A stretch of 64,000 nucleotides of DNA from NCBI GenBank assembly GCA_017437755.1, contig JAFRXI010000011.1, positions 37,955-101,954 of the forward strand. Reading direction: 5' to 3'. The first letter of the stretch is position 1. The number at the start of each line of letters is the position of its first letter. Source of the DNA: Bacteroidales bacterium (GTDB taxonomy: Bacteria > Bacteroidota > Bacteroidia > Bacteroidales > UBA932). This document shows positions 1 through 64,000 of the stretch, piece after piece. The notes below the pieces were generated by a model. The model saw only the letters and a program-made list of their open reading frames with translations. It was not told the DNA's origin and made no database searches. The position numbers were made by a program, and so were the translations under genes.

Positions 1-1
1 T

Positions 2-2821
2 AACAACATCAGTTTCTCCGCAATTACGGCCATCCTTCAGGTAAGTCTTACCGGCGAGGCCACGACCACCCTCAAGGAAATCGTCCTCAAGGGCCTTGCG
101 GGGGAACAGATGTCCGGCGACTTTGCCATCGACCACAAGAAGAAAACCCTTACCGGAAGCTCGTCGGCCGATGCTGACAAGGAGGTCAAGGTTACCGTGG
201 GCAAGGCCCTTTCGGCCGAACCGCTGGTGGTTTACCTGCCCATCCCTGCCGCCAATTACGCCTCGGGCTACCAGGTGGAATTCATCGACTCGAATGACGA
301 TGTGATGCGCATGAGGGTCTCGGCCCGTAATGTGAGCGCCGGGGAACTCCGCGAGATGCCAGAACTGGCATTCGCCCCCAACCAGGGAGAGGAAATCCCT
401 ATCGGCGGTATTCCCGACGCGGCTGAACTCAAGGCGTTTGCCGCCGCGGTCAACGCCGGCGACCCCCTGACCCGCTGGCTGAACGACGCCGGAGAGGTTG
501 AACTCCAGGCCGACATCGACCTTGGCGGAGAGGAGTGGATACCTATCGGAAACGCTGCTGTGACCTCGGCCCACGCCATTACCGGCAATGCCTTCAAGGG
601 CGTCTTCAACGGAGGCGGACACACGGTTGACAACTTTACTGTCACCATTCCGGCGTCTGCGGCCGATGCTGCGGCTGGCTTGTTCGGCTGTGTTGACGGA
701 GCTACCGTCAAGAATCTCACCATCGGCAGCAAGACTGTCATCAAGAACTCTTCCAACAGCGGTTTCGTGACCATGGGCGCCGTGGTGGGCTTCGCCTCGG
801 AATCCACCCTTGAGAACCTCGACAGCCATGCCAAGCTCGTCAACGATGCCGGCAAGGCCAGCACCAGGCTTGTGATAGGAGGTACCATAGGTACAATGTT
901 CTCCAATACAGCTTCCTGTTCTGCTACAGACATCAAGGGCCACGCCAGCTTCGATGTGGTCAACGATGTCAATACGGCCAACGGCGCCACCGGGTTCATC
1001 GTGGGCGGCGTGATCGGTTACATGGACGGAAAGGATGTGACCGTCGCTCCTACGCTTGCAACGAGGGCAACCAACTATTCCAGCTTCTCTGTACAGGCCA
1101 CCAGGACGGCCGGCGTCATAGGAACGATGAACTCCCACAGCAAGGCCGAGGGCTGCGTCAACTACGGAAACATCTCCTGTACGGACACCAAGGCGTCCAA
1201 CAGCCGTGTTGCCGGTATCGTTTCCGCGATGGGTACGGGTGTTATCCTTCTCAAGGACTGCATCAACTACGGTGACGTGGTATTTGCGGTTTCCGGCGAT
1301 TCCACCCACGGCTATGCCGGCGGCGTGATAGGCCAGAACAATGCGGACACCGAGATAGACGGCTGCGCCAGCTACGGCTCCGTCCTTTCCGACAGGTGGT
1401 TCGCTACAGAGAAGTACATGGGTATAATCAGCGGCAACTTCAACACCAAGAAGGTAACTGTGAAGAACTGTATCCTTGGCGGCAAGATAGGGCCTTACAC
1501 CCCTACTACGGAAGATCCTGTGGTTGAGCTGAATGCAACCAACTTCGAGCAGTATTACTCTCTGATCGCCGAAGCCCGCCTTGTCAACGTGACTTACGAG
1601 AACAACACCTTCGGAGGCGCTCCCGCTCCCGTTGGAATCGCCTCGGCAGCCGACCTCGCCGCCTTCCGTGACGCAGTCAACGCCGGGACCTCCATCGAGG
1701 CCTGGCAGGACGTCGACGGGGCGGTAAAACTCCTTGCCGACATCGACCTGACCGGAGTGGACTGGACGCCGATTGGCAATCCCACCTCGACCAACAACGG
1801 CAATTATGCCGGCGCCTATACCGGTTCCGCCTTCAAGGGCGTCTTCGACGGCGGCGGACACTCGATTACCGGCTTTACGGTGGACAAGACCCTCGCAGAG
1901 AATACGACCTATGGCCTGTTCGGTGTACTGGACGGCGCTACCGTCAAAAACCTCAAGGTTTCAGGTTCCTATAAGATTGCTGCACAGAGCGTCGCAGATG
2001 CCGGAGTCATCGCGGGCCTGATGGTCAATTCCACGATCGAGAACGTCAGTTTCGACGGGACGGTCAACATAGGCGGCTGCGCCACCAACAACAAGCGCTT
2101 CGCAATAGGAGGCATCGCCGGCTTTGTGGGTGCGGGTGAATCAGCCGGATCGGTTATCCGGAATTGTACGGTAACCGCCACGGTTACAGCCTCTGCCGGA
2201 AGCAGTACGGCGGCGGGCGCCACAAGCGTGATGTACGGCGGTATCGTAGGTTTCATCACCGCCCTGAAGGAGGAACTCAGCTTTGCGAACCTGGTTGAAG
2301 GCTGCGTCAACAACGGTACGCTCAATACCAACCTAGGCCGCAGTTCCGGCATTGCAGCCACGGTCAACAGCAACTCCATACTCAAGGATTGCGTCAACAA
2401 TGCCAACCAGGTGAATAATTTCGTCAACGGCAGGGTCGGCAACATTGCCAGCAATGTATATTACCGCTGCGGACTGGTGAACTGCGTCAACAACGGATCG
2501 CTCACCACGTCCGATGCGCAGACTACCACCGGAGGTTTTTCGGCCATGCTCAGTGATGCAACCTCATACATTACCGGCGGGGCCAACAACGGTACCATCA
2601 TCGGCGCCAACGCGACGTACCTTGGGTTCCTGGTTGCGAATTTCAGCAACTTCAAGGAAGTTACCGGCGTGAAGGTGAGCGGCAGGCTTGGCGTTTACGC
2701 TTCGGACGGCAACCATACCATGTATGAGATTACTTCCGAGAATTTCATGAATTATCTCGGCGGCGGCCTTAATGAAAGCAAACTCGCCAAGATTACGGAA
2801 CTCACCTATGTGGCACCTTAA
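2..2821 (+). CDS. GLUG-repeat surface protein, 5' end outside window
   Basis: The frame is open to the window edge, so the true start lies upstream; the first Met codon at 110 is internal. The first ~125 residues resemble the end of a fimbrillin-like domain (YLPIPAANYASGY, compare the gene at 7996). Two tandem GLUG modules follow, each opening with a motif of the type A(A/D)xLxAFxxAVNAG (near residues 137 and 543), then LxADIDL, a W(I/T)PIGN segment, FKGVF(N/D)GGGH and repeated GLFG, GGV(I/V)G and CVNNG turns. This is the usual pattern of GLUG beta-solenoid repeats in secreted adhesin-like proteins. It ends 12 bp before the phosphatase-family lipoprotein gene, so co-transcription is likely. 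No enzyme domain is visible in the part present. A surface or adhesive role is inferred from the family; the ligand is unknown. Confidence 0.85.
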   Translation, partial: NNISFSAITAILQVSLTGEATTTLKEIVLKGLAGEQMSGDFAIDHKKKTLTGSSSADADKEVKVTVGKALSAEPLVVYLPIPAANYASGYQVEFIDSNDDVMRMRVSARNVSAGELREMPELAFAPNQGEEIPIGGIPDAAELKAFAAAVNAGDPLTRWLNDAGEVELQADIDLGGEEWIPIGNAAVTSAHAITGNAFKGVFNGGGHTVDNFTVTIPASAADAAAGLFGCVDGATVKNLTIGSKTVIKNSSNSGFVTMGAVVGFASESTLENLDSHAKLVNDAGKASTRLVIGGTIGTMFSNTASCSATDIKGHASFDVVNDVNTANGATGFIVGGVIGYMDGKDVTVAPTLATRATNYSSFSVQATRTAGVIGTMNSHSKAEGCVNYGNISCTDTKASNSRVAGIVSAMGTGVILLKDCINYGDVVFAVSGDSTHGYAGGVIGQNNADTEIDGCASYGSVLSDRWFATEKYMGIISGNFNTKKVTVKNCILGGKIGPYTPTTEDPVVELNATNFEQYYSLIAEARLVNVTYENNTFGGAPAPVGIASAADLAAFRDAVNAGTSIEAWQDVDGAVKLLADIDLTGVDWTPIGNPTSTNNGNYAGAYTGSAFKGVFDGGGHSITGFTVDKTLAENTTYGLFGVLDGATVKNLKVSGSYKIAAQSVADAGVIAGLMVNSTIENVSFDGTVNIGGCATNNKRFAIGGIAGFVGAGESAGSVIRNCTVTATVTASAGSSTAAGATSVMYGGIVGFITALKEELSFANLVEGCVNNGTLNTNLGRSSGIAATVNSNSILKDCVNNANQVNNFVNGRVGNIASNVYYRCGLVNCVNNGSLTTSDAQTTTGGFSAMLSDATSYITGGANNGTIIGANATYLGFLVANFSNFKEVTGVKVSGRLGVYASDGNHTMYEITSENFMNYLGGGLNESKLAKITELTYVAP

Positions 2822-2833
2822 AGCATCGTCAGA

Positions 2834-3799
2834 ATGAAACGTTTCCTGACAGCCGTTCTGGCGCTTTCTCTCCTTGCCGTCTCCTGCTCCGCCAGGGGCG
2901 GCAGGGAGTTGAAGGTGCTCTACTGGAACATCCAGAACGGGATGTGGGACGACCAGGCCAACAACTACGACCGGTTCGTGGATTTCGTCAAGGGCTACGA
3001 CCCCGACATCTGCATCTGGACCGAGGCCGAGTCGCGCTACATCACCGACACCGCAGTCAAGATGCAGATGCCTGAGGATCAGTACCTTCCGTGGAACTGG
3101 GACATACTCGCGGCCCGATACGGCCATCAGTATACGCTGATCTGCGGCAAGAGGGACACCTTCCCGCAGGTGATTACGTCCAAGTATCCGCTGAGGATAG
3201 TCAAGCGCATGACCGGCAACGGCGACGACATAATAGTCGTCCACGGGGCCGGATGGGCCAAGGTGGACCTTGGAAAGGGGAAGGAGCTGAATATCGTGAC
3301 CCTGCACACCTGGCCGGCACACTATGCCTACAAGGCCGAGGACGAGAAGCTCAGCGCCCAGAAGCGCGAGGGCGACTTTTTCCGTGCCAAGGAGATGCAG
3401 TTCATCTGCGGGGAGACCATCGCCACCGTACCGGAGGCCAAGGACCAGTGGTGGATAATGACCGGCGATTTCAACGCCATCTCTTCAGTGGACAATTTCC
3501 ACTACAAGCGCCCCGACGACGATCCCGCCTTCCTGGTGCATGACTATATAAGGGCCAACACCCCGTACATAGACATAATAGAGAAGCTCTATCCCGGCGA
3601 GTTCTGCAAGAGTACGCTCTCGGGCCGCCGCATAGACATGTTCTACGTTACGCCGCCGCTGTTTGACAAAGTTACGTCCGCCCATTACATCTACGACGGC
3701 TTTGCCAAGTCATATCGCGACCCCCGCGGCAAGGACATCCACAACTTCTGCCATCCCTCCGACCATTATCCCATAATAGTTTCTTTCAAACTGAAATGA
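2834..3799 (+). CDS. Endonuclease/exonuclease/phosphatase-family lipoprotein
   Basis: 321 residues. The signal peptide ends in a lipobox (LLAVSC, Cys18), so it is probably anchored in a membrane outside the cytoplasm. The EEP fold signatures are in order: LYWNIQNG with Asn32, an acidic WTEAE segment, GDFNA at about 211-215, and a terminal HPSDHYPI. EEP enzymes cleave phosphodiester bonds in nucleic acids or phospho-lipids, or remove phosphates; substrate cannot be read from sequence, but a lipid-anchored form among surface proteins suggests scavenging of phosphate compounds. It lies 12 bp downstream of a GLUG protein gene and ends about 40 bp before a small lipoprotein gene. Confidence 0.85.
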   Translation: MKRFLTAVLALSLLAVSCSARGGRELKVLYWNIQNGMWDDQANNYDRFVDFVKGYDPDICIWTEAESRYITDTAVKMQMPEDQYLPWNWDILAARYGHQYTLICGKRDTFPQVITSKYPLRIVKRMTGNGDDIIVVHGAGWAKVDLGKGKELNIVTLHTWPAHYAYKAEDEKLSAQKREGDFFRAKEMQFICGETIATVPEAKDQWWIMTGDFNAISSVDNFHYKRPDDDPAFLVHDYIRANTPYIDIIEKLYPGEFCKSTLSGRRIDMFYVTPPLFDKVTSAHYIYDGFAKSYRDPRGKDIHNFCHPSDHYPIIVSFKLK

Positions 3800-3840
3800 A
3801 AAGCAAATAGAAAAGATATAATAATTACTGGACATAGTTG

Positions 3841-4302
3841 ATGATGAGACGGGTTTTTGTAATTTTCTATCTCTTGTTACTCGCGGTTTTCATTAGCTGT
3901 GAACCTAAAGAAGGCGGAGTGCAATATCGGAACATTTTCATTTTCGACGGTGATAATTGGATAGAAGCGCACGGGGCGTCCATTACCTTATCGCAAAGTA
4001 TTTCCGAACAGGATTTGATTACTTTGAGTTCCGGGAAGAAAGGCTTATTTTTCAGGCCGTCGAAGGGAAGTTCGGGAATAATAAACAATAGAAATGAGTG
4101 CTCTTTTGGAAACATGAAGATAACGATTATGAATGACAGAAGGCCATGGGAAGAGTACAAAACAATATCTGACAGGTTAGAAGACGGGCATACTCAGACA
4201 ATCCATTTTTCCTTGGTAAATAGTGGTGTTATAAATGAGGAAGTTCAAATTTGTGTGCCGTATAAAAACGGATATGCGGCGACTGTTTCAATAAAACGTT
4301 AG
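3841..4302 (+). CDS. Small lipoprotein of unknown function
   Basis: About 153 residues starting at ATG 3841 (a TTG three bases earlier is also in frame). The N-terminus is a hydrophobic signal peptide ending in a lipobox-like VFISC, so the mature protein should be lipid-anchored. The rest is a short, beta-rich, polar protein with no motif I recognise. Base composition is clearly more AT-rich than the flanking GLUG genes, which suggests recent acquisition. It ends 6 bp before the next GLUG lipoprotein gene, so it is probably co-transcribed. Confidence 0.7.
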   Translation: MMRRVFVIFYLLLLAVFISCEPKEGGVQYRNIFIFDGDNWIEAHGASITLSQSISEQDLITLSSGKKGLFFRPSKGSSGIINNRNECSFGNMKITIMNDRRPWEEYKTISDRLEDGHTQTIHFSLVNSGVINEEVQICVPYKNGYAATVSIKR

Positions 4303-4308
4303 TTATAA

Positions 4309-7300
4309 ATGAAGATAATATTCACAAAGGGTCTTATTGTTGCTGCCGCGGCGGCCATGATCCTTGCCGGCTGCAAGCAGGAACCTGTTCCGGCAGAACC
4401 GGAAGATCCCGGAACTGAAACCCCGGAGAACCCTGATCCGGGGACGCCGGACGACCCGAACGCCAAGGGAATACGTTCGGTAGAGGACTTCATGGCCTTT
4501 GCAAAGGCGGTCAACGAAGGAACGTCAACCGAGCAGTGGCAAAACGAGGAAGGTTGGGTAAACCTTCTTGCCGACCTGGACTTTTCCGGCGTAACGGATT
4601 ATGTCCCCGTTGGCTTTGTAACCGCTCCCTGGACCAGCTACAATCCGGTTGTGACGGAAGGCAACCCCTTCCTTGGGAAGTTCGACGGCAACGCCCACCA
4701 TATCAAGAACCTCAAGCTGACCTGCAAGGAATCTACCATAGGAAAGCATTACGGAATATTCGGATATATTGGCAAAGGAGCCGTCGTACAGAATTTCGTC
4801 ATTGACGAAACCTGCTCTCTTACAGTTACTTCCGGCGTTCCGCTGAGTGCCGGCATGATTGCCGGAGTGGTTTATGACGCACAGGTGAGGGATATCACCA
4901 GCAGGGCCCCCATGACATACAACGGCTCCTGCACTGGCTATTTCCACATGGCCCTGATAGGAGGCATCTATGGTCTTGACGAAGGCTGTATAGTTGACAG
5001 CGTCCATAATTACGGCAAGATAACGGCCACCAACACCGCCAACATGAACGCCGGAGCCACCGGAATCCATGTGGCCGGAATAGTGAGCTTTGCCAACGCC
5101 CCGGAGGGCAACGCCAAGGGGAATGTGGTCTCTTCCTGCAACAACTACGGCGACATGGAATCCCAGGCCGGAAGGACCGCCGGAATCCTGGCGGCGGCAA
5201 ACAGCTGCACCCGCATCGAGAACTGCGAGAACCGCGGCAACCAGATGAACACCATGCCCCAGAACGACGGGGGCAGGCTCGGAAACATCTGCTGCCTGGT
5301 CACCAAGGGGTCGTCGGTGTCGGGCTGCAAGAACTACGGAAACCTGGTCTCCACCACCGCCGGCCGGGTTGGCGGAATCGTATCCCTGCCCAACGAGGGA
5401 ACGGTCCTTACCGATTGCGAGAACTACGGCGAGATAATATCCGACAGCCAGTACCGCGGCGTTTTCTACGGTTACCTGAACTCCGCGGTTCAGTGGAAGG
5501 GCGGCAAGGCATCGGGCAAGGTGGGAACCTACGGCAATGGAACCTATGTCTACGACCTCTACAGCGAGGCCGACAAGGTAAAATACCTCGGCAAGGACGG
5601 ATCCTCGGGCAAGGCCACCTATACCGACGTGGTGATAGACATAGCCACGGGCGAGACCCCTGTCCAGGGTGATCCCAGCTTCGACGTCCCGGCCGATTTC
5701 CGCATCTTCTTCATAGGCAACTCCTTCACAAAGGATGCGGTGGAGCACCTTCCCAAGATTCTCGCCGCTGCGGGTCTGAACAAGATCCAGATGGTGCACA
5801 TGTACTACGGCGGAAGGACCATCCCCGAGTACAACGACGGGTGGACTGCCACCGACTACCATTGCTACATCTGCAATCCGGGGGCGACCAGCTGGACCGA
5901 CGTGACCGGAAAGTCGCTGGCCGTGGTTGCGGCAAGCGCCAAATTCGACGTGGTGACCCTTCAGGAGCATACCGGAAGGCAGCTGGCCTGGGGTTGGACC
6001 GATGCCGAGAAAACGGCCGTACAGGGCGTTGTGAACAAGGTCAAGGCCGCTCAGACGGCCCTCGGAGCATCGCCCAAGCTGTATTACATATTGTCACAGG
6101 CGTACCATAACCTCTCCAAGGCCCAGAGCGGCACAAAACCGTTCAACAGTACCGATGAGATGTGGCCCATCATTGCGGCACAGGCCAAAACCGCGGTTGA
6201 GACCTGCGGTTTTGACGGAGTCATATCCACCGGCTGCATGCTCCAGAACCTGCGTACAACCGGCTACAACAACGAGATGGGTCTTACCCGCGACGGTTAC
6301 CACATGGACTACGGCCTTTCCCGCTACGGTGCGTCCTGCACGGTGTTCGAAACTATTATAGGCCCGTTCAACGGAAACGTGAAGATGGACACCAACACCT
6401 TCCGGTACGATGTTACATCCACGGCCGACGGCAGCTGGACCACTCCGGTGACCGACGAATCTGCCCCCGTGGCCATCCTGGCGGCGAGGAACGCCATCGC
6501 CAAGCCGTACGAGGTTACCGACATGTCCACATACGGACCGGTGAAGCCGGATCCCGTTGAGGGAGAGGAGATTACGATTTCCACGGCGGCGGAACTCACT
6601 GCCTTTGCGGGCCGTGTCAACAGCGGCGACGAAGCAGCTGTCAACGCCAACGTGACGCTTTCCGCCGACATCGACTGCTCGTCAATCACTTCCTGGACCC
6701 CGATTGGAACCTGCACCATGCCTACATGGGCGCACAACTCACTTGCCACAAGCGGGAAACTGTTCTGCGGAACCTTCGACGGAAAGGATCACCGGATCAA
6801 AAACCTGCACATGAACTTCGCTCCCACCAGCGAAACCGGCGCATGGGGCTTCTTCGGCGGAATCGGCAAGGGCGGCGTGGTGAAGAACCTGATCTTCGAC
6901 TCAAGCTGCTCGATGCACATTTCCACCGGCGTTTCCGGCGTGTTCGGAGTGCTTGCGGGCCTTATGAACGACGGATCGGCCGAGAATATCAAGAACTATG
7001 CACCTATCACCGGAGGCGGCACGTCTTCACTTGCCCACAACACGGCAGCAGGCCGCGTTGCGGTTGGCGGTATCATAGGCTGGGTGATGGCAAGTACGGT
7101 AAACGTATCCACCAGCAACCTCTACAACGCCGGGCAGATAGGAGCGTCAAAGACCGATCCCTTTACCGGAGGGAACAATGCCGGAAACGGGGCCAACGGA
7201 TTCATGCTTGGCGGAGTCATAGGGTTCTCTTCCAATAACGGGAACAGCCTCACCCAGACCCATACTGGCCTTGTCAACGACGGCGCAATCTTCGCCAAAA

Positions 7301-7794
7301 CCGGACGTTGCTCCGGAATAGTCTCGTCGTCAAACCGTTACACAATCCTGAAGGACTGCACCAACAACGGAGACGTCTATTATGCCAGTTCCGGCAACCA
7401 GCGCCCCGCCAACATCACCTGCATCATGGGCGACGGCAGCAAGCTTGACGGCTGCGTGAACAAGGGAGACCTGATTGCAGAGAACTGTGACACGGCTGTA
7501 GGCGTAGCGGCCCTTATCAGCGGTGCGGGCGTGAAGATCACGAACTGCAAATGCATAGGGGCCACGATAGTGGGCAAGAATGTGGTCCTGGACGGCGACC
7601 AGACCTACAACGGCATGCTCTACGGGCACTGCACCAGCTCCGGCGAGGTGTTCTCCGGCTGCGCGGTCAACGGCAAGATCGGAACCAGCCTCAGCAACCT
7701 GGTCACCCTGACGGCCGAGAACTACTTCCAGTATGTGGGCCAGAAGGAGAGCAACACCAACATAAACACGGACAACATAAAGTTCGCAGAGTAA
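4309..7794 (+). CDS. GLUG-repeat lipoprotein with internal DUF4886 (SGNH-like) domain
   Basis: 1161 residues. The signal peptide ends at a lipobox (LAGC), followed by a Pro/Glu-rich linker that is nearly identical to the one in the protein at 10572 (CKQEPxPAEPEDPGTETPE). A first GLUG module covers roughly 48-440. A DUF4886-type domain at about 460-735 begins FRIFFIGNSFT (Gly470-Asn-Ser) and contains VVTLQEHTGRQ and GYHMDYGLSRYG; this family belongs to the SGNH-hydrolase-like fold and is found in secreted Bacteroidetes proteins, likely acting on esterified glycans. A second GLUG module (about 755-1161) follows, so the putative esterase is sandwiched between two repeat domains. Surface display with catalytic activity on host or plant glycans is inference. 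Confidence 0.85.
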   Translation: MKIIFTKGLIVAAAAAMILAGCKQEPVPAEPEDPGTETPENPDPGTPDDPNAKGIRSVEDFMAFAKAVNEGTSTEQWQNEEGWVNLLADLDFSGVTDYVPVGFVTAPWTSYNPVVTEGNPFLGKFDGNAHHIKNLKLTCKESTIGKHYGIFGYIGKGAVVQNFVIDETCSLTVTSGVPLSAGMIAGVVYDAQVRDITSRAPMTYNGSCTGYFHMALIGGIYGLDEGCIVDSVHNYGKITATNTANMNAGATGIHVAGIVSFANAPEGNAKGNVVSSCNNYGDMESQAGRTAGILAAANSCTRIENCENRGNQMNTMPQNDGGRLGNICCLVTKGSSVSGCKNYGNLVSTTAGRVGGIVSLPNEGTVLTDCENYGEIISDSQYRGVFYGYLNSAVQWKGGKASGKVGTYGNGTYVYDLYSEADKVKYLGKDGSSGKATYTDVVIDIATGETPVQGDPSFDVPADFRIFFIGNSFTKDAVEHLPKILAAAGLNKIQMVHMYYGGRTIPEYNDGWTATDYHCYICNPGATSWTDVTGKSLAVVAASAKFDVVTLQEHTGRQLAWGWTDAEKTAVQGVVNKVKAAQTALGASPKLYYILSQAYHNLSKAQSGTKPFNSTDEMWPIIAAQAKTAVETCGFDGVISTGCMLQNLRTTGYNNEMGLTRDGYHMDYGLSRYGASCTVFETIIGPFNGNVKMDTNTFRYDVTSTADGSWTTPVTDESAPVAILAARNAIAKPYEVTDMSTYGPVKPDPVEGEEITISTAAELTAFAGRVNSGDEAAVNANVTLSADIDCSSITSWTPIGTCTMPTWAHNSLATSGKLFCGTFDGKDHRIKNLHMNFAPTSETGAWGFFGGIGKGGVVKNLIFDSSCSMHISTGVSGVFGVLAGLMNDGSAENIKNYAPITGGGTSSLAHNTAAGRVAVGGIIGWVMASTVNVSTSNLYNAGQIGASKTDPFTGGNNAGNGANGFMLGGVIGFSSNNGNSLTQTHTGLVNDGAIFAKTGRCSGIVSSSNRYTILKDCTNNGDVYYASSGNQRPANITCIMGDGSKLDGCVNKGDLIAENCDTAVGVAALISGAGVKITNCKCIGATIVGKNVVLDGDQTYNGMLYGHCTSSGEVFSGCAVNGKIGTSLSNLVTLTAENYFQYVGQKESNTNINTDNIKFAE

Positions 7795-7849
7795 GATGGC
7801 TCCGGAATGGATTTGTCGTGTCAATCAGTAAACAACATTATATTGTGAA

Positions 7850-7981
7850 ATGGTAACCGATAAAAAAACTTATGAGTGTCCGCATACCAGATACGCTGCG
7901 CTAAAGCTTGAGGACTCCTTTCTCAAGAGCAACAAGGCGATGATCGATCCGCTGGAAGAGATCGACGACACCTGGTATTAA
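7850..7981 (+). CDS. 43-residue hypothetical protein
   Basis: A short ORF of 43 codons whose TAA stop overlaps the ATG at 7981 and which ends 15 bp before the start of the downstream lipoprotein. The protein is polar, with a Tyr-Glu-Cys-Pro segment near the N-terminus and an acidic tail (LEEIDDTWY). Short proteins with a Pro-containing start and acidic end are common just upstream of surface-protein genes in Bacteroidales; this resemblance is only by pattern. It could be a real small protein or a translated leader coupled to the next gene. Confidence 0.45.
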   Translation: MVTDKKTYECPHTRYAALKLEDSFLKSNKAMIDPLEEIDDTWY

Positions 7982-7995
7982 TGGAGGGAAGAATC

Positions 7996-10563
7996 ATGAA
8001 AAAGAGTTTCATTATCGCTGCCCTGGCAGCTGCGCTTTCCGTCCTTGGCGGATGCAACACCAATGAGCCGGAAGTCCCCGGCGGCAAAGTAACTGTACTT
8101 AAGGCCAACATAGCGGCCACCAAGACCGACCTCCAGTCCGACCAGAGCGTCAACTGGAGCGCTGCGGACAAGATCGTTGTCAACGGAGTGGAATCAGCCG
8201 AACTCACCGACGGCGGCGCAACCGCGAACTTCACCTTCGAGGGCGAGCTTACAGCCCCCTTCAAGGCTGTCTATCCCGCCTCGTCCTATGACAGCGAAAC
8301 TTCAGTAAACCTCCCCGCCATACAGGAAAACGCCAACGGAAACTTTGGCACGGGAGCGGACCTTCTCTATTCCTATGTGACTGACGGTGACGAGCTTACC
8401 TTCTCCCATGCGATGGCTTTCCTCAAGATTCCCATCATCGGCGGAGCAAAGATTGCATCTGTAAAGGTAACCGGAGGAAACGGCGAGCAGATGAGCGGTC
8501 CTTTCGGAATTGACATTCAGACCGGCGTACTCACCGCAGCCGGGAACGGTGCCGAGGATAACCTTGCCGTCACCGCAACCGTGGATGCAGTGGACCCCAC
8601 CGTCTACGTTGCCGTCCCTCCGGGAAACTACGCCAAGGGATTTACCTTCGTGATTACCGACGACAAGGGCAACACCATGGTGCAGGTGAAGCCCTCGGCC
8701 GACCAGCTCGTGGCCGGCACGGCCAACGCCACCCCTGCCTACACGTTTGAGGTAATCCCCGAAGGCGAGGGCAGCGGCACCGAGGACGACCCTTACCTAA
8801 TCCGCACCCCCGAAGACATGGTGGCGATGCAATCAAAGGCGACCGACGGAGGTGAAACCTGGTTCAAGGTAATGAACAATATTGATATGTCTTCCGTCAC
8901 TTCGTGGACCCCCGTGAATTCCAGCCCCTTCAAGAGAAGGATCCATTTTGATGGTAACAAAAAGACTATCAGCAACTTCAATATAGAGGGTTCAGCTAAT
9001 TACATGTCTGTCTTCGGGGTCTTTAACGGATCCGTAAAGGACGTTGTCTTCAAGGACTGCTCCGTCAACTATACCGGGACCGCTTCCACTCCCGTCGGAC
9101 TGGTTGGTGGTTGGTTGGGTATTTCCAATGCTTCCTTCGACGCCGCTGTAACCGATGTCCACGCAATCAACTGCACCGTTCATAATAAAACCGGTCACGT
9201 TGGCGGACTTGGCGGCGATGTCAACGCTACGACCCTCACTGACTGTTCTTTCAGCGGGACAGTTACCAGCGAAGGACAAAATTGTGTCGGCGGTGTCGTC
9301 GGAAAGGTTGAATCCAATTCGGTGACAATAAAAAGATGCTCTTTCGACGGTACTGTGGAAAGGACTCCGGATAACCTCTCCGGGTACAGATATACCGGTG
9401 GCGTAATCGGAGCTCTGTTCAAAGGGGATGATTTCAGCTATGTACATCCCGACATCGAAGGATGCGAGTCCTCCGGAAAATTAATAGTAGGTTCAACAAA
9501 TTCTGTCGGAGGTATATGCGGAGGATGCGACGCCTACTGCATAGTAGATTTCAAGGATTGCCATTCAGCCATGGATATAGAGGCCCCCAACAGTACCGTG
9601 GTCGGAGGTATCCTTGGATACTGCAGCCAGTCCACGTTTACAGACTGCTCATATGACGGAAACATCACGGCAACAAATTATGTCGGTGGTATCGTTCCTC
9701 ATTCCAACGGGATTATCGTATGTGTCCGCTGCCACTCATCCGGAAGCATTACAGGCGGAAAAATCATTGGCGGCATCATCGGACAGAGCAATCCCGCGGC
9801 CTCGGCTCCCGCTCCCGCAGAAGGCGGAACTGCCGCAAAGGAATGCTGGAGCACAATGGATATTACTGTCAGCGACAGCTACATAGGCGGAATCGTGGGC
9901 TGCGTCAACAACGATAATTTCCCCTTGATTATTGAGAACTGCTGGTATTCCGGAACCATTAAGGCCACAGAATCGGTCTATGCTATGGGAGGTATCGTTG
10001 GCGACGCCCCCAGGAACTCCACGATCAAGGACTGCTGGACCGAGGCGACTATCATTACAGGTTACGCCGGCGGTGGAATAGCAGGACGCCTCTGCGGCCG
10101 TGGTGGCGGAAGTACTGATTTTACCCTTGACATAAACTGCAGCATGACCGGCTGCATCTATGCCGGTCCGTCCGTCAGTTCCCTCATAACCGGCGGAGAC
10201 CTTCCCGGCAAGCATTACAGCAGCGGTGCCATGATCGGCTTCTCTTCGGCCCCCAACACCCTCTCAAAGAACTACCGCATCCCTTCAATGACGTTCTTTG
10301 CCCAGAGCAATGCTGATCAGGAAGATTCGTCCATCGACCTCAACGCCCTCTTTGACCAGGAGGATTCCTCGCCGTCCAACCCGCTTGTATGGCCTTATGA
10401 CGGACAGGGAACCAATAATAGTCCCCGCAAATACTGGCGCCCTTACCATGGCAAGGCCTATGCTGCCGGAATGACCGTCTCCCAGGTTGCCCGGGAGATT
10501 GGCTGGAGCACCTCGGTCTGGGACCTCAGCGGCGACAAACCCGCCCTTGTCAACAATAAGTAA
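7996..10563 (+). CDS. Fimbrillin-like/GLUG-repeat lipoprotein
   Basis: 855 residues from ATG 7996, chosen over the in-frame ATG at 7981 because GGAGG at 7984-7988 is well placed and because the signal peptide then starts MKKSF and ends with LGGC. Residues about 30-250 look like the fimbrillin-type N-domain of Bacteroidetes lipoproteins (ATKTD..WSAADKIVVNG, YPASSY, VAVPPGNYAKGF). A GLUG array follows (about 270-760) with many GGIVG/GGIIGQ turns and CxSSGSI pairs, and a closing STSVWDLSGDKPAL, the usual end of such arrays. The protein at 28446 has the same domain order and tail, so the two are paralogues on either side of the accessory island. Role: surface adhesin-like, inferred. Confidence 0.85.
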   Translation: MKKSFIIAALAAALSVLGGCNTNEPEVPGGKVTVLKANIAATKTDLQSDQSVNWSAADKIVVNGVESAELTDGGATANFTFEGELTAPFKAVYPASSYDSETSVNLPAIQENANGNFGTGADLLYSYVTDGDELTFSHAMAFLKIPIIGGAKIASVKVTGGNGEQMSGPFGIDIQTGVLTAAGNGAEDNLAVTATVDAVDPTVYVAVPPGNYAKGFTFVITDDKGNTMVQVKPSADQLVAGTANATPAYTFEVIPEGEGSGTEDDPYLIRTPEDMVAMQSKATDGGETWFKVMNNIDMSSVTSWTPVNSSPFKRRIHFDGNKKTISNFNIEGSANYMSVFGVFNGSVKDVVFKDCSVNYTGTASTPVGLVGGWLGISNASFDAAVTDVHAINCTVHNKTGHVGGLGGDVNATTLTDCSFSGTVTSEGQNCVGGVVGKVESNSVTIKRCSFDGTVERTPDNLSGYRYTGGVIGALFKGDDFSYVHPDIEGCESSGKLIVGSTNSVGGICGGCDAYCIVDFKDCHSAMDIEAPNSTVVGGILGYCSQSTFTDCSYDGNITATNYVGGIVPHSNGIIVCVRCHSSGSITGGKIIGGIIGQSNPAASAPAPAEGGTAAKECWSTMDITVSDSYIGGIVGCVNNDNFPLIIENCWYSGTIKATESVYAMGGIVGDAPRNSTIKDCWTEATIITGYAGGGIAGRLCGRGGGSTDFTLDINCSMTGCIYAGPSVSSLITGGDLPGKHYSSGAMIGFSSAPNTLSKNYRIPSMTFFAQSNADQEDSSIDLNALFDQEDSSPSNPLVWPYDGQGTNNSPRKYWRPYHGKAYAAGMTVSQVAREIGWSTSVWDLSGDKPALVNNK

Positions 10564-10571
10564 AGACCCTT

Positions 10572-13196
10572 ATGAAAAATGTCTTTTTAGTGCTTTGTGC
10601 CGCAGCGGCGATGATTGTTTCCGGCTGCAAGCAGGAACCATTGCCGGCGGAGCCGGAAGACCCCGGAACGGAAACCCCAGAGGATCCTGAAACCCCAGAA
10701 AATCCGGTCGAGACGACGGGCATCTTTACCGTACAGGATCTGCTGGACTTTGCCGAAGACGTCAACGCGGGCGAGGATCTGGCAGCCTGGGTGGATGACA
10801 AAGGCGTCATCCGCCTGCGGAACGACCTCGATCTCGCGGAAGTAACCGGTTGGACCCCCATCGGACATTGTGTTGCCACCCTCAGCTCGAATACGATTTC
10901 CTGGGGGGAAGGACAGCCGTTCAAGGGTCATTTCGACGGTGGCGGTCATTCCATCAAGAACTGGCATGCCGTCTGCACGAATGATGTTGCAGGGCGGTCC
11001 TGGGGCTTTTTCGGAACGCTCGCCGACGGAGCCGTCGTCGAGAATCTGGAATTTGACAAGACCTGCTCGCTGACAGTTTCTCCTTCCGCCCAGACCGACT
11101 GCGGACTCGTTGCCGGCCTTGTTCACGGGGCAACCGTCAACAATATCGAGAACCACGCCGCGATGACATACGGCAATGCTACGGTCGCCGACAATTTGCG
11201 GATGACGATGGCCCTCATCGGCATGGCCTTCTCTACCGATACGGAAACGGCCATTAGCGGGTTGAAGAATTTCGGCCCGCTGAAGACGGATACATGCAAC
11301 AATACCAAGAACAATGCAAATTCCGTCCAGACGGCCGGCATCTGCGGATTCTCGTCCAATGACGGCAACTCGACCACGACCGTCCTCTTCAAGGACTGCA
11401 TCAACGAAGGAGATATGACGGGCAACAATGGCCGAATGGCCGGCATTGTCGCGTCGTGCAACCGCTACACCATACTCAAGGGATGCGTCAACAGAGGCAA
11501 CAATGTCAACGATGCAAAGGACGCCCGTCTTGGCAACCTGACCTGCATAACCGGTACCGGATGCATCATCGAAGACAGCATCAACTACGGTGACCTGATT
11601 TCAAAGACAGGAAATCCTGCCGGCGGGTGCATCTGCCTCGTCAATCACGACAACAATATGTTTGTCAGGATGCAGAACTACGGCCGCGTGATTACTGACG
11701 AGACGGGCGATTATGCCGGGACGCTCTTCGGCAAGTGCAACCAGGCCGCATCCTTCACGAAATGTGTCGCGGCCGGAGATTTCGGCAAATACAACGGCGG
11801 CACATACATGATGAATGGCATTACAGCCGAGAATTATTTCGACTTTGTGGGTGGGCACAATGCCTCAGGCGTCAACGTGACGAGAGAGAACATCCTGTTC
11901 TCCCTCGAGGGCGGCATCGAACAGCCCAAAGGGCCCTCGATGCCGGCGAAATGGGTGTTCAATACGTCCAACCAGCCAGTCTATTACACGTCCTGGACTA
12001 CGGAGCGGAAGATTCCGGCAACCAATAACGCCGATGCTTACATTACCGTCACGCGGGATGCGGCGAATGCCGCAGCGGCATGGAACTGCAGCGTCGCCTC
12101 CAACGGCGTCCCCCAGGCTGCAACGCTTGCCAAGGACGACGCCTGGGTCTGGTGCCTTCCGCTGGTGGAAACGCTCCCGGCGGGCTCCTACATCGACTTC
12201 AACGCAACCTTCGTGAGCTATGCGGCGTCGGCGAAGAACTGGACCGTGGAAATCCTTGACGGAGACTCCTGGAAAGCCGGTGTGAGCTATATCTGCTCCG
12301 GGGTCCCTACGGGAAACGACTACCAGCATACAACCGTGATGCATACGTTCAAGCTGGAGAAGGCCGTTTCCTCCATGCTGCAGATCCGGTGCCGGGTAAA
12401 GGACGCCGTGGCCTGTGACGGAAGCGCCCTAACGGTTAATTCCGGAGGCTACAACCGCTTCGCTCCCTTCGGCTACACCGGCGCTTATGTCCAGAACTTC
12501 GGTACCAAGGCTCCTTCCGACACAAAGAAGGTGCTGTGCCTCGGAAATTCGTTCTCGTACTATAACAATCCCGTATGGCTGCTTAAAGAAATATCCTTTG
12601 CAGAGGGCCATAAGCTGGACATTACCGGCAATTTCAAAGGCTCGCAGACCTTCTCCACCATGGGTGGGCTGTCGCTGATGAAGGAAGCCATCGCCGCAGA
12701 CAAATATGACTTTGCCTTCATCCAGGGCGAGAGCAACGAGGGCGCCCTCTATGCTTCCGACCCGGCCGGTAACCTCTCCATCGCCGATGCGGTGAAGTCC
12801 CTTTCCGACCAGATCCGCGCCGCCAGTCCTTCATGCAAGGTCATCGTGGAAGCGACCTGGGCGTCCACCTACAACAATTACGAGGGTTTTGGCAACTTCC
12901 AGAATTTTGACGCCCTGCTTGAACAGGGTACGGCCGAAATGGCCGCTGCGGCAGGCGACCAGGTTTCGCCGGTTGGCAGGGCTTTCAAGATAGTCCGCGA
13001 GGGGACGTCCGGCATAAACCTTTATCATACGGACGATTACCACCAGGGGCCATACGGCGCCTACCTCAAGGCATGCGTCAATTACCTTGTCCTGTTCGGA
13101 AAGCCGTTCGGCAGCAACCCTGCTGACTGCGGCCTGGATCCCGCCAAAGCAGCAGTACTTCGCGCGGCCGCCCATGAAGCGGTATTCGGCAAATGA
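10572..13196 (+). CDS. GLUG-repeat lipoprotein with C-terminal DUF4886 (SGNH-like) domain
   Basis: 874 residues. Lipobox VSGC, then a Pro/Glu linker almost identical to that of the protein at 4309. A GLUG module runs from about 50 to 440. A beta-sandwich-like middle segment (about 458-640, Trp-rich) may be a carbohydrate-binding domain, though I do not recognise the family. The C-terminal DUF4886-type domain starts KVLCLGNSFSYY (Gly658-Asn-Ser) and holds FAFIQGES and a late Asp/His segment (YHTDDYHQG) fitting the Asp/His end of an SGNH-like site. It follows the preceding gene by 8 bp and is the last gene of the first GLUG block before the AT-rich island. Confidence 0.85.
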   Translation: MKNVFLVLCAAAAMIVSGCKQEPLPAEPEDPGTETPEDPETPENPVETTGIFTVQDLLDFAEDVNAGEDLAAWVDDKGVIRLRNDLDLAEVTGWTPIGHCVATLSSNTISWGEGQPFKGHFDGGGHSIKNWHAVCTNDVAGRSWGFFGTLADGAVVENLEFDKTCSLTVSPSAQTDCGLVAGLVHGATVNNIENHAAMTYGNATVADNLRMTMALIGMAFSTDTETAISGLKNFGPLKTDTCNNTKNNANSVQTAGICGFSSNDGNSTTTVLFKDCINEGDMTGNNGRMAGIVASCNRYTILKGCVNRGNNVNDAKDARLGNLTCITGTGCIIEDSINYGDLISKTGNPAGGCICLVNHDNNMFVRMQNYGRVITDETGDYAGTLFGKCNQAASFTKCVAAGDFGKYNGGTYMMNGITAENYFDFVGGHNASGVNVTRENILFSLEGGIEQPKGPSMPAKWVFNTSNQPVYYTSWTTERKIPATNNADAYITVTRDAANAAAAWNCSVASNGVPQAATLAKDDAWVWCLPLVETLPAGSYIDFNATFVSYAASAKNWTVEILDGDSWKAGVSYICSGVPTGNDYQHTTVMHTFKLEKAVSSMLQIRCRVKDAVACDGSALTVNSGGYNRFAPFGYTGAYVQNFGTKAPSDTKKVLCLGNSFSYYNNPVWLLKEISFAEGHKLDITGNFKGSQTFSTMGGLSLMKEAIAADKYDFAFIQGESNEGALYASDPAGNLSIADAVKSLSDQIRAASPSCKVIVEATWASTYNNYEGFGNFQNFDALLEQGTAEMAAAAGDQVSPVGRAFKIVREGTSGINLYHTDDYHQGPYGAYLKACVNYLVLFGKPFGSNPADCGLDPAKAAVLRAAAHEAVFGK

Positions 13197-13258
13197 GGCG
13201 GAAGATATGGCAAATTCTCCTTGGCTAAATAAAGAGATTCCACCATAAACGATTTGCT

Positions 13259-13276
13259 TGTACAAAATTTTGTACA
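13259..13276. promoter_or_regulatory. Perfect palindrome with two TGTACA hexamers, YefM/YoeB-type operator
   Basis: TGTACAAAATTTTGTACA is a perfect 18-bp palindrome ending 16 bp before the ATG at 13293. YefM-YoeB complexes are known to autoregulate through palindromes with a TGTACA core, and the ORF that follows is a YefM-YoeB remnant. The match of motif, position and gene makes an operator likely, although the module it controls is broken. Confidence 0.7.
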
Positions 13277-13292
13277 TGTCTTTGTGCTAAAA

Positions 13293-13794
13293 ATGGGGTT
13301 TCATGTTAGATATATCGACACGGTCATTGAGAGCAACGAACCGGTCCTCATCAACCGTGGCAGGCATGGTGCCGTTCTTGTGTCCCTGGACGAATACAAC
13401 GCCTTGGCTCGCACGGCATCGGTCCCGCGTGAAGCAAATCAGATTAAGGATTTGCTGAAGGATGTCCTTGCCCATCCTGAAACAGGGAAAGGAACCCCGC
13501 AGGCCCTTACCGGCGCGCTGGCCGGACTTTGGAGCCGTGAATATGGATTTTGCTGTCAGATCGTGTATCAGATACTTGCGGACTAAGTGAAAATATACGC
13601 CATCGGCAAGAATATCATGCATGGAGAGAAGGCTTCTCCAGCAGGCTTCCATCAGACGAGCTACAGTGAAGATGAATACCGCAGCGTCCTCGCCCAAATG
13701 GCCGCAAACCAATGCCGGAGACAGCGTGCAGGTGCATTACGATGCCCTTCAGAGGGAGGTGCTCCGCGAGGAGAGGTCCTTTGACGGCAGGTAA
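13293..13794 (+). pseudogene. Fused remnant of a YefM antitoxin-YoeB toxin pair
   Basis: From ATG 13293 the first ~47 codons read like a Phd/YefM antitoxin (NEPVLINRGRHGAVLVSLDEYNAL, missing the usual first residues). They run directly, in frame, into what looks like the second half of a YoeB-type RNase toxin (IKDLLKDVLAHP..GKGTPQAL..LAGLWSRE, then QIVYQI). The YoeB part stops at a TAA at 13584-13586, after which the same frame continues VKIYAIGKN, the expected toxin tail, so the stop looks like a nonsense mutation. Further on a frameshift near 13710 separates SEDEYRSVLAQMAAN from a plausible continuation (VHYDALQREVL) ending at TAA 13792. The conserved YoeB Arg/His pair is not intact (WSREYGFCC instead of WSRRI..EHR). 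I read the locus as a deleted, inactive toxin-antitoxin module. Confidence 0.7.
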
Positions 13795-14260
13795 GGAAGG
13801 AGTATGACGGCCGGGGAAGGCGTTCCCCGGCCCCCTTCCGTCGGCCTGCGCCTCCTGCAACGCCTGAAGAGCATCCCACCCTCCACGGCCTCGGAGGGTC
13901 AGGCGGCATCATCATCAGGCACTGCGGGGCGCGTAACTGATTGATTATAAGCTAAATCCTCAAAAGAACAGTTGCGTCAACCAGTAGGACGGAAATAGCT
14001 AAATCGCTGTGTAATAGGACTTTAAGTGCTGCGCGTCCCCCATGGCTCGCTAGTGCAGCGCCAAAGACTAGCTGCCGGCCCCGCCGGGAATCCCCTCTCT
14101 GACCACGAAACGGATGAGTGATCGTTTCTGTCCGTTTCGTGGCCGCGGTGAGCGGAGAGGTCCGCAGCGCTCACGGCGGACATCAGTTTGACGCTGCGGT
14201 GAGTGTAGAGCGGCTGTGTGCTTACGGCGGGATTTTGGTACGAGGATATGACGCAGCACG
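13795..14260. other. Non-coding stretch with hairpins, start of accessory island
   Basis: No convincing gene. It contains a GC hairpin (CCGGGGAA 13811-13818 with TTCCCCGG 13823-13830), two copies of AGCTAAATC 47 bp apart (13950 and 13997), and the 12-bp-stem hairpin listed separately at 14103-14142. Downstream, GTGAGCG and CGCTCAC around 14148-14175 can also pair. The dense secondary structure without coding potential suggests repeat-derived or untranslated regulatory sequence. Confidence 0.5.
14103..14142. repeat. Hairpin with perfect 12-bp stem
   Basis: CCACGAAACGGA (14103-14114) pairs perfectly with TCCGTTTCGTGG (14131-14142) around a 16-nt loop containing a T run. The same layout, 10-12-bp stem and about 20-nt loop, precedes the other three GC-rich repeats in this island, but there the stem sequence is TGCACGGAGACG. 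The stem here is different yet still perfectly paired, which points to selection for structure rather than sequence, if the elements are related. Confidence 0.5.
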
Positions 14261-14386
14261 ATGGCAGGACGCGAGGCGAGCCTTTCCGGCGAGCTCGCCG
14301 ATGCGTCCAGCCGCCGAAGGTGGTATTTTTCGGCGGCGGTGCCTGCCCGTCACCACTCTGCGACCAAGCGATACTTGATGTAAGAT
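14261..14386. repeat. Dispersed GC-rich structured repeat, copy 1 of 4
   Basis: Begins ATGGCAGGACGCGAGGCGAG, includes the palindrome GGCGAGCTCGCC, the hairpin GCCGCCGAA/TTCGGCGGC, and ends near GCCTGCCCG; copies 1 and 3 share a further tail (GCGATACTTGATGTAAGAT). Related copies are at 18506, 24650 and 26867. Nothing in it looks like a gene. It sits between the toxin-antitoxin remnant and the regulator gene. Either a small palindromic mobile repeat or a structured transcript end is possible. Confidence 0.75.
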
Positions 14387-14402
14387 ACCGAAAAAGGAGG
14401 CG

Positions 14403-14474
14403 ATGGGCAAAACCGTATACAATAGAATTGCGCGGAACCTATTAGTTAGTTTCGACACTTCTCTGCGGGCTTGA
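14403..14474 (+). CDS. Possible 23-residue ORF with strong ribosome-binding site
   Basis: ATG 14403 is preceded by AAGGAGG at 14394-14400 with ideal spacing, unusual in this window. The 23-residue product (starts MGKTVYNRIARNL) resembles the very first residues of Bacteroidetes Cro/C1-type helix-turn-helix proteins but stops before any such fold. It may be a truncated regulator or a chance ORF. It runs head-on towards the end of the regulator gene on the other strand. Confidence 0.25.
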   Translation: MGKTVYNRIARNLLVSFDTSLRA

Positions 14475-14480
14475 CTGGAA

Positions 14481-16097
14481 TCAATGACCTTCAAGCAGGT
14501 TTAGGTATTGATAGGAGTGTTCTGTGGGCTTTACCTTAAACTTATCCTTATATCTGGATTTGAATGACATGAGCGAGCTTTTGCTATGGGTGCGTGTAAG
14601 CAGGCAGATGTCTTCATACCTAAACCCCAGGAACATCATGGCTAAAACATTGGAGGTTTTCGGCTTCATGGTTGGGTATTCTTTGTGTAGATGCTCCATG
14701 ACACTGTCATGACATGAGTTGAGCACATCTTCCAATAAAGTATATACCTTTGTGTCGTCTTTCAGGGAATTGAGATTGATTTCAAACTTTCTGAAGAGTT
14801 CGTCCTTCACCGACTTCCGGTCTTCAGTGTGGTACTTATCCGCCAGTTGCAGCAGGCCCGAGACCTGACTCAGCAGGATCTCCCGTAATCGATATCCGTC
14901 AGGGCTTCTAAGTATCTGCTGCTGAAGTGATTCTATCGCTGCCATGTCTTCCCGCACCCGCGCCCTGTGCCGGACACATCGCTCTATGAGGTAAGCAATC
15001 AGGACAAGAAGCAACGCTCCGGCCGCAATGAGCATACATCTCATTTCCAGGACTTTTTGCTCCTTTTCTTTTGCCGCCTGCTGATAATAATCTCTGAGTG
15101 AAGCAGTTACCGATTCAGATAATTTTTGTCTGAGAATGGAATCTTGAACGACAACTGTGAATTCAAAACTCTTGAGAGCCTCTGGATAATTTCCTTTTAA
15201 TTTACAGATATTATAATAGTCATAGGAAACCTTTGCAGAATCCAATCTGTCCAATGCTCTTTCTTGAGCGGCTTTCAGATATCTTTCAGAAGAATGCCTG
15301 TCTCCTTTTTTCTCATACAGGAGCGCCAAATGCGATAATTCAAATGCCTGAAGGGAACTGTCAGGAAGTTGTTCAAAGAGCTCGATTATTTGGTCCGGTT
15401 CATTAATTTCAATATAAAGCAGTTGGGCATAGTTCCTTGCTACATATTCACGAGGAACCGGAAAATAATCCAGCATCAGAAGCGAATCCAGGAGATGATG
15501 GCTTTCCGGGGCTTTGTCAATACACCAGAGAGATTTTGCCATCTCCAATGTTGAGATGAAAGCATTATCCTCCAAACCGGCCCCCTTAAAGTATCGACTT
15601 GCCTTTGAAAAGAGTTCAACGGCATCCTCGTCGTTATAGTTTTGAGATTGCAAATCGCCAAGGTCATATGATATCAACCCCTTGTATCTCAGATTGTTGA
15701 GTCTGTCGGCATATTCCATTGCCTTTCCGTAGTTGAATATGGCTTTATGATTATCGCCGTTTATTTTGTTAAGGCGGGCAAGATAGAAATATGACAGCAT
15801 GCGATGATTTAAGGATCCATGTGATTTGTAGTACTCGTTAGCCGTTGCCGCCAGGGAGTCAGATTTCGGATAGATGTCGTTTTTGTCCAATGCCATGCTG
15901 AGCAACAGGGCGTGATACGCCTTCTCCTTCCTTGATGCCCCTGAATCTTCAATACTGAACAGTACTGAAAGTGCGCTGTCCGGCCTTTCATGGATATAGG
16001 ATTCAATGTCCTTCAGTTCACTGATCCTTGATTTGGGATTACAGGCAGAAAGACAAACAACGAGTGTGAAAGAGAATATGTGAAAAAGATTCTTCAT
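14481..16097 (-). CDS. Membrane-anchored TPR regulator with C-terminal helix-turn-helix-like domain
   Basis: 538 residues from ATG 16097, chosen because it starts a signal peptide with lipobox-like CLSAC; the longer frame adds 18 unlikely residues. Residues ~20-330 are all-helical TPR-like repeats (e.g. ALLYEKKGDRHSSERYLKAA). One transmembrane segment follows (MLIAAGALLLVLIAYLIE), then a basic stretch and a coiled-coil-like region, then a C-terminal ~90-residue domain with VLAMMFLGFRYEDICLLTRTHSKSSLMSFKSRYKDKF, which has the spacing of a helix-turn-helix. This TPR-TM-HTH plan is common in Bacteroidetes one-protein sensory regulators. The gene diverges from a promoter with paired ATGTAAGGT boxes that recur at two other promoters of the island, so it is the natural candidate to bind them. 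That link is inference. Confidence 0.7.
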   Translation of the reverse strand: MKNLFHIFSFTLVVCLSACNPKSRISELKDIESYIHERPDSALSVLFSIEDSGASRKEKAYHALLLSMALDKNDIYPKSDSLAATANEYYKSHGSLNHRMLSYFYLARLNKINGDNHKAIFNYGKAMEYADRLNNLRYKGLISYDLGDLQSQNYNDEDAVELFSKASRYFKGAGLEDNAFISTLEMAKSLWCIDKAPESHHLLDSLLMLDYFPVPREYVARNYAQLLYIEINEPDQIIELFEQLPDSSLQAFELSHLALLYEKKGDRHSSERYLKAAQERALDRLDSAKVSYDYYNICKLKGNYPEALKSFEFTVVVQDSILRQKLSESVTASLRDYYQQAAKEKEQKVLEMRCMLIAAGALLLVLIAYLIERCVRHRARVREDMAAIESLQQQILRSPDGYRLREILLSQVSGLLQLADKYHTEDRKSVKDELFRKFEINLNSLKDDTKVYTLLEDVLNSCHDSVMEHLHKEYPTMKPKTSNVLAMMFLGFRYEDICLLTRTHSKSSLMSFKSRYKDKFKVKPTEHSYQYLNLLEGH

Positions 16098-16156
16098 CCC
16101 AGTCATGTTTTCCAGTACAAAAATAGCCGTTTTTCCACCCATTTTTCCCATGGAGA

Positions 16157-16283
16157 TGAAAATGTAAGGTCCCTTCGAGCCAAATAATTGTTAATCAACG
16201 ATTTAAGATTTGAAAATGTAAGGTTTAGATTATAAATTCTTTGCATCTCTCGCTATATCTTTGCAGTAAGAATAGTATCTTTG
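16157..16283 (+). promoter_or_regulatory. Paired-box promoter, copy 1
   Basis: TGAAAATGTAAGGT occurs at 16157-16170 and identically at 16211-16224, 54 bp apart. After the second box comes a 31-bp gap and TATCTTTG (16256-16263), matching the Bacteroidetes -7 box TAnnTTTG; a second TATCTTTG lies 20 bp on (16276-16283). The stretch from 16230 to 16287 is almost identical to 24883-24935. It lies between the divergently read regulator (start 16097) and the genes from 16296 on. Confidence 0.7.
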
Positions 16284-16295
16284 CCCTAGACACAC

Positions 16296-16511
16296 ATGAT
16301 ATGGAAGGATCAAATGGATATACCCAGCGTTGACACAATCAACATGAAAGATTATGATACGCGTTCATATAAAGCAATGATCCCAATAGTTAATTCTTAT
16401 GCAAAATATGGGAAGTTTAAGACAATGTATTATAGGAGTGTAATACGACATCGGTTTGTGTACAGATTGAGACGGTCACGAAAGAAAGATCAAATGCAAG
16501 CGACTCATTAA
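16296..16511 (+). CDS. Short basic ORF starting in an rhs-like scar
   Basis: 71 codons. The first part contains ATGGAAGGATCAAAT (16301-16315), also present at 23721, and ATGGATATACCCAGCGTT (16314-16331), also present inside the second rhs gene at 21298, so the 5' end looks assembled from Rhs-cassette fragments. The rest is a Lys/Arg/Tyr-rich peptide without a motif I know. It is the first ORF downstream of the paired-box promoter. It may be a gene remnant rather than an expressed protein. Confidence 0.3.
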   Translation: MIWKDQMDIPSVDTINMKDYDTRSYKAMIPIVNSYAKYGKFKTMYYRSVIRHRFVYRLRRSRKKDQMQATH

Positions 16512-16636
16512 CATAAGCTGGAATGGATAGAGTCTTTTTATTCACAGTTACGGAATATTAAGGTCATTTACAATAGTAATTACTTGATAATCGGTTGATT
16601 ATAACAATTTTTCATATACTAACCATGATAATAACC

Positions 16637-17716
16637 ATGAGATTTGTCCGACTGTTATTGATAGGGTTTTGTATGTCGATCTTGCTGTCTTGTACTGATA
16701 AGACTGAATTGGTGAAGACAGATTTGGTTTACTGTATTACGGATACATATCTATATCTGAATGTCTCTCAGTCTTTATCTGTGGCAACTGCGGGCGGACC
16801 TGACGGACTGGGACGGGAAAAATGGGAGAGCAAAAACCCCGGAATTGCGTCCGTGGATCAAACGGGTAAGGTTGTGGGAGTTTCGGTGGGTGATACGGAA
16901 ATAAGTGCCGTGGCATATTATAACAAGAATAAATACGTCGCTTCAATTGTTGTCCATGTCCTTCCGGATGAGATGATTGCCATGCGGAATTGCTATATAG
17001 AAATGGTCTCCGTTGAGGGAGGATCATTTGTGATGGGGAAGGATGGCTATTCCGTCAATCCTGCCAAAGAGGTGACCGTGAAGGGGTTCAGAATCGCAAA
17101 ATATGAGATGACTAACAGACAGTTCAGCGGCATTTGTAGAGAGGGAAAATCTTATTATGGGGACTCGCAGCAATACCGGTTATGTGCTACCTATCCCGGT
17201 GCTGAAAAGGTCGTCTCCATGATCAAAGAGGCGACCGGCCTGAAATTCAGGCTCCCTACCGAGGCTGAATGGGAGTGGGCTGCCAGGGGAGGAAAGAAAA
17301 GCAAAGGGTACATCTATTCAGGAGCCGATAATTTGGATGAGGTTGCATTTTGGAAAGGTAATAGCACCTTCTCGCGTAGTGATATTAGACTTAGTAATGA
17401 AGAAATACTCAACAAGCAATTCTTTGGTTATATAAATCTTGAAATCGGATTGAAACAGCCCAATGAGCTGGGCTTGTACGATATGACCGGAGGCGTATCG
17501 GAGTGGGTGTCGGATCTGTTCCCTGACATCGTCGTGGATAAATCGGATTTGGACGATCCCCGGGATTACAATGAGTACTATAAGGATGCTCATTTCTGTA
17601 AGGGGGGAAGCTTTAACTCATCTGAAAAAGGCTGTTACATATATGCGCGGGAAGCTCATGGCTTGCCTACGTCTACCCGATACTATTCCGGCATCCGTCT
17701 GGTCCTGGACGACTAG
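16637..17716 (+). CDS. Lipoprotein with Ig-like and SUMF1 (formylglycine-enzyme-like) domains
   Basis: 359 residues from ATG 16637; this start gives a clean signal peptide with lipobox ILLSC, whereas the longer frame puts residues in front. Residues ~30-115 look like a bacterial Ig-like (BIG2) domain (WESKNPGIASVDQTGKV). The remainder is a SUMF1/FGE-sulfatase-type domain: VEGGSFVMG, YEMTNRQF, FRLPTEAEWEWAARGG, ELGLYDMTGGVSEWVSD and a closing TRYYSGIRLVL. True formylglycine enzymes oxidise a sulfatase cysteine, but lipid-anchored SUMF1 proteins in Bacteroidetes mostly have other or unknown roles. About 350 bp downstream of the paired-box promoter. Confidence 0.8.
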   Translation: MRFVRLLLIGFCMSILLSCTDKTELVKTDLVYCITDTYLYLNVSQSLSVATAGGPDGLGREKWESKNPGIASVDQTGKVVGVSVGDTEISAVAYYNKNKYVASIVVHVLPDEMIAMRNCYIEMVSVEGGSFVMGKDGYSVNPAKEVTVKGFRIAKYEMTNRQFSGICREGKSYYGDSQQYRLCATYPGAEKVVSMIKEATGLKFRLPTEAEWEWAARGGKKSKGYIYSGADNLDEVAFWKGNSTFSRSDIRLSNEEILNKQFFGYINLEIGLKQPNELGLYDMTGGVSEWVSDLFPDIVVDKSDLDDPRDYNEYYKDAHFCKGGSFNSSEKGCYIYAREAHGLPTSTRYYSGIRLVLDD

Positions 17717-17739
17717 TACCTGTCAGATTATTTCCATGT

Positions 17740-17862
17740 AGGTGGCGGGGATCCGCACGATGGTTTTATTGTAATTAATGGAAAGAGTTTGTATTTTGAC
17801 ACCACGGGAAATCACTCAAATAACTACAGAAAAATCAATAAGAATAATCGTTATGTCTATTA
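17740..17862 (+). pseudogene. Remnant of an Rhs toxin C-terminus
   Basis: This stretch is nearly identical to 22765-22877, which encodes the last residues of the second Rhs protein (GKSLYFDTTGNHSNNYR..NKNNRYVY, stop). Here the same codons and stop are present, but nothing upstream encodes the rest of an Rhs protein. It leads straight into a copy of the downstream gene (start 17853), so the tail of a toxin and its neighbour were duplicated together or left behind when the remainder was lost. Confidence 0.8.
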
Positions 17863-18449
17863 ACAGAGTTTTATTACATACCCTTTTACTACTTGTCTTA
17901 ATACCGTATTCTGCTGAGGCAAAAAGTCTTGATGCGACTTTGAGGCAATGCCAAAATAAAGCCATGAAAGGCTTTAGAGGACGGCGGTTTCCGCACTATA
18001 TACAAAGATCAAGGACAAGAGCATTAGATAATTATGCTTGGAACATCATAAGTCAATCAGATACTATTACTGACATTGTTATTATCGACTTTGAGACACC
18101 TTCCCGAGATGATATTTTTATCTGTCGCGATACGGTAATCGGGTTTGATGGTCTTTGTAATCCCCCGGAGATATTCAGTAAAGAAGAAATAGAACAAATG
18201 CGAAATACTTTGTCAAGAATTATGGTTATGGATAGAGCAACTGAAAGGGCAATTAATATTAGACATAAAGATGATTTGGTGAGTGTTATTGTCTTAAGGA
18301 CAAAACTATTCAAGGGGAAACGAGGTTGGACTGGTAATACTAATGTATTTATCCTTCCCGTAGCATATCTCTTCCCTATTGACGAGTACAGGGTCTGCCC
18401 GGCCCCGACCTGGCATCTCGTTTCAGCACTCCTGCACGGAGACGCATAA
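17853..18449 (+). CDS. Exported putative immunity protein, orphan copy
   Basis: 198 residues from ATG 17853; the ATG sits in the stop region of the toxin remnant, exactly as in the second copy at 22867. A signal peptide (about 1-25, ending AEA) predicts export to the periplasm. The mature part is shared with the protein at 22867 (more than 80 percent by eye), but the last ~17 residues (from DEYRVC) run into the downstream structured repeat and differ, so this copy's C-terminus was replaced. Position directly behind an Rhs toxin end suggests an immunity protein. No known domain recognised. Without an intact toxin it would be an orphan immunity gene. Confidence 0.6.
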   Translation: MSINRVLLHTLLLLVLIPYSAEAKSLDATLRQCQNKAMKGFRGRRFPHYIQRSRTRALDNYAWNIISQSDTITDIVIIDFETPSRDDIFICRDTVIGFDGLCNPPEIFSKEEIEQMRNTLSRIMVMDRATERAINIRHKDDLVSVIVLRTKLFKGKRGWTGNTNVFILPVAYLFPIDEYRVCPAPTWHLVSALLHGDA

Positions 18450-18600
18450 ATAGCCCGTTTTTTCCGTCTCCGTGCAAGTATACTGTCGACATGGTTGTCG
18501 TGGCAATGGCAGGACGTGAGGCGAGCCTTTTCGGCGAGCTCGCCGATGCGTCCAGCCGCCGGAGGTGGTATAGTCCGGCGGCGATGCCTCCCCTGAATAT
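18423..18600. repeat. Hairpin plus GC-rich repeat, copy 2 of 4
   Basis: TGCACGGAGACG (18433-18444) pairs perfectly with CGTCTCCGTGCA (18465-18476). A 30-nt linker shared with copy 3 (GTATACTGTCGACATGG...) leads to the GC-rich repeat at 18506-18592 with the GGCGAGCTCGCC palindrome and CCGCCGGA/TCCGGCGG hairpin. The reading frame of the orphan immunity gene enters this element. It separates that cassette from the promoter of the first full rhs gene. Confidence 0.75.
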
Positions 18601-18667
18601 TAGGTTTCCACACAATCAAGCTGTTTACAAAAGTAGTCTTTTCACAGTCATTTACCACAGGAAAACC

Positions 18668-18772
18668 AAAATGTAAGGTTCCCATGTGGTAAAATATTGA
18701 TAATAAGTACTTTGTATTTTATAAATGTAAGGTGCTGATTACATATTCTTTCAGAATCATGCGGTAAATTTG
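18668..18772 (+). promoter_or_regulatory. Paired-box promoter, copy 2 (rhs)
   Basis: AAAATGTAAGGT at 18668-18679 and TAAATGTAAGGT at 18722-18733, again 54 bp apart. The next 31 bp are followed by TAAATTTG (18765-18772), a TAnnTTTG -7 box. The sequence between boxes differs from copies 1 and 3, so the conserved boxes and distances stand out. Predicted transcription starts roughly 100 bp before the first rhs gene. Confidence 0.7.
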
Positions 18773-18800
18773 CCGCAGATAAACCCAAATATCTTGTCCT

Positions 18801-18896
18801 ATGCTAAACAACAACTCAATGGCCCTTCTAAACACACAAGACATTAAGGAAGGAATAATTATATTTGCATTATTACCATGCGACGGATTGGGCTAA
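18801..18896 (+). CDS. Possible 31-residue leader ORF overlapping rhs
   Basis: ATG 18801 opens a 31-codon frame that ends at TAA 18894-18896, 16 bp inside the rhs gene. It lies just downstream of the predicted transcription start. Such an overlap could couple translation of rhs to a leader, but no codon pattern or homology supports it beyond position. Confidence 0.25.
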   Translation: MLNNNSMALLNTQDIKEGIIIFALLPCDGLG

Positions 18897-20401
18897 TAAC
18901 ATTGTTGCTATCCCTGCTCGGGATAGCGAACGCGTTGTCGGTATATGCCGGAGGCTTATACCAGCCCTATCCGTCGCAGAATGTTACTTATACTTCGTTT
19001 GACCGCCCCGGGACAATAGCGAAGGGTCAGTATTCTGCCACTTTTGTATACGGGGGCGACAACGGCAGGGTGAAGATGTCAGTCACGGATAGTACCGGGA
19101 CGTTCCTTACCCGGTACTATGCCGGCGGGCGGTATGAGAAGGATGTCCTTCCCAGCAACACCACCAAGGAGCGCCTGTACCTTGGCGGGGACGCATACTC
19201 AGCCCCGATGGTTCTTACAAGGACTGGGAACGGGAGCTGGACCCTTCACAACATCGGTCGGGACTATCTCGGGAGCATCATCCTCATAGCAAGTCCTGAA
19301 GGGTTCAAGGAGGCGGAGTACAGCTATGATGCGTGGGGGCGTCTGAGGGATCCGTCCACGCTTGAAATCTATCAGGAGGGCAGCGTGCCCGACCTTATGC
19401 ACGGCCGCGGCTACACCGGCCATGAGCACCTGCCATGGCTGGGGCTCATCAACATGAACGCCCGCCTCTACGATCCCCTCACCGGCCGCTTCCTCGCCCC
19501 CGACCCCTACATCCAGGACCCGGGCTTCACCCAGAATTACAACCGCTACACCTATGCTCTGAATAATCCGCTTAAGTATACGGATGAGAGTGGAGAGTTA
19601 TTCGGAACAATCCTTACAGCTATCCTTCGTTTACCGTATGAAATTGTCAGGGGAATTATTATTCCTTATTTCGTTGGATTCAGCGATACGGCAAAAGCTG
19701 GCAGAATATTTAGCGAAACATGGTCCGAATATGGACACGTTGTGTCAAATGCATTTAAGATTGAAACAGGGATGTTTCATACAGATAAGAATAAAAGTTG
19801 GGGAGGAAGGACCTGGGAATTCTTTTCTCGTTATTTATGGCAACCCCACCAAGTATTGTGGGGCCGGTTTCTGTCCCTTAATTATAACTTCTTTGGTAAT
19901 GTAAAAAGTGTCACTAAGTCCAACGGACTTACTACGGTTGAAACCTATTCTGACGATTGGGGTGCGTTCACATTAGGCAACTATACAGTTGGCGAACGAG
20001 GTATAACTGCGGATTTTGACAATACGCTGTTCCAGCACGAATATGGTCATTATATTCAAAGTCAAGTTGTGGGGCCTGAATACTTTTCCAGTTATGCTTT
20101 GCCGAGCGTGTTCAGTATTGATGATAGACATGATCATCATCCAGTTGAACAGGATGCTAATATAAGATCAAGAAATTACATGATTAAAAATGGCTTGCCA
20201 ATTGATAAATGGAATTATTATTACAATCCGATTGATAAATTAGAGGGCGTTGACAGGGATAGTCCTGAATTAATGGAGCCCCTGCCGGTAAATAGAAAGC
20301 CTTTCGTCTCAAGTTATATTTTTCCTATATTGTTTCCCGTTCTGGGCGATATTATTACCGGAGCAATTCTGTCCGGTGCTGATAATGCCCGAAAGTATTA
20401 G
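18878..20401 (+). CDS. Short Rhs protein with HEYGH metallopeptidase-like C-terminal domain
   Basis: 507 residues. A signal peptide (1-24) is followed by only a short stretch of YD-type sequence and then the Rhs-associated core (about 150-240: YDAWGRLR, GRGYTGHEHL, NARLYDPLTGRFLAPDPYIQ, YNRYTYALNNPLKYTDESGE). Everything after the core is more AT-rich and specific. It contains HEYGH at 387-391, an HExxH zinc-site motif, with a later HHPVEQDAN that could give the third ligand. In Rhs proteins the segment after the core is the toxic or effector part. Canonical Rhs proteins are over 1000 residues, so this is a minimal version. The gene 5 bp downstream encodes a lipoprotein that may be its immunity partner. 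Driven by the paired-box promoter at 18668. Confidence 0.85.
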   Translation: MRRIGLITLLLSLLGIANALSVYAGGLYQPYPSQNVTYTSFDRPGTIAKGQYSATFVYGGDNGRVKMSVTDSTGTFLTRYYAGGRYEKDVLPSNTTKERLYLGGDAYSAPMVLTRTGNGSWTLHNIGRDYLGSIILIASPEGFKEAEYSYDAWGRLRDPSTLEIYQEGSVPDLMHGRGYTGHEHLPWLGLINMNARLYDPLTGRFLAPDPYIQDPGFTQNYNRYTYALNNPLKYTDESGELFGTILTAILRLPYEIVRGIIIPYFVGFSDTAKAGRIFSETWSEYGHVVSNAFKIETGMFHTDKNKSWGGRTWEFFSRYLWQPHQVLWGRFLSLNYNFFGNVKSVTKSNGLTTVETYSDDWGAFTLGNYTVGERGITADFDNTLFQHEYGHYIQSQVVGPEYFSSYALPSVFSIDDRHDHHPVEQDANIRSRNYMIKNGLPIDKWNYYYNPIDKLEGVDRDSPELMEPLPVNRKPFVSSYIFPILFPVLGDIITGAILSGADNARKY

Positions 20402-20406
20402 TTATC

Positions 20407-20937
20407 ATGAAACGAGTCTTTACCCTATTGTTCTGTTTCTTTTTATGCATATCATGCGTGTTCATTCCTGATAAGGCAAAACATAAACGCATCACATTTA
20501 AGAACAATTCCCAGGAAAGCGTATTTGTTACCTGGAGAGTCCCGCCATATTCCGACCTGGACTTTCAACTCCAGGTTGATATATATTATCAGCATTTTCG
20601 TGACGCAGGGAAGACTGTCCTACCGGGCCAGAGTAATACGGATATTCTCAAGTTACGAGATTATCTTGAAAATCGTTTTAGTTATGGCTACTATGAGAGT
20701 GAAGAGACTGGTTCCGAAGTAACGATACTCGTAGCTGTATTCATCCTCAAAGACTTGGAAAAAATGGATCATGCGAAGCCTGCCGATTTAGACTATTATT
20801 TGTATGAATGCACATTGGATGCGTTGATAAATGCAAATTGGACGATTGAGTTTCCTTATAACCAAGAGGGCATCTCTTCTAAAACAATGACTTACCATTA
20901 CATACCGGAGGACCCATTTTACCATGAGTCTTCTTAG
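20407..20937 (+). CDS. Lipoprotein, putative immunity partner of the first Rhs protein
   Basis: 176 residues with a signal peptide ending in lipobox CISC, so anchored on the periplasmic or outer face. No known domain; the mature part is rich in aromatic and acidic residues. It starts 5 bp after the rhs stop codon, the usual place for the cognate immunity gene, and the effector domain is a predicted peptidase that could act in the envelope, which would fit an exported immunity protein. Function is inferred from position only. Confidence 0.6.
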   Translation: MKRVFTLLFCFFLCISCVFIPDKAKHKRITFKNNSQESVFVTWRVPPYSDLDFQLQVDIYYQHFRDAGKTVLPGQSNTDILKLRDYLENRFSYGYYESEETGSEVTILVAVFILKDLEKMDHAKPADLDYYLYECTLDALINANWTIEFPYNQEGISSKTMTYHYIPEDPFYHESS

Positions 20938-20939
20938 GT

Positions 20940-22877
20940 TTGGGCTATGATTACACGATGTTCAGAAGTATGGCGGGGGTTGTTGACCGGGTGGATTATT
21001 GGGGAGGAGCAACTGGACAAAACTGTTCAGGAAAAAACGCGGTTGGACAGGTAACAGTAATGTATTTATCGTTCCCGCAGAATATCTCTTCCAGCATAAT
21101 GTTCTGTTGCACATACGACCATAGGGGAAGACAAACCTCAGAATCGGTTTGCTATGCCGACAGTACTTTGGCACAGATGTATTTATTGTACGATAACCTG
21201 GGCCGGGTAGGGCAATGCTTCGTGGGTATTGGTGATGACAACCATGTGGAGAGCTATGCGTATAATCTTCATGGGAATCTGTCAGCCCTCTCCGGAGATG
21301 GATATACCCAGCGTTTGTTTTACGAGATCTCCCCATCCGGTGCTCCAACCCATAAGCGGTTTGACGGAAAGATATCTTCAATTTCTTGGAATGAATTGGA
21401 GAGCCGGCCAGACACCCTGACTGTTCTGTCGTATGACGGAAGAGGGCGTTTTCGTGATGCGACGACCGTCAGCAATCCCTATGATTTGCCTGTTGAAACC
21501 ATTACATATCAGGATAATGGCAAAACGCTCATTCTGAATCGCTATAGCAGTGACGGCAACATGTGCGAAGACCTTCTGTTCTCCACTTTGGGAGAGATGA
21601 AGACGCCGCTTGTGACCAATTACATGGAAGCCGGTGAGGATTATAGCTTTGAGTATGATGAACGCAGCAATCTAACGCTGGACGAACTCACCGGATTCAG
21701 TGCCGCATATACCCTTCTTGACCGTCCTTCACGTATTGAACCGTTCTTTGGAGGACCTGTGTATTTCACTTGGCTGGCAGACGGGACAAAGGTTGCACAG
21801 CTGGGTGATTATGATGAAGGGTATGACTACATTGGCTCTTTCAGGTATCGTAGAGGTGATGACACATTGAGACTTGAGAGTATTCCGTTCAGCAAAGGTA
21901 GGATAAGGTTTGACTCTGGAGGAAACATCCTTCCCGAATATCATGCGACGGATTATCTGGGCAGCATACGCCGGGTCATGAGTGAAACAGGGGTAGACAA
22001 AACGTATGACTATGTGCCATATGGATCGCTTGTGGATGAATTCACAAACACGCCGCACGGAAACGAGTATCTGTTCCAGGGAAAGGAAATGATTGTGTTT
22101 GAGGGGTTCTCGCTGTATGACTTTGGTGCCCGGTTCTACAATCCCCGGACCTTGATGTGGCTAACACGCGATCCCCTTGCCGAGGAGCGCCCGGACCTCT
22201 CTCCATATGTCTTCTGCGCCGCAGATCCAGTCAACATGGTTGATCCGGATGGAAGAATGATTGTTGTACTTTCAGGAAACAAGGAGTTTTCGTATGAGTA
22301 TGGCTTCTTTTATGATCCGGAAGGTAGGGTTTACTCTGGGGAAGAGTTAGGTTTTCAAGCTATTGAATCTGCATTGAATCAAATAATGTCAAGAAATAAT
22401 GGTTTTGACCTTGTTGACGCTTTGATTAGATCTGAAAAGATGGTTCTAATAAGTTATGGAGGAAATCGTAACCGTGAAACTGGAAAATATCTTCATTTTG
22501 ACAGTGCTGTTAGCTGGAATCCAGATAATGATGCAGTTGGAGGACAGCCCTCATTTATTTCTCTTGCTCATGAACTTGCTCATAGTAAAGATCGGTTAGG
22601 TGGTACGATTAATATGGAAACGTGGTATTCATTTTATGACGAAAGAATCAATGCTATTAGGGATGTTCCAAAAGCAGAAATATTTTCAACTCATATTGAA
22701 AACTTGATCAGGAAAGAGCACAATATCCCTTTGAGAGTATCTTATAGCATTTATGAAAACGGCGATCCTCATGAGGGTTTTATTATCTATAAAGGAAAGA
22801 GTTTGTATTTTGACACCACGGGGAATCACTCAAATAACTACAGAATAATCAACAAGAATAATCGTTATGTCTATTAA
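20940..22877 (+). CDS. Rhs-core protein with HELAH C-terminal domain, 5'-truncated
   Basis: 645 residues counted from TTG 20940, the first start after an in-frame stop; ATG 20958 or 20970 are alternatives. There is no signal peptide, unlike the first Rhs protein. Residues ~60-400 have YD-repeat character (YDNLGRVGQ, YAYNLHGNL, FEYDERSNL). The core follows: YHATDYLGSIRRVM, YDYVPYGS, GARFYNPRTLMWLTRDPLAE, SPYVFCAADPVNMVDPDGR. The C-terminal domain holds SLAHELAHSKDR (HExxH at 544-548), resembling M91-type effector peptidases found at Rhs ends. Bases 21015-21092 repeat the end of the downstream immunity gene in another frame, so the 5' end is a recombination joint. Probably a displaced Rhs module; whether it is still made is open. 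Confidence 0.8.
   Translation: MGYDYTMFRSMAGVVDRVDYWGGATGQNCSGKNAVGQVTVMYLSFPQNISSSIMFCCTYDHRGRQTSESVCYADSTLAQMYLLYDNLGRVGQCFVGIGDDNHVESYAYNLHGNLSALSGDGYTQRLFYEISPSGAPTHKRFDGKISSISWNELESRPDTLTVLSYDGRGRFRDATTVSNPYDLPVETITYQDNGKTLILNRYSSDGNMCEDLLFSTLGEMKTPLVTNYMEAGEDYSFEYDERSNLTLDELTGFSAAYTLLDRPSRIEPFFGGPVYFTWLADGTKVAQLGDYDEGYDYIGSFRYRRGDDTLRLESIPFSKGRIRFDSGGNILPEYHATDYLGSIRRVMSETGVDKTYDYVPYGSLVDEFTNTPHGNEYLFQGKEMIVFEGFSLYDFGARFYNPRTLMWLTRDPLAEERPDLSPYVFCAADPVNMVDPDGRMIVVLSGNKEFSYEYGFFYDPEGRVYSGEELGFQAIESALNQIMSRNNGFDLVDALIRSEKMVLISYGGNRNRETGKYLHFDSAVSWNPDNDAVGGQPSFISLAHELAHSKDRLGGTINMETWYSFYDERINAIRDVPKAEIFSTHIENLIRKEHNIPLRVSYSIYENGDPHEGFIIYKGKSLYFDTTGNHSNNYRIINKNNRYVY
21015..21092 (+). pseudogene. 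Immunity-gene tail fragment inside the second rhs gene
   Basis: About 78 bases almost identical to 23309-23386, where they encode the end of the immunity protein (TKLFRKKRGWTGN...AEYLF). Here they are read in a shifted frame as part of the Rhs N-terminus (TGQNCSGKNAVGQVTV). It marks the point where an immunity gene was joined to the interior of an rhs gene, as expected when C-terminal toxin/immunity modules are exchanged or deleted by recombination. Confidence 0.8.
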
Positions 22878-23415
22878 CAGAGTTTTATTACATACCCTTT
22901 TACTTCTTGTCTTAATACCGTATTCTGCTGAGGCAAAAAGTCTTGATGCGACTTTGAGGCAATGCCAAAATAAAGCCATGAAAGGCTTTAGAGGACGGTT
23001 TCCGCACTATATACAAAGATCAAGGACAAGAGCATTAGATAATTATGCTTGGAACATCATAAGTCAATCAGATACTATTACTGACATTGTTATTATCGAC
23101 TTTGAGACACCTTCCCGGGATGATATTATTATATGTCGCGATACAGTAATCGGATTTGACGGATTATGTAATCCTCCAAAGATATACAATAAGGAATATA
23201 TAGAGATAAACCGTAATGCTTTATCAAAAATTTTAGTTATGGATAGAGCAACTGAAAGGGAAATTAATACTAGATATAAAGATGAGTTGGTGGCTTATAT
23301 TGTCTTAAGGACAAAACTGTTCAGGAAAAAACGCGGATGGACTGGTAACAGTAATGCATTTATCGTTCCCGCAGAATATCTCTTCCCTTTCGACGAACTT
23401 ATTAACATTCCATAG
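22867..23415 (+). CDS. Exported putative immunity protein of the second Rhs protein
   Basis: 182 residues. ATG 22867 overlaps the end of the rhs gene by 11 bp, so translation is probably coupled. Signal peptide about 1-25 ending in AEA; mature part without known domain. Its paralogue at 17853 is nearly identical over the first ~100 residues and then diverges in patches, a pattern seen in immunity families that track toxin variants. The export signal suggests that the HELAH effector is neutralised outside the cytoplasm. Assignment is by position. Confidence 0.65.
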   Translation: MSINRVLLHTLLLLVLIPYSAEAKSLDATLRQCQNKAMKGFRGRFPHYIQRSRTRALDNYAWNIISQSDTITDIVIIDFETPSRDDIIICRDTVIGFDGLCNPPKIYNKEYIEINRNALSKILVMDRATEREINTRYKDELVAYIVLRTKLFRKKRGWTGNSNAFIVPAEYLFPFDELINIP

Positions 23416-23417
23416 AG

Positions 23418-23558
23418 ATGGGGAAACGGCTACTTTATATTCTAATTTCATTACCTTGCTTCATATCTTGCTTTAATGAAGAAAGGCTTAACAGTCGTAT
23501 TGAAAGGCAGGTCAACTATGATTATTCAAAATATCATTGGATAGCAGTGGCAACATAA
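23418..23558 (+). CDS. Truncated lipoprotein ORF
   Basis: 46 codons: a signal peptide with a lipobox-like CFISC followed by only about 25 residues before a TAA. It starts 2 bp after the immunity gene. Its length and the change of frame at 23537 suggest the 5' end of a broken lipoprotein gene rather than a complete one. Confidence 0.4.
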   Translation: MGKRLLYILISLPCFISCFNEERLNSRIERQVNYDYSKYHWIAVAT

Positions 23559-23737
23559 TTCTGGGCAACGATGAAAAAAAACTAGATGAATATAATTTTG
23601 AGAAGCATGGTTATTCAGGGAAAACCTCTTTCCTTAAAACTTTTGGACGGAATATAGAAACTGTCATTGCGAAGATTGTTCATGGCAGAGGGCATGATTT
23701 CAATATTTATACTTATGGGTATGGAAGGATCAAATAG
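23537..23737 (+). pseudogene. Fragment of a cassette gene
   Basis: A 66-codon open frame without a good start (TTG), overlapping the truncated lipoprotein. It reads LDSSGNIILGNDEKK at the start and GHDFNIYTYGYG near the end, which has the feel of an Rhs-effector fragment but matches nothing I can name. It ends inside the start of the next gene. Probably debris from module exchange. Confidence 0.4.
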
Positions 23738-24176
23738 TTTTTTATCAAAGCTCTCATATATTATTATCGCCTGCTCGTTTCTTCTAATATTTTTATTTTT
23801 AGATTTATATCGAGATATCGGCTTGAAGAATATAGCATATGAATGCGATATTAATCCTAATTGTTTGTATCATTTTAGAACTAGGAGATTCATTTTCGAT
23901 CATCATGGTGACCTCTTTGAATGGACATCTGCCATGTATAAGGGGACACCACAACCTTGTTTTGAATCAGATACTCTTAGCTTTCAACAGCAAATAATCA
24001 GTATTAATAATTCCATATCAATTCTTCCTGATTCACTAATGCAAAGAATCAATGATAAGAAAGTAACAGGGAAAGTGTTATGTGATATTAAAAAGGATAA
24101 TCATTATACTGATGTCGTTTTCGTTCTTATGGACAAGGAAAACAACATGATAGATTTTATCATTTTTGAAGATTAA
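23721..24176 (+). CDS. Membrane protein of unknown function
   Basis: 151 residues from ATG 23721 (several upstream Met codons share the frame). One strongly hydrophobic segment near residues 8-28 (SYIIIACSFLLIFLFLDLY) and then a soluble domain with no known motif, perhaps facing the periplasm. Single-TM small proteins behind Rhs genes are often immunity proteins; here that is only a possibility. AT-rich like the rest of the island. Confidence 0.55.
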   Translation: MEGSNSFLSKLSYIIIACSFLLIFLFLDLYRDIGLKNIAYECDINPNCLYHFRTRRFIFDHHGDLFEWTSAMYKGTPQPCFESDTLSFQQQIISINNSISILPDSLMQRINDKKVTGKVLCDIKKDNHYTDVVFVLMDKENNMIDFIIFED

Positions 24177-24209
24177 AGTATTGTATTCTTGGATAAAAGT
24201 GTTTGTGCT

Positions 24210-24530
24210 ATGAAACTGAATCTAAACTATACATACGCTCGCATTGTTGTCTCCGTCTTCATGCTTCAATATGAAGTCGTCACTTTCCTATTTTTTCCTA
24301 TTCCACGGCATTCTGAGACCGCCCCAGGCTTCTACGAAACTCAATGCTTCTCTTTACAATTATATTGCATGATTGCCAAGATATTATTTTGGGCGTTATA
24401 TTTGGTTTTAAGCCTATGTGTTGATAAATATAATGACAATAAGCGTTTACGGTTTTTTGCGTATTGTGTTGATTTTATCCTTGTTGCATTACTCTTTTTA
24501 AGACTATTCCGTATATTACCGATACTGTGA
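24210..24530 (+). CDS. Small multi-pass membrane protein
   Basis: 106 residues from ATG 24210. Three likely membrane segments (around 10-30, 52-72 and 83-104) separated by short loops. No known family. It follows the previous membrane protein by 33 bp and ends just before the structured repeat, so it closes this cassette. An immunity or accessory role is possible but unsupported. Confidence 0.5.
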   Translation: MKLNLNYTYARIVVSVFMLQYEVVTFLFFPIPRHSETAPGFYETQCFSLQLYCMIAKILFWALYLVLSLCVDKYNDNKRLRFFAYCVDFILVALLFLRLFRILPIL

Positions 24531-24568
24531 CGAGAATTCCAGATGATTCAATACTGATATTCCCTTGC

Positions 24569-24775
24569 CGCACTCCTGCACGGAGACGTATGAAAGCGCC
24601 TGTTTTTCCGTCTCCGTGCAAGTATACTGTCGACATGGTTGTCGTGGCAATGGCAGGACGCGAGGCGAGCCTTTCCGGCGAGCTCGCCGATGCGTCCAGC
24701 CGCCGGATTTGGTATTCTCAGGCGGCGGTGCCTGCCCAACATCAGCCTACGACCATGCGATACTTGATGTAAGAT
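24569..24775. repeat. Hairpin plus GC-rich repeat, copy 3 of 4
   Basis: Stem TGCACGGAGACG (24577-24588) with CGTCTCCGTGCA (24609-24620), linker, then the GC-rich repeat 24650-24738 with the GGCGAGCTCGCC palindrome, and the tail GCGATACTTGATGTAAGAT shared with copy 1. It is nearly identical to copy 2 through the hairpin and linker. Placed between the end of one cassette and the next paired-box promoter. Confidence 0.8.
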
Positions 24776-24805
24776 GTATAGTTTTCAAAAAAGCAAGCTA
24801 TTTAC

Positions 24806-24931
24806 GAAAATGTAAGGTCCTTTCGCGTCAAATAATTGTTGATCAACAATTTAAGATTTGAAAATGTAAGGTGGATAATATAAATTCTTTGCATCTCTAG
24901 CTATATCTTTGCAGTAAGAATAGTATCTTTG
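24806..24931 (+). promoter_or_regulatory. Paired-box promoter, copy 3
   Basis: GAAAATGTAAGGT at 24806-24818 and 24860-24872, 54 bp apart; 31 bp later TATCTTTG (24904-24911), with a second TATCTTTG at 24924-24931. Sequence between and after the boxes is close to copy 1. It should drive the lipoprotein and beta-barrel genes starting at 24964. Confidence 0.7.
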
Positions 24932-24963
24932 CCCTATTGACAGATGAACTAAACTGTTCAAGA

Positions 24964-25674
24964 ATGAAAAGAGAGATAGCTTATATTGTTGCCGGCATGA
25001 TGCTGTTGGCATGTTCTCCGAAGGTAACCACGAATTTCTCCTCTGCCTGGGACTCTCTTCCGGAAGATGCCTATGTGGCAGTACTGGGTCCTGAAAGTCC
25101 TGAACCTGAGAATGCAGAGGCTTTGGGCACGATTTCAATAGGTGATACCGGATTCACTACCACTAGGAATGGCTCGTATGAGGCTGTGTTGGCTATTGCA
25201 AGGGATCGTGCGAGATGGGCGGGCGGAAACGTGGTTAAGATCGATAAACACAAGACTCCTGATTTGATCTGTTCAACTCATCGCATTGAAGCCAGGATTC
25301 TTAGGGTCAGTGATGCAAAATCACTTGATTTTAAGATTAGTAATCCCACACCCAGTCATCCGGATTGCGTGATAATCTATTTTTATCGCCCTCCATCCAG
25401 CATAGGTAGTCTTGTTTCATATGATGTAAACATAGGGGAAGCGGCAGTGTTCAGGGCAAAGAATAAGTCCAAGGCGGAGGTTAAGGTTTATGAGGAAGGT
25501 GTCCTGAATATCTGGGCTAGGACTGAATCCCGGGCCGAAATCAATCTTCCGGTGAAACTCGGCGAGGAGTATTACATCCGTTGCACGGTGACGATGGGAA
25601 TGATGACGGGGCATCCGCTGCTTGAGGCCGTTGTTCCCGATATGGGAAGAAGTGAATCTGAATCTATCAAGTGA
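24964..25674 (+). CDS. Lipoprotein, DUF2846-like
   Basis: 236 residues from ATG 24964, which gives a signal peptide with lipobox LLAC. The first half has no clear domain. The second half (CVIIYFYRPPSS..., VNIGEAAVFRAKNKSKAEVKVYEEGVLNIWA, EEYYIRCTV) matches the strand pattern of DUF2846-type envelope proteins, which place a short beta domain on a lipid anchor. It is followed after 13 bp by a beta-barrel gene. Not obviously part of a toxin system, but it uses the island's paired-box promoter. Confidence 0.6.
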   Translation: MKREIAYIVAGMMLLACSPKVTTNFSSAWDSLPEDAYVAVLGPESPEPENAEALGTISIGDTGFTTTRNGSYEAVLAIARDRARWAGGNVVKIDKHKTPDLICSTHRIEARILRVSDAKSLDFKISNPTPSHPDCVIIYFYRPPSSIGSLVSYDVNIGEAAVFRAKNKSKAEVKVYEEGVLNIWARTESRAEINLPVKLGEEYYIRCTVTMGMMTGHPLLEAVVPDMGRSESESIK

Positions 25675-25687
25675 ATAACTGATTATC

Positions 25688-26401
25688 ATGAAAAAGACTC
25701 TTATTGCTCTTGTGGTTTTCATAACTGCTTCCATTTCGGTTTCAGGGCAAGTCATCGTTACGTCGGACAGGTCGGTGTTCAATCCTTATCCCAAGTGGAG
25801 GATAGCGGTTCATGGGGGATATTCATACAGGATAGGGAGGACAGATCCCAGTGCCAGCCAATTCGTGACGGATTATATTAAAAAATTGAAACATGGTTAT
25901 TCGTATGGCGCCGAGGTCACTTGGTACTTTGGCAATACCTTTGGTCTTGGCTTGTGTTACGATGATTACCATTCGGCAAGGTCTGAATATGTTACTGGTA
26001 CATCTGACGAAGGAGATAGCCGTACCGGCGAAATGTCTGATTGCATAGATATAAGGTTTATAGGCCCGATAGCATCGTACAGGGCGGTTTCTTCCGGGAA
26101 TAAGCATTATTTCATGTTTAATTTCGGGGCTGGATATCTCGGTTACTGGGATAAGTCAGAGTTATTTGATTCGTTCGTCTTAAGAGGCGATACTTTCGGG
26201 TATATGGCGGAATTCAGCTATGATTATGCAATTACCAGGAAGATAGCCATAGGAGCATCCTTGTCCATGATTTCCGGATATCTTACGAGTTACAGGAAGA
26301 AAGAAAACGGTGGATACGTGCAAAAAATCGATCTTGAAAAGGGTTCCTATGAAGGTTTGGTACATCTGAACGTATCGGCTGGAATCCGTTTTAACCTTTG
26401 A
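25688..26401 (+). CDS. Outer-membrane beta-barrel protein
   Basis: 237 residues with a signal peptide ending SVSGQ. Alternating hydrophobic and aromatic strands (WRIAVHGGYSYRIG, SYGAEVTWYFGNTFGLGLCY, HYFMFNFGAGYLGYW, KIAIGASLSMISGYL) and a final strand SAGIRFNL are typical of a small 8-10-stranded porin-like barrel of Bacteroidetes. Co-transcribed with the upstream lipoprotein. Substrate unknown. Confidence 0.75.
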   Translation: MKKTLIALVVFITASISVSGQVIVTSDRSVFNPYPKWRIAVHGGYSYRIGRTDPSASQFVTDYIKKLKHGYSYGAEVTWYFGNTFGLGLCYDDYHSARSEYVTGTSDEGDSRTGEMSDCIDIRFIGPIASYRAVSSGNKHYFMFNFGAGYLGYWDKSELFDSFVLRGDTFGYMAEFSYDYAITRKIAIGASLSMISGYLTSYRKKENGGYVQKIDLEKGSYEGLVHLNVSAGIRFNL

Positions 26402-26624
26402 CGTGCTTTGTCTTTGCAAACCTCATGCGCTCCCACAAGATTCTTTGTAGGCATATAAGTGGTTGATTTGTTGATATTTAACCATTCCGGCTCTCTTTGC
26501 AGTAACCTGCGAGGCGCTCAAAGGCTCTGACCGCTGGCCCTCGGCGCCATTCCCATCTGCGTCAAGCCTGGCCCCTATTTCACGTCATGCCCGGCTCCGG
26601 CCGGACATCTCTTCGCGGCACTTC

Positions 26625-26740
26625 TGCACAGAGACGTATGAAAGCGCCTGTTTTTCCGTCTCCGTGCACAGAACCGACCATTTCCCTTTAAATTCCCACA
26701 CGGAGACGCATATATGGCCCACTTTATCCGTCTCCGTGCA
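26625..26740. repeat. Two tandem copies of the island hairpin
   Basis: First copy: TGCACAGAGACG (26625-26636) with CGTCTCCGTGCA (26657-26668), one mismatch. Second: CACGGAGACG (26699-26708) with CGTCTCCGTG (26729-26738). The loop of the first is identical to copy 3 at 24577. This is the only place where the hairpin is doubled. Confidence 0.75.
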
Positions 26741-26756
26741 AAAAGGCCTCATGAGG

Positions 26757-26844
26757 TGCGTAAGGTGTCCCTACAGTGAAGGGACCTACGCGTTTTACCG
26801 GGGTTTTCGTGTATGGTGTCCAGAAAACAAGGACACCTTACGCA
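26757..26844. other. Inverted repeat with mutually exclusive pairings
   Basis: TGCGTAAGGTGTCC (26757-26770) is a perfect 14-bp inverted repeat of GGACACCTTACGCA (26831-26844). Each arm can instead form a local hairpin: GTCCCT with AGGGAC on the left, and GGTGTCC with GGACACC (26815-26837) on the right. Such alternative folding is seen in attenuators and in recombination sites; no gene nearby decides which. Confidence 0.5.
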
Positions 26845-26866
26845 GTGTCAGGCAGTTTGCCATGCT

Positions 26867-26955
26867 ATGGCAGGACGCGAGGCGAGCCTTTCCGGCAAGC
26901 TCGCCGATGCGTCCAGCCGCCGAAGGTGGTATTTTCCGGCGGCGGTGCCTGCCCG
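26867..26955. repeat. Dispersed GC-rich structured repeat, copy 4 of 4
   Basis: Same unit as at 14261, from ATGGCAGGACGCGAGG to GCCTGCCCG. One change (GGCAAGCTCGCC) breaks the central palindrome. The CCGCCGAA/TTCCGGCGG hairpin remains. It lacks the hairpin directly in front; the hairpins here lie 130 bp upstream with an inverted repeat between. Confidence 0.75.
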
Positions 26956-27020
26956 CCACCACTCACTGAGCATGGCCCCATGATGTATATTATTATCGCA
27001 GTTGAATTGTACCACAACCC

Positions 27021-27161
27021 GAAATTCGTTGGCCCGGTCAATGTGCCATATATTGCACAGAATGGCGATTTGGTTGGCTTCCGAGGCAAAATTGGCGCGG
27101 TGTCCCAGCCGATGTGCCCTGGAGGGGCTTGTAACGCCGGTAGGCCGGGCCAACGAATTTC
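27021..27161 (+). ncRNA. 141-bp element bounded by perfect 17-bp inverted repeats, possible structured RNA
   Basis: GAAATTCGTTGGCCCGG (27021-27037) is exactly complementary to CCGGGCCAACGAATTTC (27145-27161). The 107-bp interior has further short pairings but no ORF. A clear intrinsic terminator starts 38 bp downstream on the plus strand. Together they suggest either a small stable transcript or a MITE-like inserted element. No promoter could be fixed. Strand is chosen from the terminator orientation. Confidence 0.4.
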
Positions 27162-27198
27162 AGGTTGACATATCATACTTCTACATTGGTAAATTCTT

Positions 27199-27227
27199 GC
27201 TCCGGAATCACTGTTCCGGAGCTTTTT
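27199..27227 (+). terminator. Intrinsic terminator
   Basis: GCTCCGGAA (27199-27207) pairs perfectly with TTCCGGAGC (27214-27222) over a 6-nt loop and is followed by TTTTT. It is the clearest rho-independent terminator in the window. It would end plus-strand transcription from the repeat region just before the gene at 27261. Confidence 0.8.
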
Positions 27228-27260
27228 GTTATATTTGTATGATTACACAGACTGATAATC

Positions 27261-28439
27261 ATGAAGAACAGAAAAATTCTTGTTTTCTTCCTTGCCGCCG
27301 CAGTCTTTGCCTGCGGAAAGGAGCCGGCCGGGACTGTGACCCCGGAGCCGGAAGTGGCGCCGCTCAGCGTCTCCGCCACTCAGAAGAAAGCCTATGTCTC
27401 CGCCGCAAAGGATCTTGAGTCCATGGACCCAAGGGCGGCGGGACTGGAGGTGCAACTATTTGATTCAAAGTATTTTGCCGTTGGCGAGAGGGTGCTTTCC
27501 GTATCCTTTGAGACGTCCGGAGGACAAGTCGCCGACGGAAGCGGGAAGGTCACGATGGAATGGGTGTCCGAAGATCCGGTGAACCGTCCTGCCGTAGGCC
27601 ACGGCAAGGAGGCGGCCGCGGGATTCGGCATTACAGTACTTCCCGGAGAGTTCAGCGGAACGTTCACCGTCAGGACCAGCCGGTACACCTATACATTCCC
27701 GGGATCGTTCAAGGCCGAGGCCGGAAAGACCGTCAATGCGGCTCTGGATTTTGCTTCCCCCCAGAAGCAGCCGGTGCGGAAGGTGGGCGTCATGGGCGAC
27801 TCCATCTCCACCTTCGACGGAGCCATGTGCGACCCGGACTACAGCCCCTTCTATCCGGGCAGTGACCCAAATGTCAGCGCCGGTGCTGCCGGAGCCGTAG
27901 ACAGCAAGGAAAAGACCTACTGGTGGAAGCTGATCTACAATTACATGAAGAACGGCTCCCTGGACGTAAACTCCTCATGGAGCGGCACAAGGGTGGTGCA
28001 CGAAGTCAAGACCGGCCGCAAGACGGGCAAGAGCATCGGTGCCGGTTTCGTGGACAGGGCCTACGATTTTGTGGACCCGGACATAATCCTCATCCACGGC
28101 GGAACCAACGACAAGAACCAGAGCTCGCCCCTGGGCAACTACGATTACGACCTTCCACTCAGCCAGCTTGACGAAACCTGCTTCCGCAGCGCCTACATCA
28201 AGCTGATAAAGATGCTGCAGACCAGGTACGAGGGCGTACAGCTCATACTTATCATAGGCGACACCCTCACCTCCGGGTACGAGACTTCCATCATCGAGAT
28301 AGCAAAGCATTATGGTCTGCCGTATATAGATTTTGTGGGAGTCTCGGTTCCAAAATGCAAGGGCAGCCATCCCACCGAGCCTGGATTTGAGATAATGGCC
28401 CAGAAGATTTACGACACCTGCAAAGATTATTTACCGTAG
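27261..28439 (+). CDS. SGNH/GDSL-family lipoprotein hydrolase
   Basis: 392 residues. Lipobox VFAC. Residues ~25-165 form a beta-rich N-domain (FDSKYFAVGERVLSVSFE...). The SGNH catalytic domain follows: VGVMGDSISTFDG with GDS at 179-181, GGTND at about 280-284, and a late GSHPTEPG His motif. Such secreted SGNH enzymes usually deacetylate or de-esterify polysaccharides. It starts right after the terminator and is 6 bp upstream of a GLUG lipoprotein gene. Its catalytic domain is related to the one fused to a GLUG array at 33755. Confidence 0.9.
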   Translation: MKNRKILVFFLAAAVFACGKEPAGTVTPEPEVAPLSVSATQKKAYVSAAKDLESMDPRAAGLEVQLFDSKYFAVGERVLSVSFETSGGQVADGSGKVTMEWVSEDPVNRPAVGHGKEAAAGFGITVLPGEFSGTFTVRTSRYTYTFPGSFKAEAGKTVNAALDFASPQKQPVRKVGVMGDSISTFDGAMCDPDYSPFYPGSDPNVSAGAAGAVDSKEKTYWWKLIYNYMKNGSLDVNSSWSGTRVVHEVKTGRKTGKSIGAGFVDRAYDFVDPDIILIHGGTNDKNQSSPLGNYDYDLPLSQLDETCFRSAYIKLIKMLQTRYEGVQLILIIGDTLTSGYETSIIEIAKHYGLPYIDFVGVSVPKCKGSHPTEPGFEIMAQKIYDTCKDYLP

Positions 28440-28445
28440 AACGCC

Positions 28446-30842
28446 ATGAAAAAGATATACATTTTTGCATTTGCCGCATTGATGGCGCTTTCCTGCGGGA
28501 AAGAGCCGGCCGGGAAACCCTCCGGAGAGGAGCAGCTCCCAGCCGAGGTTGAGGTAAAGGCCGAGCTCCAGAGCCTCGGCGGCGTTGATTCCAAGGTTTC
28601 CATGGCCCCCGATTCCAAGGGGGGATTCCAGCTTGGCTGGACAGATACGGACGTACTGACAATCAACGGGAAGACCTTCTCCATGCTCTCGCACGAGGGA
28701 CGTAAGGCCGTTTTCAAGGGGCCCCGGCTCTCAGGGGGTCCTTATGAAATCATCGTGGGATCATCGGAATCCTCTGCCGTACAGAACGGCAGCGGGGGCA
28801 TTTCGCATCTTGCTTTCGGGGCCTCGCTCAAGGGGGTTGACGATTATGAAGACATAAGCTTCGGCTACGACTGGGCGGCCGCCCACGGCGGAAAATTCAT
28901 CCGGAATACAATCTTGAGGCTGGAAATCAGCCTGCCCTTGACGGTTGGCAATATTGCCGACATAACCGTTTCTGGGACAGGACTTTCCGCTCCCGTAACC
29001 CTTACTGTCACCAGCGGGGCTATTCCCAAGAGCGGGGTGTTCACGGCCTACCTGCCGCTGTCGTCGGGCCTGACCTTCGATACGGAAGGGACGCTTACCG
29101 TAAAGGTGAACGATTCCATCGGGAACGAGTTTGAAAAGACCTTCAAGCCCGGTCCGCAGACTTATCCGGAGGGATATGTAACCACCATGAAACTTGCCCC
29201 TTCCGACTGGTCCGTGGTCCTTGGCGGCCCCGGCAGCGAAAAGGATCCTTACGCCATCCGCACCCTCACCGACCTTTCCGGCATGAAGGCGCTGCTGCAA
29301 AAGGGCGCAGTCGTCCATTTCAGGCTGATGGAGGATATCGACATGTCTTCGCTTTCATCGTGGGAACCTCTTTGCGGAGACGGCGAGGAAAAGGGAGTAT
29401 GCTTCGACGGGAATAACCACACCCTTTCGGGATTCACCTGCAAGGCCTCGGATATGGCGAGCTTCTTCGGGATGCTCAGCGGCACCGTAAAGAATCTCAC
29501 CTTTGCAAATCCCAAGGTGACGAGTTCTTCCCAGACCCTGTGCGGAATAGTGGCCGCAAAGAGCGGCGATTCCTCCACCGGGGCAGGCGCAACCCTTGAA
29601 AACGTGAAGGTTACCGGCGGTCTCATGTCCTGCTCCGGAACCACCAACTTTTTTGGCGGACTTGTTGGCGAGGCCTGCAACAGCGTCCTGAAGGGCTGCT
29701 CCTTTGACGGTACCGTGGAAAGGACGTCGGCTATTGCACAGAGTTCAACGTATTATCCCGTTGGCGGACTCATCGGAAAGATGCTTGAAAACGTGGTACT
29801 GGAAGGCTGTTCCACATCCGGAAAACTTACCACCAACGGCGGCCGCGCCTGCGGAGGACTCGTGGGTCTGTGTTCCGTGGAGATGTCAATCAAGGACTGC
29901 TCCTCCACAATGGATATCACGGCGCGGCACGACGTTGCCGGCGGAATGGTAGGCTACGGCGGAAGCGGCTCTGTTTCAGGATGTTCCTATTCCGGAAGCA
30001 TAGTCGTTCGGGAGAACGGTACCGGTACCAGCTATGTGGGTGGCATCGTGGGGCACGCGGCCTATGACCTTACCATATCGCGGTGCAGCTTCTCCGGGAG
30101 CCTGGAGGCTCCCAAGGGCATCGTTGCCGGCATACTCGGCCAGAGCAACAGCTCGCAGGCAAACGGGGCCGTTATTTCCGAGTGCCGCTCCTCCGGAACC
30201 ATCAAGGGCAGCACCATCGTCGGCGGGATCGTGGGCAGGGCGACCAATTCGGGCCTCAAGGTTGAGAACTGCTATTCCACTGCGGATATAATCTGCGCCG
30301 GATCCTATGCCGGCGGAGTAGCGGGAGACCTGCCGAAGAACGCCTCCGTGAAGAACTGTTTTGCTACCGGCAAGGTCGAGGGAACATACGCCCTTGGCGG
30401 AGTGGTTGGAAGGGCGTACGGCCGCCAGGGGTCATCTGACAGCCCTTCGACCGACGTGAATACTTCCGTAACCGGATGCATCGCATGGAACACGTCCATA
30501 AAGACAAAGACTTCCGGCGGCGAGAATCCCGCCTCGCATTATGGCGGAGCCACCGTGGTGGGATTCAATTCTTATTACAATACCCTTTCCAACAACTGGA
30601 GGTCGCCTTCCATCGACTTCTTCTTCTACAGCGTTGCCGTCCTCAATACGCCTTATGACCAGGAGGACTCCGGTCCCGGCAAGGCGCTGGTGAGGAACTA
30701 CGACTACAAGTGGTATTCCCCTTGCCACGGCAAGGCCGCCGCTGCCGGTGAAAAACTCACCGCAGTGGCTTCCAGGGCCGGTTTCAGCACTTCGGTCTGG
30801 GACCTTTCAGGAGATGTTCCCGAACTTAAATGCTTTAAATGA
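28446..30842 (+). CDS. Fimbrillin-like/GLUG-repeat lipoprotein
   Basis: 798 residues; lipobox MALSC (Cys17). N-domain ~30-260 of the fimbrillin type (WTDTDVLTINGKTF, YPEGYVTTMKLAPSDW). GLUG array from about 265 with repeated CSxSGxI and GGIVG turns, ending FSTSVWDLSGDVPELK. The same tail and order are found in the protein at 7996. Overlaps the following oxidoreductase gene by 4 bp (ATGA), so translationally coupled to it. Surface function inferred. Confidence 0.85.
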   Translation: MKKIYIFAFAALMALSCGKEPAGKPSGEEQLPAEVEVKAELQSLGGVDSKVSMAPDSKGGFQLGWTDTDVLTINGKTFSMLSHEGRKAVFKGPRLSGGPYEIIVGSSESSAVQNGSGGISHLAFGASLKGVDDYEDISFGYDWAAAHGGKFIRNTILRLEISLPLTVGNIADITVSGTGLSAPVTLTVTSGAIPKSGVFTAYLPLSSGLTFDTEGTLTVKVNDSIGNEFEKTFKPGPQTYPEGYVTTMKLAPSDWSVVLGGPGSEKDPYAIRTLTDLSGMKALLQKGAVVHFRLMEDIDMSSLSSWEPLCGDGEEKGVCFDGNNHTLSGFTCKASDMASFFGMLSGTVKNLTFANPKVTSSSQTLCGIVAAKSGDSSTGAGATLENVKVTGGLMSCSGTTNFFGGLVGEACNSVLKGCSFDGTVERTSAIAQSSTYYPVGGLIGKMLENVVLEGCSTSGKLTTNGGRACGGLVGLCSVEMSIKDCSSTMDITARHDVAGGMVGYGGSGSVSGCSYSGSIVVRENGTGTSYVGGIVGHAAYDLTISRCSFSGSLEAPKGIVAGILGQSNSSQANGAVISECRSSGTIKGSTIVGGIVGRATNSGLKVENCYSTADIICAGSYAGGVAGDLPKNASVKNCFATGKVEGTYALGGVVGRAYGRQGSSDSPSTDVNTSVTGCIAWNTSIKTKTSGGENPASHYGGATVVGFNSYYNTLSNNWRSPSIDFFFYSVAVLNTPYDQEDSGPGKALVRNYDYKWYSPCHGKAAAAGEKLTAVASRAGFSTSVWDLSGDVPELKCFK

Positions 30843-32275
30843 TGGAAAGACGTGATTTCCTTAAATCGTGCGGATTCGCGCTCGGAGCCGGGGCCGCCCT
30901 CGGCGGGCCCCTGGCGCCGGTTGCAGGCGCCGCTGAGCGTATCTTCGCCCCGGCCGACCAGGCCGGACCCGCCCCCGGCGATTACAACTCTATCCCGGTA
31001 AGGGGGCTCAAACCCGACGTTCCCCGTCAGGTCAGCGTCATAATAATCGGGGCCGGAAACCGTGGCAACGTGTATGCCGCCTACGCGGAAAAGTTTCCCG
31101 GGGCCATGAAGATCGTGGGGGTCTCGGATATACTGGACTACCGGACCAAGCGGCTTTCGGACAAGCACGGAGTGGCCCCCGAGATGCGTTTCGGGCACTT
31201 CCGCGAGGTTTTTGCCTCCGGGAAGAAACTGGCCGACGCGGTTGTGATCGCCACTCCCGACGACCGTCACTACGAGCCCTGCATGAAGGCTCTTGAGCTT
31301 GGCTACGACGTGCTTTTGGAAAAGCCGGTGGCCCAGACGGAGAAAGAGTGCAAGGCCATACTCAGGCAGGCCAAAAAGTACGGCCGGATAGTGGGCGTGT
31401 GCCATGTGCTGCGCTATGCCCCGTACTTCCTGGCCATGAAGGAGGTGGTGGATTCGGGAGTCCTGGGCCAGATAGTGAGCATCCAGCACCTTGAGGCCAT
31501 ACGGTACGCCCACATGGCCCATTCCTATGTCAGGGGCAACTGGAGGGATTCCAATGAGACGACCCCCATAATCCTGGCCAAGTCGTGCCATGACCTGGAC
31601 ATTCTCCGCTGGATAATCGGAAAGCCATGCAAGAGTATCGTGGCGGACGGCAACCTCTTCTTTTTCAAGAAGGAAAACGCCCCGGAGGGCGCGCCCATGT
31701 ACTGCACCGACGGCTGTCCGCATGCCGACAAGTGTCCCTACAACGCCATAACCATCTATACCAAGCTGAAGCAGCATCTTGGCGTTTTTGACCTGGAAGG
31801 CAACCGGGATCCGGAATTCATCCTTTCCCGGCTCAAGGACCCGCGCTACTCGAACTATGCCCGCTGCGTATTCCACTGCGACAACAACCAGCCGGACCAC
31901 TATGTGGCGGACATGATGTTCGACGGCGGGGTTTCGGTGTCCTTTGCCATGTCGGCCTTCGTGTCGCACGGCAGCCGGCGCACCAGGATAATGGGAACCA
32001 TGGGCTTCCTCGACGGCGACCTGACCCAGTTTACGGTATGGGATTATCTCACCCGCACGCCAAAGGTCTGGAACAGAAAGGTTTCCGATATCCCGGAGTA
32101 CAGGGGCTCCGGCCACGGGGGAGGCGACCTCGCCCTGGCAAGGGACTTTGTGGAGGCCGTCGCATGGCAGGATCCGGGACGGCTGTCCAGTTCGATAGAC
32201 GTCTCGCTTGAAAGCCATATGATGGGATTTGCGGCAGAGCGCAGCCGCCGCAGCGGAAAGAAGGAAAAGGTATGA
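30839..32275 (+). CDS. Tat-exported Gfo/Idh/MocA-family oxidoreductase
   Basis: 478 residues (ATG 30839 or 30842). The N-terminus MERRDFLKSCGFALGAG carries a twin-arginine motif for folded export. NAD(P)-binding Rossmann motif VIIIGAGNRG at about 71-80, then VVIATPDDRHYEPCMKAL and EKPVAQTEKE, the Lys of the EKP motif being the usual catalytic-site residue. A Cys-rich insert (YCTDGCPHADKCPY) is seen in a subset of this family. These enzymes oxidise or reduce sugars and inositols, or act as NAD-dependent glycosidases. Overlaps both neighbours by 4 bp, suggesting it works on a substrate linked to the downstream transporter. Confidence 0.85.
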   Translation: MMERRDFLKSCGFALGAGAALGGPLAPVAGAAERIFAPADQAGPAPGDYNSIPVRGLKPDVPRQVSVIIIGAGNRGNVYAAYAEKFPGAMKIVGVSDILDYRTKRLSDKHGVAPEMRFGHFREVFASGKKLADAVVIATPDDRHYEPCMKALELGYDVLLEKPVAQTEKECKAILRQAKKYGRIVGVCHVLRYAPYFLAMKEVVDSGVLGQIVSIQHLEAIRYAHMAHSYVRGNWRDSNETTPIILAKSCHDLDILRWIIGKPCKSIVADGNLFFFKKENAPEGAPMYCTDGCPHADKCPYNAITIYTKLKQHLGVFDLEGNRDPEFILSRLKDPRYSNYARCVFHCDNNQPDHYVADMMFDGGVSVSFAMSAFVSHGSRRTRIMGTMGFLDGDLTQFTVWDYLTRTPKVWNRKVSDIPEYRGSGHGGGDLALARDFVEAVAWQDPGRLSSSIDVSLESHMMGFAAERSRRSGKKEKV

Positions 32276-33729
32276 CAACAGAAAAGAGATTCAGGCTCTG
32301 GCAATGGCGGACCATCATCATCTCCATGCTGATCTACGCCATCTATTATTTCGTTAGGAAGAATTTCTCGGTGGCAATGCCCGGCCTCACGGCCGAATAC
32401 GGCATCTCCAATACCAGTTTTGGCGTTGTAATCGCCATAGCGTCACTTGTTTACGGGTTCAGCCGCTTTATAAACGGTTTTATAGTGGAGAAGGTGAGCC
32501 CCAAGAGCTACATGGCCCTTGGACTTGTGCTCTGCGCCCTTGCGAACTTCGGTTTCGGCTTCGGCGTGGACCTCGGGTATATGATCACGGGGGTGCACGA
32601 AGGGCCGCAGCTGGTGAACACCCTTGTCCTTATCATGGGCGTGACCATTATCCTGAACCAGTATTTCCAGGGATTCGGGTTCCCGCCATGCGCAAGGATG
32701 CTTCCGCAATGGATCGCTCCCGGCGAACTTGCCACCAAGATGAGCATTTGGAACGCATCCCATTCTATAGGTGCGTTCTCCGCTGTGGTTGTCTGCGGCC
32801 TCATAATGACCAACATGGGCGCCGACATGAGCGGCGATTCGTCCGTGGTGGCAAGGATAACTGCCAACCTTTCGTCGAGCATAAAGGGCTGGGACACGAT
32901 GTCGGCTGCCGACCAGGCGGCCAAGGTAACCTCCTATGCCGCACATTACGGTGCCTGGCGGTGGTGCTTCTTCATCCCGGCCATGATAGCCCTCGGCGGA
33001 GCCATCCTGTGCTTCCTCACCCTCAAGGATTCCCCTCAGTCGGTGGGTCTTCCCGAGATCGAGGGAACCTCCACCGGCCAGTCCAAGGACGGAAAGAAGG
33101 GCGCGGACAAGGCCTTCCTCTCAAAGATGGTGTTCCGCAACAAGTGGATCTGGCTCTTTGCGGCCAGCAACGTGTTCGTATACATGCTGAGGATGGGAGT
33201 CCTTGACTGGGGCCCCAAGTTCCTTACCGAGGACCGCGGCATGGACATCAACAGCGCCGCCTGGTCGGTGGCCCTGTTCGAGTTCAACGCGGTCATTGGG
33301 ACCATCTTCGCCGGATGGATAACCGACAAGGTTTTCAAGGGGAAGGCCCACAGGACCTGCCTCTTCTCCATGATTTTCGCGGTGCTGTTCCTGGGGCTCT
33401 TCGCCCTGGTTCCCATGTCGCCGATAGTGTCGACCCTGGTGCTGGCGCTCAGCGGATTCTTCATCTACGGCCCCCAGGCCCTTATCGGGATCGGATCCGC
33501 CAACCAGGCCACCAAGGACGCCTCGGCCACGGCCAACGGCCTTGTGGGACTGTTCGGCTATGTGGGTTCGGCGCTTTCCGCCATAGTGGTTGGCCGCGTT
33601 TCCGACATGCTGGGCTGGAACGCGGTGTTCATCACTTTCATATGCGTGGGCATAGTGGGAGTGGGGGTTTTCCTCGCCATGTGGAAGGCGCCCCGCGACG
33701 GCTACAAGAGGGCCCGCGGAGAAGAATAG
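32272..33729 (+). CDS. MFS transporter, organophosphate:phosphate antiporter (GlpT/UhpT) family
   Basis: 485 residues with about 12 membrane segments. N-terminal sequence WRTIIISMLIYAIYYFVRKNFSVAMPGL is the signature of the OPA family (glycerol-3-phosphate, hexose-phosphate and phosphonate antiporters). ATG overlaps the previous stop. With a PAP2 phosphatase, SGNH hydrolases and an oxidoreductase in the same run, uptake of a sugar-phosphate or glycerophosphate is plausible; the exact substrate cannot be told. Confidence 0.85.
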   Translation: MTTEKRFRLWQWRTIIISMLIYAIYYFVRKNFSVAMPGLTAEYGISNTSFGVVIAIASLVYGFSRFINGFIVEKVSPKSYMALGLVLCALANFGFGFGVDLGYMITGVHEGPQLVNTLVLIMGVTIILNQYFQGFGFPPCARMLPQWIAPGELATKMSIWNASHSIGAFSAVVVCGLIMTNMGADMSGDSSVVARITANLSSSIKGWDTMSAADQAAKVTSYAAHYGAWRWCFFIPAMIALGGAILCFLTLKDSPQSVGLPEIEGTSTGQSKDGKKGADKAFLSKMVFRNKWIWLFAASNVFVYMLRMGVLDWGPKFLTEDRGMDINSAAWSVALFEFNAVIGTIFAGWITDKVFKGKAHRTCLFSMIFAVLFLGLFALVPMSPIVSTLVLALSGFFIYGPQALIGIGSANQATKDASATANGLVGLFGYVGSALSAIVVGRVSDMLGWNAVFITFICVGIVGVGVFLAMWKAPRDGYKRARGEE

Positions 33730-33754
33730 ATTACCAAGAGACTAATAACCATAT

Positions 33755-36700
33755 ATGATGAGAAATTACACTGTTTCAATTGTTTCTGCCGCAGCATTGC
33801 TGCTGGCGGCCATTTCATGCAAACCTGAAAACCTGGAGCCCCAGGTGGCCCTGGACACAAACCTTACCGCATCGATGGAGCAGATGCTCTGCAAGACGGG
33901 CAGTCCCACCGACCATCCTTCATGGTCGGCCGGAGACAGGATCGCCGTCTTTACCGACGCCGGTACAAAGGTTTATTCCCTGAAGGATGGCGCCGGGGCG
34001 AGGGAGGCCGTGTTCTCGGGATCGCTGGACGGGGTTAAATCCCTGCTCGGTACGGCAATCGCGCCGGAAGACATGATGGTGGATGCGGAAAAGGTGAAAC
34101 TTCCGTCGTCATACCAGTGCGAGAAGGTCCTGCGCCAGCTGCCCGTAATGAAGGCGGAAGACGTGAAGGCCGGAGGGAAGGCCACTTTCCGCCAGCTTGG
34201 GGCCTTGCTGAAGGTGGCTCCGGAAGACGCCCCCTCCGAGGCCGACGGTATCGTCCTGGAATCGGACTGCCGCATTACCGGGGAATTTCCCGTGGTTGAC
34301 GGACAGATCAATGCCGAAACCGGGAAGTCCGACCGCGTGGTGTTCCGCTTTGCGGCCGGGAAGGCCCCCACGGTTGTTTTCATCCCCGTTCCGGTTGGAA
34401 ACATCACCTTCTCGTACGCTTTCCTGACGGGAGATGTGGAGATTGCCGGATCCAGGAGGGAGGCCGAGAAACCGCTGGCCATGGAACGCCGCACCGTGTG
34501 CCAGCTGAACGCCATCAGCACCAGTGCCGAACTTGCCGGAAAGGGCACTCAATCAAATCCTTACCTCATCCGGAGCAAGGAGAACTGGGCCGAGGCCGCC
34601 GCAAAGGCCAATGCCGACGAGGCCGGAGCCTCGGCATGGTACGCCCTTGGTGCGGACCTGGATTTGAGCGTCTTTGACATGCCTGTTTTCGGCGCGTCGG
34701 AATCACTGCCGTTCAAGGGTCATTTCGACGGACGTGGCTACACGCTCGACAATGTGGTGATCTTCAAGACCGATACCACTCCGGCATGTCCGTTCCTGTA
34801 CTGCGACGGAGCTTCCATCAGCGGCCTCAATTTCCGCAAGCTGCATCTCAGGACAAACGGAGGATACTGTGCCATAGTAGGTCACGCTTCCGGAACCACT
34901 GTTGAAAACTGCTCGGTGGAAGGGGAGATATTCAGTTCAGGAAACGTCAGCAACTATTCCTATACCGCAGGTATCATAGGCCGTCCCACAAGCTGCACCA
35001 TAAAGGGTTGCTCTTTCAAGGGGAACGTCTCGGCGGTAAGCAACCACTGCGGCGGCATTGCCGGAACGGCGATTTCGACGGTCGTTGAAAACTGCACAGT
35101 GGCAGCGGGTTCAACCGTCAGCTGCTCGTATTACGCTGGCGGCATCGTGGCCAACCTCACAGGGAGCGGAAGCGCCATCAGGAACTGCAGCTGCGGGGCC
35201 ATAGTGTCGGCCGGGACCAAGTATGCCGGAGGCATGGTGGCCTATATAACCGAAGGCGTAATTGAGGGATGCCTGCTGAGCGGCAAGGGTATCGTAACCA
35301 CAAAGGGCGAGGATGCCGGCGGAATTGTGGGCAGGGTGAACTCGTCCGGATCCGTAACCATCAACAGGTGTGCATCCTACGGCGACGTGTCCGCCCAGTA
35401 CGAGGCTGGCGGCATTGTGGGTATCTTCAGCACGGGATCAGGTGCTTCAGCCTCCATAACCAATTGCTATGCAGCCGGTTGCGAGGTAAGGGCAACCGGC
35501 AAGAACGGGTCGAACTATGCCCTGGCCGGAGGTCTGGTGGGATTCTGCCAGGGTTCCGGAACCCCCAGGATTGCCAATTGCGCCGCCCGTCCCGCCATGG
35601 TGTCGGGAGTCTCGGAAAGCATAGGCGCCCTGGCCGGGCTGCTGGCATACCAGAGCGTGGCCTCGGCTTCTGTCGAGAACTGCTACGTGTCCGTGGCTCC
35701 GGCCGACGTGCTTTATCGGAATGCTCCTGTAATAAATTCATCCTTAAAGTATTACGGAAGTTTCCTCGGGCGCAATTCCGCATCCGGAACCCCCTATACC
35801 AACTGCCATTACGACGCGTCGTTCACCTTCTGTGCAGCCGGCAGCGACTCCAAGGAAACCAGGAACGGCTGCCGCGGCCTTACGGCGGCGCAGTTCTCCG
35901 ACGGAACCCTGCTGTCGCTTCTGAACGAGGGCAAGGGTGACGGTGACTCCTGGAAGGCCGGAGACGACAGGTATCCCGTCCTTACAACAGTCCCTGCCGA
36001 CACCGATCCCAAGCCCAAGAACACCAAGAGGGTCAGCATCATAGGCGATTCCATCTCCACATTCCACGGATGGGTGCTCCAGGGGTATTCAACGCACTAC
36101 CCCAACAATAACAACTGCGACGTGTCGTCGGTGGACAAGACCTGGTGGCACCGGGTGATTTACAAGCACATGAAGAACGCCCGGATTGACCTGAACATCT
36201 CCTTCGGCAACACCACAGTGACCCAGACGCTCGACCAGTCCAAGGCCGACCAGTACTGGTTCAACCGCGACTACTGCACCCGGTTCATTGAGTGCTCCGG
36301 CGTGGGCCGTCCCGACATCATCTTCATACACGGCGGCACCAACGACTACGGACACAATACCGGCGAGGAACTGGCGCCGGGATACCAGATGAGGGGCAGT
36401 GCGGCCCCGTCCGACGCGATCTTCAACTCGGTATTCGCCCAGGCCGACGCCGCCACCACCATCACGGCATCGGAGGGCCTGCCCTACAACACCTTCCTCT
36501 CGGCATATGTCAAGCTGATGCAGATGATCAAGGTCAGGTATCCTTCCGTAAAGGTGGTCTGCATAATAGGCGACTGCATCTCGGCCGGAATGCAGAAGAC
36601 CATCCAGAAGGTGGCCGACCACTATGGCGCCCGCACCGTGGATTTCCTGGCCGTGAACGGCTACATGGACACCGAATACATGACCAAGTATTCCGGAGTG

Positions 36701-36775
36701 CACCCCGATGCCAACGGAATGGCTTTCATGGCGGAAAAGATCTATTCCGAACTCGGAGCCTGGCTTGAGGAATAG
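33755..36775 (+). CDS. GLUG-repeat lipoprotein fused to an SGNH hydrolase
   Basis: 1006 residues; lipobox AISC (Cys22). Fimbrillin-like N-domain ~30-265 (WSAGDRIAVFTD, FIPVPVGNITFSYAF). GLUG array ~270-735. C-terminal SGNH hydrolase ~755-1006 with GDSIS at 764-768, GGTND at about 860-864 and HPDANG near the end, close to the free-standing hydrolase at 27261. The fusion puts a polysaccharide-esterase-like domain on a long surface stalk. Unlike the 4309 and 10572 proteins, the catalytic part here is a canonical SGNH domain and not DUF4886. Confidence 0.88.
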   Translation: MMRNYTVSIVSAAALLLAAISCKPENLEPQVALDTNLTASMEQMLCKTGSPTDHPSWSAGDRIAVFTDAGTKVYSLKDGAGAREAVFSGSLDGVKSLLGTAIAPEDMMVDAEKVKLPSSYQCEKVLRQLPVMKAEDVKAGGKATFRQLGALLKVAPEDAPSEADGIVLESDCRITGEFPVVDGQINAETGKSDRVVFRFAAGKAPTVVFIPVPVGNITFSYAFLTGDVEIAGSRREAEKPLAMERRTVCQLNAISTSAELAGKGTQSNPYLIRSKENWAEAAAKANADEAGASAWYALGADLDLSVFDMPVFGASESLPFKGHFDGRGYTLDNVVIFKTDTTPACPFLYCDGASISGLNFRKLHLRTNGGYCAIVGHASGTTVENCSVEGEIFSSGNVSNYSYTAGIIGRPTSCTIKGCSFKGNVSAVSNHCGGIAGTAISTVVENCTVAAGSTVSCSYYAGGIVANLTGSGSAIRNCSCGAIVSAGTKYAGGMVAYITEGVIEGCLLSGKGIVTTKGEDAGGIVGRVNSSGSVTINRCASYGDVSAQYEAGGIVGIFSTGSGASASITNCYAAGCEVRATGKNGSNYALAGGLVGFCQGSGTPRIANCAARPAMVSGVSESIGALAGLLAYQSVASASVENCYVSVAPADVLYRNAPVINSSLKYYGSFLGRNSASGTPYTNCHYDASFTFCAAGSDSKETRNGCRGLTAAQFSDGTLLSLLNEGKGDGDSWKAGDDRYPVLTTVPADTDPKPKNTKRVSIIGDSISTFHGWVLQGYSTHYPNNNNCDVSSVDKTWWHRVIYKHMKNARIDLNISFGNTTVTQTLDQSKADQYWFNRDYCTRFIECSGVGRPDIIFIHGGTNDYGHNTGEELAPGYQMRGSAAPSDAIFNSVFAQADAATTITASEGLPYNTFLSAYVKLMQMIKVRYPSVKVVCIIGDCISAGMQKTIQKVADHYGARTVDFLAVNGYMDTEYMTKYSGVHPDANGMAFMAEKIYSELGAWLEE

Positions 36776-36783
36776 TCACTTCC

Positions 36784-37557
36784 ATGAGACGCTACGTTTC
36801 GGTACTGACGGCATTTGTGACAGCCCTGCTGCCCCTTACCGGCCAGGTGAGGGACAGCTCGGCTTTCCACTGGACGCAGCTGATAGCCCCCACCGTCCTG
36901 ATGGGTTCCGGCCTGGCCGTCCATTATGCCGCCCATGATACCTGGGACTTGCGGATACACGACCGTCTGGGAGACCCCGACGCAAAGCGGTTCGATTTTG
37001 ACGACGTGGTCCAGTACGTCCCTGTGACCATGGTCGTGGGGCTGAAGGCCTGCGGGGTGCCGTCGAGGCATCATCTTGTGGACATAATGATTGAAACGTC
37101 AATCAGCTACCTCACGCTTCTGGCAGTGAGCAGCGCAGCCAAGCCGGCGTTCCATACACTGCGGCCCAACGGCTCCAACTACCGCTCCTTCCCCTCCGGA
37201 CACACCATGGTGTCATTTACCGGGGCCGAACTCACAAGGATAGAGTACGGCTGGGGCTGGGGCACCGGGGCCTATGCCGTCGCCGGAGGGGTGGGCTTCA
37301 TGAGGATAAGGCGTAACTATCACTGGTTCAGCGATGTGCTGATGGGAGCCGGGGTTGGGATTCTCTGTGCCAACGTGGGCCGGTGGCTGCTTCCTCCGGT
37401 GCACCGGTGGTTGAGGGTAGACTCCTGGAACAAGGATACGATGAAGCCCGGGTGGCGCCGCTTCCTGTTCGATGAAAAAGGGGCCGGGGTCGCCCTCGTC
37501 CCCGTATGCGATCCCTTTACGGGATATTACGGCGCATCGTTCGCCATACGCTTCTAG
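36784..37557 (+). CDS. PAP2-family phosphatase
   Basis: 257 residues. Signal-like N-terminus and several membrane segments. The three PAP2 motifs are present: KPAFHTLRP (about 120-128), SFPSGH (about 135-140) and RRNYHWFSDVLMG (about 177-189), with the catalytic His pair. PAP2 enzymes hydrolyse lipid phosphates or undecaprenyl pyrophosphate at the membrane. It is 8 bp behind the GLUG-SGNH gene and ends head-on with ksgA, the two TAG stops sharing the palindrome CTAG. Confidence 0.88.
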   Translation: MRRYVSVLTAFVTALLPLTGQVRDSSAFHWTQLIAPTVLMGSGLAVHYAAHDTWDLRIHDRLGDPDAKRFDFDDVVQYVPVTMVVGLKACGVPSRHHLVDIMIETSISYLTLLAVSSAAKPAFHTLRPNGSNYRSFPSGHTMVSFTGAELTRIEYGWGWGTGAYAVAGGVGFMRIRRNYHWFSDVLMGAGVGILCANVGRWLLPPVHRWLRVDSWNKDTMKPGWRRFLFDEKGAGVALVPVCDPFTGYYGASFAIRF

Positions 37558-38315
37558 CGGGAGAGTTTCAGGGTAAGTTCCACAAAGTCTTCCACGTCCA
37601 GCCGCTCGGGACGCAGGTCGAATACCGGGTCCTGGAGGATGGACGTTTCGGTCACCAGCGGTTTCAGGGAGTTGCGAAGGGTTTTCCTCCGCAGTCCGAA
37701 GGAGGCTTTGACTATTTTCCTGAAAAGGGCCTCGTCGCAGCCGAGGTCTGTGCGACCGTTCCTGCGGAGGCGTATTACGGCGCTCTGCACCTTGGGAGGC
37801 GGGGCAAAGGCGCCGGGGCCCACGGTGAACAGGTATTCGATATCGTACCAGGCCTGCAGGAAAACGGAAAGGATGCCGTATGTCTTGGTTCCCGGAGGTT
37901 CGGCTATCCGCTCGGCCACCTCCTTCTGCACCATGCAAACCACTTCCGGTACAGAGTCCTTGTAATCCAGCACCTTGAAGAAGATCTGCGAGGATATGTT
38001 GTAGGGGAAATTGCCTATGATACTGAAGCTGCCGGGGAAGAATTTCTCCAGGTGGAGCTTCAGGAAATCGGCCTGGATGAGCCGTCCCTGCATTCCCGGG
38101 AAATGCGTAAGGAGATATTCCACCGACTCCCCGTCGAGTTCCACCATCTTGAGGTTGATGTCTTCCCGCTGGAGCAGATACTGCGTAAGCACCCCCATTC
38201 CCGGACCTATCTCAAGGGTATCGCCTGGTCCGGCGAGGGCATCCACAATCGCCCTGGCCGCCTTCTGGTCGGTAAGGAAATGCTGCCCCAAGGCTTTTTT
38301 TGCTCTTACTTCCAT
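37554..38315 (-). CDS. rsmA: 16S rRNA dimethyladenosine transferase (KsgA/RsmA)
   Basis: 253 residues, full length. AKKALGQHFLTD start, SAM-binding EIGPGMG (35-41), and the catalytic NFPY motif (102-105) within IIGNFPYNIS. It dimethylates two adjacent adenosines near the 3' end of 16S rRNA during small-subunit assembly. It is 20 bp downstream of the FAD oxidoreductase gene on the same strand, and its stop codon overlaps that of the converging PAP2 gene. Confidence 0.96.
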   Translation of the reverse strand: MEVRAKKALGQHFLTDQKAARAIVDALAGPGDTLEIGPGMGVLTQYLLQREDINLKMVELDGESVEYLLTHFPGMQGRLIQADFLKLHLEKFFPGSFSIIGNFPYNISSQIFFKVLDYKDSVPEVVCMVQKEVAERIAEPPGTKTYGILSVFLQAWYDIEYLFTVGPGAFAPPPKVQSAVIRLRRNGRTDLGCDEALFRKIVKASFGLRRKTLRNSLKPLVTETSILQDPVFDLRPERLDVEDFVELTLKLSR

Positions 38316-38335
38316 GTATTATAACAGTTTCATTA

Positions 38336-39694
38336 TCAGAATTCCAGACGGACCGATGCGGCCCTGAGGCGACCCTGCAGATAGGAGACGTCTATCTCGC
38401 TTGCGGCGCATCCGGAGGCGGCCGCCATTGCCGCTGCCGTGCCTGCTGCCTGCCCGGTGACCATGCAGGTTGATATCTCTCGTGCGTCCCAGGTAATCCC
38501 CTGGTCATAACCGAAGCATCGTCCCGCCACCAGCAGGTTCCGGGTTTCCCGCGGCAGGAGGGACCGGTACGGAATCTGCCAGATGGGGCGGTCCTTTTTC
38601 TCGATCCTGCGGCCCTTGTAGGTGAACGGGTCACACATGCCGCTCATTCCTACAACATCGTCAAACTCAGTCCATTCCATTGATTCTTCCAGGGTTACGT
38701 TATGCAGGCTTTCCAGTACCCTGGTAACCCTCACGCCAGTGACGGGAGCCAGTTCCATCAGGAAAATGTCCTCGAATCCGGGTTCCTTTTTCTTCTGCTC
38801 AATCTTTTCCCAGACGGCAAGCCGGTGCTCCCTCTGGGTCTGGGAAACGGCGAAAATGTCCAGGCCGTCCACGGCCTCACGCGTCCCGTAAGTGGAATAC
38901 CGCATCTGGGGAACGGGCGTACGCATGCAGAAAGACGCGTCTGAAGAGACCCCGGCAAGGCGGTACGACGTGCTCATGTGATAGCGCCGTGCCTCGTACG
39001 GGTCGCCTGCAAAACTGAAGAGAAGTCCGTCTCCGGTAGCATCCACGGCAACCTTGCATCTGAGGGCGATGCGGCCGGTATTGCAGTCCACGAGGACGCA
39101 ATCGATCCTGTTGCCGGACATCACCACTCCGGCCACGGTGGAATTGTAGAGGATTCTCACACCGGCGTCGGCTAAAGTCTTCTCCAGCAGGTATTTGGCC
39201 GCTTCCGGCTCGGCAAGGGGATTCAGGGGATTGGTGGCCCAGCCGTTGGCGAGCAGGGTGTCGCACATTTCGGAGCAGAATCCGCCGGTTGCCTTGTCCC
39301 AGGCCGCGACCTTTCCCTTGCCGTGGGTGGCCAGCACCGGCAGAACCAGACCTCCGGTCCAGAGCCCGCCCAGGAAATTGGCTTTTTCCACAAGGATCAC
39401 AGAGGCCCCCTGCCTGGCGGCGCAAACTGCCGCGGCAACCCCGGCCGCTCCTCCGCCAGCCACAACCACGTCGGCCTCGGCCACCACGGGAATGCGGTGC
39501 GACGGCTCCTTCACATAGCCGGAGACCTTCAGGTGCTTATCCACGTCGGCCGAGACGTTTGCCCGCTTGCCGTCAGTATAGACCTCACCGGGAACAATGA
39601 CCCCGGCCCGCACCTCCTGCGCCAGCATCGCCGGCGCCACAGCCAGTCCCGCCGCCTCCAAAACCGATGCTTTCAAGAATTTCCGTCTGTCCAT
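38336..39694 (-). CDS. Tat-exported FAD-dependent oxidoreductase
   Basis: 452 residues. The N-terminus MDRRKFLKAS has a twin-arginine motif, so it is probably exported with its cofactor. FAD-binding VVVAGGGAAGVAAAVCAARQ near residues 75-95, followed by EKANFLGGLWTGG. C-terminal DQGITWDAREISTCMVTGQAAGTAAAMA is the usual FAD-contacting end of the FAD_oxidored family, which often contains periplasmic dehydrogenases of sugars or related compounds. Upstream region shared divergently with aspS. Confidence 0.85.
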   Translation of the reverse strand: MDRRKFLKASVLEAAGLAVAPAMLAQEVRAGVIVPGEVYTDGKRANVSADVDKHLKVSGYVKEPSHRIPVVAEADVVVAGGGAAGVAAAVCAARQGASVILVEKANFLGGLWTGGLVLPVLATHGKGKVAAWDKATGGFCSEMCDTLLANGWATNPLNPLAEPEAAKYLLEKTLADAGVRILYNSTVAGVVMSGNRIDCVLVDCNTGRIALRCKVAVDATGDGLLFSFAGDPYEARRYHMSTSYRLAGVSSDASFCMRTPVPQMRYSTYGTREAVDGLDIFAVSQTQREHRLAVWEKIEQKKKEPGFEDIFLMELAPVTGVRVTRVLESLHNVTLEESMEWTEFDDVVGMSGMCDPFTYKGRRIEKKDRPIWQIPYRSLLPRETRNLLVAGRCFGYDQGITWDAREISTCMVTGQAAGTAAAMAAASGCAASEIDVSYLQGRLRAASVRLEF

Positions 39695-39785
39695 GGGTTT
39701 TACGATCCAAATAGATTTCAGATTTAAAAATATGCTAAATATGTCAAAAACACAAGCGCGGGAACGCTATTCGCGCGAAAATCGT

Positions 39786-39793
39786 TATCTTTG
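39786..39793 (+). promoter_or_regulatory. Predicted -7 box for aspS
   Basis: TATCTTTG fits TAnnTTTG and lies 22 bp before the aspS start codon. No convincing TTTG was found at -33. A perfect palindrome TTCGCGCGAA (39770-39779) sits just upstream and could be an operator. Confidence 0.5.
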
Positions 39794-39815
39794 AGGTTGC
39801 AAATTAATTAACGAC

Positions 39816-41582
39816 ATGTACAGGACACACACTTGCGGGGAACTCCGCATTGGGAACGCAGGGCAGAGGGTGACTCTAGCCGGATGGGTACAGAAATCGC
39901 GTAAGCTCGGAGGCATGACATTCATAGACCTCAGGGACCGCTATGGCATTACGCAGCTGGTGGTTGAGGCGGACGCGGATGCCGACCTGGTGGAAAAGGC
40001 CACCTCGCTGGGCCGGGAATTCGTGATCCAGGCCACCGGAGAGGTGATTGAGCGCCAGAGCAAGAACCCCAGGATGGCAACGGGTGACATAGAGATCCGC
40101 CTTGAGGAAATCAACATACTGAACAAGGCGGCAACGCCTCCTTTCACCATTGAGACCGATACCGACGGAGGCGAAGACCTCCGTGCCAAATACCGCTATC
40201 TGGACCTCAGGAGGGAGCCTCTCCGCAAGGCCCTGGAACTCAGGCACAGGATGGCCCATGAGGTTAGGAACTATCTGGATTCCAAGGGCTTCATGGAGAT
40301 CGAGACCCCTTATCTCATCAAGTCCACCCCCGAGGGAGCCCGCGACTTTGTGGTGCCTTCGCGCATGAATCCGGGCCAGTTCTACGCCCTTCCGCAGAGC
40401 CCCCAGACCTTCAAGCAGCTGCTGATGGTGGCCGGCTACGACCGCTATTTCCAGATTGTCCGCTGCTTCCGTGACGAGGACCTCCGCGCCGACCGCCAGC
40501 CCGAGTTCACCCAGATAGACTGCGAGATGTCCTTCGTTGAGCAGGAAGACGTCTTGAACACCTTCGAGGGCATGATGAGGACGCTTTTCAAGAACGTCCT
40601 GGGCGTGGATATACCCAATCCGCTTCCTCGCATGAGCTGGTTCGACGCCATGGACCGTTACGGTTCCGACAAGCCCGATGTCCGCTTTGGCATGGATATC
40701 CACGAGATTACACCCATGGTGCAGGGGCACGGCTTCTCCGTGTTTGACAGCGTGCCCTACGTGGGAGCAATCGCCGTTCCCGGGGCGGCGGGGTATTCCC
40801 GCAAGGAGACCGACGCACTCACAGATTGGGTAAAACGCCCTCAGGTTGGAGCCAAAGGCCTGGTTTACATCAAGTTGAACGCCGACGGAACGGTCAAGTC
40901 GTCGGTTGACAAGTTCTATTCTCCCGAGGAGCTGAAGGCCGTTGCATGCGAGGCCGGTGCCAAGGAAGGCGACCTGGTGCTGGTTCTCTGCGGCCCCAAG
41001 CGGAAGACCCAGACCCAGCTTGGCGTGCTCCGTCTTGAGATGGGCGGCCGCCTGGGCCTCAGGGATCCCAAGGTCTTCGCTCCGCTCTGGATCGTGGACT
41101 TCCCTCTCCTTGAGTGGGACGACGAAACCCAGCGCTTCTACGCCATGCACCACCCCTTCACGGCCCCCAAGCCGGAGCACGAGGCCCTCTTCTACAGCAA
41201 CCGCAAGGAAGACCTCGAGCAGGTCTGCGCCAATGCCTATGACTTTGTGCTCAACGGCTCGGAACTCGGCGGCGGCTCAATCCGTATCCACAATGCCGAC
41301 GTCCAGAAGAGGATGTTCGAGGTCCTTGGAATAGGCCCAGAGGAGGCGGAATACAAGTTTGGCTTCATTATCAACGCCTTCCGTTTTGGCGCTCCGCCCC
41401 ACGGAGGCCTGGCGTTCGGCTTTGACAGGGTATGCGCCCTGTTCGGCGGCAACGAATCCATCAGGGATTATATCGCCTTCCCCAAGAACAACCAGGGCCG
41501 CGACGTAATGATCGACTCCCCTTCCGAGATAGATGATATCCAGTTGGAAGAGCTTCAGATTAAAATTGATGTAAAAGATTAA
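39816..41582 (+). CDS. aspS: Aspartyl-tRNA synthetase
   Basis: 588 residues, full length for bacterial AspRS. N-terminal OB-fold anticodon-binding domain (about 1-105), class II motif 2 [18 protein letters not shown] starting at Arg216, a bacterial GAD-type insertion, and motif 3 GLAFGFDR (531-538). It charges tRNA-Asp, possibly tRNA-Asn too if the organism is non-discriminating; that cannot be read here. The palindromic element at 41583 starts immediately after its stop codon. Confidence 0.97.
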
Positions 41583-41703
41583 GAATCAGCCGCATCGTTT
41601 CGGAACCGTATGCACCCTCGCATGTAGAGGGAGGGGCCCGCGGCGAAGCCGTGGGAAGGACGAGGCCGGAGGCCGAGGGTGGAGAAACGATGGCGGCTGA
41701 TTC
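41583..41703. repeat. 120-nt palindromic structured element, copy 1
   Basis: Outer arms 41583-41601 and 41684-41703 are complementary over 19 bp with one bulge. Inside, CACCCTCG (41613-41620) pairs with CGAGGGTG (41674-41681), CCCGCGGC with GCCGTGGG over a GAA loop, and GGCC with GGCC around 41665-41674. The core from ACCGTATGCACC to GAGGGTGGA is shared with 53729-53805. It begins at the base after the aspS stop and its right arm covers the aminotransferase start codon (41690), so a folded transcript would hide that start. Confidence 0.75.
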
Positions 41704-42847
41704 GAAAACAACAGGGAAAATGGATTACAGCCGTTTCTTTTCTGATGACGTTCCGTCCTTCATGAGGTCTCCGGTGAGGGAGATTTTCCGCAAGGTGGAC
41801 CTTTCGGCGATATTCTCTTTCGCCGGAGGATATCCTTCGGCGGAAACCTTCCCGCTGGACGGGATGGGCGCCCTGGCTGAAGCCGTCGTCCGGAAATACG
41901 GGGCCAAATCCATGCAATACGGTGCCACGCAGGGCGTTCCCGAGCTTAGGGAACTGATTGCCCGGAGAAACGGCGTATCCATTGAAAACGTGCAGATTAC
42001 AACCTCGTCGCAGCAGGGAATCGACGTGTGCACCAGGATATTGGCCAATCCCGGCGACGTCGTTGAGGTGACGGCGCCAACCTATCTTGGGGCGCTGCAG
42101 TCGTTCCGGGCCTATCGTGCCGAGGCCGTTACTGAGGAGGGCCTTGCCGGAAGGAAGCCGAAATTCTTCTATGTGATTCCGGATTTCGGGAACCCGTCGG
42201 GTGAGACGATGACGCTGGAGGAGCGGAAGGACCTTGTGGAAAGGGCAAGGAGGGAGGATTTCCTGATAGTTGAGGACAGTCCCTACAGGGAACTGCGGTA
42301 CGAGGGAGAAGATGTTCCCACAATCTATTCCCTGGCTCCGGAGAGGACCCTTCATCTGGGATCCTTCTCCAAGGTTTTCGCCCCAGGGTTCAGGCTGGGC
42401 TGGATACTGGGTCCGCAGGAGCTGCTGGAGCAGATATATATCTGCAAGCAGGCGCTCGACCTGTGTCCTCCTGTGTTTGACCAGTACATGGCCGCGGAGT
42501 TCCTGGGGAGCGGAGAACTGGACCGGAACCTTCTGAAAACCAGGGAGTTATATCGCGGAAGAAGGGACATTATGCTTGGCCTTCTGGAAAAATACATGCC
42601 AGAGGGCGTTACCTGGACCCACCCGGAGGGAGGGCTCTTCCTGTTTGTGACCCTTCCGGAAGGGGTTGACACCGTGAAGATGTACGACACGGCCCTTTCA
42701 GAGGGTGTGGCCTACGTTGCCGGCTCGTTCTTCTTTGCTGACGGAAGCCACTGCAACACCATGAGACTCAATTTCTCCTATATCGACATGGACCGCATGG
42801 AACCCGGGGTCAAGCTGCTGTCGGACGTAATACGGAGGTCGTTATGA
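41690..42847 (+). CDS. PLP-dependent aminotransferase, candidate DapC
   Basis: 385 residues from ATG 41690; the GTG at 41651 is rejected because it lies inside the structured repeat. Class I/II aminotransferase fold: SFAGGYPSAETFP, YGATQGVPELRELIA, PDFGNPSGETM, and the PLP-binding lysine Lys228 in LGSFSKVFAPGFRLGW. Similar to the LysN/2-aminoadipate and MocR-type branch. It overlaps dapF by 4 bp, and dapA, dapB, dapD and dapE are all nearby, whereas the succinyl route needs an N-succinyl-diaminopimelate aminotransferase not otherwise present in the window. Use as DapC is therefore a reasoned guess; a broad aminotransferase is also possible. Confidence 0.8.
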   Translation: MAADSKTTGKMDYSRFFSDDVPSFMRSPVREIFRKVDLSAIFSFAGGYPSAETFPLDGMGALAEAVVRKYGAKSMQYGATQGVPELRELIARRNGVSIENVQITTSSQQGIDVCTRILANPGDVVEVTAPTYLGALQSFRAYRAEAVTEEGLAGRKPKFFYVIPDFGNPSGETMTLEERKDLVERARREDFLIVEDSPYRELRYEGEDVPTIYSLAPERTLHLGSFSKVFAPGFRLGWILGPQELLEQIYICKQALDLCPPVFDQYMAAEFLGSGELDRNLLKTRELYRGRRDIMLGLLEKYMPEGVTWTHPEGGLFLFVTLPEGVDTVKMYDTALSEGVAYVAGSFFFADGSHCNTMRLNFSYIDMDRMEPGVKLLSDVIRRSL

Positions 42848-43650
42848 CGTTGTATAAGTTTTCGGGCGCCGGCAACGACTTCGTGGCCCTGGACGGCCGC
42901 GGGGGCGGGGTGGAGCGTTACCGGGAAGTGCCTGTGATCCAGGAGCTTTGCGGGAAGTATGGTACCGACGGTCTGATGATACTGGACAAGGGCGGGAGTT
43001 ATGACTTCTCCATGGAGTTCTTCAACCCCGACGGCACCGGGGGGATGATGTGCGGTAACGGAGGGCGCTGCATAGTGGCCTTTGCCGACAGCCTTGGGAT
43101 AAGGCCTTCGGAGGGCCCGGTGTACCGGTTCCTTGCCCCTGACGGCCTGCATACCGGGGAAATCCTGTCCCGGAACGGCGACCGGGAGTGGACGGTGAAG
43201 CTGGGCATGATAGACGTGGACGGATTCAGGGAATATCCTGAAGGACTGTTCCTCAATACAGGGACAAGGCATCTTGTGGTCTTCAGTGACGATGTCGACA
43301 AGGTTGACGTAGAGGCCTGCGGCCCGGTTCTGCGTCACGATGCGCGGTTTGCCCCCGAAGGAACCAATGTCAACTTTGTGTCTGTGCATCCCGACGGACT
43401 TCACGTTCGGACCTTCGAGAAAGGCGTGGAGGGCGAGACCCTCGCCTGCGGGACGGGGATAACCGCCTCTGCCATAGCTGCTTGCATTCGTGGGGTGGAG
43501 CCGTCGCTACGCGATGCTGACGCCGTTTCATACGATGTCACCGCTCGCCGCGGCGACCGCCTGGCCGTAGCGTTCCGCCCCGGGAATCATACCTTCACCG
43601 GAGTCTACCTTACCGGTCCTGCAGAGCTGATACCGGTCCCGGATCTTTAG
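42844..43650 (+). CDS. dapF: Diaminopimelate epimerase
   Basis: 268 residues. Start FSGAGNDFV, and the two catalytic cysteines: Cys70 in MMCGNGGRC and Cys202 in LACGTGITAS. It converts LL- to meso-diaminopimelate, the precursor of lysine and peptidoglycan. ATG overlaps the aminotransferase stop (ATGA). Its TAG stop overlaps the stop of the converging barrel gene by 4 bp. Confidence 0.95.
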   Translation: MTLYKFSGAGNDFVALDGRGGGVERYREVPVIQELCGKYGTDGLMILDKGGSYDFSMEFFNPDGTGGMMCGNGGRCIVAFADSLGIRPSEGPVYRFLAPDGLHTGEILSRNGDREWTVKLGMIDVDGFREYPEGLFLNTGTRHLVVFSDDVDKVDVEACGPVLRHDARFAPEGTNVNFVSVHPDGLHVRTFEKGVEGETLACGTGITASAIAACIRGVEPSLRDADAVSYDVTARRGDRLAVAFRPGNHTFTGVYLTGPAELIPVPDL

Positions 43651-45113
43651 CGGCCGTGCCGGAATCCAAGATTCACTGAAATTGAAATGCGGTCTCCCAG
43701 GCCGCTGAAGGAATGTGCGCATTCCGCGCCGGCCTGGATGAAATATCTTCCGCGGCCTATGCGGAAATCCCAGGTTGCGTCAATACCCGTGCGGAGCACC
43801 ATCGAGGAGAGATAATCGTAGTCGGGAATTACCACGTTGTCCCGGATTACGGGCTTTGAGTCCAGTTCGGGAGCAAGCGAGATGGCGTTCCCGACCGGGG
43901 CGGAAAAGCCCAGAGAGGCTCCGGCGAGGAGGCCCTTAGCCAGATTGAAGCTCTCGTTGTAAAGAACGGATACGGCTCCTGTACGGACAAAGGAATATGG
44001 CATCAGGTATTCCCTGGAAAGGAAGGTCCACCCTGCGGTGGCTCGGCGGGAAGCAAATCCCGCCTTGGCGTGGCTCCAGGAAAGGGAGGCCTCTGCCTTA
44101 CGGGTTTTATAGTAGACATTGGAAAGAAGTGTCTTCCAGGTCATTTCCATTATCCCTTCGCTGTTCAGGGAGGTTTGCTGCTCCTGATAATTCTGAAGGG
44201 AGGAGCCCCATGCGGCGAGGCCTGAAAGAGAGAAAGATTCCTTCCCGACGGAAAGGGAGCCATTCAGGAAAGCCGTGGTTTCCGACCAGTCTCCGGGATT
44301 CTCGCCGGTATGTCCGGTTACGTCCTCATGCCGGTATGACGCTCCGGCCTCGGTAAGCCAATTCATTGAAACAGAGGAACCCCCATACAGGACGCTTCCG
44401 GACAGGGTGTTCCCGATAAACCGCCTTGAAAACAGCAGCAGGCCCACGGGCTTGTATTCGGCCAGGCCCCTGAAATCGTAGTACTTGAATGCATCGAGCG
44501 GTGCCCCCTTGGCAACCGGCGACACCATCTTTTCCTTGTGATGGGACCAGCTGAGGGAAAGCCCGGTGAAATGGCCCTTCCCAAGGTCGACGATGATCCC
44601 GGGGGATATCCCGTAGTCGGCCCTCTGGCTCCTGGTCCTGGGGTCGTCGGACCGGGAGAAATCCCCCACCTTGTATTTTATCCCCACTCCGGCCCAAAGA
44701 CGGTCTAGCAGCTTCAGGGATGCTCCGGTGGCTGCAAAGTCGAACTTCTGGGCGGTGTAAGCCCCGGGGACATCGCCTCCTACGATGTAGGGATTCCCGG
44801 AATACGGGTCGGAGACATCGCTCCAGCAGTGCCCCTGATGTCGCTCTTCGGTATAGCGGAAACTGCCCTGGAGGCGGATTTTGCCAATGGTGTGGGAACC
44901 CTCCGAGGACCCTCCGTAGGAAATGACGGAACGGCTCTCCTGGGGCCGGCGGAAAGAGCCGCCCAAATAGGAGAATTCGCCCTGGGTCCGCCCCTTTCCG
45001 GGGTCGGGGGCGACGCCGAGGGCGGCAGGGTTACGCCCCTCCTGTCCTGCCGAAGGGATCTCCGGCAGGACCAGAAGGGCCGCAGCAATGGCTATTGCGC
45101 AGGGGCGAATCAT
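43647..45113 (-). CDS. Outer-membrane beta-barrel protein, DUF6850-like
   Basis: 488 residues with a signal peptide (ending near SAGQ). Many amphipathic strands and a final strand ISISVNLGFRHGR indicate an outer-membrane barrel. In Bacteroidetes, barrels of this kind are found with a TonB-dependent receptor and a DUF4876 lipoprotein, which is exactly the order here (46401, 45116, 43647). Two bases separate it from the lipoprotein gene. Its cargo is unknown. Confidence 0.75.
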   Translation of the reverse strand: MIRPCAIAIAAALLVLPEIPSAGQEGRNPAALGVAPDPGKGRTQGEFSYLGGSFRRPQESRSVISYGGSSEGSHTIGKIRLQGSFRYTEERHQGHCWSDVSDPYSGNPYIVGGDVPGAYTAQKFDFAATGASLKLLDRLWAGVGIKYKVGDFSRSDDPRTRSQRADYGISPGIIVDLGKGHFTGLSLSWSHHKEKMVSPVAKGAPLDAFKYYDFRGLAEYKPVGLLLFSRRFIGNTLSGSVLYGGSSVSMNWLTEAGASYRHEDVTGHTGENPGDWSETTAFLNGSLSVGKESFSLSGLAAWGSSLQNYQEQQTSLNSEGIMEMTWKTLLSNVYYKTRKAEASLSWSHAKAGFASRRATAGWTFLSREYLMPYSFVRTGAVSVLYNESFNLAKGLLAGASLGFSAPVGNAISLAPELDSKPVIRDNVVIPDYDYLSSMVLRTGIDATWDFRIGRGRYFIQAGAECAHSFSGLGDRISISVNLGFRHGR

Positions 45114-45115
45114 TG

Positions 45116-46396
45116 TCAGTCGGCGGGCTGGATCTGAACGAGGTCGTACTTGCGGGGAACCAGGACGCTTCCGTCGGTGGACTCAGCGATTACAAAGTCA
45201 TTGGTGGAGTTGTTGGTGTCCTGAAGGACAGCCCTGCCGTCTTCCGTAAAGTAGGCTATCTTCCTGAGGGAGATGTTCTTCTGGTTGACGGCTGCCCGTC
45301 CGGCGTCGACCGATGAAGGGACATGGTCCGAAGCGCGGTTTTCAAAACCTACCCTGTACGTATCCACGGCGTCGATTATCGCGGACACCGGAAGGGCCTT
45401 GCAAGAGAAGGCATATTGTGATCCATAGGCATCGGTCCCGGGGGCGAGAATCATATTAAGTGAATAGAAAGCGTCCAGGTCCATTTTGAAGAGAACGGGA
45501 ACAGTCCCCTGCCCGGCAAAGAACTTGGCTGCGGAATTGCTGGCCCCGAAAATCTCCTCGATATTGGGAACGTCGGCATTGTCGGCGGGGAACATGGATG
45601 CCGGGGCGCCCTGTACGTAGCATTCAAAGTCGGCCCCGGAGAGGTCCACGGTATTGGTGACAACATCGGCTTTGATGTGGTTCATCGCATTCTGTGCAAC
45701 CACGATGCTCTTGCCGGGCTCCACGGGATACTGATTGCCGGTTCCGGGGATGCGTACAACCCTCTGGAGATAACATACGTCTGCGGTAGTTACATCGGTA
45801 TACGGACTGGGTGAAACGGCGCTGCCATAGGCTTCGCCAAGGAACAGGCCGTCCACGTACTGGGTTTCATTGCTGTTGTTGTAGATTTCCAGATACTTGT
45901 CGATGTTGAAGGCCTTGTTGGCCAGGTTGAGGGTCCCGAAGTTGTACAACCTGCTTATCACAAGGCTGCTGGGAACGCTCCAGGCAAGGTTCAGGACCAC
46001 AGGCTCGGCCGCATCGGCATCGGTGGCCAGGGTGGCCGCGATGGTGCTGCTGTTAAAGATGATATCAGACGTAAGGTCTGCGGCAAGTTCCGGTGCCATG
46101 GCCTTGAAATCGGCATTGGGAAGGACCCAGGAGGCTGAGAAATTATATACGCCGTAGGGAACTTTCTTGAAGGAGGCTACGCCGTTTTCCGCCACTGCTT
46201 CAAGGATGGCCTTGGTGCCCTGATTGATCATGACGACTGTGCCGTTGAATACAGCATCTTCGGGAAAGTCGGCGGGCATGTTCACCTGGACTTTCACCTC
46301 GGGGATGGAAGCAACCTCTTTCCGGTTGCAGGAGGAGAAGAAAAAGGCTCCTGCGAGCGCAGCCGCAGCTGCGATGATAGAGATGGATTTTTTCAT
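45116..46396 (-). CDS. DUF4876-type lipoprotein
   Basis: 426 residues from ATG 46396, which opens a signal peptide with lipobox FFSSC (Cys23); the longer frame to 46516 overlaps the receptor and lacks a signal. An N-terminal Ig-like segment (~30-140) is followed by the DUF4876 region (VISRLYNFGTLN, KYLEIYNNSNETQYVDGLFLGEA). Such proteins probably sit with their TonB receptor in the outer membrane, as SusD-like partners do, though they are not SusD homologues. Start is 4 bp downstream of the receptor gene. Confidence 0.8.
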   Translation of the reverse strand: MKKSISIIAAAAALAGAFFFSSCNRKEVASIPEVKVQVNMPADFPEDAVFNGTVVMINQGTKAILEAVAENGVASFKKVPYGVYNFSASWVLPNADFKAMAPELAADLTSDIIFNSSTIAATLATDADAAEPVVLNLAWSVPSSLVISRLYNFGTLNLANKAFNIDKYLEIYNNSNETQYVDGLFLGEAYGSAVSPSPYTDVTTADVCYLQRVVRIPGTGNQYPVEPGKSIVVAQNAMNHIKADVVTNTVDLSGADFECYVQGAPASMFPADNADVPNIEEIFGASNSAAKFFAGQGTVPVLFKMDLDAFYSLNMILAPGTDAYGSQYAFSCKALPVSAIIDAVDTYRVGFENRASDHVPSSVDAGRAAVNQKNISLRKIAYFTEDGRAVLQDTNNSTNDFVIAESTDGSVLVPRKYDLVQIQPAD

Positions 46397-46400
46397 GATA

Positions 46401-49133
46401 TTATAGATTAAGTGAAATTTCAAAGCCGTAGGAGAAATAATTGGCATTTTTCTCGACCTTGGTGCTGGAGATGGAACTCCGCTGCCAGGGCTGGGAGAAA
46501 AACAGGTTGTTGACATAGAAAGAAAGGTTGAATTTTCTGGACACTTCCTTGGTTACACGCAGGTTGACGGTCCAGAGCGACGGCCATGTCTCGGCCCTGC
46601 CGGAATATGCCGAAGGCTGGTAGAAGTTGTCCTGAACCTTGTGGCCGTAGATTGTAAGGTCTTCATCCTTAAGTTGTTCCTCCGATAATGGATGGTATCC
46701 TTCGGAGTTCAGCCAGCCGATGGGAGCCCCCAGGTCGATCCGGTTTTTGGACCAGTCCATAAGGGTTGCCTGCAAGGTCAGGGACACCACGAATGCGATG
46801 GCCGGAATGCCCTGGATTACCCGGAGCGTGCCCGTAAGCTGTTTGTAGTGATTCTCCCTGGCCCCGGCCGGATAGACAAAATATATCTTTGGGTAGGCAG
46901 GGGAGCTTCCCTTGGGGAGATTGTAGATGTCGTTGGAGGAATAGTACCTGGTTTCCTGCCAGGCCCCGCCGAGGAAGAAGGCCGTTCCGGTGGCGGAAAT
47001 CTTCCCCAGGTTGAAGTCTATTTCCACGCCGCGGGACAGGTGGACGTCGGTATTGGCCATCCGGGTGTTGTTGACCAGGGTGGTGTCCATTACGGAAGGG
47101 TGTTCCCTGTCGTAGTCCGGCTCGCCGTCCTTGAGTATCACATCCTCGGCGTTCCATCGGGGGAAAACGACCGGGAACCACTCCCTGTTGGATGACCCGA
47201 AGCCGTCCCTGACGCGGTCGAGATAGGCGATAATTGAAAAGGCCGAGCCTTTCCAGATGGAAAAATCCACCCCGAGTTCCACCTTGGCGCTGCGCATGGG
47301 GCGGAGATCCTGCGGCGAGTGGTCGAATATCCGGGTTGTGTAAACGCCCAGATACTTGTTGCTTTTCATGGCGTTTACGTTCATAAGGTCCAGCCATGAG
47401 ACGTCCGGATAGAGCATCAGCTGCGACGGGACTTTCTCCGCTATACCAAATCCGGCCCTTATGTCGAGCTTTTGGAAAGGACTGAAAGACAGGTTGATAC
47501 GGGGAGAAACCGACGCCATCGCCTCCTTCCTGCCGGGCTGGATGGCGGTGAACCTGGCTCCCACCTGGCCTTTGATCCGGGGATATTCCCCGCTCCGGGA
47601 AAGGCTGATGGTGAAGTTGTCCTCGGCATAGGCGGACAACTGGTGGAGGAACGGTATGGTTGAAAAAACCCTTGCCCGGTAAGGCGATGCGGAAAGTGGC
47701 AGGGCGGGGTCGTCGTTCCGGAATCCGGGGCCCACGTTGCCGTCCATCCGGTATTCGGCCCCTATGTTGAACCGGTTCTTGAACCGTCCCTTGGGGGTGT
47801 TCAGGTTGAAAGAGTCCGAGACCTTGGCAAAGGCGCCGAGCGGGATGCCCAGGGTTCCGCCGCAGCCGTAGTACTGCTTTGGAAGCATAACCGTCTGATA
47901 CGTACCTTCTTCCCTGGCGTCAATCAGCGGCTGCATCCCTGAAACCAGCGTCCTGGTGTGAGACCATGACCTTTTCCAGGAGAAGGAGAGGTCGTACCTG
48001 AGATTCCTCAGAAGCAGCATATCGGTGGTGAAACGTCCTCCGTGCGACAGTGTGAGACCGTTTTCGCGGGTTTTCTTCCAAACGTCCTTGACCACCTCCG
48101 AAGGGTCGGCGCCGCTCCAGTCATAGACGTTGGTGGAGGAGAGCTTGGTGGTGAATGTGGCCCTTTCCCCGGCGCTGACCGTCCAGAGGACGGAGCCCAG
48201 GGCCCGGCGATAAGTGTCGGTGGTGTAGCGGGGGTCGGACTTTCCGTCGGCATAGTCGAGGTTGACGTTGAGAGAGCCGCTCCGGCCCAGTTTGAAACCC
48301 TTTCCTGCGTATGCCTGCCTGACCCCGGGGAATATCTTCGCCTTTAGTTTGAGATCGGAAATGCCTGAGAGACTGTTAATTATGAGGGCTCCGGAAGAAA
48401 GGTCGCCGAATTCAGCGGAAGGAATACCCCTGACCACTTCCACGCTTTCTATGTCGTCGGTTCCGATGGAACGGAGGTCCACCCCGCCTCCGGCGGTTGA
48501 GTAACTTCCTCCCCGGGTGTTCATGTCGGCATTTCCTGAAACCGGCACTCCGTCCACCATGACGGATGCGCCAAAGGCGTTGTTTGAGTCGTACCTGTCA
48601 AGTGTCCTGTTGGTGAAGGCCGAAGGGGAAGTAAGTGACGGATTGGCAGTTACCACCTTTCCGGGGAGGAGTTGCAACAGGTCCTGGAGGCTCGTGGCCT
48701 GGAGGTGGTCGATGGCCTGGCGGCCGATATGCGATACCGTCGATTCCGTATTCTTGTCCCTGGTTGCAACCACCACCACGTCGTCGATTGCAAACGACAT
48801 TACTTCAAGGGCGATGCTGACTGGCTTGTCACCGGAGGCTTGTCCAGGGCTTACCGTGACGTCGGTTTCCTTGGTGACATAACCCAGCATGGAGCATTCC
48901 AGGGTAACTTTTCCTGCCGGTACCTTGGTTATCACGGCCTTGCCGAGGTCGTCGGACATGGCCCAGAGGCCGTATTGTTTTATGCTGACCACCGCGCCCT
49001 TGAGCGGAGTCCCGTCCTTCTCCGTTATCACGGCAACCACCCTTCCGGTTGCAGGTGCGGCATTGCCTTCCCGGCTTGCAAGGAGAAGAATGGCCGCGAC
49101 AGCCGCCAAGATATGGACAGTTTTGCAGGACAT
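46401..49133 (-). CDS. TonB-dependent receptor
   Basis: 910 residues from ATG 49133, which starts the signal peptide. Carboxypeptidase-regulatory-like domain ~30-110 (GRVVAVITEKDGTPLKGAVVSI), plug domain ~120-250 (VVVVATRD, LQDLLQLLPGKV, MVDGVPVSGNADM), then a 22-strand-type barrel ending in YGFEISLNL. It imports a large ligand using TonB energy; the ligand may be iron-related, a vitamin or an oligosaccharide. First gene of a three-gene operon with DUF4876 and DUF6850-like proteins, under a well-formed promoter at 49146. Confidence 0.92.
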   Translation of the reverse strand: MSCKTVHILAAVAAILLLASREGNAAPATGRVVAVITEKDGTPLKGAVVSIKQYGLWAMSDDLGKAVITKVPAGKVTLECSMLGYVTKETDVTVSPGQASGDKPVSIALEVMSFAIDDVVVVATRDKNTESTVSHIGRQAIDHLQATSLQDLLQLLPGKVVTANPSLTSPSAFTNRTLDRYDSNNAFGASVMVDGVPVSGNADMNTRGGSYSTAGGGVDLRSIGTDDIESVEVVRGIPSAEFGDLSSGALIINSLSGISDLKLKAKIFPGVRQAYAGKGFKLGRSGSLNVNLDYADGKSDPRYTTDTYRRALGSVLWTVSAGERATFTTKLSSTNVYDWSGADPSEVVKDVWKKTRENGLTLSHGGRFTTDMLLLRNLRYDLSFSWKRSWSHTRTLVSGMQPLIDAREEGTYQTVMLPKQYYGCGGTLGIPLGAFAKVSDSFNLNTPKGRFKNRFNIGAEYRMDGNVGPGFRNDDPALPLSASPYRARVFSTIPFLHQLSAYAEDNFTISLSRSGEYPRIKGQVGARFTAIQPGRKEAMASVSPRINLSFSPFQKLDIRAGFGIAEKVPSQLMLYPDVSWLDLMNVNAMKSNKYLGVYTTRIFDHSPQDLRPMRSAKVELGVDFSIWKGSAFSIIAYLDRVRDGFGSSNREWFPVVFPRWNAEDVILKDGEPDYDREHPSVMDTTLVNNTRMANTDVHLSRGVEIDFNLGKISATGTAFFLGGAWQETRYYSSNDIYNLPKGSSPAYPKIYFVYPAGARENHYKQLTGTLRVIQGIPAIAFVVSLTLQATLMDWSKNRIDLGAPIGWLNSEGYHPLSEEQLKDEDLTIYGHKVQDNFYQPSAYSGRAETWPSLWTVNLRVTKEVSRKFNLSFYVNNLFFSQPWQRSSISSTKVEKNANYFSYGFEISLNL

Positions 49134-49145
49134 ATATAAAGCATA

Positions 49146-49176
49146 CAAAGGTATGCAATCCACGAACCGTCTCAAA
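49146..49176 (-). promoter_or_regulatory. Promoter of the TonB receptor operon
   Basis: On the minus strand TTTG (49173-49176) is followed after exactly 19 bp by TACCTTTG (49146-49153), the Bacteroidetes -33/-7 pair TTTG-N19-TAnnTTTG. The receptor start codon is 13 bp further on. Best complete promoter in the window. Confidence 0.75.
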
Positions 49177-49225
49177 TACCCCAAAATAGGTATTTAGGCG
49201 GGTCGGCTTCACGTATATTGGGGAG

Positions 49226-50005
49226 TTACCTGAGCATGTCCTCCAGGCGTACGGAGCCGGAGGTCTTTTCGTCGCGGTATTTTACGATGACGGGGCAGTA
49301 GAGGTGCACGCCGGAAGCGAGCGGTTTTCCGTCACGCACTATGGGCTTGCTGCCGGAAACCACAACAGCGCCGGCGGGAACCACTATCCGGCCGTCCTCG
49401 TTGCGGCGGATGAACTCTCCGGTAGTGGCGTCGAAAATAGCTGTGGATGAAGTGATTATCACTCCTGAAGCGATTACGGCACCCTCCTGGACGACGGTCC
49501 CTTCATAGATTCCGCAGTTGCCGCCGATGAAGGCGCCGTCCTCGATTATGGTGGGCAGGGCTCCGGCAGGCTCCAGGACGCCGCCGATCTGGGTCGAGGC
49601 GGAAATATGGATATTGCGGCCAACCTGGGCGCAGGAGCCGATGGTAACGTGCGAGTCGACCATGGTGCCCTCGCCCACGTAGGCGCCGACGTTGATGTAT
49701 GCCGGAGGCATCACTATGGTGCCGGGGGCAAGGTAGGCGCCGCGGCGGATGCTGGTCCCGCCGGGGACGATGCGAACGCCGTCCTCCGCCTTGAAATTCC
49801 TTACCGGGAAGGTGGATTTGTCAAAATAAGGGAACTGTCCCTGCGACATGTCCGTAATCCGCCCCAGGCGGAAGCCCTCGAGTATGGCCTCCTTTACCCA
49901 CACGTTCACAACCCACTCGCCTTCAATCTTTTCCGCTACGCGTATGACGCCCTTTTCGAGGTCGTCCATGAAATAGTTAAACTGTTCCAGGGTCATTTCT
50001 TCCAT
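49226..50005 (-). CDS. dapD: Tetrahydrodipicolinate N-succinyltransferase
   Basis: 259 residues. N-terminal helical domain, then a left-handed beta-helix of hexapeptide repeats (about 90-220: RRGAYLAPGTIVMPPAYINVGAYVGEGTMVDSH...), the arrangement of DapD. It succinylates tetrahydrodipicolinate, committing this genome to the succinyl branch. It overlaps the end of dapA by 13 bp on the same strand; ATG at 49996 is an alternative start. Confidence 0.93.
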   Translation of the reverse strand: MEEMTLEQFNYFMDDLEKGVIRVAEKIEGEWVVNVWVKEAILEGFRLGRITDMSQGQFPYFDKSTFPVRNFKAEDGVRIVPGGTSIRRGAYLAPGTIVMPPAYINVGAYVGEGTMVDSHVTIGSCAQVGRNIHISASTQIGGVLEPAGALPTIIEDGAFIGGNCGIYEGTVVQEGAVIASGVIITSSTAIFDATTGEFIRRNEDGRIVVPAGAVVVSGSKPIVRDGKPLASGVHLYCPVIVKYRDEKTSGSVRLEDMLR

Positions 50006-50865
50006 AATTCTTCCAGTGTTTGAGCAATTATTCCTTCGGTTTTGGCGGTGGCCGGAACGAGCGGCAACCTGAGAGAGTTCTCCATCAGTCCCAGCCTTGC
50101 CATGGCGGCCTTGCCGGGGATGGGATTGGGCTCGATGAAAAGGACCCTGAACAGTTCGCGGAGCCTTTCCTCCATTGCGGCGGCTTCGTCCATGCGTCCG
50201 TCAGCGGCAGCGCCCACAAAGGACGACATCTCCCGGGGGGCGATGTTGGAAGCTACGGAGATGACGCCGTCGGCGCCGTTTTTCATCATGAAGAGGGTAT
50301 CGTCGTCGTTGCCGCTGAGGACGGAGAACCCTTCCGGCCTTCCTGCGAGGATTTCCAGGATCTGGTCCTTTTTCCCCGAAGCTTCCTTGATACCGGCGAT
50401 ATTGGGGATGTCGCGGGCAAGGGCGAGAGTTGTGGCGGAGTCGATGTTGGCCCCGGTCCGTCCGGGTACGTTATAGATGAAAACGGGCTTGGACGTGGCT
50501 GCGGCGATGGTTTTGAAGTACTCGTACATTCCCCGCTGGGGCGGTTTGTTGTAGTAGGGAACCACCACCAGGAAGGCGTCGGCCTCCTCCAGCAGCTGCA
50601 TGTTGGCGAGTGTTCCGGCAACGGAATTGGTGCCGACTCCCACCATTATGGGGAGACCGGCGGCGTTTTCCCTTGCCGTACGCAGAACGCTGAGTTTTTC
50701 CTCGTCGGTCAGGGTGGGAGTCTCTCCGGTGGTTCCCAGTGGTACCAGGAAGTCCACTCCGCCGCTGACCTGCCGCCTGACGGTTGCAGCAAATGTTTCA
50801 AGGTCCACATCCCCCTCCTTGAAGGGGGTGAACATTGCTGTTCCGCAGCCTTTGAACTGTATCAT
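49993..50865 (-). CDS. dapA: 4-hydroxy-tetrahydrodipicolinate synthase
   Basis: 290 residues, full length. Thr-Thr pair at 45-46, catalytic Tyr131 (VFIYNVPGRTG) and Schiff-base Lys160 (AGIKEASG). Condenses aspartate semialdehyde with pyruvate, the first step of diaminopimelate synthesis. First gene of a dapA-dapD unit; a TATATTTG box lies just upstream. Confidence 0.96.
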   Translation of the reverse strand: MIQFKGCGTAMFTPFKEGDVDLETFAATVRRQVSGGVDFLVPLGTTGETPTLTDEEKLSVLRTARENAAGLPIMVGVGTNSVAGTLANMQLLEEADAFLVVVPYYNKPPQRGMYEYFKTIAAATSKPVFIYNVPGRTGANIDSATTLALARDIPNIAGIKEASGKKDQILEILAGRPEGFSVLSGNDDDTLFMMKNGADGVISVASNIAPREMSSFVGAAADGRMDEAAAMEERLRELFRVLFIEPNPIPGKAAMARLGLMENSLRLPLVPATAKTEGIIAQTLEELWKK

Positions 50866-51216
50866 GATTAAAAATTTTTCAAATATAGTGAAAGTTTTTG
50901 GTTACATGCTTTTGCAACCTGAAATTCGGAAGGTGCGTGAGGGGAATGTTTCTCCCGAAACAAATTTTTATCAAGGCGTGTTTGGAAAAATAAAAATTAA
51001 TCCATATATTGGCCATATATTAAAAATCATTAAATAATTCACCGTGATACGGATTGCAGTATCCGGAGACAAGCGATTCCCTCCGGTTCTTGGACAGAAT
51101 TTGTTAATGAATTGGGTATGATGGGCAGAATGATAATGGGCGGTATTCCATATCGTCTTCAGCAAATTGGAACGGGTATGTAAACAATAAGACTATATAT
51201 TATTCTTTCAACGAAT
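50866..51216. other. AT-rich intergenic region between dapA and a lipoprotein gene
   Basis: Divergent region with no ORF I would call. On the minus strand TATATTTG (plus 50880-50887) fits a -7 box for dapA, 14 bp before its start. CATATATTGGCCATATATT near 51003 contains a direct repeat, and CCGGAG/CTCCGG near 51063-51086 could form a small hairpin. The high AT content continues into the lipoprotein gene, so the two were probably acquired together. Confidence 0.5.
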
Positions 51217-51999
51217 ATGAAGAATAGATTCGTTTTTTCGCTGCTCCTTTTGTTGCTCCTTACATGTTCGTGTATGGAAAAGATTGCTCCGGGAGTTAGA
51301 TATGAATGGACATATGATTTTTACAACAGGGCATGTTCGTATTTGTCTCTCACTGCATTTCAGGGGGCGTATGGGGCTTTTCTTCCAATAGACGGAGAGG
51401 TGCCAGTTAAACAATTGCGGCTATGTTTGGACATTACAAGCTTTACTTCTGATATGCTGACAAGCGATGCTGAGTATTCTCCAATGTATTATTCCGGTTA
51501 TACGTCATCGTCTGATAAGGATATAGAAAAACATATAATTGAGTATATAGAGAAGAATTGTCAGCCAAGATATCTATTTGGCGATTTGATGAATAAGAGC
51601 CAAACGCCGGAAATCAGAATTTCTCAACGGGATGTTCAGATTGAATATCGGACGGATCTTTGTTCTGGCATTCAGATATTTGCGGACCAAACATTATTCG
51701 GGAAGGGCCCCGGAGAAGATTTGACTGATTATTACCGATTGGAATTCTATGAACCAGATTACATTTTCCTGATAACCAAGGATAAAGAAGTCATCAAAGA
51801 GTTGAACAGAATGTCCGTAAGGGAGTTTTTAGATTATGCGCCGCTGGTTTTCCCAAGAGCGTATCTTTACACGGGAAAGATTCCTCCCGAAGTTCAGGAG
51901 AAATCTTTGGATGTGTCATTTACGGTAAAGATATCTTTGGGCGACGGAACGGTTCTGTCCGGCAAATCTCCCTCGATAAGGATTATATCAGGTCAATGA
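51217..51999 (+). CDS. AT-rich lipoprotein of unknown function inserted among dap genes
   Basis: 260 residues; signal peptide of many leucines with lipobox TCSC. Mature part without a known domain, tyrosine-rich and probably beta-structured. It is on the opposite strand to the dap genes around it, clearly more AT-rich, and its 3' end overlaps that of dapB by 17 bp. It looks like a single-gene insertion between dapA and dapB. Similar in style to the small AT-rich lipoprotein at 3841, but not obviously homologous. Confidence 0.7.
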   Translation: MKNRFVFSLLLLLLLTCSCMEKIAPGVRYEWTYDFYNRACSYLSLTAFQGAYGAFLPIDGEVPVKQLRLCLDITSFTSDMLTSDAEYSPMYYSGYTSSSDKDIEKHIIEYIEKNCQPRYLFGDLMNKSQTPEIRISQRDVQIEYRTDLCSGIQIFADQTLFGKGPGEDLTDYYRLEFYEPDYIFLITKDKEVIKELNRMSVREFLDYAPLVFPRAYLYTGKIPPEVQEKSLDVSFTVKISLGDGTVLSGKSPSIRIISGQ

Positions 52000-52642
52000 A
52001 TTCGTGGACACCGGTGAGGCCCTGGGTGAGGAGGGCGGCGGTTACGGCTCCGGCGGCGAAACCCTCGCGGGAGAAGGCTTCGTGACGGAAGGTGAGGCGG
52101 TCGCAGCCGGACAGGAAATCCACCGTATGGATTCCGGGGACCTCGCCCTCGCGTACGGACGAGATTTCCGGGACGATTCCGAGCGATTCCTCCACTATGC
52201 GGCCGAGCGACTTGGCGGTTCCGGAAGGGGCGTCCAGTTTATGTATATGATGGATTTCCTCGATGGAAGGAGTGTAGTTGCCTTTCTTGAGTATTTCTGA
52301 AGCGCGGCGGACCGCCGCATAAAGGGCGTTGACGCCAATGGAGAAGTTGGAGCTGTGGATCATGGGCGTGCCGGCCTCCTCAAAGGCTTTGTAAACGTCG
52401 GCGGCGATATCGTTCCAGCCGGTGGTTCCGATGACGGCGGCCTTGAAGTTCCGGGCGATGAAGGGGTAATTCTTCCGGAAAGATTCCGGCCAGGAAAAGT
52501 CAATGCAGACGCATTCCTTTGCAACCTCCGGGTCAACCGAGCAGATGTCCTCGCTCGCGAGGACGAGTTCTATTCCGCGCTTGACAAGCTGGGCCTCCAC
52601 CATGTGACCCATTCTTCCGTATCCTGATATTATAACTTTCAT
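51983..52642 (-). CDS. dapB: 4-hydroxy-tetrahydrodipicolinate reductase, short form
   Basis: 219 residues, against about 250-270 in most bacteria. NAD(P)-binding GYGRMG at 7-12 and the catalytic HHIHKLDAPSGTA (His131-His132, Lys135). The shortening falls after this motif, where other DapB proteins have ~30 more residues before SVREGEVPGIHTV. All catalytic residues remain, so it should be active. Its start overlaps the dapE stop (4 bp). Confidence 0.92.
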   Translation of the reverse strand: MKVIISGYGRMGHMVEAQLVKRGIELVLASEDICSVDPEVAKECVCIDFSWPESFRKNYPFIARNFKAAVIGTTGWNDIAADVYKAFEEAGTPMIHSSNFSIGVNALYAAVRRASEILKKGNYTPSIEEIHHIHKLDAPSGTAKSLGRIVEESLGIVPEISSVREGEVPGIHTVDFLSGCDRLTFRHEAFSREGFAAGAVTAALLTQGLTGVHEFIDLI

Positions 52643-53694
52643 TGGTGTGATAAATTATTACCTGTAAGGGCTTTATACATCTTTACATATAAATCCGAGG
52701 CCTTTTCCAGGTCGGCCACGAGAACTGATTCGTCGGGGCGGTGGGCGACCCGGATTGTTCCGGGGCCGCAGATTATCTTGTGGCCGAAGCCGGTAAGGTG
52801 GGGAGCGTCGCTTCCGAACGATACCGGAGCGCTGTCAAAACCGTCAAGGGTGACATAGCGGGCAGGGGCGTCGCCTCCGCGGGGCGTTACCTGCATCCTC
52901 TCCCGCGGGTGGGTCATCCACTCGGAAATGAATGCATCCGACGCCTTGGTTGTCCGGAAGTAGATCCGGCAGTCCAGCGACGGGCTGAGGATATTCTGCG
53001 GGTTGTCGCTGCGGAGCAGCCCCACGTTCCATGTTGTTTTGCCAAAAACCTCATCCTCAGGTATTTCCAGTGCCCGGAGGTCTTCCATAAAGTCCACGAA
53101 AAGTTCAACTGCGCTTACTCCGTACTCCGGATATCCCGAATGGAAGGCCTCGCCGGAGAAGTGCAGGTCAAAGGACTTGGTTCCCTTTGATGCGCTTGCC
53201 ATCTTGTTTTCAGTGGGTTCCCCGATAATCAGGAAGGGAGCGGAGAAGCCGGTCTTTGCAAAGGCCTTGGCTCCCCAGGAACCGGTTTCCTCGCCGCTCA
53301 GGAGCAGCAGCCCAAAGTTGCAGCAGCCCTCCGCGGCAAGCCTCCGGCAGGCGCTCCACATGGCCACGATCTGCCCCTTGGCATCACAGGAGCCCCTCCC
53401 GCGAACCTCGAATGCCTCTTCCGGAGGGCATAGGGAGCCGTCTTCCCTTACGAATGAGGGAGGGATATACGGCGGCACCGTGTCCATGTGGGTGCAGAAT
53501 ACCACCTCGGGACGGCCCCAGCTTAAAAAGAGGTTCTCCGTGCCGTCGCCCACCTCAAGGCGTCGCAGCTTTCCGCAGTTCACCGGCATCACCCCGGGAG
53601 CGAGCCGCTCCGCCAGGAAATCTGACAGGGCCCTCTCCTTCCCAGTAGTGGAATCTATGGAAAGAATCTCTTTAAATAATTCTGAATCAATCAT
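52639..53694 (-). CDS. dapE: M20-family deacylase, probable succinyl-diaminopimelate desuccinylase
   Basis: 351 residues from ATG 53694; the longer frame to 53769 enters the structured repeat. M20 zinc-peptidase motifs: CTHMDT (His69, Asp71), GRGSCDAKG (Asp104) and SGEETGS (Glu135/Glu136). M20 members include DapE and ArgE; placement between asd and dapB and next to dapD strongly favours DapE. The palindromic element lies 12 bp upstream of the start. Confidence 0.85.
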   Translation of the reverse strand: MIDSELFKEILSIDSTTGKERALSDFLAERLAPGVMPVNCGKLRRLEVGDGTENLFLSWGRPEVVFCTHMDTVPPYIPPSFVREDGSLCPPEEAFEVRGRGSCDAKGQIVAMWSACRRLAAEGCCNFGLLLLSGEETGSWGAKAFAKTGFSAPFLIIGEPTENKMASASKGTKSFDLHFSGEAFHSGYPEYGVSAVELFVDFMEDLRALEIPEDEVFGKTTWNVGLLRSDNPQNILSPSLDCRIYFRTTKASDAFISEWMTHPRERMQVTPRGGDAPARYVTLDGFDSAPVSFGSDAPHLTGFGHKIICGPGTIRVAHRPDESVLVADLEKASDLYVKMYKALTGNNLSHQ

Positions 53695-53706
53695 ATCGCC
53701 AGTAGT

Positions 53707-53826
53707 AGAATTGCCGTGCCGTTTTGTAACCGTATGCACCCTCGCATGTAGAGGGAGGGGCCCAGCCACAGGCTGGGAAGGACGAGGCCGGATGGCCGAG
53801 GGTGGAAAAACGGTACCGGCAATTCT
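53707..53826. repeat. 120-nt palindromic structured element, copy 2
   Basis: Outer arms 53707-53725 and 53807-53826 are complementary (19 bp, one bulge) but have a different sequence from copy 1. Core is shared with copy 1: CACCCTCG (53737-53744) with CGAGGGTG (53797-53804), and a central hairpin CCCAGCC-ACA-GGCTGGG that replaces CCCGCGGC-GAA-GCCGTGGG of copy 1. Right arm ends in the asd stop codon; left arm ends 12 bp before the dapE start. Relative to the genes it is inverted compared with copy 1. Confidence 0.75.
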
Positions 53827-54830
53827 TATGCATGTATGAAACCTTTTTCAAGGAGTATCTGGGCAATCTGGACGGCGTTGGTGGCGGCACCCTTCCGGAG
53901 GTTGTCGCTTACGCACCAGAAGTTGAGGGCGTTTTCGGCGGAGAAGTCCCTGCGGATGCGGCCCACAAAGACATCGTCGAGTCCCCAGGCGTCCAGAGGC
54001 AGGGGGTAGACGTTATTGGCGGGGTCGTCGCGGACCACCACGCCGGGCATCGACGCCATCAGGTCCCTGACCTGTTCCAGGGTGTAGGGCCTCAGGAATT
54101 CCACGTTCACCGACTCGGAGTGGCCTCCCTTCACGGGAACCCGGACCGTGGTCGCCGAAACGGCGATTGACTCGTCCCTGAGAATCTTGCGCGTCTCGTT
54201 GACCATCTTCATCTCTTCCTTGGTGTAACCGTTGTCGAGGAATGAATCGATATGGGGAAGGATGTTGAGGTCGATGCGGTGCGGGTATACCTGGCGGTAG
54301 GAGCCCTCGGCATCGCCGCGGCGCTCGGCCTCCAGCTGGGCGATTCCCTTTTGGCCAGTACCGGTTACGCTCTGATATGTTGAAACCACTATCCTCTTGA
54401 TTCCAAATGCTTTATGGAGCGGAGCAAGGGGCAGGACCATCTGGATTGTGGAACAGTTGGGGTTGGCGATGATGTAGTCATCGGCTTCCAGGACGTCGCC
54501 GTTTATTTCCGGGACCACGAGTTTCTTGGTGGGATCCATCCTCCAGTACGAGGAGTTGTCCACCACCCGGCAGCCGGCCGCGGCAAAACGCGGGGCGAGT
54601 TCGGCGGAAGCGGCGCCTCCGGCGCTGAATATGGCGAGCGACGGCTTGCGGGCGATGGCCTCGTCGGCCCCGATAACCGTCCATTCCTTTCCCTTGAACA
54701 GGACCTTCCTTCCCACCGACCTTTCCGACGCCACCGGAAGCAGCTCCGTTACCGGAAAGTTCCTCTCTTCGAGGACCTGAAGCATTTTTGAACCAACGAG
54801 CCCTGTGGCTCCCACTACTGCAACTTTCAT
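53826..54830 (-). CDS. asd: Aspartate-semialdehyde dehydrogenase
   Basis: 334 residues from ATG 54830 (the TTG at 54839 is not needed). NADP-binding VVGATGLVGSKM at the start and the catalytic Cys126 in NPNCSTIQM. Reduces aspartyl phosphate to aspartate semialdehyde, the branch point to lysine/diaminopimelate and to threonine and methionine. 9 bp downstream of the aspartokinase gene, same strand. Confidence 0.96.
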   Translation of the reverse strand: MKVAVVGATGLVGSKMLQVLEERNFPVTELLPVASERSVGRKVLFKGKEWTVIGADEAIARKPSLAIFSAGGAASAELAPRFAAAGCRVVDNSSYWRMDPTKKLVVPEINGDVLEADDYIIANPNCSTIQMVLPLAPLHKAFGIKRIVVSTYQSVTGTGQKGIAQLEAERRGDAEGSYRQVYPHRIDLNILPHIDSFLDNGYTKEEMKMVNETRKILRDESIAVSATTVRVPVKGGHSESVNVEFLRPYTLEQVRDLMASMPGVVVRDDPANNVYPLPLDAWGLDDVFVGRIRRDFSAENALNFWCVSDNLRKGAATNAVQIAQILLEKGFIHA

Positions 54831-54839
54831 AACTACCAA

Positions 54840-56948
54840 CTATTTTAGAATGTCATTCAATAAACTTGATGCGGCCTGGCGTGCGCCCTCGCCGGCACCG
54901 GAGATTACCAGGGGATAGGGGTGGAAGGCGCTGCGCACGATAATGGCGTTTTCCGTGCCCCTGAGGTGATAGGCCGGGTGCTTTCCGTCCACGTCCCTCA
55001 TGCCGATCCAGGCGAGGAAGGAGTCTCCGTCCTTCTGGAGGCCGGCGACGAACCTCCTGCGGCATCCCTTTGCGGCGGAGGTCCGGTATTCCTCGGCAAA
55101 GAGGCCTTCCATGCTTTCCAGATGGCGGTAGAAGTCTTCCAGACTGAGGGAGGAAAGGTCGCCGGGGACCACGGGATCGATGGTGACGTCGCCTTCCTCG
55201 AGCGGAACCCCGGCCTCGCGGGCGAGGATGAGGAGTTTCCGGAGGGCGTCGCGGCCTTCGAGGTCGATCCTGGGATCGGGCTCGGTAAGGCCGTCCTTGC
55301 AGGCTTTCCTTACCATCGAGGCGAAGGTCTCGGTTCCGTCGTACTGACTGAATATGCGGTTGAGGGTGCAGGACACCACGGCTTCTATGGAAGTGATTTC
55401 CTCACAGCTGTTTGCGCTGCGGGCAATGGACTCCATCACCGGCAGGGCGGCTCCCACGGTGGTCTCGTACCGGAGGAACACACCGCTGCGGCGGGCGGCA
55501 TTATGCATTGCGGCATATTTTACGAAAGGCACCGCAAAAGAGCGCCTGTTTGAGGAAACTATGTTGATGCCCTTCTCCAGAAGTGCCTCATACTCAAGGT
55601 ATATGGAATTGTCGGGGGTGCAGTCCACGAATACCGACCGCCTGGGGGCTTCCGTCAGGACGGCCCTGGTGAACGATCCGGGAAGTCCCTTTTCCTCGAG
55701 GATGGAGGCGGCGTTGCCGGGGGCGATTCCGGAGAGGTCGGTAACATACTGGCGGCTGTTTGCGATTCCCGCTATCACCAGTTTCTTGCCGGTGCGTTCC
55801 GCCACGGCCCCGGCGCTGCGGCCGATGGTTTCCATGAGGGCTTTCCCCACCGCCCCGAAACCGGCGATGTAGACGTTTACCGTGGTCAGCGGAACCGTTT
55901 CAAAGAATTCCCGATGGATGCTCTCGAGGGCGACGGGGGATACCGCCGTGACCACGTCCACAAAGAGGTTGCCGCCGCCGAATGATATGGACAGCGGCTC
56001 CATGCCGTCTTTTTTCAGGGCCTGGGCCACCCTTTCGGCTGCGGCCGCCATGTCGTCGCCGCCTTCTCCCACAAGGGTAAGGCGGGTCGTGCCGGGGGCG
56101 GTCTCCATGTCGGCTACACCTGTCCAGCCGCTTCCCGACGGGGCTCCGGACACCGTTGTGCCCCCGCCATCCGGCTTGAAGGTGTTGAGTATCGTTATAT
56201 CGATCCCCGCCTCCATGGCCGGTGCCACGGTGGGCGCGTACAGGACCTTGGCTCCGCCTTCGGCCATGTCCAGGGCGGCCTTGTAGGACATGCGCGGGAC
56301 GGTCCTGGCCATGGAAACCTTCCTGGGGTTGGCGGTCATTATCCCGGGGACGTCGGTCCAGATTTCCAGCGACGAGGCCCCCAGGGCGGCGGCGTAAAGG
56401 GCCGCGCTGTAGTCGGATCCGCCGCGGCCAAGGGTGGTGACGGAGCCGTCGGGATTGGAGGCGATGAAGCCGGGCGCTACGAAAACCCCGGCATCGGAGC
56501 CGGACACGGCTTCACGTATCTTTTTGTAAGTGAGGGGGATATCTCCCTTTACGACGAGTTTCCTGGAGTCCAGCCACTGGGCGTTGAAGCCGTCGCAGGC
56601 CAGTTTGCGGTAGAGGATCCTGGTGGAAAACAGCTCGCCGAAGGTAAGCCAGTCCTCGCGGGGGGCGGTTTCCTGCATCAGGCTGAAGGTCCCCAGGAAA
56701 TCCTCCCGCGCGGCCTCGCGCGCCTCGCCGGTAAAGAACCTGTCGATGATGGCAAGATGGCGGTTTCGGATGATTTCCATCAGGGCCGGGTCGCCGGAAA
56801 TGAGGGCGTCGGTGCATCCGCTGATGGCGGAAGATATCACCACGGGCGTTCCCAGGCATGATTCCTTGCCGACAATGTCCAGCACGCGCGAAACGGCCGT
56901 TGCGTCTGCGACGGAAGACCCTCCGAACTTGAGTACCCGATAATTCAT
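54840..56948 (-). CDS. thrA: Bifunctional aspartokinase/homoserine dehydrogenase, short form
   Basis: 702 residues from ATG 56948 (ATG 56954 also in frame). Aspartokinase domain ~1-270: VLKFGGSSVAD, TLGRGGSDYSA, WTDVPGIMTANPR. Then only one ACT-like regulatory segment (~275-355), and the homoserine dehydrogenase domain from ~358 with IAGFGAVGKAL and DCTPDNSI. E. coli-type ThrA has about 820 residues and two ACT-like units, so part of the regulatory region is missing here. It catalyses the first step of the aspartate pathway and the reduction to homoserine. Diverges from cdaA over a 38-44 bp gap. Confidence 0.93.
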   Translation of the reverse strand: MNYRVLKFGGSSVADATAVSRVLDIVGKESCLGTPVVISSAISGCTDALISGDPALMEIIRNRHLAIIDRFFTGEAREAAREDFLGTFSLMQETAPREDWLTFGELFSTRILYRKLACDGFNAQWLDSRKLVVKGDIPLTYKKIREAVSGSDAGVFVAPGFIASNPDGSVTTLGRGGSDYSAALYAAALGASSLEIWTDVPGIMTANPRKVSMARTVPRMSYKAALDMAEGGAKVLYAPTVAPAMEAGIDITILNTFKPDGGGTTVSGAPSGSGWTGVADMETAPGTTRLTLVGEGGDDMAAAAERVAQALKKDGMEPLSISFGGGNLFVDVVTAVSPVALESIHREFFETVPLTTVNVYIAGFGAVGKALMETIGRSAGAVAERTGKKLVIAGIANSRQYVTDLSGIAPGNAASILEEKGLPGSFTRAVLTEAPRRSVFVDCTPDNSIYLEYEALLEKGINIVSSNRRSFAVPFVKYAAMHNAARRSGVFLRYETTVGAALPVMESIARSANSCEEITSIEAVVSCTLNRIFSQYDGTETFASMVRKACKDGLTEPDPRIDLEGRDALRKLLILAREAGVPLEEGDVTIDPVVPGDLSSLSLEDFYRHLESMEGLFAEEYRTSAAKGCRRRFVAGLQKDGDSFLAWIGMRDVDGKHPAYHLRGTENAIIVRSAFHPYPLVISGAGEGARQAASSLLNDILK

Positions 56949-56955
56949 AATCATA

Positions 56956-56984
56956 CAAAGTTAACATAAAAATTGTTAATTTTG
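56956..56984. promoter_or_regulatory. Overlapping divergent promoters for thrA and cdaA
   Basis: TAATTTTG (56977-56984, plus) lies 8 bp before the cdaA start; TAACTTTG on the minus strand (plus 56956-56963) lies 7 bp before the thrA start at 56948. Both fit TAnnTTTG. The distances imply very short or absent 5' leaders, and the -33 regions must overlap the opposite -7 box, so the two promoters may compete. Confidence 0.55.
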
Positions 56985-56992
56985 CAGACGAT

Positions 56993-57814
56993 ATGATATT
57001 GAGTATTTTCGGTTTCCTGCAACTGTCCTTCGTGGACATACTGGACATCTTGATGGTGGCCCTGATAATCTTTGTGGTTTTCCGCTGGATCAGGGATTCC
57101 TCGGCGCTCAATATCTTCATCGCCCTGATACTGCTCCTGGTGGTCCAGGTGGTGGTGAGCGCATTCAACATGAGGATGATGACGGCCCTTATGAACGCCC
57201 TGCTGGACGTGGGTGTACTGGCGATCCTCATAATCTTCCAGCCTGAAATCCGCCATTTCCTGAACCGCGTGGGCGGCAATTCGGGAATCACCCGCCGGGG
57301 GGCGTCAATACTGTCGAGGCTGTTCGGAATCAAGCAGGCCAAGATGCAGAGCAGTTCCAGGACGGAGATAGTGGAAGCCTGCCGCCAGATGTCGGAGACC
57401 AGGACGGGAGCCCTCATCGTGCTTCCCCACAACGTGTCGCTCGAGCACATAGTGGAAACCGGCGACAGGATCGACGGCGACATCAGCAGAAGGCTGATAA
57501 TGAATTTGTTCTTCAAGAATTCCCCGCTTCACGACGGGGCCATGGTGATTTCCGGGAACAGGATTGTTGCGGCCCGCTGCACCCTCCCCATAACTTCCAG
57601 GACCGATATTCCCGCCAATTACGGGATGAGGCACAGGGCGGCCATCGGCATAAGCGAAGAGAGCGATGCCGACGTGATCGTGGTGTCGGAGGAAACGGGC
57701 GGGATAGTGTTTGTCCACGCCGGCGTGATTACGCCCATCGGCAACCTGAACGAACTGACCCTGAAACTTGGGGCATCCCTGTCGGAAGAAGAGGGGAAAA
57801 ACCTGTCGGAATAG
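56993..57814 (+). CDS. cdaA: Diadenylate cyclase CdaA
   Basis: 273 residues. Three N-terminal membrane segments (about 12-85), then the DAC domain with the catalytic DGA (181-183, in SPLHDGAMVI) and RHR (213-215, in GMRHRAAIG) motifs. It makes cyclic di-AMP from two ATP, a signal controlling osmolyte and cell-wall homeostasis. Directly adjacent to mutS2: the mutS2 ATG follows its stop without a gap. Confidence 0.95.
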   Translation: MILSIFGFLQLSFVDILDILMVALIIFVVFRWIRDSSALNIFIALILLLVVQVVVSAFNMRMMTALMNALLDVGVLAILIIFQPEIRHFLNRVGGNSGITRRGASILSRLFGIKQAKMQSSSRTEIVEACRQMSETRTGALIVLPHNVSLEHIVETGDRIDGDISRRLIMNLFFKNSPLHDGAMVISGNRIVAARCTLPITSRTDIPANYGMRHRAAIGISEESDADVIVVSEETGGIVFVHAGVITPIGNLNELTLKLGASLSEEEGKNLSE

Positions 57815-60334
57815 ATGAAGGTAGAGGAAAAACTGGGTTTTGACCGGATTCGGAAAATCGTATCCGACAGATGCTCAACTGATTACGCTGCATCCAGGGT
57901 TGAGGATGAGACCTTCTGCACCAACCCGTCGGAGATCCGGAGGCGCCAGCTCCTTGCCGACGAGATGCGGCTGATCCTGATGTTCGAGGATTCTTTCCCG
58001 ACGGGAGGATACATCGACTGCATCGGCTTCCTGGAGCCTATCGGCAAGTCCGGTTCGATAGATATCCTTTCTCTCGGGAAGCTCCGGACCATGCTGGAAA
58101 CCCTCGGGAAGATATCGGCATTTTTCAGGGGAGTGAAGGACGGCGTATATCCAAACCTCAAGAAGATGGCGTCGGGGGTTTCGTCTTTCCCCGAAGTCCG
58201 CGCCCGGATCGACGGGATACTGGACCGATACGGGGAAATCAAGGACACGGCCTCCGATACGCTTTATGGGATAAGGAAGGACATCCGCGAGAAGGAAGCC
58301 TCCGTGTCGCACAGGATGGCCGTGATACTGAAGAAGGCCCGTCAGGACGGAATCGTGGATGCCGATGCCGGGGTGTCGGTCCGCGACGGCAAAATGCTGC
58401 TTCCGGTGCTGTCGTCAAAGAAGAGAGCGATTCCCGGATTTGTCTGGGACGAGAGTGCGTCGGGCAAGACGACGTTTGTGGAACCTGCTGAAATAGTGGA
58501 GATTACAAACGAAATCAGCGAACTGCGTTTTGCCGAGGGAAGGGAGATAACAAAGATACTGTACGAATTTGCCGAGTTCCTGCGGCCCTTTGTCCCGGAC
58601 CTCCTGGACGGGGCTGTGCTCCTTGGCGAGCTGGACTTCATAAAGGCCAAGGCCGGTGTGGCCCTGGATTTCATCGCGGGGATGCCGATAATTTCCCAAG
58701 ACGGGTCGCTGAACCTGAGGAAAGCCCGCCATCCGCTTTTGGAAAAGGCGCTCCGGAAGGAGGGCCGGCAGATAGTGCCCATCACCCTGACCCTCACCCC
58801 GGAAAAGCATATACTGCTGATTTCCGGCCCCAACGCCGGCGGAAAATCGGTGTGCCTGAAGACCGCGGGACTGCTCCAGTACATGTTCCAGTGGGGAATG
58901 CCCGTGCCCACTTCCGAGACGTCGGAACTGCCTGTATTCCAGAAGATTATGGTGAGTATAGGCGACGACCAGTCGCTGGATAACGACCTCAGTACATACA
59001 GTTCGTTCCTCTCCGACATGAAAGCCATGCTGGAGGAGGCCGATTCGGGGACGCTCGTACTGATAGACGAATTCGGGTCCGGTACCGAACCTGCCGCCGG
59101 AGGTGCCATCGCCGAGGCGATACTTGCGGAACTGGACCGAAGGGGCGTTTACGGGGTGATAACCACCCACTATACCAATCTGAAGCTTTATGCGGCAGGC
59201 AGTTCGACCGGCGTGGTGAACGGGGCGATGCTGTTCGACGCCGCCAACATAACCCCCCTTTTCAAGCTTGAAACCGGCCTGCCCGGCAATTCCTTCGCCT
59301 TTGAACTGGCCAGGAAGATGGGCCTGCCGGAAAACGTGGTGAAGGACGCGGAGGAGAGGGCCGGGGACAGCTACGTTGGGATGGAGAGGAACCTGCGGCG
59401 GATTGCACGCAGCCGCAAGGCCCTTGACGAGAAGCTGCAGAAACTCCGCACCACCGACAGGACGCTGGAGAGCATAGCCGGGAAGTACCAGAAGGAACTG
59501 GAAGACATAAAGCAGCAGCGGAGGGTGATAATCGACGAGGCCCGGAAAGAGGCCGAGACCATTGTCAAGGACGCCAACCGCAAGGTGGAGAATACGATAC
59601 GTACCATAAAGGAGTCGCAGGCCGCCAGGACGGAAACCATGGAGGCCCGCCGCGAACTGCAGGAATTCATAGGTGCGCTTGGCCGGAAGAAGGAAGACGA
59701 GGAAAAGGAGAGGGAGGATTACATAGAGCGGAAACTCCGCAAGCTGGAAGAGCGGAAGGCCCGCGAGCAGGAAAAGAAAGCCAGGAGGGCCGACCCCGAG
59801 ACGGCGATGAAGATGGAGAGGGAGCAGCAGGAGCAGCGCCGGCTGGAGGCTTTCCGGAGCGCACCGCTCAAGGTTGGGGAGAAGGTCCGGATTAAGGACA
59901 ACGGACTGGTGGGAGAGGTTACCCGGCTGTCGGTCCGGTCGGCCACCGTCATTGTGGGGAACGTCTCCACCAAAGTGCCCCCCGAGCGGCTTGAAAGGAT
60001 AACCTCAAATGAGTACAAGGCATCGGTAAAGACGGTGTCACAACCTGTGTATCAGAAAATTGACTCTTCCCTCGCGGAGCGCAAGCTCTCGTTCCGCCCG
60101 GAACTGGACGTCAGGGGACAGCGGGTGAACGAGGCCCTTGAGAACGTGATGAGATACATCGACGACGCCCTGATGCTGGACGTTCCCTCGGTGAGGATCC
60201 TGCACGGGAAGGGGACCGGCGCCCTGAGGGAGGAGATACAGAAATATGTAAGGACCGTACCCGGTGTGGCTTCGGCGTCGGATGAGGATATCCGGCTCGG
60301 GGGCTCCGGGGTTACGGTGGTGAAATTCGGATAA
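57815..60334 (+). CDS. mutS2: MutS2 family ATPase/nuclease
   Basis: 839 residues. MutS-type core without mismatch domain, Walker A GPNAGGKSV starting at Gly338, Walker B-like LVLIDEFGSGTEP, a long Lys/Glu-rich coiled coil (about 510-670), and a C-terminal Smr nuclease domain (LDVRGQRVNEALE at about 764, LHGKGTGALREEI at about 798). MutS2 suppresses recombination and/or rescues collided ribosomes. Followed after 4 bp by yraN. Confidence 0.95.
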   Translation: MKVEEKLGFDRIRKIVSDRCSTDYAASRVEDETFCTNPSEIRRRQLLADEMRLILMFEDSFPTGGYIDCIGFLEPIGKSGSIDILSLGKLRTMLETLGKISAFFRGVKDGVYPNLKKMASGVSSFPEVRARIDGILDRYGEIKDTASDTLYGIRKDIREKEASVSHRMAVILKKARQDGIVDADAGVSVRDGKMLLPVLSSKKRAIPGFVWDESASGKTTFVEPAEIVEITNEISELRFAEGREITKILYEFAEFLRPFVPDLLDGAVLLGELDFIKAKAGVALDFIAGMPIISQDGSLNLRKARHPLLEKALRKEGRQIVPITLTLTPEKHILLISGPNAGGKSVCLKTAGLLQYMFQWGMPVPTSETSELPVFQKIMVSIGDDQSLDNDLSTYSSFLSDMKAMLEEADSGTLVLIDEFGSGTEPAAGGAIAEAILAELDRRGVYGVITTHYTNLKLYAAGSSTGVVNGAMLFDAANITPLFKLETGLPGNSFAFELARKMGLPENVVKDAEERAGDSYVGMERNLRRIARSRKALDEKLQKLRTTDRTLESIAGKYQKELEDIKQQRRVIIDEARKEAETIVKDANRKVENTIRTIKESQAARTETMEARRELQEFIGALGRKKEDEEKEREDYIERKLRKLEERKAREQEKKARRADPETAMKMEREQQEQRRLEAFRSAPLKVGEKVRIKDNGLVGEVTRLSVRSATVIVGNVSTKVPPERLERITSNEYKASVKTVSQPVYQKIDSSLAERKLSFRPELDVRGQRVNEALENVMRYIDDALMLDVPSVRILHGKGTGALREEIQKYVRTVPGVASASDEDIRLGGSGVTVVKFG

Positions 60335-60338
60335 GAAG

Positions 60339-60716
60339 ATGAAAGGTAACGGAGGGGTCGGGAAGCTGGGAGAGGACCTTGCATGCGGATATCTTGAGGC
60401 GAAGGGACAGACCGTGGTAAAAAGGAATTGGAGATGCGGACATTTGGAGGTGGACATCATCACGGAAGATTCCTTAGGCGTACATTTTGTAGAGGTAAAG
60501 AGCCGTGTGGCTCCATCGACGGCAGCCCCCGAAGAGAAGGTGGACACTGTCAAGAGACGCCGCATAACCAGGGCCGCGCTGAAGTATCTGCATGACAGGG
60601 AAAATGCCCCCGGAGGCGATGTAGAGGTGTTTTTCGACATCGTTTCGGTGGTGTTCAAGGGAGAAGGGACGGAGATTGCATATTACCCCGGAGCATGGAT
60701 TCCGATGTACGTGTAA
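60339..60716 (+). CDS. YraN/UPF0102-family predicted endonuclease
   Basis: 125 residues. GKLGEDLACGYLEAKG start and the endonuclease-like core EVDIITEDSLGVHFVEVKSR with the E/D...VEVK catalytic pattern of the restriction-endonuclease fold. Function in cells is still not settled. Located 4 bp after mutS2 and 21 bp before the guanylyltransferase homologue. Confidence 0.9.
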   Translation: MKGNGGVGKLGEDLACGYLEAKGQTVVKRNWRCGHLEVDIITEDSLGVHFVEVKSRVAPSTAAPEEKVDTVKRRRITRAALKYLHDRENAPGGDVEVFFDIVSVVFKGEGTEIAYYPGAWIPMYV

Positions 60717-60737
60717 AGAACCACATGAACTTATCAT

Positions 60738-61667
60738 ATGAACAATAACCATTTTTGCGTAATAATGGCCAAGGGCCCCGGCAAGACCGTGCTGAGAATG
60801 ACCTATGACCGTTTTTCGAGAATCGTACCCCCTGAGAACATCATTGTCGTAATCCATGACAATGGAGCGGAACGCGCCAGGCGGGTGCTGCCGGAGCTGC
60901 CGGAGAAAAACCTGCTCCTTGAGCCCTACAGCCGCGGAACCGCCCCGTGCATGACCTATGCCACCTATACCATCCTCCGGCGGAATCCAAATGCCGTAAT
61001 AGTGGCGACCCCGGCCGACCACATCATCGACGACGGTCCCCTGTTCCGGGATGCGATCGGGAAAGCCCTGGCCTATGCTTCCGAGAAGGATGTGCTCATT
61101 ACCCTGGGGCTCGTCCCCACCCGCCCGGCTCCAAACTTTGGATACATCCAGGTAAGGGGCGGGAGCACCTCGTCGGGGTCGGACCGTCCCCTTCAGGTGA
61201 AGACCTTTGTGGAAAAGCCGGATGCGTCGCTTGCCCAGGTGTTCTTCAGCAGCGGCGAATTCTTCTGGAATTCAGGTATTTTCGTATGGAAGGCGGACAA
61301 GATCCGTATGGAACTGGAGAACTATCTGCCGGAGATGACCTCCCTGTTCGAGGGTTGGGAGACCGGGCTGGGGACCCCGTCGGAAAGGGCGTTCATAGAG
61401 AGGGCCTACGCCGGATGCTCCAAGGTTTCGCTCGATTACGGTGTGATGGAAAAGACCGGCGCCGCCTGGCTTTATCCGTCGCGCTTCCTCTGGGCCGACA
61501 TAGGCAGCCTGGAAGAGCTGTATGAGGATTCCGGGTATACCGACGACAGGGGAAACCTGGTGTTTACCGACCGCCCCGGAGGCCATATACAGGTGGCGGG
61601 GGTTGAGGACAGCATAATCCTGTGCACCGAGAACGAGCTGTTCGTGGGGCCGAGGGACCCCCGCTAG
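60738..61667 (+). CDS. Mannose-1-phosphate guanylyltransferase homologue lacking the N-terminal signature loop
   Basis: 309 residues. Most of the family is present: YDRFSRIVPPENI, LLEPYSRGTAPCMTYA, ATPADHI, FVEKPD, FFWNSGIFVWKAD, LDYGVMEK, WADIGSLEELYE. The normal N-terminus reads MAGG-x-G-(S/T)-R-x-W-P...PKQF and binds and positions the nucleotide; here CVIMA is followed at once by KGPGKTVLRMTYDRF, so about 25 residues including the Gly-rich loop, its Arg and the PKQ Lys are absent, in frame. The protein is unlikely to transfer GMP in the usual way. It may be a decaying gene, a regulatory pseudoenzyme, or an assembly error. Its TAG shares CTAG with the dnaE stop. Confidence 0.85.
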   Translation: MNNNHFCVIMAKGPGKTVLRMTYDRFSRIVPPENIIVVIHDNGAERARRVLPELPEKNLLLEPYSRGTAPCMTYATYTILRRNPNAVIVATPADHIIDDGPLFRDAIGKALAYASEKDVLITLGLVPTRPAPNFGYIQVRGGSTSSGSDRPLQVKTFVEKPDASLAQVFFSSGEFFWNSGIFVWKADKIRMELENYLPEMTSLFEGWETGLGTPSERAFIERAYAGCSKVSLDYGVMEKTGAAWLYPSRFLWADIGSLEELYEDSGYTDDRGNLVFTDRPGGHIQVAGVEDSIILCTENELFVGPRDPR

Positions 61668-64000
61668 AGTTCACACTCGTAACGGTTGATACCCAGTCTC
61701 TTGAGACAGTTGACCAGGTCGGTGCTCACTTCCACCTGATACTTCTTTGAATAGAAGCGGATACGGTACTTCGTGGCGGGGTCGTTGATGAACAGGTTCA
61801 GGGGAATCTTGCCCTGATGCGTCTTTATGACCTTTGCAAAGTCCTTCCTGAATTCCTGGGTGAGCATGGTGGTGTCTATGTCCACCGAGAAGCTCTTTAC
61901 CTTATTTTCCGCCACGTTTCCAAGCAGGGAGACCTCCTTCAGCCGGAAGGCATAAGGGGCAGTCTTGCCCTGGGCCCTATCCTCCGGCTTAGGGACGTAG
62001 CGCTCATCTATTTCTCCTTCCATAAAGAGGGCGTTATGGAGTTGAAGATACCTCATGAACCGCTCGTAATCCTTTGCGAACAAGGACATTTCGTAGCTGG
62101 AGCTATAGTCTTCGACGGTTATCCTGCACCAGGGTTTGCCGGTTTTTGACACGGCGCTCTTTACATCCGTGACAATACAGGCGAGGCAGATTTTGGCTTT
62201 TTTCTTCTTTTGCTCGCACTCGGCCACAAGGTCGGTCAGCCTGGAGAGCTCCACGGGCTTGAACGTTTCGGTTTCAAAACGGTAACGGTCCAGCGGGTGC
62301 GACGAGAGGTACATCCCAACCAGGTCCTTTTCTTTCTGGAGCAGCTCCATCTGGTCTTCCTCGGCGATTTCCGCGGGGAGTTCGGGACGGGTGGGCTTCA
62401 TCTCCTCCATGTCGCCGAACAGCGAAACGGAGGAGTCCATTGCGTCGGAGCGGTAAAGCTCGCCGTAACGGGTTATCTCGTCAAGGAACGGACTGCCGCC
62501 GGGGCAGAGGCTGCGGTAGGTGGCACGCTTGTGCCCGAAGCTGTCAAACGCCCCGGAGTCCACCAGGGCCTCCATGGACTTGCGGTTTATGCTGCCGCCG
62601 ATCCTTTCAACAAAGTCGTAGATGTCGGTGAACAGGCCTCCTTCCTCCCTTTCCTTTATGATGGCCTGGACGATGTTGTCGCCAAAGCCCTTTATGCTGC
62701 CCAGGGCAAAGCGCACGTCGCCTTTTGAGTTGACCGTGAAATGGGCGGCGCTCTCGTTTACGTCGGGGCTCAGGACCTTGATTCCGTGGGCCTTGCAGTC
62801 GTCCATTATCTTCTTGATTTCATCCATGCTCTTGGCGTTGGAGAGGCAGGACGCAAAGAATTCCGACGGATAGTGGCACTTGAGCCAGCCGGTCTGGTAG
62901 CTTACCCAGGCGTAGCAGGTGGCGTGCGACTTGTTGAAGGCGTACTGGGCGAACTTCTCCCAGTCTTTCCAGATCTTGTCCAGTATCTTTTCAGGATGGC
63001 CGGCGGCCATTCCTCCGGTCATGAACTTGTCTTTCAGGGAGTTCAGGATATCGATCTGCTTCTTGCCCATGGCCTTGCGGAGCTTGTCGGCCTCGCCCTT
63101 GGTGAATCCGGCGAGTTTCTGCGACAGAAGCATGACCTGCTCCTGGTAGACGGTGACCCCGTAGGTGTCGTTGAGGTATTCCTCCATTTCCGGGAGGTCG
63201 TACTCGATGGCCTTGAGCCCCAGCTTGCGGTCCACGAAGTCGGGGATGTAGTCCATGGGGCCCGGGCGGTAGAGGGCATTCATTGCGATGAGGTCCTCGA
63301 AGCGCTCGGGGTGGAGCCTCTGAAGCCATTCCTTCATTCCGGGAGATTCAAACTGGAATATGCTGGTGGTGTCGCCCCGGCCGTACAGCTCGTAGGTGGG
63401 TTTGTCGTCGATGGGGATGGCCTCTATGTCGATGTCGATCCCGTGATGTTCCTTGATGAGGTCCAGGCAGTTATGGATGATGCACAGGGTGATGAGGCCC
63501 AGGAAGTCCATCTTGAGCATGCCCACGTCCTCGATGTAGTGCCCGTCGAACTGGGAGGTACGGACGTCCTCGCCGGTTTCCTTGTCTTTGGAAAGGGTTA
63601 TGGGCAGGTAGTCGGTAAGGTCTCCCCTTCCGATGATGGTGGCGCAGGCGTGGACGCCCACCTGGCGGACGCTTCCCTCCAGGGCCTGGGCGTATCGGAG
63701 CACCTCGCGGTTGATCTCCGGCCCGTTCTCCAGCTCGTTCCTGAATTCGGGCACGAGCCGGTAGCAGTTGGCGAGGTTTATCTTTACGTCCTCCTCCTCC
63801 AGGCCCTTCTGGAAGGTTTTCATCTGCCCGTCAACCTCCTTCTCTATCACCTTGAAACCGGGCTTGAGTTCGTCCAGCTTGGGGTTGAAGGGGTATTCCT
63901 TCTCCTTTTTCTCGCTCAGGCGGTCGGGAACCATCTTTGTCAGGCGGTTGGACTCGTCGATGGAGACATGGCTGATGCGGGCCACGTCCTTGATGGAGCT
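61664..64000 (-). CDS. dnaE: DNA polymerase III alpha subunit, C-terminal part
   Basis: About 778 residues are present; the frame is open at 64000, so the N-terminal PHP domain and the catalytic acidic motif lie outside. Visible: the finger/palm part (GVHACATIIGRGDL, FQFESPGMKEWL, NALYRPGPMDYIPDFV, YGVTVYQEQVMLLSQKLAGF), the helix-hairpin-helix/beta-binding region (FNKSHATCYAWVSYQTGWLK) and a C-terminal OB domain (KICLACIVTDVKSAVSKTG). This is the replicative polymerase of the DnaE1 type. Confidence 0.95.
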   Translation of the reverse strand, partial: SSIKDVARISHVSIDESNRLTKMVPDRLSEKKEKEYPFNPKLDELKPGFKVIEKEVDGQMKTFQKGLEEEDVKINLANCYRLVPEFRNELENGPEINREVLRYAQALEGSVRQVGVHACATIIGRGDLTDYLPITLSKDKETGEDVRTSQFDGHYIEDVGMLKMDFLGLITLCIIHNCLDLIKEHHGIDIDIEAIPIDDKPTYELYGRGDTTSIFQFESPGMKEWLQRLHPERFEDLIAMNALYRPGPMDYIPDFVDRKLGLKAIEYDLPEMEEYLNDTYGVTVYQEQVMLLSQKLAGFTKGEADKLRKAMGKKQIDILNSLKDKFMTGGMAAGHPEKILDKIWKDWEKFAQYAFNKSHATCYAWVSYQTGWLKCHYPSEFFASCLSNAKSMDEIKKIMDDCKAHGIKVLSPDVNESAAHFTVNSKGDVRFALGSIKGFGDNIVQAIIKEREEGGLFTDIYDFVERIGGSINRKSMEALVDSGAFDSFGHKRATYRSLCPGGSPFLDEITRYGELYRSDAMDSSVSLFGDMEEMKPTRPELPAEIAEEDQMELLQKEKDLVGMYLSSHPLDRYRFETETFKPVELSRLTDLVAECEQKKKKAKICLACIVTDVKSAVSKTGKPWCRITVEDYSSSYEMSLFAKDYERFMRYLQLHNALFMEGEIDERYVPKPEDRAQGKTAPYAFRLKEVSLLGNVAENKVKSFSVDIDTTMLTQEFRKDFAKVIKTHQGKIPLNLFINDPATKYRIRFYSKKYQVEVSTDLVNCLKRLGINRYECEL

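What the first reader, a model, noticed from the sequence alone, without database searches (positions are those of the whole stretch)
16157..24931. Three island promoters share paired ATGTAAGGT boxes with fixed 54-bp and 31-bp spacings
Boxes at 16157/16211, 18668/18722 and 24806/24860 are each 54 bp apart, and in all three the second box is followed after exactly 31 bp by TAnnTTTG. At the middle site most of the remaining sequence differs, so the boxes and distances are what is conserved. The second box would lie just upstream of the -33 region, the position of an activator site. A transcription unit starts downstream each time (SUMF1 lipoprotein, rhs, DUF2846-like lipoprotein/barrel), which suggests one regulon for the accessory island. 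I know of no described Bacteroidetes regulator with this site.
Basis: seen in the sequence. Interest (0 to 1): 0.8.

Follow-up and report, generated by a model that had tools for sequence, protein, structure and literature searches.

The report
Three-part promoter switch for secreted effectors
Rumen bacteria related to Bacteroides appear to switch on clusters of secreted attack and defence proteins through a rigid three-part DNA switch, probably read by a membrane-anchored regulator encoded right beside it, a control system not described in the papers searched.

Summary
In detail: identical ATGTAAGGT pairs at 16162/16216, 18671/18725 and 24810/24864, exactly 54 bp apart, each with TAnnTTTG 31 bp on. 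The 2.88-Mb genome has one more such site and no others with up to 3 mismatches. The two regulator homologues found in the genome both lie divergently beside a box pair. Regulator: predicted lipoprotein signal, TPR domain, one TM helix, C-terminal HTH. In relatives, 17 of 17 members of one regulator subgroup carry GTWAC-type box pairs 54-56 bp apart in the divergent promoter; 0 of 59 other homologues do. The -7 element lies at 39-40 bp in 33 of 34 distinct sites. Controlled clusters encode Rhs proteins, C10 proteases with inhibitors, and a serpin with a subtilase. Best reading: a membrane-anchored regulator binds both boxes across a bend made by an IHF/HU protein and activates secreted-effector operons. 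Binding and activation are inferred, not shown.

The parts
14481..16097 (-). Candidate regulator: predicted lipoprotein signal peptide, TPR-like domain, TM helix (about residues 354-372), C-terminal helices read as HTH. Longest ORF runs to 16151; the ATG at 16097 fits the signal peptide.
   Evidence: one of two homologues found in the genome, both divergent from a box pair
16162..16170 (+). Site 1, box 1 ATGTAAGGT
16193..16205 (+). Site 1, midpoint IHF-type element AATCAACGATTTA (9/9 to WATCARNNNNTTR)
16216..16224 (+). Site 1, box 2 ATGTAAGGT
16256..16263 (+). Site 1, -7 element TATCTTTG (a second TATCTTTG lies 20 bp downstream)
16296..16511 (+). 71-codon ORF, first ORF of unit 1; its family was not searched
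16595..17716 (+). SUMF1/FGE-sulfatase lipoprotein with Big_2 domain
17778..18449 (+). 223-aa ORF with a signal-peptide-like stretch, duplicated at 22867-23415
18671..18679 (+). Site 2, box 1
18702..18714 (+). Site 2, midpoint element AATAAGTACTTTG (8/9)
18725..18733 (+). Site 2, box 2
18765..18772 (+). Site 2, -7 element TAAATTTG
18878..20401 (+). Rhs-associated core protein
   Evidence: TIGR03696
20407..20937 (+). 176-aa lipoprotein-like protein, no family
20940..22877 (+). Rhs core with C-terminal peptidase M91 domain
22867..23415 (+). 182-aa ORF, near-copy of 17778-18449
24810..24818 (+). Site 3, box 1
24841..24853 (+). Site 3, midpoint element GATCAACAATTTA (8/9)
24864..24872 (+). Site 3, box 2
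24904..24911 (+). Site 3, -7 element TATCTTTG (a second TATCTTTG lies 20 bp downstream)
24937..25674 (+). DUF2846-like lipoprotein (24.2 bits, below the Pfam cut-off of 34.3)
25688..26401 (+). OprF-like barrel protein

Best explanation
The boxes are the operator of a small regulon, read by the divergently encoded membrane regulator (14481-16097, minus strand). The operator has three rigid parts: box 1, an IHF-type bend site at the midpoint, and box 2, with the -7 element a fixed 39-40 bp beyond the start of box 2. The regulator's C-terminal HTH binds the two direct-repeat boxes, an IHF/HU-family protein folds the DNA between them so that one regulator dimer can hold both, and box 2, just upstream of the -33 region, places it to contact RNA polymerase and activate. 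The periplasmic TPR domain presumably senses a signal in the cell envelope. Targets are clusters of secreted proteins: Rhs proteins, proteases and protease inhibitors. Shown by comparison: the architecture, its link to one regulator subgroup, and its promoter position. Inferred: binding, bending, activation, the signal.
For: Both regulator homologues found in the genome adjoin a box pair. 17 of 17 subgroup members among named relatives, plus the window, have the operator; 0 of 59 other homologues do within about 350 bp (77 hits, one, L209, dropped for short upstream sequence). Box pairs peak at 54/55/56 bp (6/3/6 among 90 upstream regions, at most 2 at any other spacing from 20 to 120; 13/4/13 against 0-3 at spacings 40-53 and 57-71 in 1.37 Mb). 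Midpoint IHF consensus at least 8/9 at one offset in 24 of 35 rows, shuffle mean 0.06, maximum 2; without one repeated site and one site found by a pattern that asked for ATCA, 23 of 33, shuffle mean 0.08, maximum 2. The offset is 31 for spacing 54 (10 of 10 scoring at least 8), 32 for spacing 56 (11 of 11), 32 or 31 for spacing 55 (3 and 1). Best -7 match at 39-40 in 34 of 35 rows. Box core and HTH covary in 22 distinct regulators: 8 of 8 TGTAA-type have G/S/N at one position near the presumed recognition helix, 14 of 14 TGTTA-type have E/D/Q (12) or K (2). An HU/IHF-family gene is present. Further operators lie near the same clusters in L144, L150, L154 and L047.
Against: No binding or expression data. 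The HTH has no Pfam DNA-binding hit, and fold matches to LuxR-type domains are weak (E above 0.5, mixed with unrelated folds). In a quick tree the box-bearing set is not monophyletic (its common ancestor also covers 6 box-less homologues). The subgroup is the 17 best hits to a profile made from six box-bearing regulators, and most of its operators were also in the matrix used to score them. The covariation was seen after the fact and rests on few independent changes. The strict TGTTACC pair pattern shows no genome-wide excess over its backward control. 10 of 33 distinct sites score below 8/9 at the midpoint. Activation rather than repression is inferred from position only. Sites 2 and 3 have no regulator gene of their own.
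Confidence: 0.68

Rival explanations
1. The three sites look alike only because a promoter cassette was recently duplicated; the boxes have no special function.
For: Sites 1 and 3 are a 142-bp repeat at 90%; sites 2 and 4 are 71% identical outside the boxes.
Against: Sites 1 and 2 share only 55% outside the boxes but keep boxes, midpoint element and -7. Relatives keep the same layout with different letters.
Confidence: 0.05
2. Another DNA-binding protein reads the boxes, and the adjacent TPR-HTH protein is only a conserved neighbour, for example an anti-factor or sensor.
For: The HTH is not recognised by Pfam and its fold match is weak.
Against: Operator presence follows one regulator subgroup (17 of 17 against 0 of 59); box type covaries with the HTH.
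Confidence: 0.15
3. The regulator represses these promoters by looping across the IHF-type site rather than activating them.
For: Two operators flanking a bend site also suit a repression loop; the regulator's own divergent gene lies on the box 1 side.
Against: Box 2 stays upstream of the -7 region by a fixed 39-40 bp and does not overlap it; the four sites of this genome lack a -33 TTTG at normal spacing, as expected of activator-dependent promoters.
Confidence: 0.15
4. The elements are recombination or integration arm sites (direct repeats plus an IHF site) of a mobile island.
For: No tool result; direct repeats flanking an IHF site resemble integrase arm-site layouts (recalled).
Against: Fixed distance to a promoter -7 in 34 of 35 rows; the gene linked to the sites is a predicted membrane protein with no integrase family hit.
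Confidence: 0.03

Closest known systems
BT3442 family (NCBIfam NF053779), a TPR protein of the B. thetaiotaomicron MACPF lipoprotein cluster (PMC2954219, passages read)
   Same: N-terminal about 180 residues align (56.6 bits); TPR; BT_3442 to BT_3433 is a putative operon rich in lipoproteins, with BT_3441, a homologue of BVU_0276 (PDB 3d33), in it
   Different: Far below the curated cut-off of 940 bits; no operator or regulatory role is stated in the passages read
Membrane-anchored one-component regulators (SusR, ToxR, CadC; recalled)
   Same: Periplasmic sensor, one TM helix, cytoplasmic HTH in one chain
   Different: Sensor is TPR-like after a lipobox Cys; paired boxes 54-56 bp apart around an IHF-type site
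IHF-assisted promoters (recalled)
   Same: Bend site between activator sites upstream of the core promoter
   Different: Bend site at the midpoint of two direct repeats and fixed to a Bacteroides-type -7; not tied to sigma-54
LuxR/NarL (GerE) HTH regulators
   Same: Weak fold matches of the C-terminal domain to RcsB, ComA, TraR, FixJ and EvgA domains among unrelated hits
   Different: No GerE hit in Pfam; box-bearing regulators have one extra residue in the turn relative to other homologues

Membership tests
BT3442 family (NF053779) | score above the curated cut-off (940 bits) over the whole protein | tested here: not met
   56.6 bits, residues 1-181 only; 17 of 20 homologues hit at E 0.01 or less
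Membrane-anchored one-component regulator | envelope sensor, TM helix and DNA-binding domain in one chain | tested here: inconclusive
   signal peptide and lipobox Cys19 and TM about 354-372 are predicted; the C-terminal helices are an HTH by my reading and by weak fold matches only
LuxR/GerE HTH | GerE profile match | tested here: not met
   no GerE hit at E 0.01 or less
LuxR/GerE HTH | four-helix GerE fold | tested here: inconclusive
   RcsB, ComA, TraR, FixJ and EvgA among the hits, E above 0.5
TPR protein | TPR profile above cut-off | tested here: inconclusive
   window protein 23 bits v 30.1; 14 of 20 homologues hit TPR_12 at E 0.01 or less; model is paired helices
IHF-assisted promoter | IHF consensus (recalled) at a fixed position between activator sites | tested here: met
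   23 of 33 distinct sites at least 8/9 at one offset; shuffle mean 0.08, maximum 2 in 500
IHF-assisted promoter | IHF/HU protein binds and bends it | not testable with these tools
   one PF00216 gene in the genome
Bacteroidetes primary-sigma promoter (consensus recalled) | -7 TAnnTTTG | tested here: met
   4 of 4 sites in this genome; relatives more often GAnnTTTG
Bacteroidetes primary-sigma promoter (consensus recalled) | -33 TTTG about 19-21 bp upstream of the -7 | tested here: not met
   absent at normal spacing in the 4 sites of this genome; TTG at 15-17 bp after the start of box 2 in 11 of 21 relative sites
DUF3244 (first target gene in relatives) | profile match to a DUF3244 structure | tested here: met
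   alignment of 11 proteins hits 3sd2 at E 7e-4; no DUF3244 hit in Pfam for the single proteins

The most novel reading that the evidence does not exclude
The operator is a U-turn switch. An IHF/HU-family protein folds the DNA back at the midpoint of two direct-repeat GTWAC boxes, so that in space they become a dyad held by one membrane-anchored TPR-HTH dimer. This draws the promoters of Rhs, protease and inhibitor clusters to the inner membrane and couples their transcription directly to a periplasmic signal. The module (subgroup regulator, three-part operator and often a DUF3244 first gene) has diversified its box/HTH specificity among rumen Bacteroidales, each lineage keeping its own insulated effector regulon.
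Probability: 0.4. Interest if true: 0.78.

Novelty: new variant of a known kind. Interest (0 to 1): 0.64.

Why it matters
It gives a subgroup of unstudied Bacteroidales TPR-HTH membrane proteins a likely function and a DNA code that can be tested. The code predicts, from sequence alone, which Rhs, protease and inhibitor clusters are controlled together. It also offers a natural set of box/HTH pairs for working out specificity, and a promoter class in which the position of a bending protein is fixed to the base pair.

Tried and rejected
Strict TGTTACC-N47-49-TGTTACC over 398 family genomes gave 27 places and no excess over the backward control; many hits were coding or tandem, and 6 of the 27 loci hold a regulator homologue within the 1.5-kb flanks. 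Adding the midpoint ATCA gave 9 hits against 2 in the control. Of these 9, 8 score at least 20 with the operator matrix and 1 (L222) has nothing above 14; 6 have a regulator homologue within about 1.5 kb (counting L226 by its earlier copy L118), one (L115) shares its contig with another operator and regulator, and one (L223) sits at a contig edge.

A general scan for repeated 9-mers upstream of 90 homologues was noisy because of codon periodicity; the box-specific scan was clear. Homologues outside the family (6 other genomes among the 247 searched in the order at E 1e-60; L227, L229-L234) lack the operator. The L015 pair lies 606 bp in and was not counted as an operator. Fold search of the C-terminal domain is weak. 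A search of genome contigs with the window regulator alone found no relative.

Rows dropped or repeated: one search dropped one of 77 hits (L209, short upstream sequence); the 35-row site table holds one site twice (L144 and L124), and one row (L223) came from a pattern that asked for ATCA; one search repeats the count without both.

Papers: one search found one paper naming BT3442 (PMC2954219, passages read). PMC3462683 and PMC10434189: passages read. Other papers: search listings only. Searches listed nothing that I recognised from title or abstract start as a description of this operator or of regulation by this family; the library lacks most subscription journals.
Full report
THE OBSERVATION. 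The window lies in a 2.88-Mb, 76-contig, 85%-complete genome. The exact pair box-N45-box occurs 4 times in it: these three and one at C46:37089. About 8e-5 would be expected. Extending the pattern to TAnnTTTG and allowing 3 mismatches still gives only those four, with none for the backward control. None of 150 other genomes of the genus searched has the exact pair. Sites 1 and 3 are related copies (142 bp at 90%), but sites 1 and 2 share only 55% of the surrounding bases.

THE REGULATOR. Immediately divergent from site 1 is an ORF (14481-16097, minus strand) with a signal peptide ending in LSAC, helical repeats, a TM helix near residues 354-372 and C-terminal helices that I read as a helix-turn-helix. 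The genome search found one other homologue, a shortened copy on C46, and it too lies divergently beside the fourth box pair. NCBIfam matches only the N-terminal third, to the BT3442 family, far under its cut-off. Pfam sees TPR_12 in 14 of 20 homologues and no DNA-binding family. The modelled C-terminal domain matches LuxR-type domains weakly, among unrelated folds.

RELATIVES. Homologues at E 1e-20 were found in 76 of 200 genomes of the genus, the window's own included. I read the upstream regions of 90 loci, some of them near-duplicates (29 relative loci, the window's own, and 60 fetched). Pairs of xTGTWAn boxes pile up at spacings of 54 (6), 55 (3) and 56 (6) bp; no other spacing from 20 to 120 exceeds 2. 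The letters differ from the window's: most relatives have (A/T)TGTTACC-like or (A/T)TGTAACC-like boxes. A search with a profile of six box-bearing regulators brought 78 named loci, largely rumen and gut Bacteroidales. Among 76 regulators in them with enough upstream sequence, the 17 of one subgroup (L141-L157, the best hits) plus the window have the operator, while the 59 others do not (in one search, 16 of the 17 score 19.9 or more and the best non-member 8.9). One of the 17, L143, was missed because its start codon was misplaced; one search found its operator (26.3). Most of the 17 are places that had also supplied the scoring matrix; L142, L143 and L151-L154 had not in their divergent promoters, although L142's promoter is nearly the same as L016's, which had. 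All box-bearing regulators have one extra residue in the turn of the HTH; of the 59 others only L176 has the same and L182 has two. Against this, the quick tree does not make the box-bearing set monophyletic: its common ancestor also covers six box-less homologues. Homologues from other families of the order lack the operator.

THE THIRD ELEMENT. Between the boxes sits YTGATWATCARnnnnTTR. The IHF consensus WATCARNNNNTTR (recalled) scores at least 8 of 9 at one fixed position in 24 of 35 rows (window: 9, 8, 8; C46: 7), against a mean of 0.06 and a maximum of 2 when the spacer is shuffled. Without one repeated site and one site found by a pattern that asked for ATCA, it is 23 of 33, against 0.08 and 2. 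Its position follows the midpoint: offset 31 for spacing 54 (10 of 10 rows scoring 8 or more), 32 for spacing 56 (11 of 11), 32 or 31 for spacing 55 (3 and 1). The box core GTWAC and the central TGATWATCA are both near-palindromes, and by these offsets their centres are 27-28 bp apart on each side, at most one bp off. The genome has one HU/IHF-family gene by PF00216. The best match to a -7 element begins 39 or 40 bp after the start of box 2 in 34 of 35 rows, 33 of 34 distinct sites. A -33 TTTG at normal spacing is missing in this genome's four sites; a TTG lies 15-17 bp after the start of box 2 in 11 of 21 relative sites.

SPECIFICITY. In 22 distinct regulators whose HTH and box could both be read, 8 of 8 TGTAA-type (window included) have G, S or N at one position at the start of the presumed recognition helix; of 14 TGTTA-type, 12 have E, D or Q and two have K (two further rows, L124/L238 and L220/L240, repeat L144 and L153). 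The residue class was chosen after looking, and on a tree built without the HTH the TGTAA type falls in two groups plus the window, with some weakly supported nodes. It is suggestive, not proof.

TARGETS. In the window the units begin with a 71-codon ORF and a SUMF1-like lipoprotein (site 1), an Rhs core protein followed further on by an Rhs-M91 protein (site 2), and a DUF2846-like lipoprotein with an OprF-like barrel (site 3). In relatives, the first gene after the operator is a small secreted protein of one family in 11 of 15 loci whose genes were listed (the L146 copy was read from an internal start and the L155 copy without an ATG start). The profile of the 11 matches DUF3244 structure 3sd2 (E 7e-4). 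BT2221, called BtiZ and described as a staphostatin-like inhibitor of C10 proteases in PMC3462683, is listed as DUF3244 in PMC10434189 (passages read). Behind it come RHS-repeat proteins (L141, L143, L150, L151, L153), C10 proteases with Spi-type inhibitor domains (L145, L154; in L144 the protease gene comes first), an Spi-like protein below the Pfam cut-off (L147) or, further on, a TonB receptor (L157); L142 has a serpin first and a subtilase further on; L149 and L152 begin with genes of no clear family. Additional operators near the clusters of L144, L150, L154 and L047 show that the window's layout, one regulator with several sites, is not unique.

MECHANISM. Shown by comparison: the three-part layout, its fixed distance to the -7, and its link to one regulator subgroup. 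Inferred: the regulator binds both boxes, an IHF/HU protein folds the DNA between them, and box 2 positions the regulator to help RNA polymerase. A U-turn at the midpoint would turn two direct repeats into a spatial dyad suited to one dimer; this explains why direct repeats and a central bend site go together, but it is an inference.

NOVELTY. Membrane-anchored one-component regulators and IHF-assisted promoters are known kinds (recalled). I found no paper describing this operator or a regulatory role for this family, seen as listings, apart from the three papers whose passages I read. I file it as a new variant of a known kind.

Noticed in passing
window 14165-14348, 18410-18593, 24554-24737, 26588-26964: A GC-rich repeat, with a CGGAGACG...CGTCTCCG hairpin in several copies, lies just upstream of sites 2 and 3 and elsewhere in the island; the exact hairpin occurs at 5 places in the genome, 3 on this contig and 2 on C14. 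Possibly a terminator or REP-like element.
   Followed up: partly
contig C46:36548-37000 (L006; L004 867-1493): A shortened copy of the regulator (83% over residues 363-513) lacking the TPR region, beside the fourth box pair near a contig end.
   Followed up: partly
window 17778-18449 and 22867-23415: Near-duplicate ORFs (89-95% DNA identity) placed after different genes; possibly immunity-type partners.
   Followed up: no
window 16256-16263 and 16276-16283; 24904-24911 and 24924-24931: Two TATCTTTG elements 20 bp apart in sites 1 and 3, so the true -7 is not settled.
   Followed up: partly
L142, L144, L145, L154: Protease and inhibitor genes in one cluster behind one operator: serpin with subtilase, C10 protease with Spi-domain or DUF3244 genes.
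   Followed up: partly
window 20940-22877: Rhs protein with a C-terminal peptidase M91 domain and a weak XopG-like match.
   Followed up: no
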